Below are positions 1 to 64,000 of a stretch of DNA of 64,000 nt, piece by piece; within the stretch, counting starts at the first letter, position 1; every line of letters starts with the position of its first letter. The position numbers and the translations under genes were made by a program. Source of the stretch: Aurantiochytrium sp. KH105. Its lineage: Eukaryota > Sar > Bigyra > Thraustochytrida > Thraustochytriidae. The stretch lies in assembly GCA_003116975.1 (NCBI GenBank), contig BGKB01000029.1, positions 1 to 64,000 of the forward strand. Reading direction: 5' to 3'. The notes under the pieces were generated by a model. It saw only the letters and a list, made by a program, of their open reading frames with translations. It searched no databases and was not told where the DNA came from.

Positions 1-403
1 TCAATGCAACCAATGCAATCAATGCAATCAATGTCATGCCACACCACAATCATCATGCACAGTCTTGAGCGGAACAACATCGGCCCAGATGGCGCCGTTG
101 GGCTCGGGCAAGGCTTGGGCAAGAACAATTCGCTTACAGAACTGAAGTAAGTTGGTTCGGTTGTGTTTTGCTGCGTTTGATTGGAGGCAAGACTTTGGAT
201 TGGACAACGCAAGAAGGCGGCATGCGTGGATTTCTGTGTGAAGGAAGGCAGGTGGGCGTTCGTGGCGGAGAGCAGAAAGGTGGGAATGCGCCAAGACGAC
301 GGCGACGGCGACATGAGGGTGGACACTGACAGCCATTTCGCGCTCATCAATGAATGCAACCAATGCAATCAATGCCATGCCACACCACAATCATCATGCA
401 CAG
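1..403 (+). repeat. Duplicated intron-LRR exon unit
   Basis: The ~60 bp before each LRR exon (about 1-62 and 350-403) are nearly identical, built from CAATGCAAC/CAATGCAATC motifs followed by the same stretch ending CATCATGCACAG. Each copy is followed directly by an LRR exon and a GTAAGT donor. This is a tandem duplication of an intron-plus-exon module of about 340 bp, the expected way of adding LRRs without breaking frame because the flanking introns share phase 2. Confidence 0.8.
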
Positions 404-3400
404 TCTTCTGTCGAACACGATTGGCTTGGACGGTGAATTTGCTTTAGCGGTGGCAATCCTGACCAACAATGACGTCTTGCGTGCGATGGAGTAAGTTTTT
501 TCTCTTCGTGACGCAGACAACAAGCTTGAGCTTTCAATGTTCTGAATATTGACGCTTTGTACCTTCATCAGTTGTTTACCACGACTCCCATCTCTGTCTT
601 GGACCAAGCTGCTGGGAACGACGAGAGGCGCGGCTCGGTGGAAGCTACTTCGAGACTATCTTTTTGAGAATAATGACGAGGGATGGACCTTGGTCGCGCA
701 TGAACTGGCTGGGACTCTTGCACATATTGCCGCAGCATTTCTTGCCGTTCTCTCCGAATGTGATTTGGAGTCGCGGAGGCTTCTTGGGAAGCCCAAAGTT
801 TGGCTTCTGAAGCCCGAAGATGCGAATGGAAAAGATAATTCCTTGCAGAACGAAGATTCCAATCTTCCATTGATCCATGCATTGTTCGACTGCCACGCGA
901 CCAGAACGGAGTTTTCCCTCCCCGAACGTTTTTGCGATGAAGTCCTTATGAAGTACCTGTCTCTCAAAGATGGACTGCTATTGATGAAGGCTGAAGACGG
1001 CGGTGGTCGAACGGTTCGTTCACTTGCGCTCACAAATAAAAACACCAAGGAGTGGGCTAAAAGGTATGGCACATATCTTGATCGTTACAGTGTCATGGAA
1101 GGTCCTCCAGTCCACGAATCCAAAACATGTGCGGTGCACTACGCGACGGATATCCAAACAAACGAAGCAGTGGCGCTCAAGATCATGCGTAAAAAAGACC
1201 AGTACGATCGCGAGATTGTTGCACGCACAGCTGCAGACGGCGGAGATGCGAATCTTAAAGGCTGTTTGCCGCTTCTCCACCGCAAGGATCCGGCGTTCGC
1301 TGGGCGCTTGGACGAGGAGCTTTGCCTGGTGATGAAAAGAGGTTCGCGTTCGCTTTTCGAAGCCATCAATACGGAGCGATTTGCTGGTCGCGATCTGCGA
1401 AAGATTCGGACGATCGCGCACAAGATTCTTTCGGCAGTCAAAAGTCTGCACGACAGTGGTCGAATTCATGGTGACATCAAGCCACGCAATGTTGTGCGTG
1501 TCGCTGCTTCAAAGCAGCACACATTCTCGGATGAAGACACAGGAGGTCGTCTCGAGGTGCCGCAGGAATGGCGAGACAACGTGACGGGAGAGCGCTCAGA
1601 CGTTACAAGTGACGAAGACTGGCAACTTATCGATTTGGACGCATCGGCGAAGATGGAGGATCTGGTCACTGAAAAGGTGAGCACAGGTTACGCAGCCCCC
1701 GAACTGGCCAAATGGCATTTCCTGCCCAAAGCTAAAAGGGACAAGACGCCCCTGGCTGACCCGGCGATTGATGTTTGGGGCTTTGGCGTGGTGCTTTTCC
1801 AGATGCTCTCGGGCACGAAACTTTTCATGGTCGACGAGTCTGACGACAATCTCGTGACGAATCACGACAAGGTGGAGCTCATGAATTGGCTTGCGCTGGA
1901 CGACGAACGTCTTCGTCGCATCAAGAGTCGTCATGAGACTGATGAGGAGAAGGAGGGAGAGAACGGCGGTGAGATGATTGGGGGTGAAGATAGCGTGAAG
2001 ACAGATGGTCTCGATGCGGATGCATACCAGATCGAGGCCGCGCGCGACTTGGTGCGACTTTGCCTTCGCGGCGATGCGAACGAGCGCATAAAAATAGATC
2101 AAATTCTCAACGAGCATCCGTTCTTTGAGAAGTTTCGCAACCCAAGTCATGAGGAGGAAGAGGGAGACAAGATCATCAAGGCCGCGCACACAACCAGACG
2201 CAGATCCTCTCGTGGTTTCTCTCGCCGTGTGATGAGCCTTCACAGGCACGTAGTCCCAAAACGATTCAGTCTTTTCCGTCGCACGACAAAGCCCCTACTG
2301 GACAGAAGTACAAGGTCAAGTGTGTTTCTCAAAAAACGTGCCCACAACGAACTCATCGAGCTCCCGACATACCACTTTTTCTTGTCGCATATGCAAACGC
2401 AGGCCGCAGGAATTGTCAAGGACCTTGCAGCTGGCCTCGAGCGCCACAGAATGTCATCTTGGATTGATATGAACGCGACTGAGATCCACCTCCAGGGCAT
2501 GCATCGCGGCGTACTTTCGTCTCAGTGCTTTATCATGGTCCTCACCAAGGATGTACTTTTCCGGCCCTACTGTCTTGCCGAACTTCATTTTGCCGTTGAG
2601 TTCTTCGGCCGAACCGAGGATGGGCTGGCGAAGCACATTTTTTTCATTGTCGAAGAAGATACTGGATTTTATCCATGGAATGAGCATGACGCACCATGGC
2701 ATTGTTCTTCCGAGGATCTATTTACGGACGACGACCAGTCGGATCGGGAAGGAGCTCGCGATGGCAAAGCTTCCAGCCATAGCACAGGCTTAAGCAAGCT
2801 GGGCGCATGCCAGTTCTGGTCAAAGAGACAAGACGATGCGCATTCTTTTCAAGGTGGGTTGCAGCATTCTGGCGGCAACGAAACAAATGCAGCAACACCT
2901 GAATCCAGACTTGGGACTTTGCACGATTTATTGGACAAGCTAGAATTACAGAACTGGGAAGGAGTTCCTGTGCGGCCACAACAGATACTGGACAATGCGA
3001 AAATGGCTCTGTCAAAATGCAGACGTATCCCATATCGCCGTCGTCAGTTCGAAGAAGATGCAATGCTGCGTGTTCTGGCAGAGAGCGCAGGCTTTCAAGC
3101 CAGCCCACGTCCCATGGACAGATTTGCGTCAAAGAATGTGGATCATCTTCAACTCGAAGTGGTGGGCAAAAGAATGTCCAAGGCAGTCAATAAGATTAGA
3201 CTCAAGCTCGATGAACAACTCAGGCGTCCTGAGGAGAGTGGCAAACCTGACGTTGTCGTGGTCGTACTTGAGAACGATTGCTGGGGCGATGTCCAAACGT
3301 TTTGGGAGAGCCTACATGAAGAAGGGGGAGATTGTGAAGAAATGGAAGTTCCTCTGCTTGCAGTTGCGGTCTGCGGTACTGACGAGGAGTGGGATTTCAA

Positions 3401-3596
3401 GTACAAGAATAAGTTCGAAAACTCTGCACTCCGGACAACACTCTTTGATCGCCTCGAGGTCCTCAAGTGGCGGGATGCTCCTGGAGCCAAAAATCGGGAT
3501 CTTCCAAATTACTCTGTGGAGCACGAGGAACCAGCGCTCATTAGGGAGCTTTGCTCGCGCGCGAAAAGGCTGCAGCGGTCGTCATCCAGCACTTGA
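63..3596 (+). CDS. LRR-protein kinase-TIR protein, 5' end outside window
   Basis: Probable intracellular receptor or signalling protein. Three exons are visible: 63-146, 404-490 and 572-3596. The first two each encode one ribonuclease-inhibitor-type LRR (28 and 29 residues, e.g. LERNNIGPDGAVGLGQGLG). Both introns are phase 2 with GTAAGT donors (147, 491) and CAG acceptors, and the reading frame continues across all three exons. The main exon has no ATG before about 948, which also argues that translation begins upstream. A kinase domain spans about 1084-2130, with ALKIM (lysine), HGDIKPRN catalytic loop (HGD for HRD), LIDLDAS in place of DFG, and APE. A TIR domain spans about 2365-2710; its CLAEL motif places a glutamate where plant TIR NADases have the catalytic one. 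The C-terminal ~290 residues are unassigned. Domain order LRR-kinase-TIR is seen directly; an immune role is inference. Confidence 0.85.
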
Positions 3597-4536
3597 GCCC
3601 ACATGTAACGATATTTTATTTTGCAACCCCGCTACTTGTTGGCCCGTGAGGAGATTCGAACTTGGCGCTGATCGTTTATTCGAAGGCAGGGCTCACTCTG
3701 ACTTTTCGTGGTCTCGCGACGTCACAATCGCCTCGTTGACTTTTTGCTTGCGCTGTGGTGAAGGCTTTTCTTCGTCTATTTTTGACTCGCATGTATCCAC
3801 TCTGCCTTGTACTTGGGTGTCCTGTGACTGCACTGTACCCTACATAGATTGAGTTCAGCGGCAAATGAGCTTCATCATGTGACAATGTGCCACCAAGAGA
3901 AAAGTGAAGATTTGGCACTGTTGAAGGGGCGACTTATTGCGCCGCACCTGCACATTTCTTCGAACACCATGTTTCCGGCATGTATAGGCCTATTTCGAGC
4001 TGTTGTTTTCGTAAGTCTCTGCGGTCGGAACTACCATCGCACATGGATCACATTACCTTCCAATTCCTGTGATTAACTATTTGTTGCACGGTCGAACCAT
4101 GCAAAGAAGCGATGAGAAAATGCGAAAAAGCTGTTAGGTACGAAAGAATAAAAAGGAACTGAGGCGAAGAGAGCAACGGATTATTGTGAAAGCAGTTGAC
4201 GGTAATTTCCTCAGAGAATTAAGAATGAAAAGAAGAAGATTCTTTCACAAAACGTGAAAGAGTTTCCGCTTCGTGGCCAACACGATACGGGGAAAGTAGG
4301 TTGTATGCTTCTCACGCTGCTGCTTGGAGAATGCTATATGATTGGTATGATTCGGGTCTGTTTCAATTTTGCCGGCTTCTGGCATCGTCGCTGTCAGGTC
4401 TGTTCGGCTCAGTGGTCCCAGGTCGCGACCCTGATCCATTTTTACGAAATGGTCTAGGATTGCGCTAATCCTGTATTTTGGGCACAGGGAAAGCATGTCA
4501 CGCACCTATGGCGCGGCCTTGTGATGGTGCACAACT
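3597..4536. other. Intergenic, no gene recognised
   Basis: 3' flank of the LRR-kinase-TIR gene. Only short, unconvincing reading frames occur on either strand, and I see no tRNA or snRNA signature. Base composition is more AT-rich than the neighbouring genes. Confidence 0.6.
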
Positions 4537-5064
4537 CCCGCGCGTTCCCACGGCGCGGGTCGATTCGTTGTCCCTGCTTTGTGCTACAAAATTTACTATT
4601 ACCTGTCTCTCTAAGTTAGAGCAGCTTCCCACCTGACCTCAGATCTCTGGAAAGGTATACACTTCTCAATTGTGGTCCAACAGAAAGCATGGCTTGCGTG
4701 CTTGCAATGACAAAGAATCACCAAAATAGATGCAGCAGATGGGGCGATCTGGGATTGTTTTCCCCTTTTGTTTGGGGGAACTGGAAATGACGTGAGCAGA
4801 CAGCAGCGTCACAGAAGTGGTAGAGTCAGCTTGGCACCTATAGGCAGTCTTTTGTAGACCTGCCGCGCCGAGATATCTCCAAATCTCCCGACAGCCACTA
4901 GTTCATGAAGCATTAAGGTAAGTCTAACATCGCCCGCTGCATGAACTAGGCCTAGCACGGTCGAGATATTCGTGATCATCAAGCTCTACACCTATCTTGC
5001 GCCCCCCAAAGCTTTGGGTAAAGAACGCAGTTCTTTATCGCTTCGACGAAGATTAAAGATCTTT
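4537..5064. other. Cluster of perfect palindromes / stem-loops
   Basis: At least nine inverted repeats lie within 530 bp. They are CCCGCGC/GCGCGGG (4537-4559), CTCTAAGTTAGAG (4609-4621), TTCCCC/GGGGAA (4760-4780), GAGATATCTC (4870-4879), CTAGTTCATG/CATGAACTAG (4898-4907 with 4940-4949), CTAGGCCTAG (4946-4955), CCCAAAGCTTTGGG (5005-5018), TAAAGAAC-GCA-GTTCTTTA (5019-5037), CTTCGACGAAG (5041-5051) and AAAGATCTTT (5055-5064). The last four are almost back to back. No open frame of note covers the region. Function is unknown; it could be a structured RNA, a protein-binding array or a decayed small transposon. Confidence 0.6.
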
Positions 5065-6007
5065 CCCCCTCCCAATACATGCATGCGTGCGACCCACTGC
5101 CAGCCAATCCGCGAAGGCTGCAGTTGCTAGCTACACTAATCCTCCCCATTTTCCCACCCCCTCTAACTCAAACGCACGAAGAGAGAGCTTCATCGTCCTA
5201 GTCTTTCAAGCTCTTTGCACTCTGCAGGTTTTCCAACGCACCTGCTTGACAGGACGACGCTCACGAGTCAAGCGAGCGAGCGAGCGAGCGAAACTCAAGC
5301 AGGCAGGCCCGTTGCGCAAGATGGCCGCAGCCGGCCGGCACGTCACGGTCCTTCCGCAACAAGCCGTCGCGGCCGGCCGATCAGCGCTCGACCGACAGCT
5401 CGCAAAGTGTGGCGCACGAGTGACGGTCTCGTGGTACGATATACACAAAGAGCCGCAGCCCCCTATTGTCTTCGTCTTCGCGCTTCGAGTCGGCTCGGCT
5501 CGGCTCGGCTCGGCTCGGCTCGCCGTGCTCCCGAGCCGAGTCTTCTCGTCTTGCCGCGCCGCGAAGGCGGCCGTTGCGAGAGGATCCGCCACGCGGAAGC
5601 GCGCTGCGTGGCCGCAGCTGCTCTGCGCGTGCGCTGCGAGGTCCCGAGGCCCGCGGCCAGTGGTCTCCCTGCAGCGAGACACGGTTGAAGTTGTTTATGG
5701 AAAAACCAGCGGCTTTCCGACTGTCTGAGTGTCTGTCTCTCAGTCAGTCACTCTGTGTGTCTGTGTGTCTGTCTGTCAGGCAGTCTGCGTGTCTGCCGCG
5801 GCGCGGAGGCAGCAGTTCCGCAATCGAGGGCGCGGCTCGCGGCGACAGGCAGCGGCTGCGGCGCGCAGGCCTGCCTCGACGCGCGGCGAGACGCGGCGCG
5901 GGGGATTGCAGCGAGCGAGCGAGGGGGAGGAGGCGAGGGGGGGAGAGAAGACGGACAGCCAGCCAGCAGCAAGCAAGCAAGCGAGCAAGCAAAGAAGAAA
6001 AGAAAGC
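5065..6007 (+). promoter_or_regulatory. GC-rich 5' region with tandem repeats
   Basis: Probable promoter and 5' leader of the small membrane-protein gene at 6008. It contains (GCGA)n at about 5272-5291, six CGGCT units at 5491-5522 and a TG/TCTG-rich stretch at 5741-5800. Several overlapping frames stay open here on both strands, as expected for GC-rich low-complexity DNA; none resembles a protein. Confidence 0.5.
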
Positions 6008-6286
6008 ATGTGCCCGCTCCGGTACATTGTCTTTGCGGTGAGCGCCTTGGTGGCGCTGGTGGTGCTGGTCTGGGGAGGCCCCAAGTCGGTCGCCGTAGAG
6101 GACGACAAGAGGGGGAAATTGCTCACTGGCAAGGATGGGGACAGCGATGATTTGCAGCAAACGGATGACAAAGAGGCCTCCGCGCCCCGACCGACGAGCA
6201 TTATCGATTTCTTCACGGGCCGCTACTTGCTTGAAAGGTACAAGGAATACCGCCGCAGCGTAACTTCCGAAAAGGTCGCCCGATGA
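6008..6286 (+). CDS. Small single-pass membrane protein, 92 aa, unknown
   Basis: The first in-frame ATG after the repeat-rich leader opens a 92-residue protein. Residues about 5-24 are a hydrophobic segment (YIVFAVSALVALVVLVW) fitting a signal anchor or signal peptide. A charged, acidic linker follows, then a short amphipathic C-terminus with DFFTGRYLLERYKEYRR. I do not recognise the family. Orientation is convergent with the OTU gene at 6602, only about 315 bp away. The compact ATG-to-stop frame next to a leader and the clear hydrophobic N-terminus support a real gene; the lack of recognisable homology limits confidence. Confidence 0.55.
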   Translation: MCPLRYIVFAVSALVALVVLVWGGPKSVAVEDDKRGKLLTGKDGDSDDLQQTDDKEASAPRPTSIIDFFTGRYLLERYKEYRRSVTSEKVAR

Positions 6287-6601
6287 GTAGACTCTGGCCA
6301 ATCTCTGTATTTTACTCGCGGCCGTGAATGAATATCTCTATTACGATTCGAGAGTCTATTATCAACTCCCTGCATTTTTCCTACTTTACTTTCTTTTCCC
6401 CCTTCTTAATCGCTCTCTCGCTCCGTCCTTGCTTGACCCACTTCTTGACACGTGCCGAGACTCCTCAGAAATGGAATGATCGTCAAACAAACAAACAAAC
6501 ATTGCAATAAAGAATTTGCAGGCAGCAGCGCACCGAACAGAAAATTATAATGGATGAACCTCCCCGTGCAAACAGAGCCCCCAAAAGGGATGTAAGAGAA
6601 A

Positions 6602-8482
6602 CTAGTCGGCGAATTTGCCCTCATCCTCTTCTGCATCAACCTCATCAAGGTTTTGCGTAGCGAGACGGTATCCTGCCACGCCAGAGAGACGTCTTGATCC
6701 ACGACCCGTGCGGTATTTGCGAATGACACCCTTTGTGCGAATCGCTGGCGGCTCCCAAGCGTCAGCTGAAACATCAACATTGACCTTGCGACCTTTGCTC
6801 GTCACCTCTTGACGAGACACATAGGGAATGACCGAGTTGTAGTGGTTGTTGCCGTGGAAGGAAATGCGAATCGGCAGATAGGGACCCATCTTGCTGTCCG
6901 AGGGAAGGTCGCCTTCAAAGTGCAGCTTGAGTGGCTCCGTATTGCTTCCAAGGCCAGTAGCGGCGTAAATTTCGACAGGTCGATCGTAGAGCTCCTCCAT
7001 GGCACGAATCTCCGGATCGTCGCCCCAAACCTTGAGTTGGCGCTTGTTCGCGACGTAGTCGTCAAATTGGTCGGAACCGAGCAGTGGCGCGAAGCGCTCG
7101 CGGTTCTTTTCCAGGTAGTCGCAGCAATCCGAGCGGACAATATCGTGTCGCTCTGAATCCCCGTAGACCTGGTGTGCGACGGCCCGGAAAAGGCAATTGC
7201 CATCAGGTTCCACGCTGTACACGGTCAGCTCGCGATCCTTTTGCAAGTTCTTCAAGAAGACGCCGTCGAGTCCCGCAGATGATTCAAGACCCTTCTCGGT
7301 GTGGCTGCCGAAAGGAGCGAGGCGGTCTGCCTGCTCGAGTACGTGGAACCAGGCGTCAAAGGCCTTCGACCAACCCACAAAGGTAACGCGGATAAAGTAC
7401 GGACCTGAAAGCGCAACAATCTGACACTTGCGCCACTTTTTGCGAATGCCGTTGCCCTTTTTGCTGGGAAAGTGGTCTTCTACATCAAGAACGTCGTCGA
7501 CTGCATAGGAATGGTGCACAATGTGCGAAGAAGACATGGTCTCATACGCTGAAAAGGTGTCTCCGTCATCCAGATCCACCTCCCCCGTTTCCGGGTATTC
7601 TCGAGGGATGGAGTCCACGTCAAGATAACGAACCATCACTCGGCCATTATCCGTCGCGCCGAGGACCATGGCGGGCCGCCAACGCCAGCCACGTTGCGGA
7701 GGTGGCGGAAAGGATCCCGGTGCATGACCAGCAGAGGCCCCGAAGTGTCCATAACTCTCCACTAGGGGAACCGACTTGTCCAAGACATCCGTGAACTGCA
7801 CCATGCCGTCGTCTTCAACGGCCTCGCCCACGGCCGACTGCATGAGGGCCATATCGTCGTCATTGAGGGCCAGGGCGCCGTTCGCAGACTGAAGAGGAAG
7901 AGGAACAGAAGATGCCACGGGCGCAGGCGCGGGTTTCTTTGAAGATCCTTTGTCGTTATCGTCGTCGCCGTCGTCGTCGTCGTCGTAGTCGGGGACGGCA
8001 GTGGCGAGCCCAAGTTCTTCATCGTTGTCAGCGTGGCGCCCGGCCACAGCCACAGAGCGCGCTACAACCACGCCACTGGATCGCCTTTTCGATTTTGGGC
8101 GAGCGCGCGCCTTGGCTCGGGCCTCTTCAAGGGCTTCAGCCTCGCGTTCCGACTTGAGTTGGGCCGCGTACTGCTGCTTGGACTGCGCGCGAGATAGCTC
8201 CGGTTCGGGCTCCAGACGTCGTCCCTGCTGTTGATTTTGTTGTGGTTTTTGGTGTTGTCGACTCACGCCTGTATATTGCCCTCGGGCAGCCAGATAAGAC
8301 TTGGCGTCCTTGCGCGCGATTGGCACGAGAAACTCTTGGTCGTCCACAACGGCCTGCACCGAGACGGTGCCCTTTTTGGGATCGACGCTCTCCACAACAC
8401 CCGGGGCCCACATGTTGTACGCGGAGACGAATACGTCCACCACCTCGCCCGCCAGAGGCAGCTTTCCTGACCCGTTGCCCAT
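6602..8482 (-). CDS. OTUD5-like OTU deubiquitinase with Tudor-like domains
   Basis: Predicted cysteine protease that removes ubiquitin from substrates. The 626-residue protein starts MGNGSGK. The OTU domain lies at about residues 420-545: EPDGNCLFRAVAHQVYGD holds the catalytic Asp and Cys, and HGNNHYNSV the catalytic His. These flanks and the RPVEIYAATG segment match the OTUD5 (DUBA) subfamily. Three short barrel-like segments precede it: residues about 10-70, 280-320 and 365-405 (WRKCQIVALSGPYFIRVTFVGW, then FDAWFHV...LAPFGSHT), the last with the pattern of Tudor-knot/chromo-barrel domains. Low-complexity acidic (DYDDDDDGDDDNDKG) and Pro-rich linkers separate them. The reading frame is open about 450 bp further upstream without ATG, so the start at MGNG is favoured. 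Divergent from the FANCE-like gene. Confidence 0.88.
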   Translation of the reverse strand: MGNGSGKLPLAGEVVDVFVSAYNMWAPGVVESVDPKKGTVSVQAVVDDQEFLVPIARKDAKSYLAARGQYTGVSRQHQKPQQNQQQGRRLEPEPELSRAQSKQQYAAQLKSEREAEALEEARAKARARPKSKRRSSGVVVARSVAVAGRHADNDEELGLATAVPDYDDDDDGDDDNDKGSSKKPAPAPVASSVPLPLQSANGALALNDDDMALMQSAVGEAVEDDGMVQFTDVLDKSVPLVESYGHFGASAGHAPGSFPPPPQRGWRWRPAMVLGATDNGRVMVRYLDVDSIPREYPETGEVDLDDGDTFSAYETMSSSHIVHHSYAVDDVLDVEDHFPSKKGNGIRKKWRKCQIVALSGPYFIRVTFVGWSKAFDAWFHVLEQADRLAPFGSHTEKGLESSAGLDGVFLKNLQKDRELTVYSVEPDGNCLFRAVAHQVYGDSERHDIVRSDCCDYLEKNRERFAPLLGSDQFDDYVANKRQLKVWGDDPEIRAMEELYDRPVEIYAATGLGSNTEPLKLHFEGDLPSDSKMGPYLPIRISFHGNNHYNSVIPYVSRQEVTSKGRKVNVDVSADAWEPPAIRTKGVIRKYRTGRGSRRLSGVAGYRLATQNLDEVDAEEDEGKFAD

Positions 8483-9013
8483 CCTGGCTCTGTCCTGGAC
8501 ACCCCCCTCGCTGCGCCGTCGCGACGCGAGACGCTCGGGGGCTTGCCCTCGCTTGGGTTCCGCAGGCACGTGTCGGCGCGATGCCTGTTTGCCTGCAGTG
8601 TCTGTTTGTCTACGCTGGATTCCTGCGGCGCGTCTGTCTGTATATGTACGTACGTATGTGCGCCGACGAGGCGACGCCGCGTGAGCGACGCCGTGCAGGC
8701 GTGCAGCCAGCCAACCAGCTGCCGCGCGGCCACCGCCGCGGTCTGCGCCGCGTGCTCTCGCCGGCCGCACCCGCTTCGCGCCGCGCCGCTCGGCTGCGTG
8801 CGCTCTGCGCGTCCAGGATTTGCCCTTCTTTCTCACCCTCTCTCTCCCTCCCTCGCTCTCCCCCGCTCGCAGCGGCCTCATACGCCCTGATAAGTAACCA
8901 AAAGGAACAGAGACACACGAAGGTAGGTACACACGCTGTGCGCGCGGGGACCCCTTCCTCTCCTATCCTCTCCTTGCTGGGGCGACTCGCCACCGCGATG
9001 TCGAAAAGCGAGG
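8483..9013. promoter_or_regulatory. Shared divergent promoter region
   Basis: About 530 bp between the OTU deubiquitinase (minus) and the FANCE-like gene (plus), so both must be driven from here. The DNA is pyrimidine-rich on the plus strand near 8820-8870 (CTCTC/CCCTC runs). A short upstream frame begins at ATG 8998, ends TGA 9073-9075, and overlaps the start of the plus-strand gene. Confidence 0.5.
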
Positions 9014-10456
9014 ATGCTGCGCGCGAGCGCCGGCGCCGCTCGCGAGGCGGCGGAGCTCGCGAGCGCGCTCGGTGATCTGCGCAGGGTAGAGGACGCAGAT
9101 CTGAGGCGTATTCTTACGAGAGACCGAGACGAAGACGAGCAAGGAGAAGAAAAACAAGGACGGGGAGAAGAAGACGCTGCTGCGCCATGGTTATGGACGC
9201 AACGCCTGCGCTTTCTGCTCGCAAAAGAGGCAAATCGACAGCGACGTGAGTACGTGCGGGATCTCTGCGCAAATGACAAAAGATTCGGGTGCAGTGAAAC
9301 GTTTGCAAAATTTGCTGCTGATCGTGCGCGTCGCAAGAGCGAGGAAACGCGTCAACAAAGGAGGAACCGAGGCCGGAAGAGAACGAGGCCCCGTCGTCTA
9401 CCCAGCAGTAACCGATCAAAGCGAGTAGGCAAAGCAGCGCGCGCCGCCGACGATATGGCCTTCGGTATCGCATCGCAAGAGTCCGTCAACTCGCAGTGGA
9501 CTGCCTCTCAAGATAGCGTCGCCTCGCTTGGCCCAACGTCCCAGGAACGGGGAAATGCTGCAGCCCGTGAGCACGCCGCTTGGGAGGCTCTAGGTGAGCT
9601 CAAGGAATGGGATTCTGACGGTGACAATGCTTGTATGCAACAAGCAAGTGAGATTCTGAGTCGGATTCTGAGTGCCGGGCGTCCAGAAGAGGTGTCAGCT
9701 GCGATCACGAGTTTGCAGATTCGCCCTGACCGACATGTGGCCTCTCCGGAAGCGCTCTCCGCCCTTCTTTGCCCTTTACTCGAGGCAAGAACCTCACGAG
9801 AGGAAAATTGTGCACGTCTTGTCGAAAACACATTGCTTGTGCATATTCTTGTTCTCAAGTCTGCACCGCCGCGAGCTTTACAAGCGTGTCTGGAGGCGAC
9901 CATTCGCGCGCGTCCTCGCGCAGTTGCGAATGGTGTGACGGGATCTTTCCTGGGGCGTGTTCTTGCTGGCACGCATGCACCGCCGGCTGGCGAACTGCGT
10001 CCACAGCTCCAGCTTGTTGGCCTTGCTCTCAAGGCCGTTAGCAAGGCGTCCCCAGATGCCGTGAGCGAGGCCCTCGAGTTCGGCCTCGCTACAGAGGGAA
10101 ATACCACGAGTAAACTGTCCGCGAGCGCTGCTTCTGTTCTGCAGCTCTTTGTAAATTTACGCCCGGCCCTAAGCGAGTCAGCCGTCTGTCGTCTTCTTGA
10201 ACTTTTGACTGCGCGGGCGCACGAGCTGAGTACAGAAATCGCCGCGGATCCTTCCAAAGTTTCAAGCTGCAAGGACGAGCTTAACAAGTACACTACCTTG
10301 GTCTTTGCTACGGCCAGTAAGCTCGGGTCTCAGCTATTGTCGAGCCCATTGCTTGCGTCTCTTGAGCAGGCAGTTGTCGACCCGAATCTCAAGGGCAATA
10401 TGATCGGTCCCGCGCGGAAGCAGCTCTCGTCGCTGCTCCGAAAGCGAGCAAAATAA
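9014..10456 (+). CDS. FANCE-like protein (Fanconi anaemia core complex candidate)
   Basis: 480 residues. The N-terminal third is basic and disordered (RRNRGRKRTRPRR), suggesting nuclear localisation, followed by a Ser/Gln-rich stretch (SQESVNSQWTASQDS) that holds SQ pairs of the type used by ATM/ATR kinases. The C-terminal ~280 residues are all-helical repeats. The end of the protein (LVFATASKLGSQLLSSPLLASLEQAV, then NLKGNMIGPARKQLSSLLRK) resembles the C-terminal helical domain of FANCE, which bridges FANCC and FANCD2 in DNA cross-link repair. That resemblance is my recollection of the family, not a computed alignment. Start at ATG 9014; a competing out-of-frame ATG lies 16 nt upstream. The TAA stop is embedded in an AAATAAAG run that could also serve in 3' processing. 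Confidence 0.6.
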   Translation: MLRASAGAAREAAELASALGDLRRVEDADLRRILTRDRDEDEQGEEKQGRGEEDAAAPWLWTQRLRFLLAKEANRQRREYVRDLCANDKRFGCSETFAKFAADRARRKSEETRQQRRNRGRKRTRPRRLPSSNRSKRVGKAARAADDMAFGIASQESVNSQWTASQDSVASLGPTSQERGNAAAREHAAWEALGELKEWDSDGDNACMQQASEILSRILSAGRPEEVSAAITSLQIRPDRHVASPEALSALLCPLLEARTSREENCARLVENTLLVHILVLKSAPPRALQACLEATIRARPRAVANGVTGSFLGRVLAGTHAPPAGELRPQLQLVGLALKAVSKASPDAVSEALEFGLATEGNTTSKLSASAASVLQLFVNLRPALSESAVCRLLELLTARAHELSTEIAADPSKVSSCKDELNKYTTLVFATASKLGSQLLSSPLLASLEQAVVDPNLKGNMIGPARKQLSSLLRKRAK

Positions 10457-10701
10457 AGCGATGCTATCTTTCATTTTGTCCCGGATTGTTCTTCTCTGAC
10501 TGATCATGATGAGGCCGGACTTCTAAGTCCAGTAACTGCGCCTTGCGCCGTTGTCTTGTGAGTCTACTTCCATGGTATAAAAGAAATCCGCCAGGGAAGG
10601 AATGACGTGCCAGTGAGCGAGCAGAGGTAATAAAGCAAAATAAAGCAAAAGCAAGAGGCGCGCGCCGCACGAGACGGCGGACGGCCGCGCAGGGGCTTCG
10701 C

Positions 10702-10732
<31 letters not shown>

Positions 10733-10921
10733 TGCCAGCACAGACTGCCAGACTGCCGAGCTGACAGGACGCGCGCGCGGCAGGCAGGTGGGCAGGCAGG
10801 CTGGCACTGATCAAGTTGAGCAACCAGGGCAAAAAGCAAAACAAAGCACACAAGCTTGTAACACGAGCTCGAAAGCCCCAAACGAAATTAGGCCGAAGAC
10901 CGGAGCACCGGTGTCTGCACG
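10457..10921. other. Intergenic with CCAG tandem repeat
   Basis: Contains about eight CCAG units at 10702-10736 and an AATAAAGC-rich stretch at about 10630-10650. It is the 3' flank of the FANCE-like gene and 5' leader of the DHHC gene. No coding signal. Confidence 0.5.
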
Positions 10922-12157
10922 ATGCTCAGTGATGGACCCGCGAGACCCGCGCGGCGCAAGCTCGCACCGCGTCCTGCAGGAGGTCTCTTTGTTTGCATGG
11001 CTTTTATTGAGCAGCTGGGTAGCACCTTTTGCAGGTCGCTAGGACCGGTCTTTATGCTGTTTGGCATGTCTCTCGTTGCATCTGTCTGCTTCATTGCTCT
11101 CTGGTGGGACCCGCTCGTTCCGCTCTCCGAACCGCTCTGGAAACGAAATATCATCAACGGTGTAGGCCTTGTATTCGTGTTCAACATCTACTTTAATTGG
11201 ATCATGTGCGCGCGTACGAACCCGGGCAACCCTTCAAGCTCAAAGCACGGTCGCTCCAGACGCGATGGCTATTCCAAGAATAGGACTTTACCAGAAGATG
11301 ATCAGCTCGAGGATGTTCTGATCAACACCTCGAGCGACACGCACGTGACGCAACGCCGCGCCATTCCGAGCGCATCCTCCACACCACTCTCTCTTGACCC
11401 GTTTGCCGGAGCAACGACAGGCGGGAGCTCCGATGGAGTTGGCTCTGTCGGAGGTTCGGATGGTTCCATGCGACCGGGATGGAAACAATGCAAAAAGTGC
11501 GTCAAGCCCAAGCCGCCGCGCGCCCATCACTGCAGCATTTGTGACAACTGTATCTTAGCCATGGACCATCACTGTCCCTGGGTGGCCTCCTGCGTTGGTT
11601 ACTACAACTATCGCTACTTTTACCTCTTTTTGTTCTACCTCGTGATTGCATGTGCGTACGTTTCGGTGATCGCCGTGTCATACTATGACTTTGCTCAGAT
11701 CTTTGGACAATCCTCTTCGGGCCCGGTATATGCGAAGCCGTCATCCCGTCAAGGACACGAGCACATGCCAATGAACGGCGAAAGCGGTTTTCATCTGTCG
11801 TTGGCTTCGAATCCCCTTCGCATCTCTCCGGCCCTCTCCTTTGCGTGTCTCTTGAGCGTAGTCATCGTCCCTTCGGTGGGCGCTCTGCTCGGCTTCCACA
11901 CGTATCTGATTCTCACTGCCCAGACCACCATTGAGTTTTACGGGCGACAGACCTTTAACGCACGTGCTCAATACGCTGGCAAGCTCTTTCGAAACGATTT
12001 CGACCTTGGCAACACCCGGAACTGGGAGCTCGTCTTTGGCAAGAGTTGCTTCCCATTGGCCTGGGCGCGTCCCTCGACGCGCAAGCCTCCTGGCGACGGG
12101 CTCTCCTGGCCCACTGCCAAGAGCCTTGTCATGCTCAGCCACGAACAGATCGTCTGA
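10922..12157 (+). CDS. DHHC-type S-acyltransferase, ZDHHC16-like
   Basis: Integral membrane enzyme that transfers palmitate from palmitoyl-CoA to cysteines of proteins, usually at ER or Golgi membranes. The Cys-rich core is intact: [20 protein letters not shown] followed by [20 protein letters not shown], with the catalytic DHHC. Two membrane segments precede it (about residues 42-62 and 73-92) and two follow (about 230-255 and 298-330, the latter containing [15 protein letters not shown]). The TTxE motif typical of the family is present (TTIE). A Ser-rich insert of about 90 residues separates TM2 from the DHHC core. Overall spacing most resembles ZDHHC16. A second in-frame ATG (MAFIEQLG, 10997) gives a start closer to the first membrane segment and may be the true one. 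Confidence 0.9.
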
Positions 12158-12690
12158 CAACCTGGCCGTGCCGCTGACCGACTCGGTTCGTCGTGGCGTG
12201 CTTTTTTCCCTACCACGATGGACGCTGGCCTCCTCATCTTCATTCTCCATCCTCATCTTCATCTTCATCTTTCATCTTCATCATCTGCTGCGCCAAGAAC
12301 CTGGTCCTTCTAGGTTATACCTTCACCACGCGTTGCGGCACGGATGCTGGTGTGAACCGTCTGCAGCTGCAGCACGCAGAGGCATGCTCGGCGGTCTGGA
12401 TCGTGATCGATGAATCGCTGCCTTTCCGAGCTGCGACGAGGCTCTGCACCGCCTGGGGGTCACTCTTCCCGACCTCGCAATCCTCACCTCGCGCACGGCA
12501 CGGCATGGCACGAGCCACTCTCTTTTCCACCGCTTCGTGCCGTGCGCTCGCCCGCACTCTTCCCGGCTCCTTGCGACTCCCTGCGCTCGAGGCCGAGGGC
12601 CTCGCCGTCCACGCGCGCAAGGAGGCAACAGCCTGAAAAACCAAGCATGAAACCCAAGCAAGTCCTTCGCTCGCTCACCCCGGCCACGAC

Positions 12691-12722
<32 letters not shown>

Positions 12723-13103
12723 TGGAGCCGCGGCGCGACGCAAGGCAAGCCGAGGCAACGCAAGGCGAGCCTCGGCGAGGCGGGCGCGCCAGGTGAGGGA
12801 GGGGAGGCGCGAGGTGAGCCTCGGCGGCGTTCCGAGGCGCGGCTGCGGCTGTCTGTGTCTCTCTCGGCGACTCGGGACGGTGTGCTCTGCGCCGCTCCGC
12901 TCTGCGCGAGGAACTGGCGGGCGGCCGGGCGGCCGGGCGGCCGGGCTGCCGCGGGGACTTGCGGCAGAACCTGAACTCGAGCCTGCTGGACCGCGGCTGG
13001 CATCGCCCGCGCCTGAACACGGGCCGCACGCGCAGCAGACGCAGCGGACGCAGACGTGGCGAGGACACAGCAGCAGAAGAGCCGCGGGGAAACAAGGGGG
13101 ACG
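12158..13103. repeat. Intergenic low-complexity region with CAG repeat
   Basis: Holds a TCTTCA/TCATC-rich stretch (12231-12290), an uninterrupted (GCA)10 tract at 12691-12722 and four GGGCGGCC-type units at 12919-12945. The CAG repeat is not in a convincing coding frame. Likely promoter and leader of the gene at 13104. Confidence 0.55.
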
Positions 13104-13844
13104 ATGGGGCTCGTGCGCGCGAAGCTCTTGGCGGCAGTGCTCCTGGCCGCGCTGGCGACGACGGTGAGCGCCGCCGCGGAGTCGCGGAGCATGCTGGATG
13201 CGGCCAAGGAGTTTATGGGGACTGTGGAGATCGACATGGGCCACGAGGAACGGGACTTGCAGTCGGTGCCGTCCGGATGCAACTACGGGTGGAACCTTGC
13301 CGGATCCAACTGTTGCTCGCGTCTGTGCTCGAGCGACGCTGACTGCTATCTGGAGTACTCCTACTCGGGCCGTGTCTCGTACCAGTGCTCGTACAGATTC
13401 GGCATGAGCATCGGTGTCTTTGCATTTATTGTCCTCTATTGGGGTCTCTTTATGATCCTGCTCGTGGCCTTGATTTGCTGCTTGCGGCGTCGCGAGCAGC
13501 ACCTGCCTCAAAGCATGCAGACGCTCCGAGGAGGCACTATTTTCATGTGGGTTTTGGCTACCTTGTGCTGCGGTGGAATTGGCTTTGCCGTCATGCTCTG
13601 TGTTGTCGTTACGCGCCAGAACCATAATCTTCACAAGTTCAAAGGACACAAGACGCGCAATCAGCGCGCCTTTCCCACGGCGCAGTCTAGCGCTTTTCAT
13701 CAAAACGGTCAGTCTCATTACCAGCAACATTATCCTCAGCACAACAACAATAACAATGGCCAGGAGAGTGTCCCAGTGGCGCAGCCCGTTCCTGAGGATG
13801 GCGACACTGACCGCAAAAAGCATCAGGAAGTTAGCATGGTGTAA
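13104..13844 (+). CDS. Secreted-pathway Cys-rich two-pass membrane protein, unknown
   Basis: 246 residues beginning with a clear signal peptide (MGLVRAKLLAAVLLAALATTVSA). The short luminal domain, residues about 50-95, carries seven cysteines in a compact pattern (GCNYGW, SNCCSRLCSSDADC, YQCSYR). Two hydrophobic segments follow (about residues 99-128 and 148-172), and the tail is polar and Gln/Asn-rich (a run of five Asn near residue 220). I do not recognise a family. The arrangement suggests a surface or endomembrane adaptor. Translation starts at ATG 13104; the upstream frame is open but has no ATG. Confidence 0.7.
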   Translation: MGLVRAKLLAAVLLAALATTVSAAAESRSMLDAAKEFMGTVEIDMGHEERDLQSVPSGCNYGWNLAGSNCCSRLCSSDADCYLEYSYSGRVSYQCSYRFGMSIGVFAFIVLYWGLFMILLVALICCLRRREQHLPQSMQTLRGGTIFMWVLATLCCGGIGFAVMLCVVVTRQNHNLHKFKGHKTRNQRAFPTAQSSAFHQNGQSHYQQHYPQHNNNNNGQESVPVAQPVPEDGDTDRKKHQEVSMV

Positions 13845-14541
13845 TTGATGATTTTCGTATGTACATTTCTTTCCTAACCTACAGCAAGACCAATGATGAA
13901 ATCGAGGCTCCACCACTCACTCACACTCCTTGCCTGGCCTTGTAAATTGCTCCGCCCGGCCAAGGGCTAGCTAGCCTCGTCAGTCACATATGAGCGAGAT
14001 GAAAGCACGAACGTTCGTTTCACTTTCATCAGCCTCCGCCTGCTCCTTTCTGTGTCGAATCGATGAGTTGCTTGCGGCAGTATAACTTCTTCTTCATCTT
14101 TTCCAACGACATGATGTACATTGACTGTGAGCGCAGCCTCATCCTTCGACTCACAGTCAACAAGCCGATTCTCTGCGCGCCAGCATTTTGACCTCATCCT
14201 AATTTTGTCCGTGCCTCGTCGAGGAGCAAGATTTGCAAAACAGCTTGGCAAGGCCCGGTGGCCGGGGCGGGTGGTGCGCGCACGCACGCGTGTGCACGAG
14301 TCGGCGACGGAAGACGCGCTGCTGCGCGAGTACCTTGTCGACGCAGCGCAAGGGTTGCGAGCGGCTTCTCACGTGAGAGAAAGCCGGCAGACCAAATCGA
14401 CATCATCGTCGTCGCGGGGAGGGAAGAAGGTGCTGGCCGCTCTCGCAATAGAGCTGGGCTCTGCAGCCAGCTAGCGCGCAGCGTGCTGCGCACGTACGTC
14501 AAAACCGGCTAGAGGGGACAAGGAGAGCAGACACCAAGAGC
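13845..14541. other. Intergenic, nothing recognised
   Basis: 3' flank of the Cys-rich membrane gene and 5' flank of the glycosyltransferase. Only short chance frames are present; a GTCGTC/CATCATCG-type run near 14398-14415 is the only low-complexity feature. Confidence 0.5.
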
Positions 14542-17094
14542 ATGGGGTCCGCAGAACGCCCCGGGGAAACGCGGCGTGGCTGGCGCGTGCTCTTCCTTTC
14601 GCTAGAATTCGCAGATCCCATTTTTTCCGGCAACGGCGTCTATGCGCGCTCCATTGTGCGCAATTTGAGATCGCACGTACGGCCACGGGCTGCAGAAGAA
14701 AACGCCAATGCCGACAACCCAGAGTCCGGATCGCCCGCCAACGTCATGGTGATTTGCGGTTGTCCGGCAGGCCAGGTTGTCAAGGATCGCACAGACAACA
14801 ACGGCCTTCTCTCGCATCTCGCAGAAGGATCAGGCACACCCCGACGACGTACTAGCATCGATGTAGACACTCTTCGACAACGGAGATCGTCGGCGTCGTC
14901 GAACGCATCTTCTTCGGTCCCTCTAGTCTCGGGTCCCGGAACGGCTCCACAAGGGAACCTTGAAGTCCTTCAGGTAACCCTCTCGCACTGGTATAAACTC
15001 GACAGAACCTCTGCATGGGAAGACTTCGGTCGAGGAGTCAGCCAATTTGCTGCCAAGGTGCAAGCCTTCAAACCCGACGTGATCCTTGGCGTCGATTGGA
15101 CCAGTACCCTCGCGCTGCAGACGCTGCGCAGTTTGGACGTTGTGCGCGAGGTGCCGAGCATCTATTTAAACTTTCGCGTTTTTTCCTCCTCGACAGGGAT
15201 CTCAGAGGAAGACGCTGCATTCTATCGTAAGCGCGAAGCGCTCGCAATTCGCACGTCGCATCTCTCTGTGGCGCTCTGCGAGCATGACGCAGCCTTACTT
15301 CGCGGGCTTGTCACCACGAATGAGCAGGGACGTCGTTGCATCGTTCATGTGCTTAACCCGCCTCTACGGGCGGACATGCGCACCCTTGCGCTGCGCCAAG
15401 CGCGTGTGTCGCGTGATGCAGCGCGTCAGCTCATTCTTTATCGTCGAAGTATTTCCGATACACGCGGCTTTGACGACGACGAAAACGACTCGCAAGATGA
15501 CAAGGACTACGCTGGAGCCCGCTCACGCTCCATGGATGGCGCGCCGTCGGACGAAGCGCCTCGAACTCGCAAGCATGCATCGGCTACCCTCTTGCATCGA
15601 CAAAATTCAATGTCGTCAAGCGCTTCGTCCGCGTCCGCGTCACCACGCGGTTCATATTCGAGCTTTGTCAGCGCAAGTAGCGACAAGCCAATGACATCGC
15701 ATGGGAAGCGCAGAAGTTTGGGAAGTAACAATGGTAACGGTACCACCTCTACGATACCAAGGATTGGATCCTTTAGTTCGCGAGAGGACTTTGGCTGCGC
15801 AACCTCCGCCCATGTTCAGCATGGCTTCGGTGGGCCTCGACCTCTTGTGCTCACCTATCTTAAGTCGCGCAAAGCAAATCGTGGTCGTTACGGATTCCGT
15901 CGCAACCTGGTCACCTGTTGCTGCCGAATCTGCCCGGAAAAGAATGTGCAGCTCTTCGTCGAGGTCATGGTCCGTCTCAAGGACTTTCTCAAACAGCACC
16001 ATCTCGTCCCCTGTCTCGTGGGTCCGCCTACGGACGAGGCTTTTGCCAATAAGCTGTATCTGCAGCTCGACAGGGCCTTCCCGGGCACGACGTCCAAAGT
16101 CATTCCCAAGTTTGTCTCGTCGCGCGAACTCGGTGAAATCTTTGGACGAACCGTTCTCAATGTGCATCCCGCGCTCTACGAAGCCTACGGGATGACCATT
16201 GTTGAGGCCGGTGCCTTTGGCGCGCCAACACTCATGCATGGCGACGGTGAAATTGGCGCGCAGGACCTCTTGTCCGCACCGCGTCGGGCCATTCTCGCCG
16301 ACATGACCAACCTGAAGCAAGCTGCATCAATCGTCAAGTCACTTCTTTGCCCTGAGCGAAGCGATATTCTCGCTAGCATCGGTACGGAGGCTTGCCATGC
16401 CTCCATTGGCTGGGACGACGAAGCGTTTGCCACTGGGCTCTCCGCGCTCCTGGAAAGCGCCGTGCTTAACCGCTTCAACGTCTTTCACATGTCGAGCCGC
16501 CCCTCGTTCGAGAGCCTTGAAGACCTTGGTCGTCACGCATCCCCCCTTGGCAGCCCTCTGCCATCGCCGCCGTCGCGAGCGCTTCCGTCGCTGAGCTCTC
16601 GTGGCCTTGCCTCGACCTCTGCGGAGATGGTCAATGGCAATGGCAACTCTGATGAGCAGAATGGTCTCGAACCTGATGAAGCTGAAATGTGCGCGAACAT
16701 GCTGGAATGGGCCGTAGCATCGGCTTTATCGACAGGACGAGTTGTCGACGCGCATGTTCCCGACGTGCGCAGGGTCATTCAGCAAATGGGTGATCGAGAC
16801 GATGCCGACTTGGCTTCTGCAATTGAGCTCGAGTACACGAGGCTGCTCGAGCAGGAGACTGAAACTCTCCGTCTAACAGCAGCTTCGCAACCTAGTTTTT
16901 CTCAAGCCAAGGCAACGCTTCGCACTAAACTCGATGCAGCAAAGTCGCCACACGCTGGAAGTTGGGCCGGATTTCTGATCAATTTACCCGTTGTGGCAAA
17001 GGTACGCTACCAGCTTGTCCCTTCGAGACTGCCTGAGGAGGCCTTTTGGGCTATACTTTTCACCATCGTCAAAGATGGTCTTCTTCAGAATTAG
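14542..17094 (+). CDS. GT4/GT1-superfamily glycosyltransferase
   Basis: 850-residue GT-B fold enzyme predicted to transfer a sugar from a nucleotide-activated donor. The N-terminal domain opens with VLFLSLEFADPIFSGNGVYA, the usual first Rossmann strand with a Gly-rich loop, and VILGVDWTSTLALQTLR. After a ~190-residue Ser/Asp-rich insert (about residues 300-430), the C-terminal domain has CCRICPEKNVQLFVEVM (the usual R-x-x-x-EKN motif) and YEAYGMTIVEAGAFGAPTL, matching the E-x7-E donor-binding signature of family GT4. A further ~200 residues at the C-terminus are not assigned. No signal peptide or membrane segment is evident, so the enzyme is probably cytosolic. Donor and acceptor cannot be told from the sequence. 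Confidence 0.85.
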   Translation: MGSAERPGETRRGWRVLFLSLEFADPIFSGNGVYARSIVRNLRSHVRPRAAEENANADNPESGSPANVMVICGCPAGQVVKDRTDNNGLLSHLAEGSGTPRRRTSIDVDTLRQRRSSASSNASSSVPLVSGPGTAPQGNLEVLQVTLSHWYKLDRTSAWEDFGRGVSQFAAKVQAFKPDVILGVDWTSTLALQTLRSLDVVREVPSIYLNFRVFSSSTGISEEDAAFYRKREALAIRTSHLSVALCEHDAALLRGLVTTNEQGRRCIVHVLNPPLRADMRTLALRQARVSRDAARQLILYRRSISDTRGFDDDENDSQDDKDYAGARSRSMDGAPSDEAPRTRKHASATLLHRQNSMSSSASSASASPRGSYSSFVSASSDKPMTSHGKRRSLGSNNGNGTTSTIPRIGSFSSREDFGCATSAHVQHGFGGPRPLVLTYLKSRKANRGRYGFRRNLVTCCCRICPEKNVQLFVEVMVRLKDFLKQHHLVPCLVGPPTDEAFANKLYLQLDRAFPGTTSKVIPKFVSSRELGEIFGRTVLNVHPALYEAYGMTIVEAGAFGAPTLMHGDGEIGAQDLLSAPRRAILADMTNLKQAASIVKSLLCPERSDILASIGTEACHASIGWDDEAFATGLSALLESAVLNRFNVFHMSSRPSFESLEDLGRHASPLGSPLPSPPSRALPSLSSRGLASTSAEMVNGNGNSDEQNGLEPDEAEMCANMLEWAVASALSTGRVVDAHVPDVRRVIQQMGDRDDADLASAIELEYTRLLEQETETLRLTAASQPSFSQAKATLRTKLDAAKSPHAGSWAGFLINLPVVAKVRYQLVPSRLPEEAFWAILFTIVKDGLLQN

Positions 17095-17657
17095 ACAAGA
17101 GTTGAATGTTTGCATAGCCCCAAGGGGCGGCTGGCTGGCTGCAGCCAGGCGTGTGTTAGCCTGTTCCGTCCAAGCTTTACAACTCGTATATCGTAAAATA
17201 GCTTTTCTTGAATACATGCTCAGCTCGCGGTAGAAGCCAATCTTGCTATGCTACATTATACATGCTGACGTCTTCTTGTCTTCATTCTGCGAAGGGCATC
17301 ACGAAGACTTTGTGCGAACGAGTGAAAGAACAGTTTCCCCGCCACGTCTTGTGCTTTCGTGATTTGTGAAGATTGAAGGGGGTGGGGAAGATTTGGATGA
17401 CGTAGCAAGCTTGAATTGGCAAAAGGCTCCTTTGATCAGGAGATAAGAAGAAGTTATACTGCGTCGTGGTGAGCGAATAAGAATAAAATAAGATCATCTT
17501 TAACCAACGAGCGCGCAAGTCGATGCATAGAATGAGTTGAAGGCTGTCTGGCTCGTCTGAGCACTTGTGCAAAGCAAAAATAAAGAGGAAAGGAAAAAAG
17601 GTGTGTGAGGAGAATGCAGATTCGATTCTGCATGACGAGGATTGACTTGAGCCAGAA
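17095..17657. other. Convergent intergenic region
   Basis: About 560 bp between the ends of the glycosyltransferase and the alpha/beta hydrolase genes. AT-richer than the genes, with several AATAAA-like runs (e.g. near 17478 and 17578) on both strands that could serve 3' processing. No gene seen. Confidence 0.5.
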
Positions 17658-18950
17658 TCACCGCGCGAAAAAACCGCCAAAAGTGCGACGAACGTAGATG
17701 GCAGCAAACGCCGCAGCCCAGCAGGATCCAAAACGAAAGGATATGAAGCGGCCGAGGAGACGCCGTCGCAGCATCACAAAGGCTACAATTGACCAAAGAA
17801 CTAATACTTGGAGAGGATGAATTCCTGGACGCTCTGGCTTTCGCTGTGTCGCAAGAAAAGGTTTCTCCTGTGTCTTGCGAGACGCACGATTCACAAGCGC
17901 CTCTACTGCTGCATTTACTTCTGTAGCATGCTGCTCCGAGACACCATGCCCAGCGTCGACAAAATGCAGCCACTTGCCGCAGAGAGCCTCAGCCAGAAGA
18001 CGAGCATTTCGGTATCCCACAATATTATCCCGTTCGCCACTTACTACGAGGACCTCCAGCTGGTAGGCTCTCAAACGCGCTAGTCGGCGCCAACTCACAT
18101 AATGTGTAATCACTGCCATGAGCTGGCGAAGGGCGCCGTTGAGTCGGACCTCGGGAGCCAGCCCTGCTTCAACGTATTTGCGCGCTCGACGAATGAGGAG
18201 AAAGGCGGAGTGTTCGCGATTCGTACGCAACACCTCGGTCGGAGCGAATCCATTGTACGTGTGATCTTTGGGGCAGGGCGCGTCGAGGAAGCTTGGGGGG
18301 AATAGCATATCCAGACCAGCATCGATCGCATGCGTGCCGCCTCTTGCAAGTCCCCAGCACGCACGGAGTCCAGGAATGATTCCGCGAGGCGGCGGCAGCG
18401 TGCCCATGACACCTCCGGCATGGGCAGACACGAGCGTCAATGAGCTGAAGCGTTTCGGGTCCAAAAGCACAAGCTCTTGAGCGACCATCCCGCCCAGAGA
18501 GAACCCGAGCAAGCCAACATTAGCGGCCCAACGTGGACCTTCAGCGACTGCAAGATGCTCGAGGAGCTGCAAGGCGTCGGAAGCCAAATCTGTCGTTCTC
18601 CAGCGTCCAATAGGTGTCTCACTGCAGCCGATGCCACGGTTATCAACTACACAAATGGAGTACTGATCACCACGCTCGATGCCAAAATACTCGAGTTGAG
18701 GCTCCAGGTGAGCGTGAGTTCCAGCCAAGCCCATCAAAAAGAGCATTGCTTGAGGTCCATTTCCATATACCTCATAGTAGATCTTGTGCGTGCCCTGGTG
18801 GCTGTTGCAAACGACGCAGTACCGCGCACGGCTCTCCTCGTACCGAAGGTAATCGGGACGAGCCATTTGCAATTTATTGCAATGAATACTTCCATCGGAA
18901 CCGCCGCCAAGTCTGGCGTACAGGTGCCGCTGATCTTTCGTCGTTGCCAT
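17658..18950 (-). CDS. Alpha/beta hydrolase, C-terminally membrane-anchored
   Basis: 430 residues. The alpha/beta-hydrolase core is complete: oxyanion-side strand AMLFLMGLAGTHAHLEPQ, VVDNRGIGCSE, nucleophile elbow GFSLGG (Ser), acid in VVSGERDNIVG (Asp) and DAGHGV (His). Substrate is unknown; this fold includes esterases, lipases and peroxidases. A hydrophobic segment near the C-terminus (PLQVLVLWSIVAFVML) followed by Arg-rich residues suggests a tail anchor. Upstream of the fold is a motif with two cysteines (YCVVCNSHQGTHKIYYEVYG). The frame is open slightly further upstream but lacks an ATG, so the start is at 18950. Confidence 0.85.
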   Translation of the reverse strand: MATTKDQRHLYARLGGGSDGSIHCNKLQMARPDYLRYEESRARYCVVCNSHQGTHKIYYEVYGNGPQAMLFLMGLAGTHAHLEPQLEYFGIERGDQYSICVVDNRGIGCSETPIGRWRTTDLASDALQLLEHLAVAEGPRWAANVGLLGFSLGGMVAQELVLLDPKRFSSLTLVSAHAGGVMGTLPPPRGIIPGLRACWGLARGGTHAIDAGLDMLFPPSFLDAPCPKDHTYNGFAPTEVLRTNREHSAFLLIRRARKYVEAGLAPEVRLNGALRQLMAVITHYVSWRRLARLRAYQLEVLVVSGERDNIVGYRNARLLAEALCGKWLHFVDAGHGVSEQHATEVNAAVEALVNRASRKTQEKPFLATQRKPERPGIHPLQVLVLWSIVAFVMLRRRLLGRFISFRFGSCWAAAFAAIYVRRTFGGFFAR

Positions 18951-19676
18951 TCTTGGGCCGCACCTTTGCAATCAATCGCTTTCCTGTTCCGTGCGTGCGT
19001 CTCTAGACGTCGCGCCGCGCAGGTCCGTACTTGGTCGTGATCGCCGCAGCCCCTTTACTCTAACCGCAGCTCTGCGCTCGAATGAACGAGTGTCTGCCTT
19101 TGAAGGGCTACCGTCTTCGGCCTTGGCGTTGGCAGGAGTTACTTTCGCGCCGAGCCGCTGCAGCGCGCGCCGCCCTGCAGGCGCCGCGGCGATCCGTACG
19201 TCGAGCGCACGTCCGCCGCCTTGCGGCAGACATCGATTTGGACGGAAGCCTGCCTCCCTCATTTCACGTGTTATCGAGTGTTATGATGTTAGTCACACCG
19301 ACCATCCTTGTTATGAGCAAGATGACCCGCACTTGGCAATGGTGATCCGGCCGCCGGGTGGTGTGAGAGGTACGCGAAAGATGAGCCCGAGTAGATCGCA
19401 TCGAGCGGTCGGTCGAGCCGCTCGCAATCCTGTGCACACCCTCACAAAGCTCACATTGTATGTTTCAGGCCAGACCTTCGAAAGGTCGCCACCTGAACAT
19501 CTCTCTTTCTCGGTCCGTCGTGATCCCGCCTGCCCGCCCGCTCAAGGTCCCGCTCAAGGTGCTCGGCCCAGCGACGCCAAAGAATTCCTTGCAAGAACAA
19601 AGAGAACAACATATGTTTTTTTGAAGAAGAGGAAGACAGCAGCACCAGCACCAGCAACACGAAGTCCAGAGACAAA
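18951..19676. other. Intergenic, nothing recognised
   Basis: 5' flank of the hydrolase and 3' flank of the SPIN90-like gene. A long plus-strand frame crosses it, but it starts at GTG, has no family resemblance and extends into the downstream gene's antisense strand; I treat it as chance. Confidence 0.5.
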
Positions 19677-21719
19677 TCAGGAAAGCTGAACAACGCAGTC
19701 GAGAAGAATCCGCAGCGCGCATTTGCAGGCGAGCTCAAGCATGCCGTCTTGCGCGGCCTCGAGCACAGCATCGAGCGACTCGAGGATCTCGGCCCGACGA
19801 TATCCCTTCCATGGAGAATTAATGATAGTCAGGTGCAATACACGAAGGTACTCGGAGCGAAACTCATCATCAAGAGGAAGATCCCGAATCTGGAGCAGCA
19901 CAATATCGATCATGACCTTGAGATCGTTGAGATGGAAAAAGTCGCGAGTAGCTCTCGTGGAAAATAGGGCGCGAAACATGTACAGCAACTGACCCAAGAG
20001 GATGGGGTCCTCATAAGGGTAGGTCGATGAGTTTAGCAAGTGCAAAATAGCCTCGCTAAAAAACTCTGCCTTGTGGGAGTCGCTCTTGAGCACGCTGACC
20101 ACCAAATTTGGCTCATCGTCCAATGTCTCAGTCATATCCTCATCTCCCGTTTCGGGACCCATGGTACGATTTGGATGCGCCGTAAAAGGGAAATGAGAGT
20201 TCAAAGCGACGAGAACGTATGTTGCCATGAGAAAGACATCCTCGTCGGGAGCTTCCATGCACTCCATAAGTCTGTTGATTGTTGCATCGGAGGGCAACGA
20301 GTCACTGTCGAGATTTGGCACCTCGGTCAAAAAGCTGTAGCAAAGAGCAAGAATCGAAAACTTGGTTTCCGCATTGCCCTCGCCAAAGGCATCAATGCTC
20401 AGCGCAAGATTTGTCATGAAATCTTCGGGGTTGAGCCCCCACTCGCCGTCGACGTAGTTGCGAATGAGGAGACCATCGAGCTTTTGAAACGTCTCGAGCA
20501 GCACGAGGGTAAGGGAACGGACGGAATCGGAGACCTTGGATCCATCGCCAAGGTGGAGATAGATCTCGCGCACGACCAGATAGTCATCTTTGTGAATCGC
20601 TTCGTCCCAAGCGTCCACGGAACCGGCGTACTTGACAGCAAGGAAAAGCTGTCGCAATCTCGCCTCGCATCGATAATCCTCGTCGATACCAGTATCGAGC
20701 ATCTCCTCACGATCGCGTACGACTGACGGCGTGTCGCCGCTATCGGAAATGAAGCCAAGTTCGATGAGAATATCTTCCACCGAAGCTTCGGTATCAAAGG
20801 CGGCTTCTGCAAGCTCCTCATTTCGAATGGCCTCGTCGTCGGACTCGTAATCATCGGGGCGATTCCACTGCGACTCGCCCGTTTCTTTGTTGACGTAGTA
20901 GTATTCGCCGGCATCGTCGTCGTCCGTGGCCTTGCCAATGGTGACGGTCCTCATTTTCTCCCACATGTTCGGTCGCCGTTGCGACTTCTTCTTCGTCGCT
21001 CTACTTGTGCTGACTGCAGTTGACAAGGCCCGACTGCTCCGCGGGGCGGGCAGAGACGACATGATGAGAGCACCATCGGTCCTCATTGAGGGCGCAATGC
21101 TGTGCGTGGCCTGGTCATCGTCGTCAATGCCGTCGTCGTCATCATCATCGCGATCGCTACTACTGCCACTCGAAGAAGACGATGAGGAACTGCTGGAGCT
21201 AGAGCTTTCCCCAGAAGGCGCCGCTGGCGGCTTGGCGTGCAACCGGCGCTGCAAGATTGAGCCCTTTTGGAAACGTTGCGAGGGGGATCGTGCGGCACCA
21301 CCACCACCGAAGCGACTCCCTGCCGCAAGTAGAGAGGATGATACAGAGGGAGATTGTTTTGCAGATGCCGAAGTACTCGAGACTACGGACGCTGCCCCAC
21401 TTTTGCCCGGCGATGCTTCTGCAGCAGCGCCTCCGCGTTTCATTTGGTTTGAGCGTTGGATTCGCGATCCAGCGTTGCGAAGACGCTGCACAAAGGAATC
21501 ACGCTTGCGACTTGGGTCCATGCCATCTTCATTGGACTCGGCAGCCTCCTCGGCGCCGACTTCTGCGCCTTGGTCCTGGTCCTGGTCCTCGACACGCTGT
21601 GCGTCGATAACGTAGCCTTCGGGCTCTTCCCACTGGGTGACTTTGCACGCGCGATTGTAGTAGTATGGCTTGCCGTCCTCCGTATGCATAAGGTACCACA
21701 CGTTGGTGACCTCCGCCAT
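19677..21719 (-). CDS. WW-domain SPIN90/Ldb17-like actin regulator
   Basis: 680 residues. Two WW domains: residues about 8-40 (VWYLMHTEDGKPYYYNRACK...TQWEEP) and about 251-292 (GEYYYVNKETGESQWNRP). Between them is a long Ser-rich disordered linker with an S-run and a D-run. The C-terminal half (about 350-670) is helical and resembles the leucine-rich domain of SPIN90 (NCKIPSD) and yeast Ldb17: RATRDFFHLNDLKVMIDIVL, then IRDLPLDDEFRSEYLRVLHL. That domain binds Arp2/3 and starts linear actin filaments at endocytic sites. Animal SPIN90 uses an N-terminal SH3 domain where this protein has WW domains, both of which bind proline-rich partners. The start is the first ATG (MAEVTNVW). Confidence 0.75.
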   Translation of the reverse strand: MAEVTNVWYLMHTEDGKPYYYNRACKVTQWEEPEGYVIDAQRVEDQDQDQGAEVGAEEAAESNEDGMDPSRKRDSFVQRLRNAGSRIQRSNQMKRGGAAAEASPGKSGAASVVSSTSASAKQSPSVSSSLLAAGSRFGGGGAARSPSQRFQKGSILQRRLHAKPPAAPSGESSSSSSSSSSSSSGSSSDRDDDDDDGIDDDDQATHSIAPSMRTDGALIMSSLPAPRSSRALSTAVSTSRATKKKSQRRPNMWEKMRTVTIGKATDDDDAGEYYYVNKETGESQWNRPDDYESDDEAIRNEELAEAAFDTEASVEDILIELGFISDSGDTPSVVRDREEMLDTGIDEDYRCEARLRQLFLAVKYAGSVDAWDEAIHKDDYLVVREIYLHLGDGSKVSDSVRSLTLVLLETFQKLDGLLIRNYVDGEWGLNPEDFMTNLALSIDAFGEGNAETKFSILALCYSFLTEVPNLDSDSLPSDATINRLMECMEAPDEDVFLMATYVLVALNSHFPFTAHPNRTMGPETGDEDMTETLDDEPNLVVSVLKSDSHKAEFFSEAILHLLNSSTYPYEDPILLGQLLYMFRALFSTRATRDFFHLNDLKVMIDIVLLQIRDLPLDDEFRSEYLRVLHLTIINSPWKGYRRAEILESLDAVLEAAQDGMLELACKCALRILLDCVVQLS

Positions 21720-22083
21720 CTTAAAAGCGGCCTTGCGCGACACGTTCGCCGCGCGCGAGAGTCCTCTCGCTCCGCTCTGGCCCCTTCTCTCTCGCTCGCG
21801 CGCGCGCGCGTATGTGTGTGCGCGCGTGCGCGTGCTTGTCAGCTCGCCTGCGCGTTGACTCGACTCTCAAGTCCCTCGCAACTTGCAGCCCGCCCACGCG
21901 ACGTGCCAGGTCACCGCGACTCCGAGGCCCGGGCGCGTCTCCGGTCCGGGCGCGTCTCCGGTCCCGTCCGCAGACGTCTCCGACCCCGAGCCCGGCCCTG
22001 CGCGCGAGCGTCTTGCCGATCTGGTCTGGGCTGCTTGCTCAGGCTGCTGCTCTTCTTCGCCTTCTTTTCTCTCTTTTCGCTTT

Positions 22084-22126
<43 letters not shown>

Positions 22127-23170
22127 CTCTCTCTCTCTCTCTCTCTGGTTCTCCAGTCAAGCCAAGCAGGCGCTCCGCCACGTTGCCGCCCCCATTCTCC
22201 ACTTCCCGGCCGCGCTATAACCCCTTTCCCCGCCCCGCTCCAAGTCGCGCAAACCGCACGCTCGTGCGCCTCGCACGCACGCAGGCAGCGGCGGCGGGGG
22301 GCACTCTGCACGACTCCCGCCCCTTTCCCGCCGGCGCCCCCGCCGCCCGCCGCGCAGCGGAGCGCGGGAGGGGCCCGCAGACTCGCGCGAGGCCCCCCTC
22401 CCGCTGCGGCGCGCAGGCGCGGGCTGATACGAGTCTAAGCAGGCGCGGGCGGCGCTATCCTCGAAGGGAATCGGTGAAGGAGGATCGTCGATCGATCGAT
22501 CGATCGATCGATCGAACAGAGCCAAAGCAAACTATCGATCGATCTCCGCGGCGACGGCGGCGGCGCGATCCTCTTGCGGCCCCGCGCGCGCGAGCGTGCG
22601 AGCGGGCGCGGGCGTGCGTGCGTGCGTGCGTGCGTGCGGGCGCGCGCGCGCGAGATAGAGCGCGCGCGCGAGCGCGAGCGCGCGCGAGAGCGGCGGCGGC
22701 GTGGCAGCCTGGCGGGCGGTTTGAAGATCGAGGAGGAGCAGGCTTGCGCCAGCGGCAGCAGCAGCAGCAGCAGCGAGCGCGCGGACGTCGAACGAACGGC
22801 GGAGAACGAACGGCAGGGCGCTGCGCGGCGCGGCGCGGCTCTGCGCGAGGCGGAGACGGCTGCGACTGCCGCGGTCTTCGCTCGCGAAGGCGTCAGGCGC
22901 GAGGTGCTCGTTGCGAGAATCAATTGACACCAACCGAACGCTAGCCAGCTAGCGGGCGAGGTGGCCCACCTCGGAGGCGCGCCAGAACGGCGGCGAGGCC
23001 GGCCGGAACAGGGAGGAAGTCTTCTTGCGCGTCTCTCGAGAAGACCAAAGACACCTTGGACCTTGAGAGGTAGTCTTACGCAGGTGTCGAGTTCGGGCTA
23101 AAGGCGGTCACCAACAACGTCGCAGAGGTCAGTCAACTGAGGAGGCACAGATACTCTTTATTTTTACAGA
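21720..23170. promoter_or_regulatory. 1.45-kb divergent GC-rich region with dense tandem repeats
   Basis: Separates the SPIN90-like gene (minus) from SPT6 (plus). It contains a 17-bp exact direct repeat GGGCGCGTCTCCGGTCC at 21931 and 21948, (TTTC)n then (CT)n at 22082-22146, (GATC)n at 22489-22514, (GTGC)n at 22612-22638, alternating GC runs at 22580-22690, and a short CAG run near 22757-22773. Long frames remain open on several strands because of composition only. Confidence 0.6.
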
Positions 23171-26100
23171 ATGGCGGACCCCTCAGCCAATGGCGTGGGC
23201 GCCAAGTCCAAGGTCCTCGACTCGGACTCTGACTCGGGCTCCGATTCCGGAAGCGACATCTCCGAGTCCTCAGACGAAGAGAAAAAGACAGAGCAAAAGA
23301 AAAAGGACCCTGTTGCCGACGAGAAAAAGGCCAACAGCGACGATGACGACGACGACGACGATGATGATGATGATAGTGGCGGCAATGATGAGGACAAATC
23401 GGCGCCCAAGAACAATAAGCTGAAGAAAAAGAAAAAGAAGGGCGCCTCTTCGTCTGGTCCCACTGGCGCTAACTTTCTCGACGACGAGGCTGAGGAAAGT
23501 GACCAGGACAAGAACGATGACGAAGAAGACGGCGACGAAAAAGCTGAAAACGAGTACGTCTTTGACGACTTTGTTGTCGGCGACGGAGAAGAAGACGAAG
23601 AAGAAGGCTCGGACAGCGATTCAGACTCGGACAGCGAAAGCAACAAGCGCAAGCGAACGAAAAAGAGGCTTCGTAAAGGTCGCAAGCGCCCCAAGATCTC
23701 CCAGGATGATCTCGATCTTGTGCGCGAAAATCAAAAACAAAGCGGGATGCAGGTGTTTGGCGCCGAGCAGGAGGACCGTCTCTTTCGCGGGGAACGCATT
23801 CCCGATGAGGAGCCGCTCGACGGTGAGGACGAGTTCGATGAAGACGCCGACTTTATTGTGGAGGACGACTTTGTTGAGGGCGAAGTGCGCAGGCGAGCGA
23901 AAAAGCCGAAAGGCGACCTCTCCAAGGAGGAAGAAAAACTGCGCGAGCAAGACGAAACTTTCAACGACCTCTTTGGCTTCTCAAAAGAGGAATTCGAACT
24001 TGATCCCGAGGCCGACCGTGAGCTCGAGTACGGTGATGTCGAGGAGGCTCGCAAGCGTCAGATGCTCAAACAGCGCAAGCGCCAAATGGAAGAGATGTTC
24101 GACTTTGCAACGCGTGCCGAGAACTACATGCTCGAGGAAGACGAGCTGATCCGCAAGACTGACCTCCCTGAGCGCATTCAGCTGCTCGAGCGCACGGGCA
24201 ATCTAAAGCGGTCGCCTCGCTTTGGCGGCGAGTACTTTATGCGGAGCCCCGAGGAGCTATCTCAGTCGGGCGGTGCGACCACGGAGTCGAAGGAAACGGG
24301 CTACGGTGATGACGAGATGATGCTTGGGTCCGCGACGCTCGGCGCTACTGTCGAGGCTGCTGGAAGTAACAGCGAGGCACAGCAGCGTGTCGCGCAGGCT
24401 GAGTGGGTGTACACGCACCTCGACAAGCTTTACACGGACCGCTTCGGTATTGGCCTTCCTAAACCACTCTCCGATCTGCGCGAACCGATTCGCAAGGCGC
24501 TTGAACACATGCAGCGGGAGTCCATGGAGGTCCCCTACGTGTACATGTATTGCGCGCCGGACATCACGCCTCTTACGCTGGACGATCTCTGGAATATTTT
24601 CGATCTGGGCATAAAGTATGCGCGAACACTGGACTGGCGGGACTTGCTGTGTAAGCTTGTCCGTCGCGTTGTGCCGGTCAACATTGAGGACGAAGAGTCG
24701 GTCGCTGTCGATGCCTCAGGCGCCGCTGCCGGCGTGAGCGACAACGTCACTTTTTATCGGGATGCCCTAATTGAGCGCATCAAGCGCCTTCGCGGGCAGG
24801 ACTTGAGCATCCAGCGTCTCAAGGAGATTCACACGTACGTGACCTTTATGTTTGGCGATGGTCTCACGGAGGCCCAGGCACACGCTGCGCGTCGAGCGCG
24901 CCGTAAGCGCCACCGCGAGCTTTTGCGCCAGAAGAAGGAAAAGGCCAAGGCGAGCCGCGCCGTCACATCGTCAGACTCGAAAAAGCCCGGCGACGGACAA
25001 AGTGAGGAGATCGATGCCCTCTTTCAGGGTGGTGAGAGCGACGACGAGAACTACGTGCCCCCCGGGCAGGAGGCAGCAGCAGGCGAAAACGCTCCAGCTG
25101 CCGAGGCTGGTGCCGGTGCTTCGACGCAGCAGCAAACCCAAGAAGGTGGCGCCGCTGCCGCCGCCGCCGCCGGAACGACGACCGAGACAAAAGAAGATGA
25201 CGCCACGAACGGCGCCGGCAGTGCGGACTCAAACGCGGCGGGGGAGAGCGGCAACAAGGGAGAAGCACCCCGAAGCGCAGCAATCGTGCCCTCCAAGAGC
25301 GGCGGAGGTCCAGATGACCTCAGCGACCTCAGCGATGACTCGGACTTGAGCGACTCCGATGAGGAAGACTTTGGTGGCAAACCGGACGACCTCGATGCAG
25401 TCTCAGACAATGAGCACGATAGGATGATGCGCGATGAGCTGCAGGCCCAACGCGAGCGCGCCAAAATGCTCAAGGAGAAACGCAAGAAGCGTGCGGAGCG
25501 ACGCAAGCAGCAGACAACCCTTCTTAAGCGCAAGACCGGCAATAGCACCGGACAGCACGGGCGCCTCGAGGCCTGGGGGCTCATGCGTTTTTGCAACATG
25601 ATTGGGTCTGCGGCCCGCTTTGGCGCCTGCGTCGAAGAGGGCCGCGTGCTATGGAAGCCTCGCGAGCCGCAAGACGAGATGGAAGCTCCCAACCTCTTGG
25701 CGCACGTTGCTATTGGAGAGGAGCTTCGCAACGAAGAGGCCGTCGAGGCGGCTGCCATTCAGTCACTCGCATACGAAATCTCATCGGAGCCCCGCGTTTT
25801 GGCATTCTTGCGAAAGCTGTACAGACAGCATGGCAAGGTGCGAACGCGTCTCACGGTGCGCGGGCGTGCCCAAATTGCCTCCAATCCGCTTAGCGAGTAC
25901 TATGAAGTCGCGTCGCTGTGCTACAAGCCGTTTAGTGAGTTCCTTGGCCACGAAAAGATCTTGGCCGCTGCAGAGGCTGCAGCTGTTGCCGGTCAGCCAG
26001 CCGCGGAAAATGCCGACGCCATGAGCATCAGCGACCCGTATGCGCAGGCGCCAGCAGCTGCGACGCGTAACGCCAACAACGGTCGCGTTCCCGAACACGA

Positions 26101-29100
26101 AACACAAGTTCTCTTGATCCTGAGCGCCGAGGCAGAGAATCTCTTGACCAAGAGCGTGAACCGCGCAGAACTCACGCAGATTATCCTTCTCGAGTTCAGC
26201 AAGTACCTCTTGACGGCGGAGGGAGTGCAGTGTGTGACAACGGGAATGCGCCTCGGTGAAGTCCCGCGCAGCGCGGACGAGCACCAGACCATCGAACTTC
26301 CGCAAAAGGATGTCTTTCGTCCGTGGGACCGCATCCGCTTCGACGTGCTATTGCGTGCAGTCACCAAGCACATGCTTAAATTTGTCGAAAAGGCGATGTT
26401 CTCGGAACTGGCGGATCGCGCGCGCGACCTCATCGTTCGCAAGAGTGCGGCGCGTCTCTGGCGGGAAGTCACGACCGCTCCGCTGAGTTTTCCCATCGAC
26501 CACAGTCAGGTGGCGATCCCGAAAGACCGCTACGTTGGCCCCGACGCTGTCAAGATCATGGCCGTGTATCTGACCGACGAGAACAAGGTGACAAACTACG
26601 CGGTGGTTGTCGACGCTCAAGGCACTGTGCAAGAATTTACGAAGCTTCCTTCGATTGTCAAGCGAAAGGAGGTGGAGGCAGGTCTCACGGCTTTGCGCGA
26701 GCAGCACAAGCCACATTATGTTCTTTTGAATGCGAGCGCCGGCATGCGCATGCGCGGCATGACGATTGGTCTTGAACGCGAGGCGCAAGATCGTGCGCAG
26801 CGGGCACGGCCTGCACACGATCTTGCGGAGCTCTTGGAAACGGATGTGCGCAACGCCACAGAACGAGACGTCGCGGAGGAGAACCCGGACGGGCTTTTCA
26901 TTCCCTTGATTATCGATGATTCAATCGCTTGCGCGGCAGCGGCGAGTTCGCGGCGCACCAAGGAGGACCCGGAGGCAGACATGAATCTGCGCCGCGCCAC
27001 TGCCATGGCGCGCTTCATGCTCAACCCGCTGCAAGAGGTCTGCGCATTGTGGACAGACGTAACCCGAGAGGATGTGACTCAGTACGAGCGAAGCGAGATC
27101 TTCGCCATTGACCTGCACCCTATGCAGGGTAAAGTGGCGGCGATGCCGTACCTGCGCCAGCTGGAGCGCGTCCTGGTCAATGCCGTCTCCTTGACCGGTG
27201 TGGACGTAAACCACATTGTTCGTTACACACATGCCCGCACGATCTTGCCTTTCGTTCCGGGTCTGGGATTCCGCAAGGCCAAGGCTTTGGTAGAGTCGCT
27301 CGAGCGCTCCTCACGCATCGTTGCCTCGCGCGATAGCATTGCGAGCTGGCTGCGCAAGTACAGCGTTCCCGCGGGCGCTGCGCTCAAGGACATGGACGCG
27401 GCGATGGAGGAGGACAACGATGATGATGACGCAGCGCGCGGTGCAATGTACAACGGGGATGGCGCAGGACTACAGTCGCGGCGTCTTATCGTCTATCTCA
27501 ACGCAGCGGGATTTTTGCGTATCGACTTTAACACGCATGTGAGCGCGGACGGGAATCGGGCTTACATGGACGAAGACGAGGGCTACAACACAATCGAGTC
27601 GAACCCATTTGACGCGACACGGATCCACCCCAAGGATCGTTTGCTTGAGGGCGCATTGCTGTGGGCCGTGCGCAAGGGAGTCGATAGACAAATGCCGGAG
27701 CCGGACCATGAGGGCAAGCTTGATAGTAATGTGATTGACCTCGCGCGTAGAGTGATGCAAAAGTCGCGTCGGCGCGTCGACGCGCAGCTGGCCGAAGACC
27801 CGATGTGGCTTGCCAAGTACGGCGCCAAAGCGTGGTTTGCGTACCCGGACGAGGCTACCGCGCTCTCGTACAAGTACGACGCGCCCCGGAGTCTCTTTCC
27901 TGTCGTACGCGAAGATGAAGCACTTCACAGCTTGCAGCTTGTCCCGGGTGACGATATCTGTGACGCGAACGTCGACAAGATCGCGGAGGCCCTCTCGCAC
28001 ATGGCGGAGAACCCAGCGCATCTGCCCTCTAAGATTCGCACCTTTTTGCGCGAACTCCAGCTTCCGTTTGTCATGTGCTTGGCGCCGCGCCGACAGCTTC
28101 CGCAAGCGGAGCTGTTTGATGCGCTGACGGGCGAGAATGACCGCACCTTGTTCCGCGAGTGCGACGTGACGGTGCGGATCACGGGTATTAAAAGTCGATT
28201 CATCGACGTGCAGCTTGCCAATGGTCTCCGGGGCTCGATCCACGTAAATGAACTTTCGAACCAGCGACCACCGTCTGTTGACTCTGGCTTCCATTCCAAC
28301 GCTGGGATGGACCCGATGAACCCGGCGGCGCCCCCGAGCCAGGACGCAGACCCGTTGCGGCCACTCAAAGAGTGGATGGCGAACACGCTCCAGCTTGGCG
28401 TGGGCTCTGAGCTACTTGCGCGCGTTCTCGAAGTGCAGAAGGACCGATTTTCGCTCAAGTTGACCGCAAAGCCTGATGTTCTGAACCGGCCGCCGTACAT
28501 CAAATTCGATGATCCATTCTGGATGCGTCCTCAGACGCTTGAGGACCGATCTCGTGCTAAGCGCAACAAGAATCGCACCGCGGATGGTGCACTTAAGCGA
28601 CTCATTACGCACCCTTCATTTGAGAACATCACGCGCGGGGAGGCTGAAGAGAGCTTGCGCGACAAGCCTGTCGGCGACTACATTATTCGCCCGAGCAGTC
28701 ACGGATTGAAACATCTGACGGTGACTTGGAAGATTGCAGATGTTCCGGAGCCCATGTTCCAGCACACGGACGTGCAGGAGGACCCGAAGAAGTCAGAAAA
28801 GGACCCCAAGCTGGTGCCGCCGCTCACGATCATGCGCAGCGGCCAGCAATTGCGGTATGAAGACTTGGATGAGATGCTCGCACGGTACTTTACGCCCATG
28901 GCAGAGTTCCTTGCCGATCTTTACAAGTTCAGATACTTTGTGAGCAAAAACAATGAGGAAACCGATCATGAGCTCCGCGCAGCCAAGGCAAAGCAGCCAA
29001 GGCGAATCCCGTACAAAATCAACCCGATGGAAAACCAGCCTGGCTACTTTACGCTGCACTTTATGCCAGGTACGAGCACCGTGAGTAAGCTCAAGATCAG

Positions 29101-29524
29101 CCTCACGCCTGATGGCTATAAGTTGCACGACCAGCGAGATTTCAACAACCTCGAGGACCTCGTCCAATATTTTAAGACGAACTGGAAGGATCTTCTCCGT
29201 GGTTCGCGTAGCCGCCAATCGAGTGGACGCTATGGCGGCAGCAGCTATGGCGGCTATGGCGGCGGAGGTGGCGGTGGAAGCAGTTACTATGGAAGCCAAG
29301 GTAGCAGCAGTGGCGGCGGCGGTGGTGGCGGCGGCGGTGGCAGCTACGGCGGCAGCTATGGCGGCGGCGGCAGTGGTGGCTACGGCGGCAGCTATGGTAG
29401 CGGCGGCAGTGGTGGCTATGGCGGCGGCGGCGGCGGCGGCTACGGTGGCGGAAGTGGCAGCTACAGCTACGGTGGTGGTGGCGGCGGCGGAAGCGGAGGC
29501 GGAAGCTATTCCTATGGTCGATGA
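23171..29524 (+). CDS. SPT6: Transcription elongation factor SPT6
   Basis: 2,117-residue histone chaperone and elongation factor that travels with RNA polymerase II. In order: a very acidic N-terminus (residues 1-300, with a run of Asp at about 58-68), the helical/HTH core, a Gln/Ala-rich insert (about 625-700), the RNase-H-like YqgF domain (about 1125-1265, KIMAVYLTDENKVTNYAVVV), helix-hairpin-helix (about 1338-1380, ILPFVPGLGFRKAKAL), S1 RNA-binding domain (about 1658-1770) and tandem SH2 (from about 1811, GDYIIRPSSHGLKHLTVTW). The SH2 pair binds the phosphorylated polymerase linker in known SPT6 proteins. The last ~100 residues are Gly/Tyr/Ser repeats (GGSYGGSYGGGG type). Human SPT6 is about 1,726 residues, so this one is long. 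A single exon encodes the whole protein. Confidence 0.96.
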   Translation: MADPSANGVGAKSKVLDSDSDSGSDSGSDISESSDEEKKTEQKKKDPVADEKKANSDDDDDDDDDDDDSGGNDEDKSAPKNNKLKKKKKKGASSSGPTGANFLDDEAEESDQDKNDDEEDGDEKAENEYVFDDFVVGDGEEDEEEGSDSDSDSDSESNKRKRTKKRLRKGRKRPKISQDDLDLVRENQKQSGMQVFGAEQEDRLFRGERIPDEEPLDGEDEFDEDADFIVEDDFVEGEVRRRAKKPKGDLSKEEEKLREQDETFNDLFGFSKEEFELDPEADRELEYGDVEEARKRQMLKQRKRQMEEMFDFATRAENYMLEEDELIRKTDLPERIQLLERTGNLKRSPRFGGEYFMRSPEELSQSGGATTESKETGYGDDEMMLGSATLGATVEAAGSNSEAQQRVAQAEWVYTHLDKLYTDRFGIGLPKPLSDLREPIRKALEHMQRESMEVPYVYMYCAPDITPLTLDDLWNIFDLGIKYARTLDWRDLLCKLVRRVVPVNIEDEESVAVDASGAAAGVSDNVTFYRDALIERIKRLRGQDLSIQRLKEIHTYVTFMFGDGLTEAQAHAARRARRKRHRELLRQKKEKAKASRAVTSSDSKKPGDGQSEEIDALFQGGESDDENYVPPGQEAAAGENAPAAEAGAGASTQQQTQEGGAAAAAAAGTTTETKEDDATNGAGSADSNAAGESGNKGEAPRSAAIVPSKSGGGPDDLSDLSDDSDLSDSDEEDFGGKPDDLDAVSDNEHDRMMRDELQAQRERAKMLKEKRKKRAERRKQQTTLLKRKTGNSTGQHGRLEAWGLMRFCNMIGSAARFGACVEEGRVLWKPREPQDEMEAPNLLAHVAIGEELRNEEAVEAAAIQSLAYEISSEPRVLAFLRKLYRQHGKVRTRLTVRGRAQIASNPLSEYYEVASLCYKPFSEFLGHEKILAAAEAAAVAGQPAAENADAMSISDPYAQAPAAATRNANNGRVPEHETQVLLILSAEAENLLTKSVNRAELTQIILLEFSKYLLTAEGVQCVTTGMRLGEVPRSADEHQTIELPQKDVFRPWDRIRFDVLLRAVTKHMLKFVEKAMFSELADRARDLIVRKSAARLWREVTTAPLSFPIDHSQVAIPKDRYVGPDAVKIMAVYLTDENKVTNYAVVVDAQGTVQEFTKLPSIVKRKEVEAGLTALREQHKPHYVLLNASAGMRMRGMTIGLEREAQDRAQRARPAHDLAELLETDVRNATERDVAEENPDGLFIPLIIDDSIACAAAASSRRTKEDPEADMNLRRATAMARFMLNPLQEVCALWTDVTREDVTQYERSEIFAIDLHPMQGKVAAMPYLRQLERVLVNAVSLTGVDVNHIVRYTHARTILPFVPGLGFRKAKALVESLERSSRIVASRDSIASWLRKYSVPAGAALKDMDAAMEEDNDDDDAARGAMYNGDGAGLQSRRLIVYLNAAGFLRIDFNTHVSADGNRAYMDEDEGYNTIESNPFDATRIHPKDRLLEGALLWAVRKGVDRQMPEPDHEGKLDSNVIDLARRVMQKSRRRVDAQLAEDPMWLAKYGAKAWFAYPDEATALSYKYDAPRSLFPVVREDEALHSLQLVPGDDICDANVDKIAEALSHMAENPAHLPSKIRTFLRELQLPFVMCLAPRRQLPQAELFDALTGENDRTLFRECDVTVRITGIKSRFIDVQLANGLRGSIHVNELSNQRPPSVDSGFHSNAGMDPMNPAAPPSQDADPLRPLKEWMANTLQLGVGSELLARVLEVQKDRFSLKLTAKPDVLNRPPYIKFDDPFWMRPQTLEDRSRAKRNKNRTADGALKRLITHPSFENITRGEAEESLRDKPVGDYIIRPSSHGLKHLTVTWKIADVPEPMFQHTDVQEDPKKSEKDPKLVPPLTIMRSGQQLRYEDLDEMLARYFTPMAEFLADLYKFRYFVSKNNEETDHELRAAKAKQPRRIPYKINPMENQPGYFTLHFMPGTSTVSKLKISLTPDGYKLHDQRDFNNLEDLVQYFKTNWKDLLRGSRSRQSSGRYGGSSYGGYGGGGGGGSSYYGSQGSSSGGGGGGGGGGSYGGSYGGGGSGGYGGSYGSGGSGGYGGGGGGGYGGGSGSYSYGGGGGGGSGGGSYSYGR
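29217..29521 (+). repeat. Gly/Tyr/Ser repeat tail of SPT6
   Basis: GGC-, GGT-, AGC- and TAT/TAC-rich tandem DNA encoding SYGG, GGSGGYGG and poly-Gly motifs. It starts directly after the second SH2 domain and runs to the stop codon. Confidence 0.9.
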
Positions 29525-30009
29525 GCAGTCGTCCACTTTCTCATTATCTCAGACAGAATTTAGTGAATCACAGTTTGATGTGACAGTCTTCGTTCTTGAA
29601 CAATGACAACTTCCTGTCACTGTCAGTCTTGAATCTTGACGTATGTATTCAGGCAAACGTAGAAGGAATTAGCAACACGATGACGAAAGGATGGACTGAT
29701 TGAATGATCACTGCGATGGAATATGCTCGCGTTTTCATTCGTTTATTCATTTTTTGAAAGAAACAGTGTAAGGAAAAAAAGTCATCTCACTTGATTCGTG
29801 CGTCATCCTGCAAACGATACGAAAGCCTCTATTTGTATGTACAACACGTCTGGCTTTGGTCACCCGTGTCAAACGGGTTCCGCTTCAGAACAGGCGGAGA
29901 GTGAGAGACGAAAAAAAAGTTTTTATAGCAAAACCCAACTGGGTCATCAAAGTTTGAACGTGAGAGCGCGGGCGGGGCGGGGCAAGGTCCGTGAGAGCGG
30001 CGTGGTGCC
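29525..30009. other. Intergenic, SPT6 to HUS1
   Basis: 485 bp holding the SPT6 3' end and HUS1 promoter. No gene-like frame or RNA signature. Confidence 0.5.
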
Positions 30010-31073
30010 ATGCGCTTCAAGGCGACGCTCGACGACACGGGGCTCAGGACATTCCTCGGTAAGTCCCGATCTCTTGGAACGGGGGGAGGTTGACTAGGCA
30101 AGGATCGTGGGGAATGTGAGGTGGACGGATGTGCGGATGCTGATGGTTGAGCTGCCGCGACGGAACCGCGTGTGCGGCACGACAAAGAGGGACAAGCTGA
30201 CTAACACTCACGGTTCCGTGCTGATGCCCACCGGCTATGAATGGATGCCTCCACTCTCTCTCATTTGTCGTCTGGTTGTTGCCTTGGTGCTCGCGCTTAG
30301 CAACGGCGCAATGCTTCAGCAAGGTCTGCGATGAGTGCGCTCTTCATATGTCCAAGGAGAGCTTTCAGTTTCGCAAGGTTGCCGATGCAGAGTCTGACGC
30401 GATGCTGTTTGCAACACTTGGAATGGATGCTTTTACCTCTTATGACATTGCCTCAAAAGCAGATTCGACGATTTCTGTGCTCATCAAAGTCGGTAATCTC
30501 TTGCGGGCGTTCAAATCTGCAGAGCAATCAGACAAGGTGGTCTTTAAGCTCACCAAACGGCAGGGGGTCCCTTGCTTTAGCATCATTGCGGAGACGTTGA
30601 GTGGTCTGAGTGTGACGCAAGATGCGCCGATCTCGACATTTTTGACCGTGGAGGGTCTCTATGCGTACCGGGAGCCGAACTTACGCAAGCCTGACATCTC
30701 GCTTTACAGTCCAGATCCAAAGCACGTGCGCATGGTCTTGGAGCGCATGAAGCTGCTGGACAAGTTCGTAACTCTGACGCTCACCTGCAAGGGCACAATG
30801 CAACTGCAAGTCGCCACGGAGATTGCGGTGATGCGGACCAAGTTTCAGGGTCTCGATTCGCCGGTTGAGGGGAGCGGCGTCGGCAAGGCATCCGCAAGGC
30901 TGAATGTGACCGAGTTTATTCGCGCAATGCAATTCGGGGTGGTCTCAGAATACGACAAGGTGATCTTTTGTATTGTGAGCAAAGAGGCGATGATTATCTA
31001 TGTCACCTTTGAGGATGACATGGGCACTCTAACGTACTACCTGCCTTGCCCATGGGAGGATGATGGCGTCTAG
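30010..31073 (+). CDS. HUS1: HUS1, 9-1-1 DNA-damage checkpoint clamp subunit
   Basis: Two exons, 30010-30058 and 30301-31073. Exon 1 encodes MRFKATLDDTGLRTFL and ends at a GTAAGT donor; the 242-bp phase-1 intron ends at CTTAG. Splicing gives TFLATAQCFSKVCDECALHM, which aligns without gaps to the known HUS1 N-terminus (MKF...FTRISNMIAKLAKTCTLRI by my recollection). The total of 273 residues is close to human HUS1 (280). The two-domain PCNA-like fold is supported by DVSLY-like DISLYSPDPKHVRMVLERMK and the final strand TLTYYLPCPW. HUS1 with RAD9 and RAD1 forms the ring that activates ATR. Read without splicing, the frame would carry an unrelated hydrophobic N-terminus. Confidence 0.92.
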
Positions 31074-31759
31074 GCTATATAGCCTCGGTAAGGCAGGGCA
31101 GGGCAAGGCAAGGGTCGGTTGAGGCTAGGCGAGGCTCGACTCGGCTCCGAGGTCTGTCTGATCTTTTCGATTGCTCCTTTGGGCCATCGCGACCACTGCA
31201 CTGCACGTGCATCAAGAGAAGAAGAGAAAGAAATTAAAAAAGGAGATTGTAAATGATGTACGTACGTTTCTGCTGAAAATAAAAGAGAAGTAGTTGCCAA
31301 ATACCCGTGGTGATCGGATGAAAACTGCCTCGAACGTGGTGGTGTGGATCTAGCAAGCAAGCAAAAGCCTGGATGCAAGCATGCATGCATATATAGCAGC
31401 ACTCTGATGCTATTTGTTCTGACGCTTTTCCAAGGAACCTCTCATTCCCCCACCCTCCACTCTGGCTTTGGCGCCTACATGAGCTCGACTTGACTTGCTA
31501 ATCACACGTGCATGCGTGAACTCGTTCCTGCAGCAACCGAATGCGCTTACTCGTAGCCAAGAGCTCATAGTAGACTGTGAGTCTGGGGTCCTTCGGGTCC
31601 TTGAGGTCCTTGTGGTCTGAAGGAGCAAGCGACCTCGTTTCGAAAGTGACCTGGCGGGCTTGACAACGGCGCGCCTATCCTTTTCGGCCCCGCAAAGAGT
31701 CGTGATGGGTGTTTTCCCATTACTTTCTTTTTGGTGGAGATGTCTTGCATTTTGGGGGT
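31074..31759. other. Convergent intergenic region
   Basis: Lies between the 3' ends of HUS1 and the TLC-domain gene. It includes GGCAGGGCAGGGCAAGGCAA-type short repeats just after the HUS1 stop and an ATGCATGCAT run near 31379-31391. No gene seen. Confidence 0.5.
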
Positions 31760-32560
31760 CTAGTCCTGCTTGGTTGTTTTGTCAGTGTCGTTGCGGCGGG
31801 AACGAAGGCTTTTGAGCGCACCCTTAACAATACGGTAGAACCACTGGTACTGCAGCGTGAAGCCGGCAGTGTAACAAAAGAGTACAAGCGTTGCTTTAGG
31901 CGTGCCGAGCTGAAAGAGTTGATCCCTGGAGTTAACGAGCGCGACGCCTGCGGCCGTGTAAAGAACGATGCGGGAGAGAAACCACAAGCCGAGCATGGCA
32001 AGGCCATTGTAAAAGTAGCCCGTGGTCGTTTTCAGGCCAGCCTCGTAGAGAAACCAGCGCTGATTAACGAAGGGAGTCGTAATTTCGCAAATATGGGCAA
32101 CGGAGGTGAAAAAGCCGCCCGAGTCAGTCGCGAGGAAGATGCCCCAGGTAGCGAGAATGCACACATGGTGTAGGAGATTTTCGACCCAGCCATTCCAGCG
32201 CGCGCGGTAGTATACGCTCAGCAAAAGGTCGCTTGCAATGTAGCCAAAAAAGATTTCTGCCGCCTTGGTGGACTCGGGAGTTGTGTAGAAGAAGTCGCCC
32301 CGGGTGACGAGACCCGGGTCTTTCATGAGCGCTCGCACGGAGAGCGCGGTGATGAGAATCGCATGACCGCTCGAGACCATACTGGCGCACCAGAACCCGC
32401 GCTTGTCGCGCTCGATGTTCCGATAGGTCTCAAACATGGGCGCGATCCCGGACCTGCAGGCCCAGTACAGGCCGTGGAACGCAAAGAGCCATGGCGCCGA
32501 CCCCCGCGCGATGTTGCCTACGATTTCGGCGATGTCGCGGTCGTCCACGATCGCCTGCAT
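31760..32560 (-). CDS. TLC-domain multi-pass membrane protein
   Basis: 266 residues with about seven hydrophobic segments. The TLC (TRAM/LAG1/CLN8) signature is visible: FFGYIASDLLLSVYYRARW, then NGWVENLLHHVCILATWG with the paired histidines, then CEITTPFVNQRWFL. The family includes ceramide synthases and the TMEM56/TLCD proteins that affect membrane lipid composition. The length and the absence of a homeobox-like region point to the TMEM56/TLCD type, not a ceramide synthase, but the function of this subgroup is poorly known. The start at 32560 is the first ATG; the frame is open another ~30 bp upstream without one. Confidence 0.85.
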   Translation of the reverse strand: MQAIVDDRDIAEIVGNIARGSAPWLFAFHGLYWACRSGIAPMFETYRNIERDKRGFWCASMVSSGHAILITALSVRALMKDPGLVTRGDFFYTTPESTKAAEIFFGYIASDLLLSVYYRARWNGWVENLLHHVCILATWGIFLATDSGGFFTSVAHICEITTPFVNQRWFLYEAGLKTTTGYFYNGLAMLGLWFLSRIVLYTAAGVALVNSRDQLFQLGTPKATLVLFCYTAGFTLQYQWFYRIVKGALKSLRSRRNDTDKTTKQD

Positions 32561-33902
32561 CGTCTCCCCGACGCGAAGCAACAGCGACAATCGACGAGCC
32601 CTCCTCCCTCAAGTCCGCACGCTCCGCGCGCGAGCTCCGCCGCTTGTCCGCGCGGCGCTCTCCGCGTGCGTCCGTTCCGTCCTTCCCTCGGCGCCACGCT
32701 GCGCGCTGCGCTCCGGCAGGCAGTCCGGCTGCTGCGGCTTTGTTTTGCTCTGCTCTGCTCTGCTCAGCCCTGGCGCGACGCGCCGCAATGGCCGGACGAA
32801 TCGCGCGAATCGACAGAGACTACTGATTCGACAGTGCACGAATGAAGAATGAATTCGCAATGAGTCGTCAATCGAGATGCCGGGAAGGAACGCCCGCCTG
32901 CATCGACGCGGCCTCCGGGTGGCTGCCAGGGACCGCGAGAGTGAACGGGAAGTGAAATCGAGCTCAGCTTGCGCGGCGTGGGGAATCTAGCAGCCAGGCG
33001 CTGGCCGGGGGGGCTGACAGACAGACAGGCAGACAGACAGCCTGCGGAAGTACCGCATTCCGGTACCGCGGCCGGCGGGCGGGGGACGCAGGAAGAGGGA
33101 CCGGATGACGCAGGCGGCGCGGGCCCAGACGCCAGTCAGCGCGCGCGCGAACGCCGCCACGCCCTGCCCGCCCCCCTCCCCCCCCGCCGGCGGCCGCGCG
33201 GGCGGAGGGGCGCCGGCAGGGAGGGAGGAGAGCGGAAGGGAAGGCCGCGCGGGCGGCGGAGGCGGCGGAGCGCTCGATCGGCCGCGGCACGGCGCTCGAT
33301 CGAGGCGGGGCGCAGGAGAAGATGCAGAAAGAAAGAAAGCCCAGCTCACTGGCAGCCGCAGCCGACTGACTGGTTGAAGCAGCCAGGCGTTCGCGTTCGC
33401 GAAGGTGTGCGCTGGGCGGGGACCCCCAGAGGGGGTGCGCGCGAACGTGGGCGCCTGGCCGCCGCGGGTGCGCAGAACAGAGACGCGTGCGGGCGCGCGC
33501 GCCGGCGCGAGCGCGGGCGAGGGCGGCGAGAAGGACGAGGAGAAGAGGGCGGCGGCGGCGGGGGACGGGGAGGGCGAGGAGGGCGATCTGAAATTGGGCG
33601 AGGCCTCGCGGGGCGCAACGCTGGGCGTCGAGCCCGCGAGCCGCCTGCCCGCCTGCCTGCCTGCCTGCCTGCCCGCCTATCAACGCGGCCAGCCAGGTGG
33701 AAGTGCGAAGTATCATATCAAGGACGGCGAGCAGAGACCTCGACGCGCACAAACACCAAGGGGAGGGAGGGAGGGAAGGAGGGAGGGAGGGAGTCGCTTT
33801 CTGGTCTCCGCTGCTACCGCGAGGGCAGGCGGCGGGAGCCCGGCTGACCGGAAGTAGAACGCAAGCAAAGAAAGAGGCCAGTCGTCGCAGTCACACGCGA
33901 GA
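32561..33902. promoter_or_regulatory. Divergent GC-rich promoter region with tandem repeats
   Basis: 1.34 kb between the TLC gene (minus) and the transporter (plus). Repeats: five TCTGC units near 32748-32765, ACAG/GCAG units at 33015-33040, TGCC units at 33648-33675 and GGGA units at 33761-33793. Long open frames on both strands are compositional. Confidence 0.55.
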
Positions 33903-34910
33903 ATGTTGGGCTTGGACGATGTAGGCAGCACTATGCAGACGCTCTTCATGTGTGGTGTGCACATGGTGGTCGGGCCCCTGCTCATCGTTGTCAACAAGGA
34001 AATCCTCACCGTCTTCCCGTACCCTTTTCTTCTGAGCTCACTAGGGCTTGTCTTTACGGCGATCGCCTCGCATATCCTTTTCCTAACGTCCAAACTCGAG
34101 CTCCCTCACAAAGAGGTAGTCACGCCACAGTTCTATATGCGCAACATTCTGCCCGTAGGTGCTTGCCACGCCGCTACGTTGGCGTTCGGAAATGCGCAGT
34201 ATATGTTTATGGGCGTCGCCGCGGTGCAGTTTTTCAAAGCCTTTACACCCGCGGTCGTCACGGTGTTCACAAGGGTATTGCTTAAGCGCGAAGTCAGCCT
34301 GGCGGTTTGGGGATCCCTACTATTGTGTTGTGCAGGGACAAGCCTCACGGCCGTCGGTGCTTCGGATATCAGTGCCGTCGGCATTCTTTTGGCCATGGGA
34401 AGCAGCACTTCCGAAGCCGTGCGACTCGTTCTTACCCAGTTTACTTTACAAGAGTGCAACTTTGGCACGATGGAAGGCCAATATTTTTTGACACCTGGAG
34501 GAGCAGCCTTTTTGTTGTCACTCTCTGCCATGTACGAGGGGCCTCGCATTATTGCTTCCGGTGACCTCGTCCAGATCATCAACCATCCATGGAAGTTCCT
34601 GCTGGCAGGATGTTTGGGATTCGTCGTGCAGCTCGTTACCATGAAGGTTATCAAACTTACCAGCTCGATCACTGTCAAGGTACTCTCACAATTTCGCAAT
34701 GCTTTGGTTGTGTTTTGGGGCATTTTCGCCTACTCGGAGATTGTCCTGTCTCAGCAATTCGGAGGCTACCTGCTTGCCGTGACAGGTGTACTCCTGTACA
34801 GCTACTTTCAATCCAACAGCGCACCAAAGAACAATGTCGAGAAATCCATTCCTCGTGCCTTTTCTGCTCATTCCACGTCGAGCGCAAGATCTTCGCGATC
34901 AAGTTTTTGA
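33903..34910 (+). CDS. Triose-phosphate-transporter family solute carrier
   Basis: 335-residue membrane protein with about ten hydrophobic helices, the drug/metabolite-transporter fold. Diagnostic stretches are FMCGVHMVVGPLLIVVNKEI (helix 1, with the VNK motif), LAFGNAQYMFMGVAAVQFFK (which includes the F-K pair before TPAVVTVF) and VLSQFRNALVVFWGIFAYSE near the C-terminus. The family moves phosphorylated sugars or nucleotide sugars across Golgi, ER or plastid membranes. No plastid targeting region precedes helix 1, so a Golgi or ER location is more likely. The Ser-rich cytosolic tail ends SSARSSRSSF. Substrate cannot be assigned from sequence. Confidence 0.88.
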   Translation: MLGLDDVGSTMQTLFMCGVHMVVGPLLIVVNKEILTVFPYPFLLSSLGLVFTAIASHILFLTSKLELPHKEVVTPQFYMRNILPVGACHAATLAFGNAQYMFMGVAAVQFFKAFTPAVVTVFTRVLLKREVSLAVWGSLLLCCAGTSLTAVGASDISAVGILLAMGSSTSEAVRLVLTQFTLQECNFGTMEGQYFLTPGGAAFLLSLSAMYEGPRIIASGDLVQIINHPWKFLLAGCLGFVVQLVTMKVIKLTSSITVKVLSQFRNALVVFWGIFAYSEIVLSQQFGGYLLAVTGVLLYSYFQSNSAPKNNVEKSIPRAFSAHSTSSARSSRSSF

Positions 34911-35705
34911 TCCATTCACAGCCCCATGATTCCTTATACATCGATCCCTCCGTCGCTAAGCCAAGCGATGCTCTCAGTATCCTTTGCTCAGCTCTGTTCT
35001 CGCGCCTCTCTCGTTGGCTGGACGTCCGTCTGGCCGGCCAAATCGTGTCTCTCAAGCGCGATTTATATTTTTGAGATTTGGGTCCTGTTATGACGCCCTC
35101 GATGAATCTGAAAGGTTACTAGTCTATCAAGAGCAAATAAACAACAATCGCATTGACCATCCTGCCACCGACTGCTCGTTCTCAGGAGAGGAATGATATT
35201 CTAGTTGGTTGAAGCCTCCGTGGCTGCGAGACAGACAAACTCTTCCTGCTGGCCGGCTGCTGCTGGGGCTAGGCAGAGCATGAGAACCCAATCGTCCTAT
35301 TAGGGTACTCCGCACGTGCTAGTGAGCGACTTGACAGTGAGTCCACTCCGAACGCGCACCTCCTCCCTGCGGCGCGGCCGAGCCAAGTAAAAGCAAGAAG
35401 CGACAGCGGGCCGGGCGCGTCCGAGGGGCCGTGCCGCGCGCGCTGCGCTGGTCTCTCTCCGGCGGGCGGCCCGTGGGCGTCCGCTGGCGACGAGCGGGGG
35501 AGCGGACTTGACAGTGAGAGACGGCTTTGATTAGTCGTGGACTGAGTGGATGAGATTGATGGACGAGGTGACGATGCCCTCGCCACTCGGAAGAGTGCAC
35601 GGGCAGCGCGCACGTGCTTGCCCTCGCAAGCGCGCAAGAGGGCGAGAACGGACACGAGGAGGGAGCTCCCGCGACGGGGCCAGGCTCGCGAATGTGCCGT
35701 ACACC
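34911..35705. other. Intergenic, upstream of giant receptor gene
   Basis: About 790 bp. An AAATAAAC motif near 35136 may serve 3' processing of the transporter gene. An in-frame ATG at 35550 extends the downstream reading frame by 52 residues of Arg-rich sequence before the signal peptide; I favour the later ATG. Confidence 0.5.
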
Positions 35706-38700
35706 ATGGCCCTGGTCGCAACACTGGCCCTCGCGAGCATCGGGGTTGGGCCCGCCGTGGCCCAAGCCGTCCCTCTTGTTCCCCCTCAAGCTGGCGCAGG
35801 CGGCTTTGCGCTATGGCTCCCGAACGAGGACGCGACGCTTGCCGGCGAGGTCGAGCACCCCGAATGGGGCGAAGAGCTCACGGTAGAGATGTGGGCCTTT
35901 ATTCCGTCGTACGCGCTCATTTCGCAAGAGTATGTCCTTGCGGAACTCGGCACAGACTGGCGTCTCGCCCTCAACGCCGACGGTCTCGTGTGGCAAGTCC
36001 AAAATGACGAGGTGTCCAAGACTCATGCCGAGGCCGAGGTCTTGCCCGGAGTCTGGAATCACATCGCCGCCACCTATGGGCCGAATAACATGAGTATCAT
36101 CGTCAATGGAGATGCTTTGCCCGCAGATGTCGAACCAACATTTACATTTTTTTCGCGCAGCGTGGCAAGCGCACCCGCTGCTCCCGCCCAAGATAATTCT
36201 TGGGAAAACGCGGGCTGTAGGGCCGTCGGTGGAGGCTTAGCACAAGGAGAGATTCTCGACTGTGTCCTCCCTTTCCGAAATCGTGGGGAACGCACAGTCG
36301 AGTGCCTACCATTTAACAGCACGGATAGCCGCGACGACCCGCTATACGATAGCGATGTGCAGCTTGTTTCCGGCCTTGGACTCTGGTGCGCCACCGTGTC
36401 GCGCTACACCTCGGGCAGGGCCGACGATTGGGGATTCTGCGATTGTCCCTTTTTGGCAAACTCGAGCTATGCTGCTCGCTCTGGACTTGTAGGGGACAAT
36501 CTCCAAACACTTGGAACACTATCTCCGACCGATACGCGCCAAGTGGCCTACTCTGCATCTGTGGATGCCATCAACACGACCACGATGAATTTTGTCGTTG
36601 TTGACCTTGAAGATAATGCGACGAGTATTCCCGAGCAAGTTCGTCTGGCGCGTTCGGCGGAGCAGTTCAGTGTTTTGCTGGTCGCAAATAGAACGATTCC
36701 CACCCGCGATATTGTGCAAGAAGTCGCTGATATTGGGGCGGACACGGTCCTCGTGCTTTGGACCGGGGAGGTTGCACTCTACCCTGCCATCGTTAACGAC
36801 GGTCTCACGTGTTTGCAAACGCAACGCGTCCAGGAAGCTTCATCCGGGGCGCTTGGGTCCTCATATCGCTGCGCAAGCGAAGGGGCCGCTCTCTTTGGTA
36901 CTGATGAGTATGAAGGCGAGGCCTCCTCGCAGGTCGATGCCGCAACGGATTGTGCTACCTACCCATTCGATACCTTTGACGCCGCGAACGCCTTTGACGC
37001 AGACACCAGCACGTCATGGATTGTCGAAGCGCCAGAAGAGCCGCTCGATGAGTCCGCGGAAATGCTCAGCCTCCTGTATACATACGCGAGCCCACAGAAT
37101 TGGAGTCGAGTGCACCGATACGCGCTTGGAAAGCCTTCTCTCGACACCGCGTCTGCGCCGCAAGCTTGGACGCTCGAGGCCCTGGTCTATGACGCTACTG
37201 GCATTTACGAGGATTGGGTAGTCTTGGATGAACAATCGGGGCTCGTTTGGGCGTCAGAGGACGAGGTGCGCTGGTTCTCCATCGCCAACGCGACTGCAAA
37301 GCTCGGAGCCGGTGCTCTTGTGTCATCGTTTCGTCTTCGAATCAATGCCGTGAGCTCAAGCGCAGCCTACGTCGGCTTGAGCGAGCTCGGTGTCTTCGCC
37401 TCCTCGGCGACCGATACGAGCAACGTCGACTTTTATAAAGATGGAATCCTGAATGCAACATCGTGGTATGCGCCGCGCAACGCCTTGCTTGGCTTGTCGC
37501 TGGACATACCGGTTTGGGCGCTCTCAGCAACGGCTTCTCCAGACGCAGAGGATCTCTTGGAGAGTATTTACGCTGCGAACGCGCCGGCCTCGATTGATTT
37601 CGTCGTTACGATTGCGCCTTATGAGGCCTCAATTCTTTCGGGTCGTCGTCCGCTTCCAGACCGAGGTACTCTGACGGCTGGACGTGGCATGATTGGCGTC
37701 ATTGACAATTTACGAGTTTGGAATGTGACGCGTTCAACGAGTGACATTCGCACTACGGCTCCTCTCACCTTTGGAACAGCGTTAACAAGCAGCTCAGATT
37801 ACGAAGAAGCAGCAGAAGGTCTCGTGCTGGAATGGTCAATGGATGAGCTGGTCTCCACGCCCAGTAGCGATTACGCCTCTGCCGTTTGCGCTGCACCTCT
37901 GGCTGCGGACGAAAATTACGTTTCATCCTCGACAAGCAGTGCCACTCTTGTTTCAGGTGAGCTTGCAGGGGGCGCGGCTCTTGTTCCTTCGAGCGCAAAT
38001 TTAACTGGCGCCGACATGGTGGTCGTGCTCGCCTCAACCGCGGACCGACGCATTGATGTTGACCTCACGGGCTTTGTGCCCAGCGAGCCTTCGAATGAGC
38101 GCTACAACGTCGCGCTGCACGATCGCCCATCGCGAGGCTCACTCGAAAACGTACAACTCAATGACCCTGACGATCTCGAGCGTGACGTTCTCGTCAGTCT
38201 TGGGTCGTTACGCTATGTGCGTGACCGCAATGTCGGTTCGGAAGTCTCGGACGAATTCTCGTTTCGATTGGTTGCTTCACGCAGCGGCACGCGATACATT
38301 GCAAGAGTCGTGATTCTCTTTGAGCCAGACGTCTCGCTGTCCATTGCTGAATTCCAGGCAGAGGGAGGAGAACTTGCTCCGCTTATTGTGGCGTGGCCTC
38401 AGCCAGGCTTTGAAGTTGCCATGGCTACAATCGACGCAGACTTGCCCACGTACCGTCTGGCTACGACAACTGACACCGGTGGGAGCTTCTATGTGCTCGC
38501 TGAAGCCGACATGGTGCGGAGCTGCCTTGTGGAGAACCAGGGAACCTCGTTTGCGCGTGACGCGGTGCTCATTCTCGATCTCATTTCGTTGGATCGCTCG
38601 AATCTCGGTGATGGAGTGGTGTCGATATCGATTAGCGTCGAAGCGACTCGCAGTAGCGAGAGCACAGTAGCTTCGTCGCTGACCGTAAGCGCCGCCGTCT

Positions 38701-41700
38701 CTGTGCAAGACATGGAGCCCATTGTCCCCGACGAGACATCGCTCGATTTTACCGAAGACACTCGTTCCACAGGCGTGTCGCTTCAGCTTGAGAGCTCTAC
38801 GGCGCAGAGCATATTTCGAATTCAAAAGTGGCCCGCTTTCTACACGCTCATTCAGGCGGACTCGGGCGAAACTCTGGCCGAGACCTCTGCAGCTTCAATC
38901 CAGCAATTTGCAGCAAAGACCCTTCGGTTCTCGTCGCAGTTTGCGTCATGCGACAGCTGTGCCATCTTTGGAGATCCATTGTGTGATATTGGCAAGTCTT
39001 GCCGTGCATCGAGCTCATGGAGTGCGGATCAGCTCGTTGGCGCCCCAGATATCTATCCAGATACGCGAGATGACCCGCGCGGCTGGAAACCTCGTCGAGA
39101 GAATGGTGGCTCAGAATTTGTTGAGCTCGAGCTCAGCACTGCCGTATTTGTTTCTGCGGTTGAGGTTTACGAGGTGCTGAATCCTGGTTCGATTATGCAA
39201 ATCAAGGTCGCCGCCGAGTATCTTGATGAGAACTCGCGCTGCTATCAAAATATTACAAGTGGGCAGAATGTATGTGAGGACCTGACACAATGGACGACGC
39301 TCTGGTCGCAGGAAGAGAGCGCGCTCGCGTCGCTCTCCGCAGGGCTCAAGGCTCGCATTTTCATCCCTGACGTCTGCCCCAGCAAACTGGCGGTACGATA
39401 CTTGCGTCTCGAGCTGAACACGACCCAAATCCCAGGATGGCACGTTCTCGATGCTATTCGCGTTTCCGGCACGTCGAGCTTGTCCCCAGGCCTCGTCACA
39501 GATGCCTCCGGCAAGATTCGCGTACGCCCGATCGAAGGTATTTTTGCGGATGATGCTTTGGAGTACACGGCCTCCGACTGCCAGCTCGAGTCTTCTAATG
39601 CCCGTGTCGAGCTGCTGCAGGAGGCGCTCACCACTGGCGCCCAGAGCACGGAGAACGGGGCGGCCAGTACTGATGTATTCGCTCAGAAACCGCAGATCCT
39701 GGTTCCTCGCTGGATGAACCGCACAGCATCCGTGCAAAGCGTCCCCTTTGAGTGGGATTTTCTGCAAGAGGACTTGATTGAACGGCTGGAGCAGTCGGAA
39801 GGCTCGACTATTCCTTCCTCTTTGCAGCTCGGGCTCGCCGTGGAGGGTGGTCCCGTCGCGACGATTTTGCCGTCGTCAGCGACGTCGACATCGGCGGAGC
39901 TTACGCTTGCCGAGATCCTTGCGCCGGATCGTATTTCCTCTGGCGAAGTTTCGAAAGTGATCATCGAAGCGACATTTCGAGGCTTTGTCGTCAACGACAA
40001 GGAGCGAGAGGCTTTGTATCGTGTGGAAGCCAATCTGACGCTCGATTGTTACCAGGCCTTTGATGACGAGAGCCAGTCGCTGGGACGTTGCGCAGAGAAT
40101 CGCGGCGTACTGGCTGGCGAGTGCCAGGACGTTTGGAATACGGGTCGAACTCTCAAGACGCGCCGTTGCTCTTGCTATTCGGACCCGGCCTTGGCACGTC
40201 TGGTTGCGGGCGAGGCCTGCGAGCTGACCATGTGGAACACATGCAATGGTCGCGGCCAGCCACTCGTGGATACCTCGACCGGAAATGCGCGGTGCATTTG
40301 CTTTGATGACTCTCTCTTCGGTGGCCAGTTCTGCGAGAAACGATCTGGGCCCGTAGCCTCGTTGGAGGATCTCGTCGCCGAAGTCGAAGCCATGAAGGAA
40401 GAGATTCTCTTACTCGTGGAACTCGATGGTCTTGCTGTCGCCGTGGAGGAACCCTTTGTTGCTCTTGTTCTTTCAGAAGAGGGCTCCGATGAGGAAAGTC
40501 GACGCCTTTTGGACGAAGGCTACAATGAGAGCTTTGCCGGCTATACCACCTTGGCTGTCTTCAATCTTACAGAGCAAATGGATCCGACGGACACCTGTAA
40601 CGACCACGGCCGACCGACATCGACGGGAGACTGCATTTGCGATGGCTTTTATGAACAACCTGACTGCTTCACGGAAGCCTCCTGCGAGCCTGGAGAGTAC
40701 ATCGTGCGCGTACAGAATCCACAATGGACGAATACCTCGGACGACTCCATCCCGGAAGAGATTGGCGAGTGCCGAGTGTGTGAGCCGGGCTATTCGTGCG
40801 ATAGTCGCGTGCGAACAGAATGCGAAGCGGGCACGTTCGCTCACGAGGCTGGCATGTACGCCTGCCGCGATCAGTGCGAGGATCAGGGCCATTTCATGGA
40901 GTTGAACGCTAGTGCGATTAATGGGATTCAATGCACGATCTGCCCGCTCGGATCCCGATGCGATGGTCGCAACGCGACGCTGTGTGAAGTGGGAAGTTTT
41001 GCTCCGCAAGAGGGACTGACGCAGTGCATTCTCTGCAACAGAATCAGCACAAAATTGTACGCCGACACGACCGGTCTTGCAGCCTGTCTCGAGTGTCCAG
41101 CGAATACGGAGCGCATCAATTCGGATGGCGTGGACATTTCGGAGTGTGTTTGCGAGTACGAATACTGGAATGGACTTGCGTACGATACAAACCGCACCGG
41201 TGTCGCTTGCCAGACGTGCCCCGAGAACGGGCACTGTCCAGGAAACACCAAAAACGCCTACGACGCAGCGCCGCCTTATGCGAATGTCTCACCCTTTCCG
41301 CTCCCTGGGTTCTGGGGAGACCCTGCGGCCCCAAGCCGATTTTTCGAGTGCGAGGATGCGGAAAACTGCCTCGGGACAGACGAGTTTCTGTGCTCAAATG
41401 GCACGGAGGGCATCTTCTGCTTCAAATGTCGTGATGGGTGGTACAGTCTAGGAGAGTGCAACGAGTGCCCCGGTGGTGGCGGGACAGCTGCTGACGCGGC
41501 CTTTGTGATCTTTTGCTGGGGCGGTGTGATTGCTGCGTGGGTGATTCTGAACATTCTCTCTAACGAGGTCCGCGCCCTTGATCTGGTCCTTTTGTACACG
41601 CAGATTGTGGGTATTGCCCAAGACTTTGATCTGTACTGGCCCGACCCAGTGAACCTTTTGAACACGCCTTTTGAAATCACCGGTTTCGAGATTGATTACT

Positions 41701-44615
41701 TTGCCCCTAACTGTTGGTGGTCGAGCTGGAGCTTTATCAATCGGTTCGTGCTGCAGTTCCTTATGCCCATCATTTACGCTTGTCTTCAAGGTTTGGTGTA
41801 CTACCTTGGAAGTCTGCATGTAAAGTATCAACAGAGGCGACTGGAACGCTCTCCGTCTGAGGTGACGCCGCCGTTGCCGGGCAAAAGAAGTGGTGGCGGG
41901 ATCTCAACGACACATTCCGAACAAACGATTCTCGATAGAGCAGAGGTGGGCGCGAGGCTGCGCGAGCGTTTTGGGATGCTCAAGGCAGCTGCAAAGCGCA
42001 TTTTGTTGTACTTTGATCTTCCCGACACCGAGGAGGACCTCGCATCGCTCCGGAACAAGTCCATCGGCCTTGCGTTTAACTTTTGCTTCATCGCGTATCC
42101 TTCGCTCGTGGTCATTCTCCTCGAGCCTCTTTCGTGTATTGAGCTTGCCGATGGTTCGATCGTGATGCAGGCTTCGCCAGACATTGTATGTTGGGAAAGC
42201 TACCATATCTACTCGCTGGTCATTTGGAGTGTTTTGGGCATTTTGATTTACATCATTGGCATTCCTGCATTGCAACTTTACATTCTCATCATTGCAGAGT
42301 CGCGAGACCTCAAGGCCGACCCGACGTTTTTGGAACGTTTTGGGTGGATGTACAGCGACTTTCGCCAAGAGGTTTACAAGTGGGAGTGTCTGCTTACCTT
42401 TAGGCGATTCGCCTTTGCCATGATTTTGGTTGTGGGCTCTGGCGACGGGTACATTCAGGCCACGATTGGATGTCTCGTTGTGGTGTTCTGCCTCGCCTTG
42501 CAAGTGATGCACCAGCCGTTTCTCTCGCGCCGTCTTAATATTCTGGACCAGACGGGACTTTTCGGCTCATTCTTGTACATTTTTCTGGGAGTTATCTTCA
42601 CAGCGTACAACGAGGAATCGAGCGCGCTGTTGGAGTTTTCCGATCCCTCGACGACGGTGTCGATTCTCGCTTGGCTTTTGATGCTGGTGACACTCGGTAT
42701 TGTTGTGCTGGGCATGTTCATCTCTTATCTAGATGCTCGCGATTATCTGCGCGTCGTCAAGGCAGAGGCGCAGCTCCTTATGCAGGGTCAGACGGAATCT
42801 GTGTCGCTTGTCCGAACGGTTCGCCGTCAAGCCGATACGAGGTCTGTTTCAGATGTGATGGGCATTTTGGGAAATCTGAACCTTGCGGCGGCCTCGCCAG
42901 CGGGACAGTCGCCTTCTTCGTCAGGCTCGCCTTCGTCTCGAGGTGCTGCGCTTCTCGGAAATGTGCTTTTACGAGGATCGAGTAAGGCAAAGAATACCGA
43001 TGGAAGTGCGCGAACTGACAAGGGTTGGAAGCTTCAGAATATGCTCACAAAGCGAGCCAGCGGCGCGTCCTCCTCCGATCTTGATTCTCTGACGAGGTCC
43101 AACCCCAGCTTGTTGGGCTCTGCCGGCAATCGGTCGAGCACCGCACTCGAAGTCGGGGATGAAGACAGCAACGGAGATGGTAGCGGACACTTGGGACTCC
43201 GCGATCGCGTGGGCGCCTCGACCGCGGCAGGCCTGGACCTCGAAGCTCAGGACGACATGGAGGCGCTGCCTCCTTTGGTAGCTGTTCCGCCTGGGTCCAA
43301 TCTTTCCATACATAAGGCGCCTCCCGGGGTAATGATGTCACCTCCGCAAGATGAATCTCCTGTGCGATCGTCAATGCGGTCTTGGTTTGACCTCAACTGG
43401 CGACCGGTCTTGGCCTCGTTGTGCGCAAGGAGATGGCGTTCATCTCACGCGCCGGTGATTGCCGACCCAAGCTTGAGCAGTTTGTTTTCCAAGATTGACT
43501 CGGACGGCACGGGGACCATTAGTCGTCAGGAGCTCCAGGACTACATTACGAATGAGCTTCAGATGGACGGCGAGGCATACCGCGTCCAACTCGACAATCT
43601 TTTTGGCGAGTACGATGTCGATCAAACGGGTCAGATCGATAAGCACGAGTTCGCGGCCCTCATTAATGAGAATGTAGCCGATCTGAAGCGATCCGAGCTC
43701 AAGAACGCGATTAAGTCGAAACATCTGACGCGGTGGACGCTCTCGGACCTCTGCTCGCCACTCCAGACGACGCTATTTTTTGAGCTGGATGCCATGTCAC
43801 GCAATGTCATCAAGAATGATGGACCTGTCTCCGTGTATCGGGGTACGAGGATGGCCCGTTTCTATCGCAAGCTCATGCGGTCGTATCCGTTTCTTCTGGA
43901 TTGGCTCATGGTTGCTGACGAATCCGACTTGCACGCCTTCTCGCGCATGATTCGTCAGTGGCAAGAGGCGGAGGACTTTGTTACTCACCGTGGCACGTTG
44001 AGTCGCATTGTGCTCCCGCAATATCAGGCTCCGTTTGCATTCTGGATGCTGAACAAGGCAACCGAGAAGGATCGTCTGGTTTTTCAGGCAGTGATGACGA
44101 GTATCCTAACTGCGTCAAGACCCGATCTACCTGTATACGAGAACTTTCGCGGTACGAGCGGCGGTTTGCGCGGAGCATATATGAATACGAGCTCTGCCGC
44201 CGCTACGCATCGCGTAAAGCACGAACATGAGATCGCTGCAGCCCGTGGTATTCAGCGGTTCTATCGCCAGTACAAGAAGCGACGCGAGATGCGTCAAGCT
44301 TTGATGGATGCCGCGAGGCTTGCAGAAATCGCAGACCACGAAGCCTACGCTAATCGTTCTTACAGATCGAAGGACATCGGCCACGATGGTGGCCATGATG
44401 GTGGTGATGATGGTGATGATGATGATGACACACAACACAGCCAAGATGGGGGTGGCAGCGACAGCGATGCCAACACGAGCAGCGACGATGAAAATAACGA
44501 CAACGACACCATCACGCATGAAGATGTTGATGAAGGGGAACCAAAGAGTTTCGACAGCGATGACGACGACGACAGCGGATCGCAGGGGAGAGACGTCGCA
44601 TTGACTCTTGTTTGA
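35706..44615 (+). CDS. Giant receptor-like membrane protein, EF-hand and IQ motif
   Basis: About 2,969 residues in one exon. Signal peptide MALVATLALASIGVGPAVAQ. The extracellular part (~1,900 residues) has a LamG/concanavalin-like domain (about 35-145), a further LamG-like segment around 600-720, a cadherin-like repeat (about 780-860), a discoidin-like region (about 1097-1255), EGF-like Cys clusters (about 1460-1560), and Cys-rich ephrin-receptor/GCC2-GCC3-type repeats (about 1631-1918, e.g. CEVGSFAPQEGLTQCILC). At least six membrane segments lie between about 1928 and 2340. The cytoplasmic part has two EF hands (about 2593-2660; DSDGTGTISRQEL and DVDQTGQIDKHEF), an IQ-like helix (about 2843, GIQRFYRQYKKRREM) and an Asp-rich tail. 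A calcium-regulated surface receptor or channel is inferred. Start chosen at 35706 for the signal peptide; an upstream in-frame ATG exists at 35550. Confidence 0.85.
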   Translation: MALVATLALASIGVGPAVAQAVPLVPPQAGAGGFALWLPNEDATLAGEVEHPEWGEELTVEMWAFIPSYALISQEYVLAELGTDWRLALNADGLVWQVQNDEVSKTHAEAEVLPGVWNHIAATYGPNNMSIIVNGDALPADVEPTFTFFSRSVASAPAAPAQDNSWENAGCRAVGGGLAQGEILDCVLPFRNRGERTVECLPFNSTDSRDDPLYDSDVQLVSGLGLWCATVSRYTSGRADDWGFCDCPFLANSSYAARSGLVGDNLQTLGTLSPTDTRQVAYSASVDAINTTTMNFVVVDLEDNATSIPEQVRLARSAEQFSVLLVANRTIPTRDIVQEVADIGADTVLVLWTGEVALYPAIVNDGLTCLQTQRVQEASSGALGSSYRCASEGAALFGTDEYEGEASSQVDAATDCATYPFDTFDAANAFDADTSTSWIVEAPEEPLDESAEMLSLLYTYASPQNWSRVHRYALGKPSLDTASAPQAWTLEALVYDATGIYEDWVVLDEQSGLVWASEDEVRWFSIANATAKLGAGALVSSFRLRINAVSSSAAYVGLSELGVFASSATDTSNVDFYKDGILNATSWYAPRNALLGLSLDIPVWALSATASPDAEDLLESIYAANAPASIDFVVTIAPYEASILSGRRPLPDRGTLTAGRGMIGVIDNLRVWNVTRSTSDIRTTAPLTFGTALTSSSDYEEAAEGLVLEWSMDELVSTPSSDYASAVCAAPLAADENYVSSSTSSATLVSGELAGGAALVPSSANLTGADMVVVLASTADRRIDVDLTGFVPSEPSNERYNVALHDRPSRGSLENVQLNDPDDLERDVLVSLGSLRYVRDRNVGSEVSDEFSFRLVASRSGTRYIARVVILFEPDVSLSIAEFQAEGGELAPLIVAWPQPGFEVAMATIDADLPTYRLATTTDTGGSFYVLAEADMVRSCLVENQGTSFARDAVLILDLISLDRSNLGDGVVSISISVEATRSSESTVASSLTVSAAVSVQDMEPIVPDETSLDFTEDTRSTGVSLQLESSTAQSIFRIQKWPAFYTLIQADSGETLAETSAASIQQFAAKTLRFSSQFASCDSCAIFGDPLCDIGKSCRASSSWSADQLVGAPDIYPDTRDDPRGWKPRRENGGSEFVELELSTAVFVSAVEVYEVLNPGSIMQIKVAAEYLDENSRCYQNITSGQNVCEDLTQWTTLWSQEESALASLSAGLKARIFIPDVCPSKLAVRYLRLELNTTQIPGWHVLDAIRVSGTSSLSPGLVTDASGKIRVRPIEGIFADDALEYTASDCQLESSNARVELLQEALTTGAQSTENGAASTDVFAQKPQILVPRWMNRTASVQSVPFEWDFLQEDLIERLEQSEGSTIPSSLQLGLAVEGGPVATILPSSATSTSAELTLAEILAPDRISSGEVSKVIIEATFRGFVVNDKEREALYRVEANLTLDCYQAFDDESQSLGRCAENRGVLAGECQDVWNTGRTLKTRRCSCYSDPALARLVAGEACELTMWNTCNGRGQPLVDTSTGNARCICFDDSLFGGQFCEKRSGPVASLEDLVAEVEAMKEEILLLVELDGLAVAVEEPFVALVLSEEGSDEESRRLLDEGYNESFAGYTTLAVFNLTEQMDPTDTCNDHGRPTSTGDCICDGFYEQPDCFTEASCEPGEYIVRVQNPQWTNTSDDSIPEEIGECRVCEPGYSCDSRVRTECEAGTFAHEAGMYACRDQCEDQGHFMELNASAINGIQCTICPLGSRCDGRNATLCEVGSFAPQEGLTQCILCNRISTKLYADTTGLAACLECPANTERINSDGVDISECVCEYEYWNGLAYDTNRTGVACQTCPENGHCPGNTKNAYDAAPPYANVSPFPLPGFWGDPAAPSRFFECEDAENCLGTDEFLCSNGTEGIFCFKCRDGWYSLGECNECPGGGGTAADAAFVIFCWGGVIAAWVILNILSNEVRALDLVLLYTQIVGIAQDFDLYWPDPVNLLNTPFEITGFEIDYFAPNCWWSSWSFINRFVLQFLMPIIYACLQGLVYYLGSLHVKYQQRRLERSPSEVTPPLPGKRSGGGISTTHSEQTILDRAEVGARLRERFGMLKAAAKRILLYFDLPDTEEDLASLRNKSIGLAFNFCFIAYPSLVVILLEPLSCIELADGSIVMQASPDIVCWESYHIYSLVIWSVLGILIYIIGIPALQLYILIIAESRDLKADPTFLERFGWMYSDFRQEVYKWECLLTFRRFAFAMILVVGSGDGYIQATIGCLVVVFCLALQVMHQPFLSRRLNILDQTGLFGSFLYIFLGVIFTAYNEESSALLEFSDPSTTVSILAWLLMLVTLGIVVLGMFISYLDARDYLRVVKAEAQLLMQGQTESVSLVRTVRRQADTRSVSDVMGILGNLNLAAASPAGQSPSSSGSPSSRGAALLGNVLLRGSSKAKNTDGSARTDKGWKLQNMLTKRASGASSSDLDSLTRSNPSLLGSAGNRSSTALEVGDEDSNGDGSGHLGLRDRVGASTAAGLDLEAQDDMEALPPLVAVPPGSNLSIHKAPPGVMMSPPQDESPVRSSMRSWFDLNWRPVLASLCARRWRSSHAPVIADPSLSSLFSKIDSDGTGTISRQELQDYITNELQMDGEAYRVQLDNLFGEYDVDQTGQIDKHEFAALINENVADLKRSELKNAIKSKHLTRWTLSDLCSPLQTTLFFELDAMSRNVIKNDGPVSVYRGTRMARFYRKLMRSYPFLLDWLMVADESDLHAFSRMIRQWQEAEDFVTHRGTLSRIVLPQYQAPFAFWMLNKATEKDRLVFQAVMTSILTASRPDLPVYENFRGTSGGLRGAYMNTSSAAATHRVKHEHEIAAARGIQRFYRQYKKRREMRQALMDAARLAEIADHEAYANRSYRSKDIGHDGGHDGGDDGDDDDDTQHSQDGGGSDSDANTSSDDENNDNDTITHEDVDEGEPKSFDSDDDDDSGSQGRDVALTLV

Positions 44616-44749
44616 TGAATTCATGATGGTAGAAAGAAGAAAAGAAAAACATGTAAAATTATATGTTCACGCGTGCGGGCCGAGGCAAAAGAGGAAGGCG
44701 GAACGCAATACGCCCGCTCTCATACCTGGCCTATGAGTCGCTGATTGAA
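44616..44749. other. Short convergent spacer
   Basis: 134 bp separate the stop codons of the receptor-like gene and the coiled-coil gene, so their 3' untranslated regions probably overlap. Confidence 0.5.
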
Positions 44750-45721
44750 TTAGGCGGTGGCAGCAGCAGCGGCCGCCTTTTCCTTGCGAGCGAGCTCCTT
44801 CTCCGCCTTCTTGCGGAGAGCCTGAAGGTCCTTGCGCTTTTGCTGTGCAGTCTCGCGCTCCTTGGCAGCAGCACGGCGCTGTTTCGTGGCATTGGTACGA
44901 GAAGACTTTGCGGTGGAAAGGGACTTTGCGGCAAAGGCCTTGGCTTTGTCAGCCTCGGCACGGGCCTCGACGGCCTCCATGCGCTCGCGGTCGGCGTTCT
45001 GCCGCGCAACTTCACATTCCTCGAGCGCCCGCTCGGCATCGACTCGGGCAGCCTCGTATGGCTTGCGCGCTTTCTTTGCCTCAAAACGCGCGCCCTTGGC
45101 AGCCTGAATAAGCGGCGCCTGGCGGCGAAGAAGAGCCTGGTTCGTAAGTCGAGCCTTTTGCAACGGCATCGGGTCTTCCTGCTCGAGCGTGGAGATTTGA
45201 TGCTTTGCCTTGCTTGACTCCACTTGGCCGTGAGTGTCTTGGTCGTCGGCGATGCCCTGCAGCCGTTCGATTTCCTCTTCCTTGGCTCGCTCCTGTTCGT
45301 CAATGTCGGCAATGCTGGCCTTGATCTCTTCCTCGAGAGCCTCGAGCTCGGCCTCCTTCTTCGCGGCCTCATCTTCAGCTGCGGCAAAGGCCTTTTCATT
45401 ACGCTTTGCCTCGGCCTCGGCTTCTTTGAGCACCGCAAGGCGTTCCTTGAGCTCAGCGTCTGCCTCTTCGGCCTCCCGCTCCTCCTTGAGCGCGACCTCG
45501 TTCGCGTCTGCGGCAAGCTTGGCCGCGCGCGCCGCCTTCTCCTCCAGTTCTAGGGCTTCGGCTTCGAGGTCCAGGATGGCCTCCTCGCGCTCAAGCGCCG
45601 CCGTCTCGGCCTCGCGGGCTGCATTCTCCTCCGCCACGATGCCGTCCACGTCGTCCAGGTCGAACTCGAGCCCGCCGCGCCCGGAGAAGCTCGTCCACAG
45701 TCTGTTCAGGAGGGCCGCCAT
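44750..45721 (-). CDS. Coiled-coil protein, unknown
   Basis: 323 residues. The N-terminus MAALLNRLWTSFSGRGG is hydrophobic and amphipathic. From about residue 30 on, the sequence is almost continuous Ala/Glu/Lys heptads (LEREEAILDLEAEALELEEK), forming two long coiled coils with a short break near residues 175-205 (around EQEDPMPLQKARL). The C-terminus is Ala/Lys-rich (EKAAAAAATA). Strong composition bias means similarity to other coiled coils would not show function. Starting further upstream adds only Arg/Cys-rich sequence without an ATG, so MAALL is the start. Confidence 0.7.
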   Translation of the reverse strand: MAALLNRLWTSFSGRGGLEFDLDDVDGIVAEENAAREAETAALEREEAILDLEAEALELEEKAARAAKLAADANEVALKEEREAEEADAELKERLAVLKEAEAEAKRNEKAFAAAEDEAAKKEAELEALEEEIKASIADIDEQERAKEEEIERLQGIADDQDTHGQVESSKAKHQISTLEQEDPMPLQKARLTNQALLRRQAPLIQAAKGARFEAKKARKPYEAARVDAERALEECEVARQNADRERMEAVEARAEADKAKAFAAKSLSTAKSSRTNATKQRRAAAKERETAQQKRKDLQALRKKAEKELARKEKAAAAAATA

Positions 45722-47034
45722 CGTCCCGCCCCGCTCCGTCCCGCTCCGCGCGCCGCCGAAACCTTGCCCGCGTGCCTGCCTGCCTGCCTGCCTGCCTGCC
45801 TCCGTTGCCCGTCTGCCGCGGCCCTGCCGCGCGAGACGCTGCTGGAGCTTCGCCAAGCCACGCCACGCCGAGACCCGTACGGTACTCGTGCACGTGCCGC
45901 AGCCCGCGGCACGTGCACAAAGCAGACAGACGCACAGACGACACACAGCATACTATCCTCTAATACTGCCCCTTGGACGAGCCCAACGGCGGCGGCGGGC
46001 AGTACCGGCGGCGCGCCCGCCGGAGCTCTCGGCCCGGCCCTGCATACCTTCGCGGGCGCAGCGTGGTCTCGACGGCCCGCGTCGCGCTGCCTGCCACGGC
46101 CGCGGAGAGAGAAGGGGCCCGGCGGCGCAGGCTCTGCAGGCAGTGCTCGCGAAAGAGAGTCGGGGAGGAGGAGAAATCACGGTGGTGCTCGTTATGTATA
46201 GTGCTATACTAAACCGGTAGTAGACTAGGCAGAGCGATACCTTCCCGACCGGACGGCGCAACGCACGTCCTGCCCTGGGCCGGACCTCTTCGCGCCGCGA
46301 TGCGCCCTGCTTTGTTTCTCCGGCTTGCGTCACCGTCGCGATGCATTTGCTGGAGTCGAGTCGAGTCGAGTCGAGTCGTCTCTGGCCGTGTCGTGCCGCG
46401 TCGTCTTGGGTTGTGATGATATCTTATGTCGGAGTGTACGAGCTAGACCCTATACTAGGAAAGGCACGAGGGATCGATCAGCTACTGCTGCTGCAAGCGG
46501 ACCAAGCCAGAGGCGGCGCACACTCGCGCAATCAATCACGACTCCGCGTGCCGCCACCCCCTGGTCCTCGGAAGTCATCATGCAATTGATTGGTCGATTG
46601 GTTGGAATGGTTGATTGATTGGTTGATTGATAGTGGCGAGACATAGATAGCTGAATGGTTTACATGAGGACATCGATCAATGGCGGCATGAGCGAGCGAG
46701 TCACTGCCAACTAACCGCCAGGACCCGCGCAGCAAACAAACAAAGTGAACCTCAATGTCCGATTGAACTTCAAAGTGAACCTCAAAGTCCGAACTTGAAC
46801 TTCAAGTTCCGAATGACGGTCGAAGACCGCTTCAACGGATACATGGGCTGATTGCGAACTGATCGATGAGCATCTATCTCCATGGTACCCGGGAAGAAAG
46901 AGAGACAGACGCGCGCATCGTCGAGCGCGCAAGAGCGACGAGCGCGACCAAGAGTATATTACTTGCTTGCGTGGGGAGCATCGCGGACGAGAGCTCGAGA
47001 GCTATAGCTTCTCGCTCCCGCTTGGCGTCCAGAA
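45722..47034. promoter_or_regulatory. 1.3-kb divergent region with several tandem repeats
   Basis: Between the coiled-coil gene (minus) and the WD40 gene (plus). Features: TGCC units at 45773-45800, GAGTC units at 46353-46378, an ATTGATTGGT-rich stretch at 46585-46632, and two 21-bp near-copies of AAAGTGAACCTCAAAGTCCG at 46742 and 46772. No protein-like frame. Confidence 0.55.
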
Positions 47035-49617
47035 ATGAAGACCGAGCTCTCAGAATTTGTCCTGGACCTTGTCGGTGCAGACGCGGCGGAAAGCACGAGC
47101 GGGGGCCTACAGGCGCCACGCATCCTCTGCCAGACCGTCGACGAGGACACGCTCTTCCTAGGTCTAGAGGATGGCCGCCTTGCACACTGCTCCAAAGTCA
47201 CGAATAGCAATCGAGCAAAAGACTCGCTCGTTATCCAAAAGAGTGGCCATGGCGGCGCGATCACATGCCTCCGACTCGTGAGCAATTGCGGAGGCACCGA
47301 CAATGCAACGCGGACGCACAAACTACTTTTCACAGGCTCTGTTGACCGAACCATCAAAGTCTGGTGCCACAAACCTCGCCGACCGGAGCTGGAGTGTATC
47401 CAGACACTCGTTGGACACGGTGGAACCATCACTGCTTTGGAGTTTGGAGGTGGCTTCCTCGCTCAACGCTTGGTAAGCTGCAGCACAGATCGCACAATTC
47501 GCGTGTGGACGACAGTCCCCAATCGTGAACTCCTTCTCCATCCATGGTTCGAGACCGCGCAGATTATCGAGCGCCGGGAATGGATCACGTCTACGGTCCT
47601 CGGACCAGTACGTTGTGAGGACGAAGCCCCGACAATTTATGCAGGCGATAGCACTGGTGGCGTCCTGGTTGTCAATCCAGTCCGGGGAAAATCAGTTCGT
47701 AGGTCATCTACTGCATCTGTAACGAGACAGCGACTCGAACGCCTGCAGACAGGTCTCTCGCGCCCAGGTGCATCGCTGGGCCAAAGAATTTCCGTATCTC
47801 CAGGGTCTACAGACGCAGGATCATCCTCGGAGACTCTAGGCACTTCCTCGTCGTCGCACCTTTATCATGTTGAAAATGCGGAACGCTTTGGGGTCCACGA
47901 TCTGGGCATCTTCGCCATGGAAATGATCAAGCAGCTAAATCTTGTCGTCACGGCAGGCTATGACAACTGCGTCCGTGTGTTTGATGCAGTGGGCCGTGCT
48001 GCATTTCTTTGTATCAAAAATGAGCGAAGGTGCAGATATACAACGATCGCTTGGGATAGCACGCACCATGAATTGCTTTGCGGCGATCAGAACGGGTTCA
48101 TTGAAGTATGGAATATTTATACCGACAAGCGTCTCATGTGTCATCGCATCAGCACAGATGTGCATCGCGATGAAAATGTCATGGCGGAGAGCAAGCGTGG
48201 GGAGGAAGCGAAGACGTCGGGTCTGACGTCGCTTCGAGAGACTACGCAGCGAAGCAGAGACGCCGTCCTCACCTGCACTGTCTTTTGTGAGTCAACGCCC
48301 GGGCACTTTTCAGCTGCGGTCGGCGGTTCCCTGTATACATGGACCATGTTGCGGGATCTAAAGTACAAGGAGCACTCTGGTCATGACGATGCGATTGTCT
48401 CGCTCGTCTGCTTTGACGAAAGCCCTGCCGCACGGTCAACGAGAATATCCGCTCCAAGGTCGATGCCGGAAGGTTCCAATGATCCCGCGGCGACGTCAAA
48501 ATGGGGCCGCGCACGAGAATCCTTTTCGGAGAAAGCCAAACATGGCTTTCAAATCTTTTCCGCTTCTCTAGACAACACGCTTCGGGCATGGGATTGGTAC
48601 GACATGAAGTGTCTCTTTAAACTTCGTGAGCCACAGTCCGAAATGACGTGCTTGACACGGCTTCCTGACTCGGGAATTCTCGCCACCGGCAATGAGGATG
48701 GAACGATTCGTCTATGGTCCTGCGACACCGGCTCCACAATGGTGCTGCGCGGCCATAAGAACACAGTGCTGTGTTTAGACGTCGCCGAGCGTCGTCGACA
48801 CGTCTACCTTTTGAGTGCAGGGTACGATGGAAATGTCGGAATATGGGACGTCACTCTGCGAAGTATGATTCGGCCCAAGCTTGAGTGCATGTTCGAGGCT
48901 CACAAGCCCCTTCGACCGTCGCTTGACGAAACAAATTCGTTGGCAGTTCTGCAACAGGATTGCAATCAGGAGATTCTCTGCATACGGTATAATCCTGCAG
49001 GTTCCTTTCCGGAGGCGACATCATCTGGTCAGCAGCGGCCTGATTCTTTTCTCACCGGCGGAAACGACTGTGTTGTGAGGGTTTGGCACTTTACGTCCTA
49101 TATCCAGCTCTGCGCGCTCGAAGGCCATACCGAACCGATCACATGTCTTGAGATTGATGCTAATTTTGTCATTTCGGGAAGCGATGACGGCTCGGTCCGG
49201 GTTTGGAACCTTGCGAATTTACGCGAGGGCTACGGAATCGCCGTCTTCAGCGCTCATCAGGCTTCAGTACGTGCCATGGTGATTCTGTCGGGCCAGCTTG
49301 GAGCCGCCAACCTCGTCACATGTTCCTTTGATGGCGCGATTCGAGTGTGGGACTACACTGGCGCGGATGGCACGGACGGTAAGTGCTCCAGCGACGTGTT
49401 GGAGTCGAAAAGCTCTGACAGGAGCGTTGATACCGAAGAGAGCAAAAGCACAGCGATTGAAGAGTCGACAGAGGGGCGTCCGCGGCTTCTTAAGGAGTTT
49501 TGCAATTCGGAGCTGCAGTTTCGAACCTTGGCTGTTTGCGAGCGCCACGATCTTGTCGTCGCCGGAACTCAACAGGGAAGGCTCGTCACTCATTCCATGC
49601 GCGAACTCTCGTGCTAA
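47035..49617 (+). CDS. WD40-repeat protein, probably two propellers
   Basis: 860 residues with at least ten WD40 repeats, recognised by blades such as LLFTGSVDRTIKVWCH, RLVSCSTDRTIRVWTT, ILATGNEDGTIRLWSC, FLTGGNDCVVRVWHF, FVISGSDDGSVRVWNL and LVTCSFDGAIRVWDY. Repeat number and spacing suggest two seven-bladed propellers with inserted Ser-rich loops (about residues 225-280 and 375-405). No catalytic domain, F-box or LisH motif is evident, so it is a scaffold of unknown partner. The start is ATG 47035. It converges on the DUF1214 gene, whose stop is 325 bp away. Confidence 0.85.
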   Translation: MKTELSEFVLDLVGADAAESTSGGLQAPRILCQTVDEDTLFLGLEDGRLAHCSKVTNSNRAKDSLVIQKSGHGGAITCLRLVSNCGGTDNATRTHKLLFTGSVDRTIKVWCHKPRRPELECIQTLVGHGGTITALEFGGGFLAQRLVSCSTDRTIRVWTTVPNRELLLHPWFETAQIIERREWITSTVLGPVRCEDEAPTIYAGDSTGGVLVVNPVRGKSVRRSSTASVTRQRLERLQTGLSRPGASLGQRISVSPGSTDAGSSSETLGTSSSSHLYHVENAERFGVHDLGIFAMEMIKQLNLVVTAGYDNCVRVFDAVGRAAFLCIKNERRCRYTTIAWDSTHHELLCGDQNGFIEVWNIYTDKRLMCHRISTDVHRDENVMAESKRGEEAKTSGLTSLRETTQRSRDAVLTCTVFCESTPGHFSAAVGGSLYTWTMLRDLKYKEHSGHDDAIVSLVCFDESPAARSTRISAPRSMPEGSNDPAATSKWGRARESFSEKAKHGFQIFSASLDNTLRAWDWYDMKCLFKLREPQSEMTCLTRLPDSGILATGNEDGTIRLWSCDTGSTMVLRGHKNTVLCLDVAERRRHVYLLSAGYDGNVGIWDVTLRSMIRPKLECMFEAHKPLRPSLDETNSLAVLQQDCNQEILCIRYNPAGSFPEATSSGQQRPDSFLTGGNDCVVRVWHFTSYIQLCALEGHTEPITCLEIDANFVISGSDDGSVRVWNLANLREGYGIAVFSAHQASVRAMVILSGQLGAANLVTCSFDGAIRVWDYTGADGTDGKCSSDVLESKSSDRSVDTEESKSTAIEESTEGRPRLLKEFCNSELQFRTLAVCERHDLVVAGTQQGRLVTHSMRELSC

Positions 49618-49941
49618 AAGCTGTCTCGCGAAGTCCACCTTCTCTTGTAGGTTCATGTTATCGAGTCCCATAAAGCAATGGTGCTATGCAACTGCAAGAA
49701 CGGAAGAAAAAAAGAAGTTGTTAAAAATAACTTTTGTGTGTGTGTAAAAACTTGTGTCTGTATCTAAAAACTTGCATGTAATGCAATGATAGAAGCTTTA
49801 CGATACCCATGAAAGCCATACAGCCCTTCGATTGCGTGCCTGGTGATGGGCCGAATCCAAGCGATAGCCCCTTGCCAGTCAGAGTGTTCTTTGAAGCCCT
49901 TTCTCCGATTGCAGAGATGCTTCGCTCTCGCCCGAATCGAC
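49618..49941. other. Convergent intergenic region
   Basis: AT-rich 3' flanks, with a TGTGTGTG run near 49735 and an imperfect repeat of AAAAACTTGTGT/AAAAACTTGCAT at 49745 and 49767. No gene seen. Confidence 0.5.
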
Positions 49942-51261
49942 TTAGGCGAGAGCGTCTTTCAGGTCAGCAAGTTTCACAACCCGAGTCTGTGGTTGAGGGA
50001 GACCCTCGTCAGTAACAGGGCGGATCCATCGCCAACACATCGTGCCCTGAGTGTGACCTGTTGTCTCAATCCAAAAATACGAGAGCGCGGGGTCTTTCGG
50101 ATCCAGACCCAATTTGGCAGCCGGATCGTGCGTCGTTACTACGACACGAACAGAACCGTCTTTGCGATAGTTCGCCAAAGACTTATTGACGTGAATTTGA
50201 TGGTAGCGAAAGTCGAGAGCTTCCATCCAATAGTTGTTGAGTTGAAAGTTCCACGTCACGCAGTCCGGTGGCGTAGCAGTGATCACAAGAGCCTCGTCGT
50301 GCTCGAGACGCCAGTACGAGTGATAATACCGAATCGTCGGGTCGCCTCCGACCTTATCCGAGGTTTTCTGGTCAAAGAGCGGAAGCTCGTTAGCGTGCTT
50401 TTGGAATCCTTTAGCCCAACGAGTGAACATAATAGGGGCTCCAGCCACAAAAAGACCAGACCTTTTCAAGCCGTCTTCAAAGGCCTTGCTCGTCAAAGGC
50501 GAAGGGGCATTTGTCCCGCCAACGCACTCGATCTCGACTTCAGCGAGAACCTCGTTATCGTGATCCTCGCGCGTCTGGCGCACAAGAAGCATTCCCTCCT
50601 CTGGTTCGGGAAGAGTTTGCATCCAGTTCTTTACACCCTCGGGCTGCTTGTTCGAGACGTAGATTTCGAATGTGCCGTCTTCATTTTGCTCAAACTCGGA
50701 TGCGTCTTTGCTGCTCACCGTCTTCAGACCGCCAGGGCCGCCATACGAACCAGCCTGCGTCCCGAAACTAAGAAAATGCACTGTTCCCCGTTTGACGCGA
50801 ACACGGTACTCTTTGCGACCACTGATGTTAGCACTCTGATAAACGTTGTCGGGGTTGTCGGAACCGATATGTACGGGGGCATCGCGCCACCCATTGGCGA
50901 GCGCCACAAGGCGAGGCGCATCGGTTGAGCCACATTCTACAAAGTTCTCAAGCGTGACTCGCGCAAGCCGGCTCAGATAACGGTAGCCTTCGGCTTGGGT
51001 AAATGGGTCGGTGGGGCAGCCAGGCCCCAGCAAGTTTGCGCCAGCTGCTTTGAGAGTGTCGCAGTACTCGGCCCAAGCCTCTCCGGTCACAACGCGACGG
51101 TCCGCAGCAGTCTCAACAGTGAGTCCACGGAGCTTGAGCGTTGCGACGTTGAACTTCCTGTACACTTCGAGCACCGAGGCGAACACCCGGTTGAGACCAA
51201 AGACCATGAGGGACCCAACGATCGCAAGACCCAAGCCGAGCGCGACCTCGATGACCGCCAT
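49942..51261 (-). CDS. DUF1214-type membrane-anchored protein
   Basis: 439 residues. The N-terminal hydrophobic segment (VALGLGLAIVGSLMVFGLN, residues about 7-25) is a signal anchor. The C-terminal half matches my recollection of DUF1214 proteins: TPPDCVTWNFQLNNYWMEAL, then FRYHQIHVNKSLANY and SYFWIETTGHTQGTMCWRWI. Such proteins are found in bacteria and protists, and their role is unknown. The central part contains GREYRVRVKRGTVHFLSFGT-like strands (residues about 145-190). The frame is open about 400 bp further upstream and contains a hydrophobic Phe-rich stretch, but no convincing start; MAVIEV is favoured because it begins the anchor directly. Confidence 0.72.
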   Translation of the reverse strand: MAVIEVALGLGLAIVGSLMVFGLNRVFASVLEVYRKFNVATLKLRGLTVETAADRRVVTGEAWAEYCDTLKAAGANLLGPGCPTDPFTQAEGYRYLSRLARVTLENFVECGSTDAPRLVALANGWRDAPVHIGSDNPDNVYQSANISGRKEYRVRVKRGTVHFLSFGTQAGSYGGPGGLKTVSSKDASEFEQNEDGTFEIYVSNKQPEGVKNWMQTLPEPEEGMLLVRQTREDHDNEVLAEVEIECVGGTNAPSPLTSKAFEDGLKRSGLFVAGAPIMFTRWAKGFQKHANELPLFDQKTSDKVGGDPTIRYYHSYWRLEHDEALVITATPPDCVTWNFQLNNYWMEALDFRYHQIHVNKSLANYRKDGSVRVVVTTHDPAAKLGLDPKDPALSYFWIETTGHTQGTMCWRWIRPVTDEGLPQPQTRVVKLADLKDALA

Positions 51262-51693
51262 CCTGACCTTGCTATCTGCAACTTGTGCGTGAAGTCGAGG
51301 GGGGAATGAGCAATGACGCCCCTCTTCCGTTGTCTTGTGAGGCCGACCTTTCGCGCGCACCTCGTAAGAGCGTCGGTATTCCGCTTCGCCTGCGCGGCGC
51401 TCCCGTCGATCCGACGGGAGGACTATTTGGCCTGCGTTGCAGAGGTTTGCGTTTTGCTGGATGCACGACGGACGGTCGATCGATCGATCAATCGACGTGT
51501 GCGCTCCCCCACAAAAAGAGACGAAAGAGGAAAAAGAAAAGAAAGAGCTGATCAGCGTGAGAAAGCAAGAAAAAGAGAAGAAGAAGAAGAAGATGATGAA
51601 ACATGGTAAAAGCAAACGGTGAGATATTGTAACCCTCAAGGGGACCTCTGAAATAGTCTTCTCCATCCATTGGGTTCAACTCCTTACCATTCC
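51262..51693. other. Intergenic, two minus-strand genes
   Basis: Promoter of the DUF1214 gene and 3' flank of the gene at 51694. Contains an AAGAAGAAGAAGAAG run (about 51579-51594) and CGATCGATCGATCAATCGAC at 51478-51497. No gene seen. Confidence 0.5.
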
Positions 51694-54600
51694 TCACAAC
51701 ATAGCATGTTTCTTTGCGGTTGCAAAGGCGTTCTTGAGGGTGTGGTCCTCCATCGACACTCCTTCGAGATCGACAAGGTTAGGAAACTTTTCGCGGATTG
51801 AGTCGACCACGGCTTGCGGCTTGATGCCCGCGTCTTGTTCAAGAAGCGCAGACATGAAATTTCGAACTTCTACGGGAACCTTGCTCTTACGCCCTCGCTT
51901 CTCCGTCGTCCTTGGAAGAGACCCACGGTGGTCAAGGCCATTGTTTCCCTCTCTTTGGGTGAGGCGTGTCAGTAGACGTTGGACTTCGGCAACACTTGGA
52001 AGTGAGTACGGTCCGTGGCCGTCTGCCAGAAGACGATCCCGCATCTTCGCCGCGGGAAGCCGTGCAGAGATCCTCGCCAAACCCGCTTGAAAGAGGTCTG
52101 CGATCTGGGCTTCGTATTTGCGCACGTAGTCTACAGAGCACGGGTTTCCGCAGGACGGGCGCCGCGCCCAGCCCTGTTTCCTTTCAAGCGTAGGAAACGT
52201 CTCTGCACGCGCAAAGATGACTTCCATGTCTTGGCTGTGCCCTGTGTTTTGGGCGTCGAATTCGCGCCGCACGTTTCTGACAGCGAAGGCGACCATATCT
52301 GTGCGCGAAGCAGAAGGGGCCGACGAAGAAGCCGATACTGTCACGGGCCAGTCTTTCGTAGAGCCTCGCTCCAAAGAAGAACCAAGCAGGGGCCGCAGGT
52401 TCGAGCGCTTCATGGCCCGAATCCCGGTGAGGTTGTCTTTGAAGCTCGAGCCGCGGCCCATCAGGGATCCATACATGTACGAATCCAGGGCAAATCTCGG
52501 ATCGGGTACATTCCCACTATCTTCGTCATCCTCATCAGACACATCCTCGTTGTCGTCATTTTCGCCGTCATCGGCATTCGCAGCTCCAAAAGATGCAAAG
52601 TCCTGCACAACATAGTTTGCGATTGCACTTGCACCATTTGTGAGCATTGTCTCCAAAATGTAATCCCTCTCAGTCATAGCCTGGTCCTCGGCTGATCTTC
52701 CTCCGTTGGTGCCATTGGCAGTGGAGCGGCGGGCAGAAGCAGCTTCGGACGGGGCCGCCACCCCACCTTGTGCGGAATTCGAGGCAAGGCTTGGAATCGC
52801 CGCTCCTTCTACGAGCTCATCCGCGTTGGAAATACTCAACTTCACCGGATTCTGTGCCACTTCATCGTTGCTTTCGAATCCAAGCGCAAAGCTGCACTCG
52901 CACCCGGAACCCATACCAGCGTATGCGAAGGCAAGAATACGGAATTCGCGTCTCGACTCAATTGACGTTCGGATCGCATCTACGCTCGAAACGGCCGGAA
53001 AAGATCCCGTGGCCGCAAACACAAAGTCGGTGCACATTGCCAGGCCGTGCCGCTCCATTGCTTCGACCGTAGGACGAGTGAGACTCGCGATTTCGGCGTT
53101 CTTGTTGTTGTCAATCTGAACAAATTGCAGTCCACAATTTTGCATTCCTTGGTCCCAGGCGAGGGCGGCGGCAAGGCCTCGAGGTGTCCCGATCGCACGA
53201 ATGCGAACGCGCTGCGCAGAACGCATGAAAGCTAAGATATGGCGCCTTGCCTTTGAAAAATGCGCAACGAAGTCTGCCTTCCCCTCGGCATGCTCCGAGA
53301 AAAGAAGACGAGAGATCTTAACAGGGGTGCGCGTGTTGAGGAGCGAGATCATGACAGGAAGCTGCGCAGAAGGACGAAAATCGTCAAAGTCGCAGTGAAG
53401 CACAATCTCCGTAATGTGCGGAAGGTTCTTGTACATCCACTCAAGCATGGCCTCGAGAAGTGATGCTTGAGTAAGAGGTGTCTGTGCAACGTCTCCATCC
53501 ACAATTTGATCGAGAAAGACTGTCACGCGCTCGCTTTTCCTCGCTGGCCCCTGCTCTCGACTATTTACCCCGCCAGGTGTCACGTTCAACGGACGAAAGA
53601 ATGTAATGGAAGTTGCCTGCCAGGTCAATGGGCGTTTGCCAAAAAGGGGCTGCCCACTATCTGAGGCAATTGACTCAGCAAAAGAGGTGCTCCAATTGAT
53701 GACAACGATCGCCCGCGAGCTGTCTCCATGCGCTGAGCGTTGCTCTAGATCCTCCCTAACATTTTTGAGAACATTTTGCTGGTGCACAGTACGCGCTCTA
53801 AAGCCCTGAAAGAGCTTGAACTTGTGTTCCGTGTCGGCAATAACCTCTGCAGCGTCCTTGGCGCGTTCGGGGTCCTGCGTCGCCAGAGAGGAGTTCCACA
53901 AGATCGTCCCTGTGCGCAATTCATCAAGGAAATAAAAGGGAAAATCACATGCGCGGCATTTGGCACTTCGCACAGGCACGTTGCCGTCCGCAGGTGGCTT
54001 TTGCAATCCAAAGGGGATGTCATGCGTAGGTACTCCGTCCGCGGAGTCCTTGGTCAGATGTTCGTCGAACTGCGTCAGGAGAAAGCCCAAGGTGGCGCCA
54101 AGAAGTGCACTCAGGCGGGACTTGGTTTCATTGTCTTGTGCAAAGTCGTCAATGATCGCCTGTAGGCGTTCGCGCTGGCTGCCAAGAAGTTCCTGCGACG
54201 CAGCATCACCTGCAGCAGAGCTTGATCCATCGTTTGCCAGAACCTTGGACATCACTTTGTAAAAGCTCGTCCTCGCAATTGTATCCATCCTTTCATCGAC
54301 GGCATGCTTGACATAGTCCTCATAGATGGCTTTGAGGCTCTTGATGCGAAAGAAAACCGGAATCTGCACGACCTCATGAGCTGAGAGGCGCACCTCGCGC
54401 AGAGCCCAGGGAACGCCGCTCACGTTTTCGGGCGAGATCAGAAACCGGACTGCTCTTCGAACCAGGTCTTCGTCGAAGTTTGAGCGCCGACACTTGGATT
54501 TGGCAACGACCTCCCCGTTGGCGCACGCATTAAAGTCTTGGTACGCACGTTGAACGGTACTACCGCCAAAGGAGACGGTTTTGCTCGCACGAAGCTCGGA

Positions 54601-55335
54601 TACGCGTTTGGAGGAAGCGCCCTTTATGAGGATCGCTCGTGAAACCCGCCCTTGGACGGACCCCTTGGGTGCTGCCTTGATGACAGTCGTGAGTGCCGCG
54701 ACCAGGCTCTCGAGCTCGCGATGTTTGTCTTGCTGGCGAAGCAATTTGCGACCGACTTCGGCCTGCAGAGTACTCGGGTTTCCAGGATAGAGCAAACCCG
54801 CACTGTAGGTGATTGATGCAGCGAGGGTATTGACGAGAGCTCGGAGTCTATCGCTGTCGAGAGCGAGTTGGCCCTTTTCTCGGTCCTCCTTGCTGGGAAG
54901 TTTTTTCCTCGCGCTCTCGCTGAAGCCAAACGCGCGCAAATAGTCGGGAACACTGGTGATCACGCGCATTTCCTTTCCGTCTGCGCTCTCGTCTGCGTCT
55001 TCTGGGGCATTTGCTTGAGCAACCGAAGCTTTGGCTGCCATTTGCGCGTCAATTGCCGCTCCACGCGTGCGCTTGACCCGAGGTTCCACGCGTAAGATTT
55101 TGCGCTTGCCGAGCTGTCCTCTGGGCTTTCGTTTTTCCACGTGCTCTTCAGCGGCATCGTGTGAGCTTTCATTGTCACTCTCTTGGAGCGCATCAGCGGC
55201 TTGGCCGGCCTCCGCGCCCGTGTCTGCGACTGCGTTTGCTGCATTCACGCTAACGTCTACGTTCGCGACCTCGTCAGCGCCCGAGGCCGTGGCGGTGGTC
55301 AAGGCCGGGAGTTCATCTAACGACCTGCTCGCCAT
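51694..55335 (-). CDS. Large nuclear-type protein with transposase-like core
   Basis: 1,213 residues in one exon. The N-terminus is acidic, then basic (KRKPRGQLGKRK, about 68-90), fitting nuclear localisation. Residues about 280-420 look like helical DNA-binding segments. A CxxC-containing motif (KCRACDFPFYF) sits near 485. The core resembles RNase-H-like transposases as I remember them: IVVINWSTSFAES (about 543-555), EIVLHCDFDDFRPSAQ (about 640-657) and SEHAEGKADF (about 680-690). These match the first strand, the second acidic strand and the HGKG/D segment, but the first acid is Asn here. An acidic stretch (NEDVSDEDDEDSGN) lies near 940. The C-terminus has YEAQIADLFQAGLARI...LPSVAEVQRLL and RGRKSKVPVEVRNFM, common in transposase-derived proteins. 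A domesticated transposase is inferred; no terminal repeats were found. Confidence 0.6.
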   Translation of the reverse strand: MASRSLDELPALTTATASGADEVANVDVSVNAANAVADTGAEAGQAADALQESDNESSHDAAEEHVEKRKPRGQLGKRKILRVEPRVKRTRGAAIDAQMAAKASVAQANAPEDADESADGKEMRVITSVPDYLRAFGFSESARKKLPSKEDREKGQLALDSDRLRALVNTLAASITYSAGLLYPGNPSTLQAEVGRKLLRQQDKHRELESLVAALTTVIKAAPKGSVQGRVSRAILIKGASSKRVSELRASKTVSFGGSTVQRAYQDFNACANGEVVAKSKCRRSNFDEDLVRRAVRFLISPENVSGVPWALREVRLSAHEVVQIPVFFRIKSLKAIYEDYVKHAVDERMDTIARTSFYKVMSKVLANDGSSSAAGDAASQELLGSQRERLQAIIDDFAQDNETKSRLSALLGATLGFLLTQFDEHLTKDSADGVPTHDIPFGLQKPPADGNVPVRSAKCRACDFPFYFLDELRTGTILWNSSLATQDPERAKDAAEVIADTEHKFKLFQGFRARTVHQQNVLKNVREDLEQRSAHGDSSRAIVVINWSTSFAESIASDSGQPLFGKRPLTWQATSITFFRPLNVTPGGVNSREQGPARKSERVTVFLDQIVDGDVAQTPLTQASLLEAMLEWMYKNLPHITEIVLHCDFDDFRPSAQLPVMISLLNTRTPVKISRLLFSEHAEGKADFVAHFSKARRHILAFMRSAQRVRIRAIGTPRGLAAALAWDQGMQNCGLQFVQIDNNKNAEIASLTRPTVEAMERHGLAMCTDFVFAATGSFPAVSSVDAIRTSIESRREFRILAFAYAGMGSGCECSFALGFESNDEVAQNPVKLSISNADELVEGAAIPSLASNSAQGGVAAPSEAASARRSTANGTNGGRSAEDQAMTERDYILETMLTNGASAIANYVVQDFASFGAANADDGENDDNEDVSDEDDEDSGNVPDPRFALDSYMYGSLMGRGSSFKDNLTGIRAMKRSNLRPLLGSSLERGSTKDWPVTVSASSSAPSASRTDMVAFAVRNVRREFDAQNTGHSQDMEVIFARAETFPTLERKQGWARRPSCGNPCSVDYVRKYEAQIADLFQAGLARISARLPAAKMRDRLLADGHGPYSLPSVAEVQRLLTRLTQREGNNGLDHRGSLPRTTEKRGRKSKVPVEVRNFMSALLEQDAGIKPQAVVDSIREKFPNLVDLEGVSMEDHTLKNAFATAKKHAML

Positions 55336-55841
55336 GATCAGTCAGCGCAGACTTTTTTGTTGTCAGGCCCAGCGCGGGGGTTTGCAGGCTTCCTGGGGAA
55401 GCCTCGCTCACGCACCCTCGTGGCTTCTGGCTGTCTCCACCTCACTTCTCTGGCTCGGCGTGTTTCAATCCACCTGCAACAAAACAAAGAATGCCTTTTG
55501 CCGCATTGGTCTCGGGCAGCTCCTGTTCGATCTCGAGGTGTAACGTCCTGATACGGTTACGAACGACGTTTCCGGTTTCGCCTTTCGGGCTCGCGACTCG
55601 CGCAATTCTTCAACGATCGAAACAAACATTGGGAGCGTGCGCGCGCGCGCGCAGAGACGCGCGCGCAGCAACGATAGCGCAGAGGCTAGCAGCACGCGCG
55701 GGTTTTATTCACGGACTCAGACGCCTACCAGAGCTGCTTGGAGCGAAGTTCACTGCATCTTTCGCAAGACGCGGAGAGAGGGAGGGCTTGAAGAGTTTTC
55801 CTGGAATCCAAGAGACGTTCTGATTGGAGGTAGCAAGGGAA
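55336..55841. promoter_or_regulatory. Divergent promoter region
   Basis: 506 bp between the transposase-like gene (minus) and the Yippee gene (plus). Contains GCGCGCGCGC-type runs at 55636-55670. No coding signal. Confidence 0.5.
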
Positions 55842-56168
55842 ATGTCGCTCGTACAGCTTGAAGGGCCCCGCATATATTCGTGCTCCAAATGCCGAACACA
55901 CGTGGCACATTATGATGACATTGTCAGCAAGTGCTTTCATGGACGTAGTGGAAGGGCATACCTTGTGAATCAGGCCGTCAACGTCAAGCTCGGTCCGAAG
56001 GAAGATCGCGTGCTCTTGACAGGTCTCCACACGGTCTGCGACGCAATCTGCCAGAATTGTGGCTTGGTTGTGGGCTGGAAGTATGAGGCCGCAAATAATC
56101 CTTCGCAGCGATACAAGGTAGGCAAATTCATCGTCGAAAAGGCTAAACTCCACAAGGAGGCGTGGTAG
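55842..56168 (+). CDS. YPEL: Yippee-like zinc-binding protein
   Basis: 108 residues, the usual Yippee length (~120). The zinc ligands are two CxxC pairs about 52 residues apart: YSCSKCRTH and CQNCGLVVG. Other signature segments are FHGRSGRAYLVNQAVNVKLG, REDRVLLTGLHTV-like EDRVLLTGLHTVCDAICQNC and GWKYEAANNPSQRYKVGKFI. Yippee proteins are conserved across eukaryotes and linked to centrosome and mitotic functions and, in animals, to ubiquitin-ligase (CTLH) complexes. The start is ATG 55842; the frame is open slightly upstream without an ATG. Confidence 0.95.
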   Translation: MSLVQLEGPRIYSCSKCRTHVAHYDDIVSKCFHGRSGRAYLVNQAVNVKLGPKEDRVLLTGLHTVCDAICQNCGLVVGWKYEAANNPSQRYKVGKFIVEKAKLHKEAW

Positions 56169-56432
56169 GTACGAAACAAAGCAGAATACAGAGCAGAGCA
56201 AAGCAAAGCAAATACACAAAAGCAGAGAAAACGAATGAAGAAGAGAGAAAGATAAGAAAAGTCTCATGGCATGGCATTCGTTGCAGTTTCGAGTACAAAA
56301 GCTTGAACATCTTTTCTCCCCCAAAGAACCTAAATATAACAAGACGCGGACTTGATCGAATGCCTTGTAAATTAGGGGAGCCATTGAATGTGCCTTGGTG
56401 GGTGTCCTGGCAAAAATCATGAATGAATCCGT

Positions 56433-58108
56433 TCAAAAACGCTTCGTGACGCCCCGACCCTTTGGATTGTCATCCTTCCAGTCGTCCCAATTGCGATCTT
56501 TTTCTGTTGCCTTGTCGTAGACTTCCACGTCGTCCTCGAGCCCCTGCTCGTGAACCTGCTTCAAATTAAGCACCTCAGGATTCGCCTCGCGGCTAGAAAG
56601 TGACGAGTCAAAAAAGTTCAATGTCAGTGTGCGTCCTACTCTTCTGCTCTCTCTCTCTCTCTCTCTCTCTCTGTGTCTGTGTGTCTGTGTGTCTATCCCT
56701 GTCTTTGTCTCCGTGTGTTTCTTTCGATTCCGTTCTTCTGCTGTTGCAAGAGAAGAGAATCTTAGGTAAACACCGCGCTGGCCGGATGACAAGACATGAG
56801 CAGACGATTTCTGAGATAGCGAACGTACTTTTCTTTTTCGCGTTTCTCGCGCTCAATTGCCTCCCGCATCTCGATCTCGGCAAACTCTTCGATCGTCATG
56901 GTCGGCTGTCTCCAACTTGGGCGAAAGACCTGCGAACGAATGGTCTCGCGAGTATTGATCATGTCCTGGTCAATGCGAGTGATTGTCTGAATTGCGAACA
57001 AGAAAGTTCGAGGTTAGTTTGTCGGTCTGATTCGCTTTGCCTCGCACTCAAACAAAAGACGGAATAAACTTACGATGCCCTTTCCCGGTGCTGGCGGTGG
57101 AATTGGTGTCGAGTCAGGCGTGAACTGCAGGTTCATGCGAGCCATATGTTGAAGAATTTCCTTTTCTTTCGTCGCTGAATCGAGTTCGTCGAGCGCATCC
57201 TTGACGGCGCAATCGAGGGCGGCCTCGAGCTTTTCCCGGCCGAGATCTGCAACGGCGTCCAGATCACCTTTGGCATTTTCAAGACGAGCATTAATTTCTT
57301 CGAGGCGTTTTTTGGCTTCGCGTCCGCGACGAAATCGCTCCATTTTGAGCTCACGGGCCATTTGCGGCGGAAGCGCAGACCCAGTGCCTCCACGCCCATT
57401 TCCTTCACCGTCTTGATGCAATAATTCTTCCAAATGTTGATGCGCCGCCAAGGAGGTTTTATCCATCTCATCCAGCGCACCAGCCGTCTTGGCAATCTCC
57501 AAGAAGCTTTCAAGTAGTGCTGTTCCTGCATTGACAGCACGAAGGCGGGCCGCCCCGGTTGGATCCTGGGGGGTGAGCTTGAGCTCGAGCTTGCCTGCAT
57601 AATAGTTTGTAAACAGGAACGGGATCGAGGACGGGTCCATGTCGGCAAGTCGTTCGTTTGCAGACAACATTTGCATCCGGCGTACCGCGTCAGAGCACAT
57701 ATCAAGGAACTTGATGCATTTGGAAATGTCGTCCTGCAGGCCCGGATCGCCACCGGGCTTGTCGCTTTTGTCGATTGCATCATAGGCTGCCTGTGCCTCG
57801 CGAAATGCAACACGAAGATCCTCTTCGCTAAGAATGACAAAATCGGAGGCATCGGAATCGCTCGCTTCCTTCGCGTTCGTTGGCGCTGAGCCTTGACGGT
57901 CTTCGGCCGCCTCGGGATCCTCCGCTCCAGCTCCGGCCCCGGGCTGGCGCAGGCGTCCTGCTGCCTTGAGCTGGATCTCTTCGGCCTCGCGGAGCCACCT
58001 TTCGTCCTCATCTTCGACAGCAACTTGGGCTTCGTCGACGTTTGCGTCTGCGCCGCTGCTCTCGGCGGCCGCGGCGGCCTCGCGCCTCGTTCGAGAGTCT
58101 GCGTCCAT
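56433..58108 (-). CDS. TAP42: TAP42/alpha4 (IGBP1) family PP2A-binding protein
   Basis: Three exons on the minus strand: 57074-58108, 56829-56986 and 56433-56592, giving 450 residues. Intron 1 (87 bp) is phase 0 with GTAAGT...CAG; intron 2 (236 bp) is phase 2 with GTACGT...CTAG. The joined protein reads in frame to RNWDDWKDDNPKGRGVTKRF, the conserved C-terminal signature of TAP42. Other family segments are ARELKMERFRRGREAKKRL and QVFRPSWRQPTMTIEEFAEI. TAP42/alpha4 binds and stabilises catalytic subunits of PP2A-type phosphatases downstream of TOR. The N-terminal ~100 residues are Ala/Glu-rich and longer than in animals (339 residues in human). The start is MDADSRTRRE at 58108. Confidence 0.93.
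56593..56828 (-). other. TAP42 intron 2 with dinucleotide microsatellite
   Basis: 236-bp intron. It contains a CT run followed by GT/TCTG repeats (plus-strand 56647-56695), pyrimidine-rich on the plus strand and so purine-rich in the transcript. Confidence 0.85.
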
Positions 58109-58550
58109 GGCGTTAGCGACGCGGGTGAGAGAAGCCCGCACTCCTTGAAGGCTGCTTCTTTGCTTGCTCGCTCGCTTGCGCGCTCGCGTGCGTCTGTGCT
58201 AGCTTGTCTGCTCGCTCCTCTCGCTCGCTTGCTTGCTTGCTCCGGATCTGCGCTCCTTCGCGCGCGCCAAATAGGTCTGCCTTCGTCTCTTTTTAGTGCT
58301 TGCTTTGTTGCTTGCTTGCTCGCGCTTGCTTGCTTGCTTGCTTGGAGGGCGCGAAGGCAAGCAAGCAGACCCCAACCAACGAGGCAACCCTCACGCCGCG
58401 CAGGCCGGAGCGGCCTTGCGCGCGCGGAGCTCGCTTCAAGGAGGCGGTCGGTACTCTACGCGCGAGTTTGTCCTCTCGCAGTGCGCTCTGGGGGTAAGCG
58501 CGCGGCTTCACGGAGCAGAGCAGAGCAGAGCAGAGCAGAGCAGGAGCACC
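58109..58550. promoter_or_regulatory. Shared TAP42/SF3B4 divergent promoter
   Basis: 442 bp between two oppositely oriented conserved genes. Contains clusters of GCTT/GCTC units at 58151-58190, 58204-58243 and 58302-58347, and AGAGC units at 58513-58543 ending 8 bp before the SF3B4 ATG. Confidence 0.6.
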
Positions 58551-59636
58551 ATGTGCGCCGCCGTGCAGCACCAACGCAACCAGGAGGCCACCTGCCACGT
58601 GAGCAATTTGGACAGCCGCGTGAGCGAGGACCTTTTGTGGGAGCTCTTTGTGCAATGCGGGCCGATATCGTCGGTTTTTATGCCCAAGGATAAGGTCACC
58701 GGCACGCACTACGGGTATGGCTTTGTGGAGTTCAAACAGGCGTCGGATGCAGCTTATGCGCACAAGATCATGAACATGGTCAAGTTATTCTCTGCTCCAA
58801 TGCGCGTGAGTCGTAGTAGCATGGATCGCAGCGTAGAGATAGGCGCAAACCTTTTTGTGGGTAATTTGGATCTTATGGTGAACGAGAAGCTCTTGTACGA
58901 TACGTTTTCGACCTTTGGGACTGTGCTTCGTGCAACCGTGCGAAAGGGCGAAGGGGTCGGATCGGCGAACGGTGGCAGCGGCGCGGCTACGCAATTTGGC
59001 TTCATCTCATACGATAGCTTTGAGGCTTCGGACTTGGCCATTCAGTGTATGAATGGCCAATTTCTCTGCAACCGTCAGGTTCGTGTTCAGTATGCACTCA
59101 AAAAGGGTTCCAAGACGGAGAGACATGGGTCGCAGGCCGAGCGGTTGCTTGCTGCCGAAATGCAAGCGAAAAAAGCCGAAGAGAAGGGGTTCCGTTCTGG
59201 CTCAAACTCTGCCGCGGGTGGCAAGAGTCCCGTTACAGGGGCGTACGCTCCAAATTCCCAAGCACAATTTCACAATTTTCAGCAGCAGCAGCAGCAGCAG
59301 CAGCAACAACGACAGCAGACGCAAATGCATATGCACCAGATGCCGCCGCCGATGGCTCGGCCTCCGCCTTTGCCTCAATACGGAATGGGAGCGTCGAATG
59401 GTTACCAGCAGAACGCCTGGCCAGGCCACCAGCAGCAACATTACTTTGGGACAGCGCCATACTTGATGCATCCGCCGCCTCTGCCCATGCAAGGGCTTCC
59501 ACCTCCAATGCCTGCCCCGCCGCCCCTGCCTCAGCAATACAGATCCCCGAATGGACGCTCAGCGCCGAAAGCGAGACGGCCCATGCCCCCAGCGCCACCA
59601 CGACCCCCAGCACCGCCACCCCCGCCCCCCAAGTGA
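58551..59636 (+). CDS. SF3B4: Splicing factor SF3B4 (SAP49)
   Basis: 361 residues. Two RRM domains: residues about 14-92 (CHVSNLDSRVSEDLLWELFV; RNP1 as HYGYGFVEF) and about 101-185 (NLFVGNLDLMVNEKLLYDTF; RNP1 as TQFGFISYDSF). SF3B4 is a U2 snRNP component that contacts pre-mRNA near the branch point. In known SF3B4 the C-terminus is Pro/Gly-rich; here it is a Gln run (10 to 12 Gln near residue 245) followed by Pro/Met-rich sequence (PPPLPMQGLPPPMPAPPPL). Start ATG 58551 lies just after the AGAGC repeat and begins directly before RRM1. Confidence 0.95.
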   Translation: MCAAVQHQRNQEATCHVSNLDSRVSEDLLWELFVQCGPISSVFMPKDKVTGTHYGYGFVEFKQASDAAYAHKIMNMVKLFSAPMRVSRSSMDRSVEIGANLFVGNLDLMVNEKLLYDTFSTFGTVLRATVRKGEGVGSANGGSGAATQFGFISYDSFEASDLAIQCMNGQFLCNRQVRVQYALKKGSKTERHGSQAERLLAAEMQAKKAEEKGFRSGSNSAAGGKSPVTGAYAPNSQAQFHNFQQQQQQQQQQRQQTQMHMHQMPPPMARPPPLPQYGMGASNGYQQNAWPGHQQQHYFGTAPYLMHPPPLPMQGLPPPMPAPPPLPQQYRSPNGRSAPKARRPMPPAPPRPPAPPPPPPK

Positions 59637-59994
59637 GCTTTTCCATTTTCTATATAAAATATCGTGTAAGAGGTAGGGGTTAACTTGGATTGCAGAAGAA
59701 TGTAAGCATTGCCGCCAACGGCTGCCGAGAGAAATGAAATGGGCCGATGGTGAAGATTGCCTGCTTGTACTTGTTTTTTTTTTCTTCTAAATCAGTCAGT
59801 GCCGAGATCGTGATCGAGATCGCGATTGCCCATCAATAACGGTACACGTCGTCAGAAACCATGACTGAGCGCGATCATCACAACAAAGATCAGCACCGCC
59901 GACGTTTTGCCGCCTCCTCTTCTTCTTCTTCAAAGTGAGCCAAGTGGTCGTATTCGGTTCAAAGCTTGCTGTTTTTTTTATTTTGTTTTTATTC
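59637..59994. other. Convergent intergenic region
   Basis: 358 bp between the SF3B4 and glutamate-cysteine ligase stop codons, with a TATATAAAATAT stretch near 59650 and T-runs near 59773 and 59972. No gene seen. Confidence 0.5.
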
Positions 59995-62256
59995 CTAGTT
60001 TGACATCTTTGCCGAAACCGAGTCCAGAAATGCAGGTGTGTCCGCAAAACCCTTGCGAGTAAGGTTGTGTTTGTTCGCGGGCATGTTCTTGTACTTTTCC
60101 ACAAGGGAGCGTACGAGGCTGCAGCGGTAAAGGTAGCGGCTGTCGCCTTCGATCTCCTCATGAAAGCTAGCACCCCGCAAACGTTTCTTAAGAGGCTGCG
60201 GTGGCGTCGCGGGGATGGAAGGCATGGCCGAGTCGTTTTTGGTCGTACGCGGATTGACGCGACTGCAGCGGTCAACCGAGAGAGGAAAGATTTTGTTGCT
60301 GCCGAGGAGGGCCTCGTCCTGGATTTCGCCGTTGCTAAGCTTCTCGCAGTGATGCACGAGATCGCTGGCAATTTTCTCCGAGACGACAGAGTCACCCTTG
60401 TAGTCGGGGTGCTTTTGCACAAAATCGCGCATCCACGAGGCCGTTGTGGGCAAGTCGCCTGTGGATCGTGCAATGAGGAGATCCATGTAGACATTGACAA
60501 GCTCGACCGTCTCCGGATCCGCCTGCATGATCTCAAGATAGGCGGAAATGAGCGGGAAGAGACCCGGGAACTCCTCGCCCTTGCCCGTGAGGATCTCGGC
60601 AATGGTCATTTCATGGTATTCTTCCTCCACTGGGGTCTTGGCTTGGGCCTGGGCCTGAGCTTGGGCCTGAGCCTGGGCTTGGTCCTCATCACACTGTTCG
60701 CTGAGGACGAGGAGATCTTTGCGGAAATAGAACTTTTGCTCGAGAACGGCGTTGCGCGCGTGCGCTCGGCGCATGTTCTCGTCAACCTTTGAAATAGGCA
60801 CATAAAGCGTGAGATCGAAAAAGAGGATGACGCGGGTAATGAGCACGATGATCGTAATGTATGCGGCGTCTTCAAAGTCCGTGAGCTGCTTCTCCATGGG
60901 ACGGAACTCTACCCGCCAGCCCGTCTTGACGTCGAGACCTGGGGGCTTCCAGCGCATGGTGTTCCAATTGGTGCTCTGGATATTCTCAAAGTGCTCGGTG
61001 GAAAGCTTGTCGTCGACCTGCTCGATGCGCTCACTAAAGACAACCAAGGGGTCACGCACAAAGAGATGGGCCACGTGGCGGGCGAGAGGCTCGTCAATGC
61101 CGCTCGCAAGCAGCGTGTCAAGAGCCTCCTGGTTCATCTCCATTGCGCCATCGTTGTACTCTGGGCGGAGGCTAGGCTCCGTGGAAATGAAGCAATCGAT
61201 GGAGTCGTAACGCGACTTGGAGATACGTTGGGTGCCCCGCTGGGGCGTGGTGGCCCCTGGCAAGGTGGATGGCTTCTCAGCAGCGCCGAGGTTCACGGGC
61301 GTGCGGCAGTCGACGCTCTGCGCAATCACTTGCCAGCGCACGTCCGTGTCTACGAGAACGCCCTTGAAGACGGGCGCTGCCGCCGAGAGCGCCAGAAAGA
61401 TGGGGCAAAGCATGGCGAGCTGGTCGTAAAGAATGCGCGACTCGCGAAGATCGCGTGCCTGAAAGGTGACTTGCAGGCAGCAGCAGCCCATGCCGAATCC
61501 CATGGCATCCATGTAGACATCCTTTGGGCGCGTGCGGGTCTCTGTGAGGTTGTCTTGGGATTTGATTGCGAACGTCTTGCCCGTGACCGACTCCGGTTCG
61601 AGGCTCGTCTTTTCGTCCATAAAGAGAGGGAGTCGAATGTCGACCTTTTTGCCCCTGCGAAGACGGATGTTGCGCGTGAGCGTCGCAAAACGAGGGTGCG
61701 GGTTGATCAGCTCATCAGGGAGAAAGTAGGACTCGGCAACGGACCCGCCGGGCTTAAGTCCCGAGGGCACGCAAAAGTCGCCGACGCCCATGAGAGGCCA
61801 GGCCACGAGAGAACAGAGACCTTCGTCCTTGTCGAGGGCCGAGACGATGCGTCGGCGACGATATCGGAGACTGGGCTCGACATCGCGAAGATCCTCGGAA
61901 AAGCCTCCGTATGGACCGTACGGGGTCGCCTCGATCATCCATGCGCCGTACTCTGGGTGCCAGGTGGCCTGGGGAATGGTTCCCTCCTTGCTGAGAAGCT
62001 CGGCGTCTTCGGCCTCGAGCTTGGCGAGGAGGTCATGCGCGCGCAGGCTGAGCTTGACAGAGCCGTCAGGCATGGTCTTGTACACGTGAAATTCGAGCTC
62101 GTCGCCCCAGAGCAGCACGTCATTCTTCCGGTCCTTGACCTTTTCGTAAACCTCAAGGAATTGCGTCACGCCGTGCTTGATGACGTAGTCCAGGATCTTG
62201 TGGTACTCGGGGGTGTCCTCCCAGCGCATGGGGCTGCCGCTCTCGAGGAAACCCAT
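59995..62256 (-). CDS. GCLC: Glutamate-cysteine ligase (gamma-glutamylcysteine synthetase)
   Basis: First and rate-limiting enzyme of glutathione synthesis: ATP-dependent joining of the glutamate gamma-carboxyl to cysteine (EC 6.3.2.2), cytosolic. 753 residues; human GCLC is 637. Conserved segments in order: NDVLLWGDELEFHVYK near residue 45 (the glutamate-rich Mg/ATP site), TWHPEYGAWMIEATPYGPYG, HPRFATLTRNIRLRRGKKVD, YMDAMGFGMGCCCLQVTFQA, MLCPIFLALSAAAPVFKGVL, DVRWQVIAQSVDCRTP and EFRPMEKQLTDFEDAAY. This is the eukaryotic (non-plant) type. A QAQAQAQ stretch lies near residues 535-550. Starting at the first conserved ATG (MGFLESGSP), since the upstream ~530 bp are open but encode only Arg-rich sequence. 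Confidence 0.96.
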   Translation of the reverse strand: MGFLESGSPMRWEDTPEYHKILDYVIKHGVTQFLEVYEKVKDRKNDVLLWGDELEFHVYKTMPDGSVKLSLRAHDLLAKLEAEDAELLSKEGTIPQATWHPEYGAWMIEATPYGPYGGFSEDLRDVEPSLRYRRRRIVSALDKDEGLCSLVAWPLMGVGDFCVPSGLKPGGSVAESYFLPDELINPHPRFATLTRNIRLRRGKKVDIRLPLFMDEKTSLEPESVTGKTFAIKSQDNLTETRTRPKDVYMDAMGFGMGCCCLQVTFQARDLRESRILYDQLAMLCPIFLALSAAAPVFKGVLVDTDVRWQVIAQSVDCRTPVNLGAAEKPSTLPGATTPQRGTQRISKSRYDSIDCFISTEPSLRPEYNDGAMEMNQEALDTLLASGIDEPLARHVAHLFVRDPLVVFSERIEQVDDKLSTEHFENIQSTNWNTMRWKPPGLDVKTGWRVEFRPMEKQLTDFEDAAYITIIVLITRVILFFDLTLYVPISKVDENMRRAHARNAVLEQKFYFRKDLLVLSEQCDEDQAQAQAQAQAQAQAKTPVEEEYHEMTIAEILTGKGEEFPGLFPLISAYLEIMQADPETVELVNVYMDLLIARSTGDLPTTASWMRDFVQKHPDYKGDSVVSEKIASDLVHHCEKLSNGEIQDEALLGSNKIFPLSVDRCSRVNPRTTKNDSAMPSIPATPPQPLKKRLRGASFHEEIEGDSRYLYRCSLVRSLVEKYKNMPANKHNLTRKGFADTPAFLDSVSAKMSN
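60630..60680 (-). repeat. Gln-Ala hexanucleotide tandem repeat in GCLC
   Basis: Plus-strand copies of TTGGGCCTGAGCC(T)-type hexamers translate to alternating Gln-Ala (six or seven pairs) between conserved blocks of the enzyme. In frame and low-complexity, so probably a tolerated loop expansion. Confidence 0.75.
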
Positions 62257-63251
62257 CCTGTCCTCTTCTCGCCGCCGCCGGCGCCGCGCTCCGCCCCGCC
62301 GCCGCTGCGCCTGCTGCCGCCGCCCGCGCCTGCTTCTGCGTCTGCCTCCGCCGCGGCCGCGCGACTCGTGGCTGTCGGGCCGACGCCGCGGTCTGCCCGA
62401 ACTGCCGCGCGGCGGCTCCTGCTTCTCGCCGACGGCCGCGCGCCCGCGGTGAGAGCGGACGCTCGCGCGCGGGGGCGGGAGAGCGAGGCCGGCGCCCGCG
62501 GAGAGAGCGGCCGCGCGCGCGAGGCGAGGTCGCGTGCGTACGGCCGGATCGGCGGATGGATCGATGGACGGATATTCGAACGAGCTCGCGGACGACGATG
62601 AATGAAGATGAGCTGCGGCCTGTGAGCGCAAGCAAGACACGAAGCCCAGGCAGGCCCGAGGCCGTCGCGCCGCCTCGCGTCCTCTTCTTCTCCGCTGCCG
62701 CAGCGCCTCCCCGCTGCCGCGCGAGGGTCTGCGAGGGCCCTTGCCGCTCGCTCGCTCGCTCGCTCGCTCGCAGCCTGTCTGCACGTCTGCTGCCCGTCTG
62801 CCTGCTGCAGCTGAGCTGCTGCTGCCTGTCTGTTTCTTTCGCCTGGCCGCTGTTGCGCAAATGGAGGAACCGCGTGGAATGGAATGGGATGGAATGCAAT
62901 GGGGTGGAGAGGAGCGAAGGCGCCTTGCTTGCTTTCAGTTGTTTGCCTGCTTGATGCGTGCTTTCTACTGCATGTTCACCACCGTGACCTTGCTGGCCGT
63001 CGAGTGTGTCGTTTTGGGAAAACATCTTCAGCACGAGCGAGGCCGAGCGAGGCTATGAAAAATATTTTCCGGCGCACGCACCCACAATCTACCTAATGAG
63101 ACTCTAAATATAAATTGGGTTTCGCAGACCGCGGCAACTGCGCACGGTCGACAACCACCGTAATGATAAACCCTCTAACCACCATTTGCAGCAGCAGCGA
63201 CAGCAGCAACAGCAACAACAAAGGCAAATTAGGAAGTGCAAGCGCACGATC
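62257..63251. promoter_or_regulatory. Divergent GC-rich region, GCLC and right-edge gene
   Basis: About 1 kb, with GCTC units at 62745-62770 and GGAATGGAATGG-type repeats near 62876-62905. A CAGCAGC/CAACAA run at 63190-63230 precedes the candidate start at 63252, and TTTGCAG at 63184-63190 could be a splice acceptor. Confidence 0.4.
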
Positions 63252-64000
63252 ATGACTGACGACATCCCTCGGGTGTCAGGGGACATTGATCATTTGAAAA
63301 AGTGGGTGCAGGCGACCCTGGAGGATCGGGATGAACGTGTCAACTGGGAGACGCATTTCAGTGGCGAATATGGCGAGGATTTCATTCGATTTTTCGTCGT
63401 CGCATTATCGCAGGACGCCATTGGGCAAACTGGTGGAGAGTAAAGGCCCGCCCTTCGGCAAGAATGATATGCGCGAGGATTTTGAGCTCGTACGATCCAA
63501 GTCAGGATCCATCGCGGTATCCTACTGCGGATCAGCATGCAAGAAAAAGTCGTTCGTCTGTCATGGTGAAAATGTCTCCAAACACGGAAACATCAATTAC
63601 AGCAATTCCCGGAAGCGCCTGTTGATAAATCGGCAGCCGAAGAAATTTGCAGTCGCGTCAGGATCAGATACGGGTGTGCTCGCTCGCTTTGGGTTCAAGC
63701 AGCGTGCGGCTGAGAAGGCTCCTGCTAATTTTGCAAGGCTCTTCAAGAAGTGCAGTGAGAATGCGGGAAGCGGACATTCCCTCCTTCACTCAGACTCATT
63801 CATTCACATCGGACGCAGACTAAAAAAAAGAAAAAAAAGAAAAAAGATTCATCATCACAAGAAGCCTCGGAATCTCCTGGCTCTACCTCACCAAACTCAA
63901 CTGAGACTTCGAAAAGTATCCCGAACACTCAATCGCAAGTTCAAAGCTCGAAGCTTGTTGCCTGCCCTGGTGTCCTTTCTACTGAGATCGGATTCCAGCC
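63252..64000 (+). CDS. Candidate gene running off right edge, unknown
   Basis: ATG 63252 opens MTDDIPRVSGDIDHLKKWVQ and stops at 63443. A second frame is open without any stop from before 63415 to the window end (~195 codons) and carries protein-like sequence (REDFELVRSKSGSIAVSYCG, KKKSFVCHGENVSKHGNINY). An intron from 63302 (GTGGGT) to 63413 (TCGCAG), phase 2, would join them. Near 63820-63850 an A-rich run is followed in the other frame by KKDSSSQEASESPGSTSPNS-like low-complexity sequence, so another splice or an indel there is possible. No family recognised; the gene model is tentative. Confidence 0.35.

Follow-up and report, generated by a model that had tools for sequence, protein, structure and literature searches.

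A candidate LRR-kinase-TIR receptor family with arrays of one-repeat LRR exons in Aurantiochytrium sp. KH105

Closest described systems and the gene in the window

The immune receptors of unicellular eukaryotes are poorly known. In choanoflagellates, two kinds of protein resemble the gene reported here, the Kinase TLRs, in which LRRs are followed by a transmembrane segment (TM), a kinase and a TIR domain, and the Kinase TIRs, in which kinase and TIR occur without a TM, and both were called choanoflagellate-unique in the data set of Richter et al. (2018, PMC6040629). In brown algae, each LRR of the LRR-ROCO genes lies in its own phase-2 exon; these candidate immune receptors undergo exon shuffling, and positive selection acts on sites of their concave side (PMC11378527). 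The present family is like the Kinase TLRs in joining LRR, kinase and TIR, in that order, in a single protein and, by domain content, it has the pairing of kinase and TIR in common with the Kinase TIRs (PMC6040629). The preliminary description of this locus had suggested a possibly undescribed architecture, which does not hold as worded since these proteins were already described. The arrays of LRR exons are a feature of the present family, and the account of the choanoflagellate proteins in PMC6040629, as far as consulted, makes no mention of them. The likeness to the LRR-ROCO genes lies in the single-LRR phase-2 exons, but these are 72 bp and encode 23-aa LRRs against 84 nt and 28 aa here, they are joined to ROC-COR and not to kinase-TIR, and the example gene has 16 LRR exons against 57 plus a terminal one in the gene C9 of this study (PMC11378527). 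Within the literature searched, the novelty lies in the combination, in the lineage and in the size of the arrays.

The window, that is, the whole stretch of 64,000 nucleotides analysed, is the very beginning of contig BGKB01000029.1 (C29), and its positions 63-3596 on the + strand are the 3' end of a gene made of two one-LRR exons and then one large kinase/TIR exon. Because the contig begins at the window, the earlier exons of this gene lie off the contig; the LRR part on the contig consists of two repeats only. The 84-nt one-LRR exon at 63..146 (LERNNIGPDGAVGLGQGLGKNNSLTEL) has AG/GT borders, an open frame and phase 2 at both ends, and it matches the cassette pattern described below. A phase 2 intron, GTAAGT...CAG (147..403), separates it from the 87-nt LRR exon at 404..490, which adjoins the kinase exon and is found at this place in 9/9 genes examined, window included, and is therefore a conserved terminal exon. 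A second phase 2 intron, also GTAAGT...CAG (491..571), is followed by the large last exon (572..3596; ORF 546-3596), which holds a linker, the kinase, the TIR domain, a C-terminal region and the stop TGA. The predicted spliced frame stays open across both introns, and the exon and intron coordinates first proposed were correct. The homologous LRR-kinase junction was read in L055 and L051 as well.

In the Pfam search, Pkinase (E 2.7e-21) and TIR_2 (E 9.4e-8) were above the curated cut-offs in ORF 546-3593, and LRR_6, searched in the N-terminal 200 aa of the predicted protein after splicing, was below its own (E 7e-4, 19.9 bits, cut-off 23.4). Four paralogues, which form two near-identical pairs, carry LRR, kinase and TIR within a single intron-free frame of 1313 aa (L040/L041) or 1570 aa (L042/L043); in L041 all three domains were above the cut-off, and in L043 LRR_6 and Pkinase were above it and TIR_2 was printed as 28 against 28. 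The domain fusion is thus independent of splicing, and the claim that the three domains form one protein is borne out. Kinase and TIR share an open frame at 21 loci, as judged from equal frame lengths and places. No NB-ARC or NACHT switch was found in the window ORF (E up to 10) or in L041 and L043 (E up to 1), and no ROC-COR tandem in the window ORF, but ROC-COR was found in other TIR proteins of the same genome. A genome search for NB-ARC gave 2 matches only, and the many TIR proteins of this genome are, in the frames scanned, joined to kinase, ROCO or ankyrin modules. Plant TIR-NB-LRR proteins also have TIR and LRR in one protein, whereas the window ORF has a kinase in place of NB-ARC, and the protein has the LRRs N-terminal and the TIR C-terminal. 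Because the ORF is without a nucleotide-binding switch, the term NLR-like holds as an analogy only. A search of viral contigs, able to find close relatives only, gave none.

We propose that the gene encodes a probably cytosolic pattern-recognition protein of a labyrinthulomycete, with a variable LRR solenoid, a gating kinase and an NAD-cleaving TIR domain, and we give this proposal as a whole an even chance of being right. The ribonuclease-inhibitor-type (RI-type) solenoid, built from many one-repeat exons, would bind a microbial, viral or non-self ligand, and binding would draw protomers together. The kinase adjoining the LRRs would then phosphorylate partners or itself and so gate the system, and the TIR domains would associate and cleave NAD, resulting in a signal or in killing of the cell.

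Kinase and TIR domains and the place of the protein

The kinase domain (1131..2126, + strand; ORF residues 196-527) has its beta3 Lys at 1179-1181, the Gly and Asp of HGD at 1470-1475, the catalytic-loop Asn at 1488-1490 and the Asp of DLD at 1632-1634. The beta3 Lys was kept in 13/13 alignment rows with residues there (L039 is gapped), and the catalytic-loop Asp and Asn and the metal-binding Asp were kept in 14/14 rows, so the unusual HGD and DLD motifs pointed out earlier are real and conserved across the aligned family. The beta3 Lys, catalytic-loop Asp and Asn and metal-binding Asp expected of an active protein kinase are present. It is a non-RD kinase, the residue before the catalytic Asp being Gly in 12 of the 14 rows and Ala in two (L040, L041). 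The PDB matches were scattered over CLK, DYRK, HIPK, MAPK, TTK and others, and the kinase was therefore given no family. In PADLOC, the window ORF matched the MADS6 (mad6) kinase model best (2.8e-24); since PADLOC contains defence proteins only, this was set aside as general kinase homology, brought up by a biased library, and not taken as a sign of defence.

The TIR core lies at 2376..2654 (+ strand; ORF residues 611-703). A single-sequence search of the PDB with the window TIR part gave nothing up to E 10, but a profile of 17 sequences picked from 38 fragments matched AbTIR, Cat1, RUN1, ROQ1, L6, RPP1 and SARM1. The best matches were the bacterial NADase TIRs AbTIR and Cat1, which are without the LRR-kinase-TIR receptor architecture; RUN1, ROQ1, L6 and RPP1 belong with the plant TIR-NB-LRR comparison above. 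In the profile alignment, the Glu of the CLAEL motif (2580-2582) aligns with the Glu of AbTIR, whose catalytic residue is E208 (PMC10022894), and it was kept in 16/17 aligned TIR domains. The window TIR thus carries a putative catalytic glutamate at the NAD site, at the place where the preliminary description had put it; a catalytic-type Glu by itself is no proof of NADase activity (PMC7075850). In one lineage (L007, L008, L051) it is replaced by Gly, from which it follows that catalysis is not essential in every member. This replacement, together with the kinase K, D, N and D kept in all covered rows, would suit a protein of the same build in which, similar to animal TLR pathways, the TIR is a scaffold with a structural Glu and signalling goes out through the kinase. 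We consider this rather unlikely, as the Glu is present in nearly all aligned TIRs and the best profile matches include proven NADases such as AbTIR, and we keep to a NAD-cleaving TIR as the proposed effector.

Downstream of the TIR core there is a variable insert and then a conserved IPYRRR segment (2655..3074, + strand), of which YRRR is invariant in 12/12 sequences, and a C-terminal region (3075..3593, + strand) that is conserved in the alignment of 12 sequences and has a fold without known match, its sole PDB match up to E 10 being at E 0.55. The idea that this region is a second TIR came from an alternating pattern in a poor AlphaFold model and was rejected when hhalign against the TIR alignment gave a probability of 4.6%; the model of the window TIR and C-terminal part (405 aa, no alignment) had a pLDDT of 34.5, too poor for use.

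LRRs of the RI type are usually intracellular. The window gene has a hydrophobic stretch between the LRRs and the kinase with a KD peak of 1.65, where the choanoflagellate Kinase TLRs have a TM (PMC6040629), and at this place values of 1.08 to 1.83 (the highest in L049) were found in 6/7 array-type genes covered there, window included; in L052, also array-type, the hydrophobic peak is at a different place. This stretch and the domain order would fit a membrane receptor like the Kinase TLRs, with outward LRRs, this stretch as the TM helix and, on the cytosolic side, a kinase-TIR part that senses bacteria or prey. However, the aligned stretch is more polar in L040-L043, where the alignment is uncertain, L041 and L043 have no stretch above KD 1.45 and a start that is not signal-like by eye, and the N-terminal frame of C9 is acidic and likewise not signal-like by eye. 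This and the usual place of such LRRs weigh against a membrane receptor, which we rate as unlikely; the hydrophobic stretch may nonetheless be a membrane anchor, and we take the product of the window gene to be probably cytosolic.

Arrays of one-repeat LRR exons and their variation

The chief feature of the family, long arrays of interchangeable one-repeat LRR exons, lies beyond the window. Arrays of 84-nt, phase-2, one-LRR exons with a terminal exon of 87 nt were found in 10/12 further upstream stretches. In 13 stretches that add up to 95 kb, window 1-700 among them, the exon search gave 107 raw candidates in sense orientation, compared to none on the antisense strand of the same stretches and none on either strand of window 5001-64000, and the candidates are therefore not due to chance. 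The LRR exons listed number 105 in 11/13 stretches, 103 of 84 nt and two of 87 nt. As the search itself selects for AG...GT, LRR residues and a frame free of stops, splice sites and open frame in these exons are no evidence; an extra core pattern that demands neither gave 65 matches in the same 13 stretches, of which 57 fell in listed exons and 8 where the terminal exon is placed. C9 has 57 LRR exons, all of 84 nt and with 54 distinct peptides, plus the 87-nt terminal exon; 11 of the 57 are also counted among the 105, and three gaps of more than 400 nt (486, 497 and 1649 nt) hold no listed exon. Genome-wide, the cassette pattern gave 314 matches and the control none. Several arrays have a tandem period of about 341 nt, and contigs stop within arrays. 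Exon-shuffled LRR genes are built from tandem arrays in which each LRR has its own symmetric phase-2 exon, a design also present here, and since the exons are of 84 nt and of phase 2 at both ends, gain, loss, recombination or splice-skipping of repeats would keep the frame.

Variation is concentrated on the exposed LRR positions, far above the flanking introns. In C9, pN at codons 2, 3 and 5 was 0.47, compared to 0.16 in introns and a core pN of 0.064 (53 of the 57 exons, the first four being left out). In eight stretches it was 0.54 against 0.18-0.19 in introns, for 46 exons with full flanks out of 47 'young' ones picked by core motifs, a set in which three N-terminal exons are older (L039 1073, L044 4352, L050 1398) and from which some array exons are missing. 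Among 14 disjoint close exon pairs of C9, 3 had identical peptides and two of these had identical introns. At codons 2, 3 and 5 of C9, pS (0.49) was as high as pN, and diversifying selection by substitution alone, in the sense of a plain dN/dS claim, was therefore withheld; block exchange with selection, or introns homogenised by conversion, fit this pattern better. Blocks within the exon are weakly linked to nearly unlinked, with r of -0.04 to 0.13 between blocks in C9; the highest value, for blocks A (codons 2, 3, 5) and B (8, 9), had p 0.01. This test has limited power, since odd against even columns inside one 60-column intron block gave r of 0.11 to 0.62 (p<0.01 in 4/5 blocks) and 40-column blocks gave -0.27 to 0.26 between them, some also with p<0.05.

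The receptor role first suggested for this protein is in keeping with the hypervariable exposed positions. The high variability and the number of loci would be explained just as well by allorecognition, that is, by a mating or fusion type in which the variable LRR face distinguishes kin and kinase-TIR kills incompatible partners, which we rate as quite improbable next to the recognition of microbial or other ligands proposed above. A reading of the LRR exons as an inactive satellite-like repeat, with a transcript that begins within the kinase exon, would suit the tandem period and the contigs that stop within arrays but is very hard to believe, given that every core-pattern match falls in a listed exon or at the terminal-exon place, that core codons are under constraint, that intron-free LRR-kinase-TIR paralogues exist and that the LRR-kinase junction is homologous.

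Possible meaning for stramenopile immunity

Since repeats could be gained, lost, recombined or skipped without harm to the frame, the repertoire could change fast. A further and tentative possibility is that a unicellular stramenopile has a repertoire-generating immune system, in which large libraries of interchangeable LRR exons recombine over tens of bases, may be mixed further by alternative splicing, and act upstream of a NAD-cleaving TIR that is gated by the kinase. If true, lamprey VLR or insect Dscam diversity would have an independent analogue here, coupled, in the absence of an NLR switch, to a TIR as cell-death effector. If the present findings are confirmed, they would show that variable-receptor repertoires arose in protists and would extend kinase-TIR receptors from choanoflagellates to stramenopiles. 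The rate at which the arrays change from strain to strain can be tested directly.

LRR, kinase and TIR domains in one open frame

The genome is 76 Mb in 367 contigs and the gene under study sits at the extreme start of contig C29. Two LRR exons (63-146 and 404-490) and a large exon (572-3596) on the forward strand, separated by GT-AG introns of phase 2, were spliced into a single open frame, which bears out the exons and coordinates of the preliminary description. When the Pfam search proposed there was carried out on ORF 546-3593, Pkinase (2.7e-21) and TIR_2 (9.4e-8) were each above the curated cut-off, and none of NB-ARC, NACHT and ROC was found in this frame at E up to 10; the LRR_6 match of the two LRRs (E 7e-4) was below cut-off. 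The upstream part of the gene is missing because the contig ends there. This explains the missing LRRs for which the upstream contig was to be checked, but the upstream LRR exons themselves lie off C29. LRR arrays were also found at contig edges elsewhere, as C57 starts within one and C300 ends within one.

That the three domains are fused in one protein, as had been claimed, was seen in two paralogue pairs, L040/L041 and L042/L043, which are single frames of 1313 and 1570 aa, respectively, without introns. With Pfam run on one member per pair, LRR_6, Pkinase and TIR_2 were all above cut-off in L041, and in L043 LRR_6 and Pkinase were above cut-off and the printed TIR_2 score equalled its cut-off, both being 28. 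Thus, LRR, kinase and TIR are in one protein independent of any splicing model. Counted by eye from matching places and open-frame lengths, kinase and TIR are in the same open frame at 21 loci, the window included (934 to 1570 aa). In C47 and C33 the kinase and TIR parts were reported with unequal frame lengths, the C116 locus is broken into two frames, those of C215, C171, C15 and C95 are incomplete or interrupted by stops, and C182 and C96 have a kinase part with no TIR match among the matches listed. Several loci resemble allelic pairs and the number of loci in the haploid genome may be lower. The degenerate or partial loci L045, L046, C215 and C15, with stops or absent parts, suggest birth and death of kinase-TIR genes.

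Kinase and TIR domains and cellular location

The beta3 Lys is present in all 13 kinase rows that have residues at that place, and the catalytic-loop Asp, the catalytic-loop Asn and the DLD/DMD Asp are present in 14 of 14. The HGD motif, which together with DLD had been called unusual, recurs in 12 of the 14 rows and is HAD in the other two; the kinase of the family is thus non-RD. Non-RD kinases are frequent among plant immune receptors.

A profile of 17 TIR domains from the genome, out of 38 fragments, matched AbTIR, Cat1, SARM1, TLRs and plant TIRs (RUN1, RPV1, ROQ1, L6 and RPP1) in the PDB. The Glu at window 2580-2582 was aligned with the Glu of AbTIR YELDG at chain position 78 of 7uwg_A, which we take to be E208, provided that the chain carries three tag residues ahead of residue 134. 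The accessible part of the AbTIR paper gives E208 as the catalytic residue (PMC10022894). This catalytic-type Glu is kept in 16 of the 17 domains, in agreement with the earlier placing of a glutamate at the site of plant TIR NADases. One lineage (L007, L008 and L051; TIR at L007 1522-1881 and L008 2290-2649) has Gly instead, and its TIR is predicted to be inactive. According to the portion available of a survey, Glu frequency does not always track TIR activity (PMC7075850).

It is possible that the protein has a membrane anchor, as there is one hydrophobic stretch between LRR and kinase in the window (KD 1.65) and one in L049 (KD 1.83). However, neither of the intron-free frames L041 and L043 begins in a signal-like way, as judged by eye, or has a stretch above KD 1.45, and a cytosolic protein is favoured.

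LRR exon arrays and their variation

LRR exons bounded by AG and GT and with an open frame were searched for in 13 stretches, namely window 1-700 and 12 loci. Eleven of these yielded a total of 105 listed exons, 103 of 84 nt and two of 87 nt; the two stretches without LRR exons are the degenerate loci L045 and L046. The same search found zero exons on the antisense strand of the 13 stretches and on either strand of window 5001-64000. The core pattern, free of any splice-site or frame demand, gave 65 matches in these stretches, of which 57 were within listed exons and 8 at the place of the terminal exon. The paralogue on C9, a gene of about 24 kb, has 57 listed exons, all of 84 nt and encoding 54 distinct peptides, in addition to an 87-nt terminal exon, and has three gaps of more than 400 nt without a listed exon. 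By eye, the order in L039, L044, L050, L051 and C9 is a recurring first LRR group, then the array of 84-nt cassettes, then the terminal exon adjoining the kinase exon; this terminal exon is 87 nt in all nine genes examined, the window's 404-490 among them. In the genome the cassette pattern had 314 matches, with places listed for about the first 100, and its reversed control had 0. Identical LRR peptides are encoded by the neighbouring cassettes L049 1393-1476 and 1724-1807, and in C9 a two-cassette unit is repeated (114570/113898 and 114236/113564 encode identical peptides), the flanking introns being identical too. These are signs of recent unequal exchange.

Among 45 distinct peptides from 47 exons picked by core motifs, entropy peaked at residues 2, 3 and 5 and was raised at 8, 9, 22, 25 and 26, and the leucine/glycine skeleton was almost fixed. 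From the LxxLxLxxN consensus, residues 2, 3, 25 and 26 face the concave side, whose neighbourhood or loops contain 5, 8, 9 and 22. Over 46 exons, pairs differed on average by 0.54 at the first two positions of codons 2, 3 and 5, compared to 0.18-0.19 in flanking introns and 0.13 in most other codons; in 31 pairs with an intron difference below 5% the value for codons 2, 3 and 5 was still 0.47. In C9 (53 of 57 exons) pN and pS of codons 2, 3 and 5 were 0.47 and 0.49, those of the core were 0.064 and 0.145, and the introns differed by 0.16. These pairs are non-independent; in 14 disjoint pairs with an intron difference below 10%, pN was 0.375 against 0.057 in introns, and 3 of 14 had identical peptides. 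Because pS is also high at codons 2, 3 and 5, this points to exchange of short blocks over point substitution alone.

Distance matrices of exon blocks and the two flanking introns had almost no correlation (r -0.04 to 0.13), the highest being codons 2, 3 and 5 with 8 and 9 (r 0.13, p 0.01). In the linkage control, r was 0.11-0.62 within 60-column intron blocks and -0.27 to 0.26 between 40-column blocks, and therefore there is some short-range linkage that decays with distance. Our reading, at the moderate power of these comparisons, is that recombination or gene conversion among cassettes would be frequent, with selection favouring differing surfaces.

Genome setting and known systems

The genome is TIR- and ROCO-rich and NB-ARC-poor: TIR_2 had 258 candidates and at least 150 matches above cut-off (all 150 scored), COR-A had 124 matches, 116 above cut-off, and NB-ARC had only 2 matches from 42 candidates. 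Six other TIR frames, as far as their loci reach, comprise four of COR-A and TIR (one with Roc too), one of ankyrin repeats and TIR, and one of TIR alone. Matches of the cassette pattern also precede some genes with COR-A and TIR (C16:576772 and C41:100875, for example), as adjacency only. On C44 a cassette array (1417-5046) precedes a frame that has ankyrin-like repeats and another kinase (Pkinase 4e-12; L058 133-2460, that is, C44:5172-7499), and from this adjacency cassettes may serve several effectors.

Elsewhere in the window, a long frame on the minus strand (6605-8962) has an OTU-like cysteine protease domain (3.2e-16). The mitochondrial cox1 frame on C366 uses TTG 29 times, CTA 14 times and TTA only twice, both TTA (codons 532-533) being close to the end of an open frame of 538 codons. 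This codon usage suggests that TTA is a stop in this code and that the genome is probably that of a labyrinthulomycete; a TTA stop is that of the Thraustochytrium mitochondrial code, table 23.

The architecture had been put forward as undescribed, but its domain content is already known, as it is shared by the Kinase TLRs and Kinase TIRs of choanoflagellates presented by Richter et al. 2018 (PMC6040629) in the text available. The exon design is likewise known from brown-algal ROCO genes, for which Teng et al. 2024 (PMC11378527), in the sections consulted, report 72-bp phase-2 one-LRR exons, exon shuffling, alternative splicing and a concave side under positive selection. In the open-access literature no paper was found on Labyrinthulomycetes with a TIR domain, and no kinase-TIR proteins with LRR exon arrays were found in titles or abstract openings among the matches listed; in the part available, a Thraustochytrium aureum transcriptome paper names LRR proteins in passing only (PMC8917795). 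As far as this literature was searched, what is new is how the two are combined, the lineage in which they occur and their scale. The LRR-kinase-TIR gene family is real and well supported, and it has an unusual exon library.
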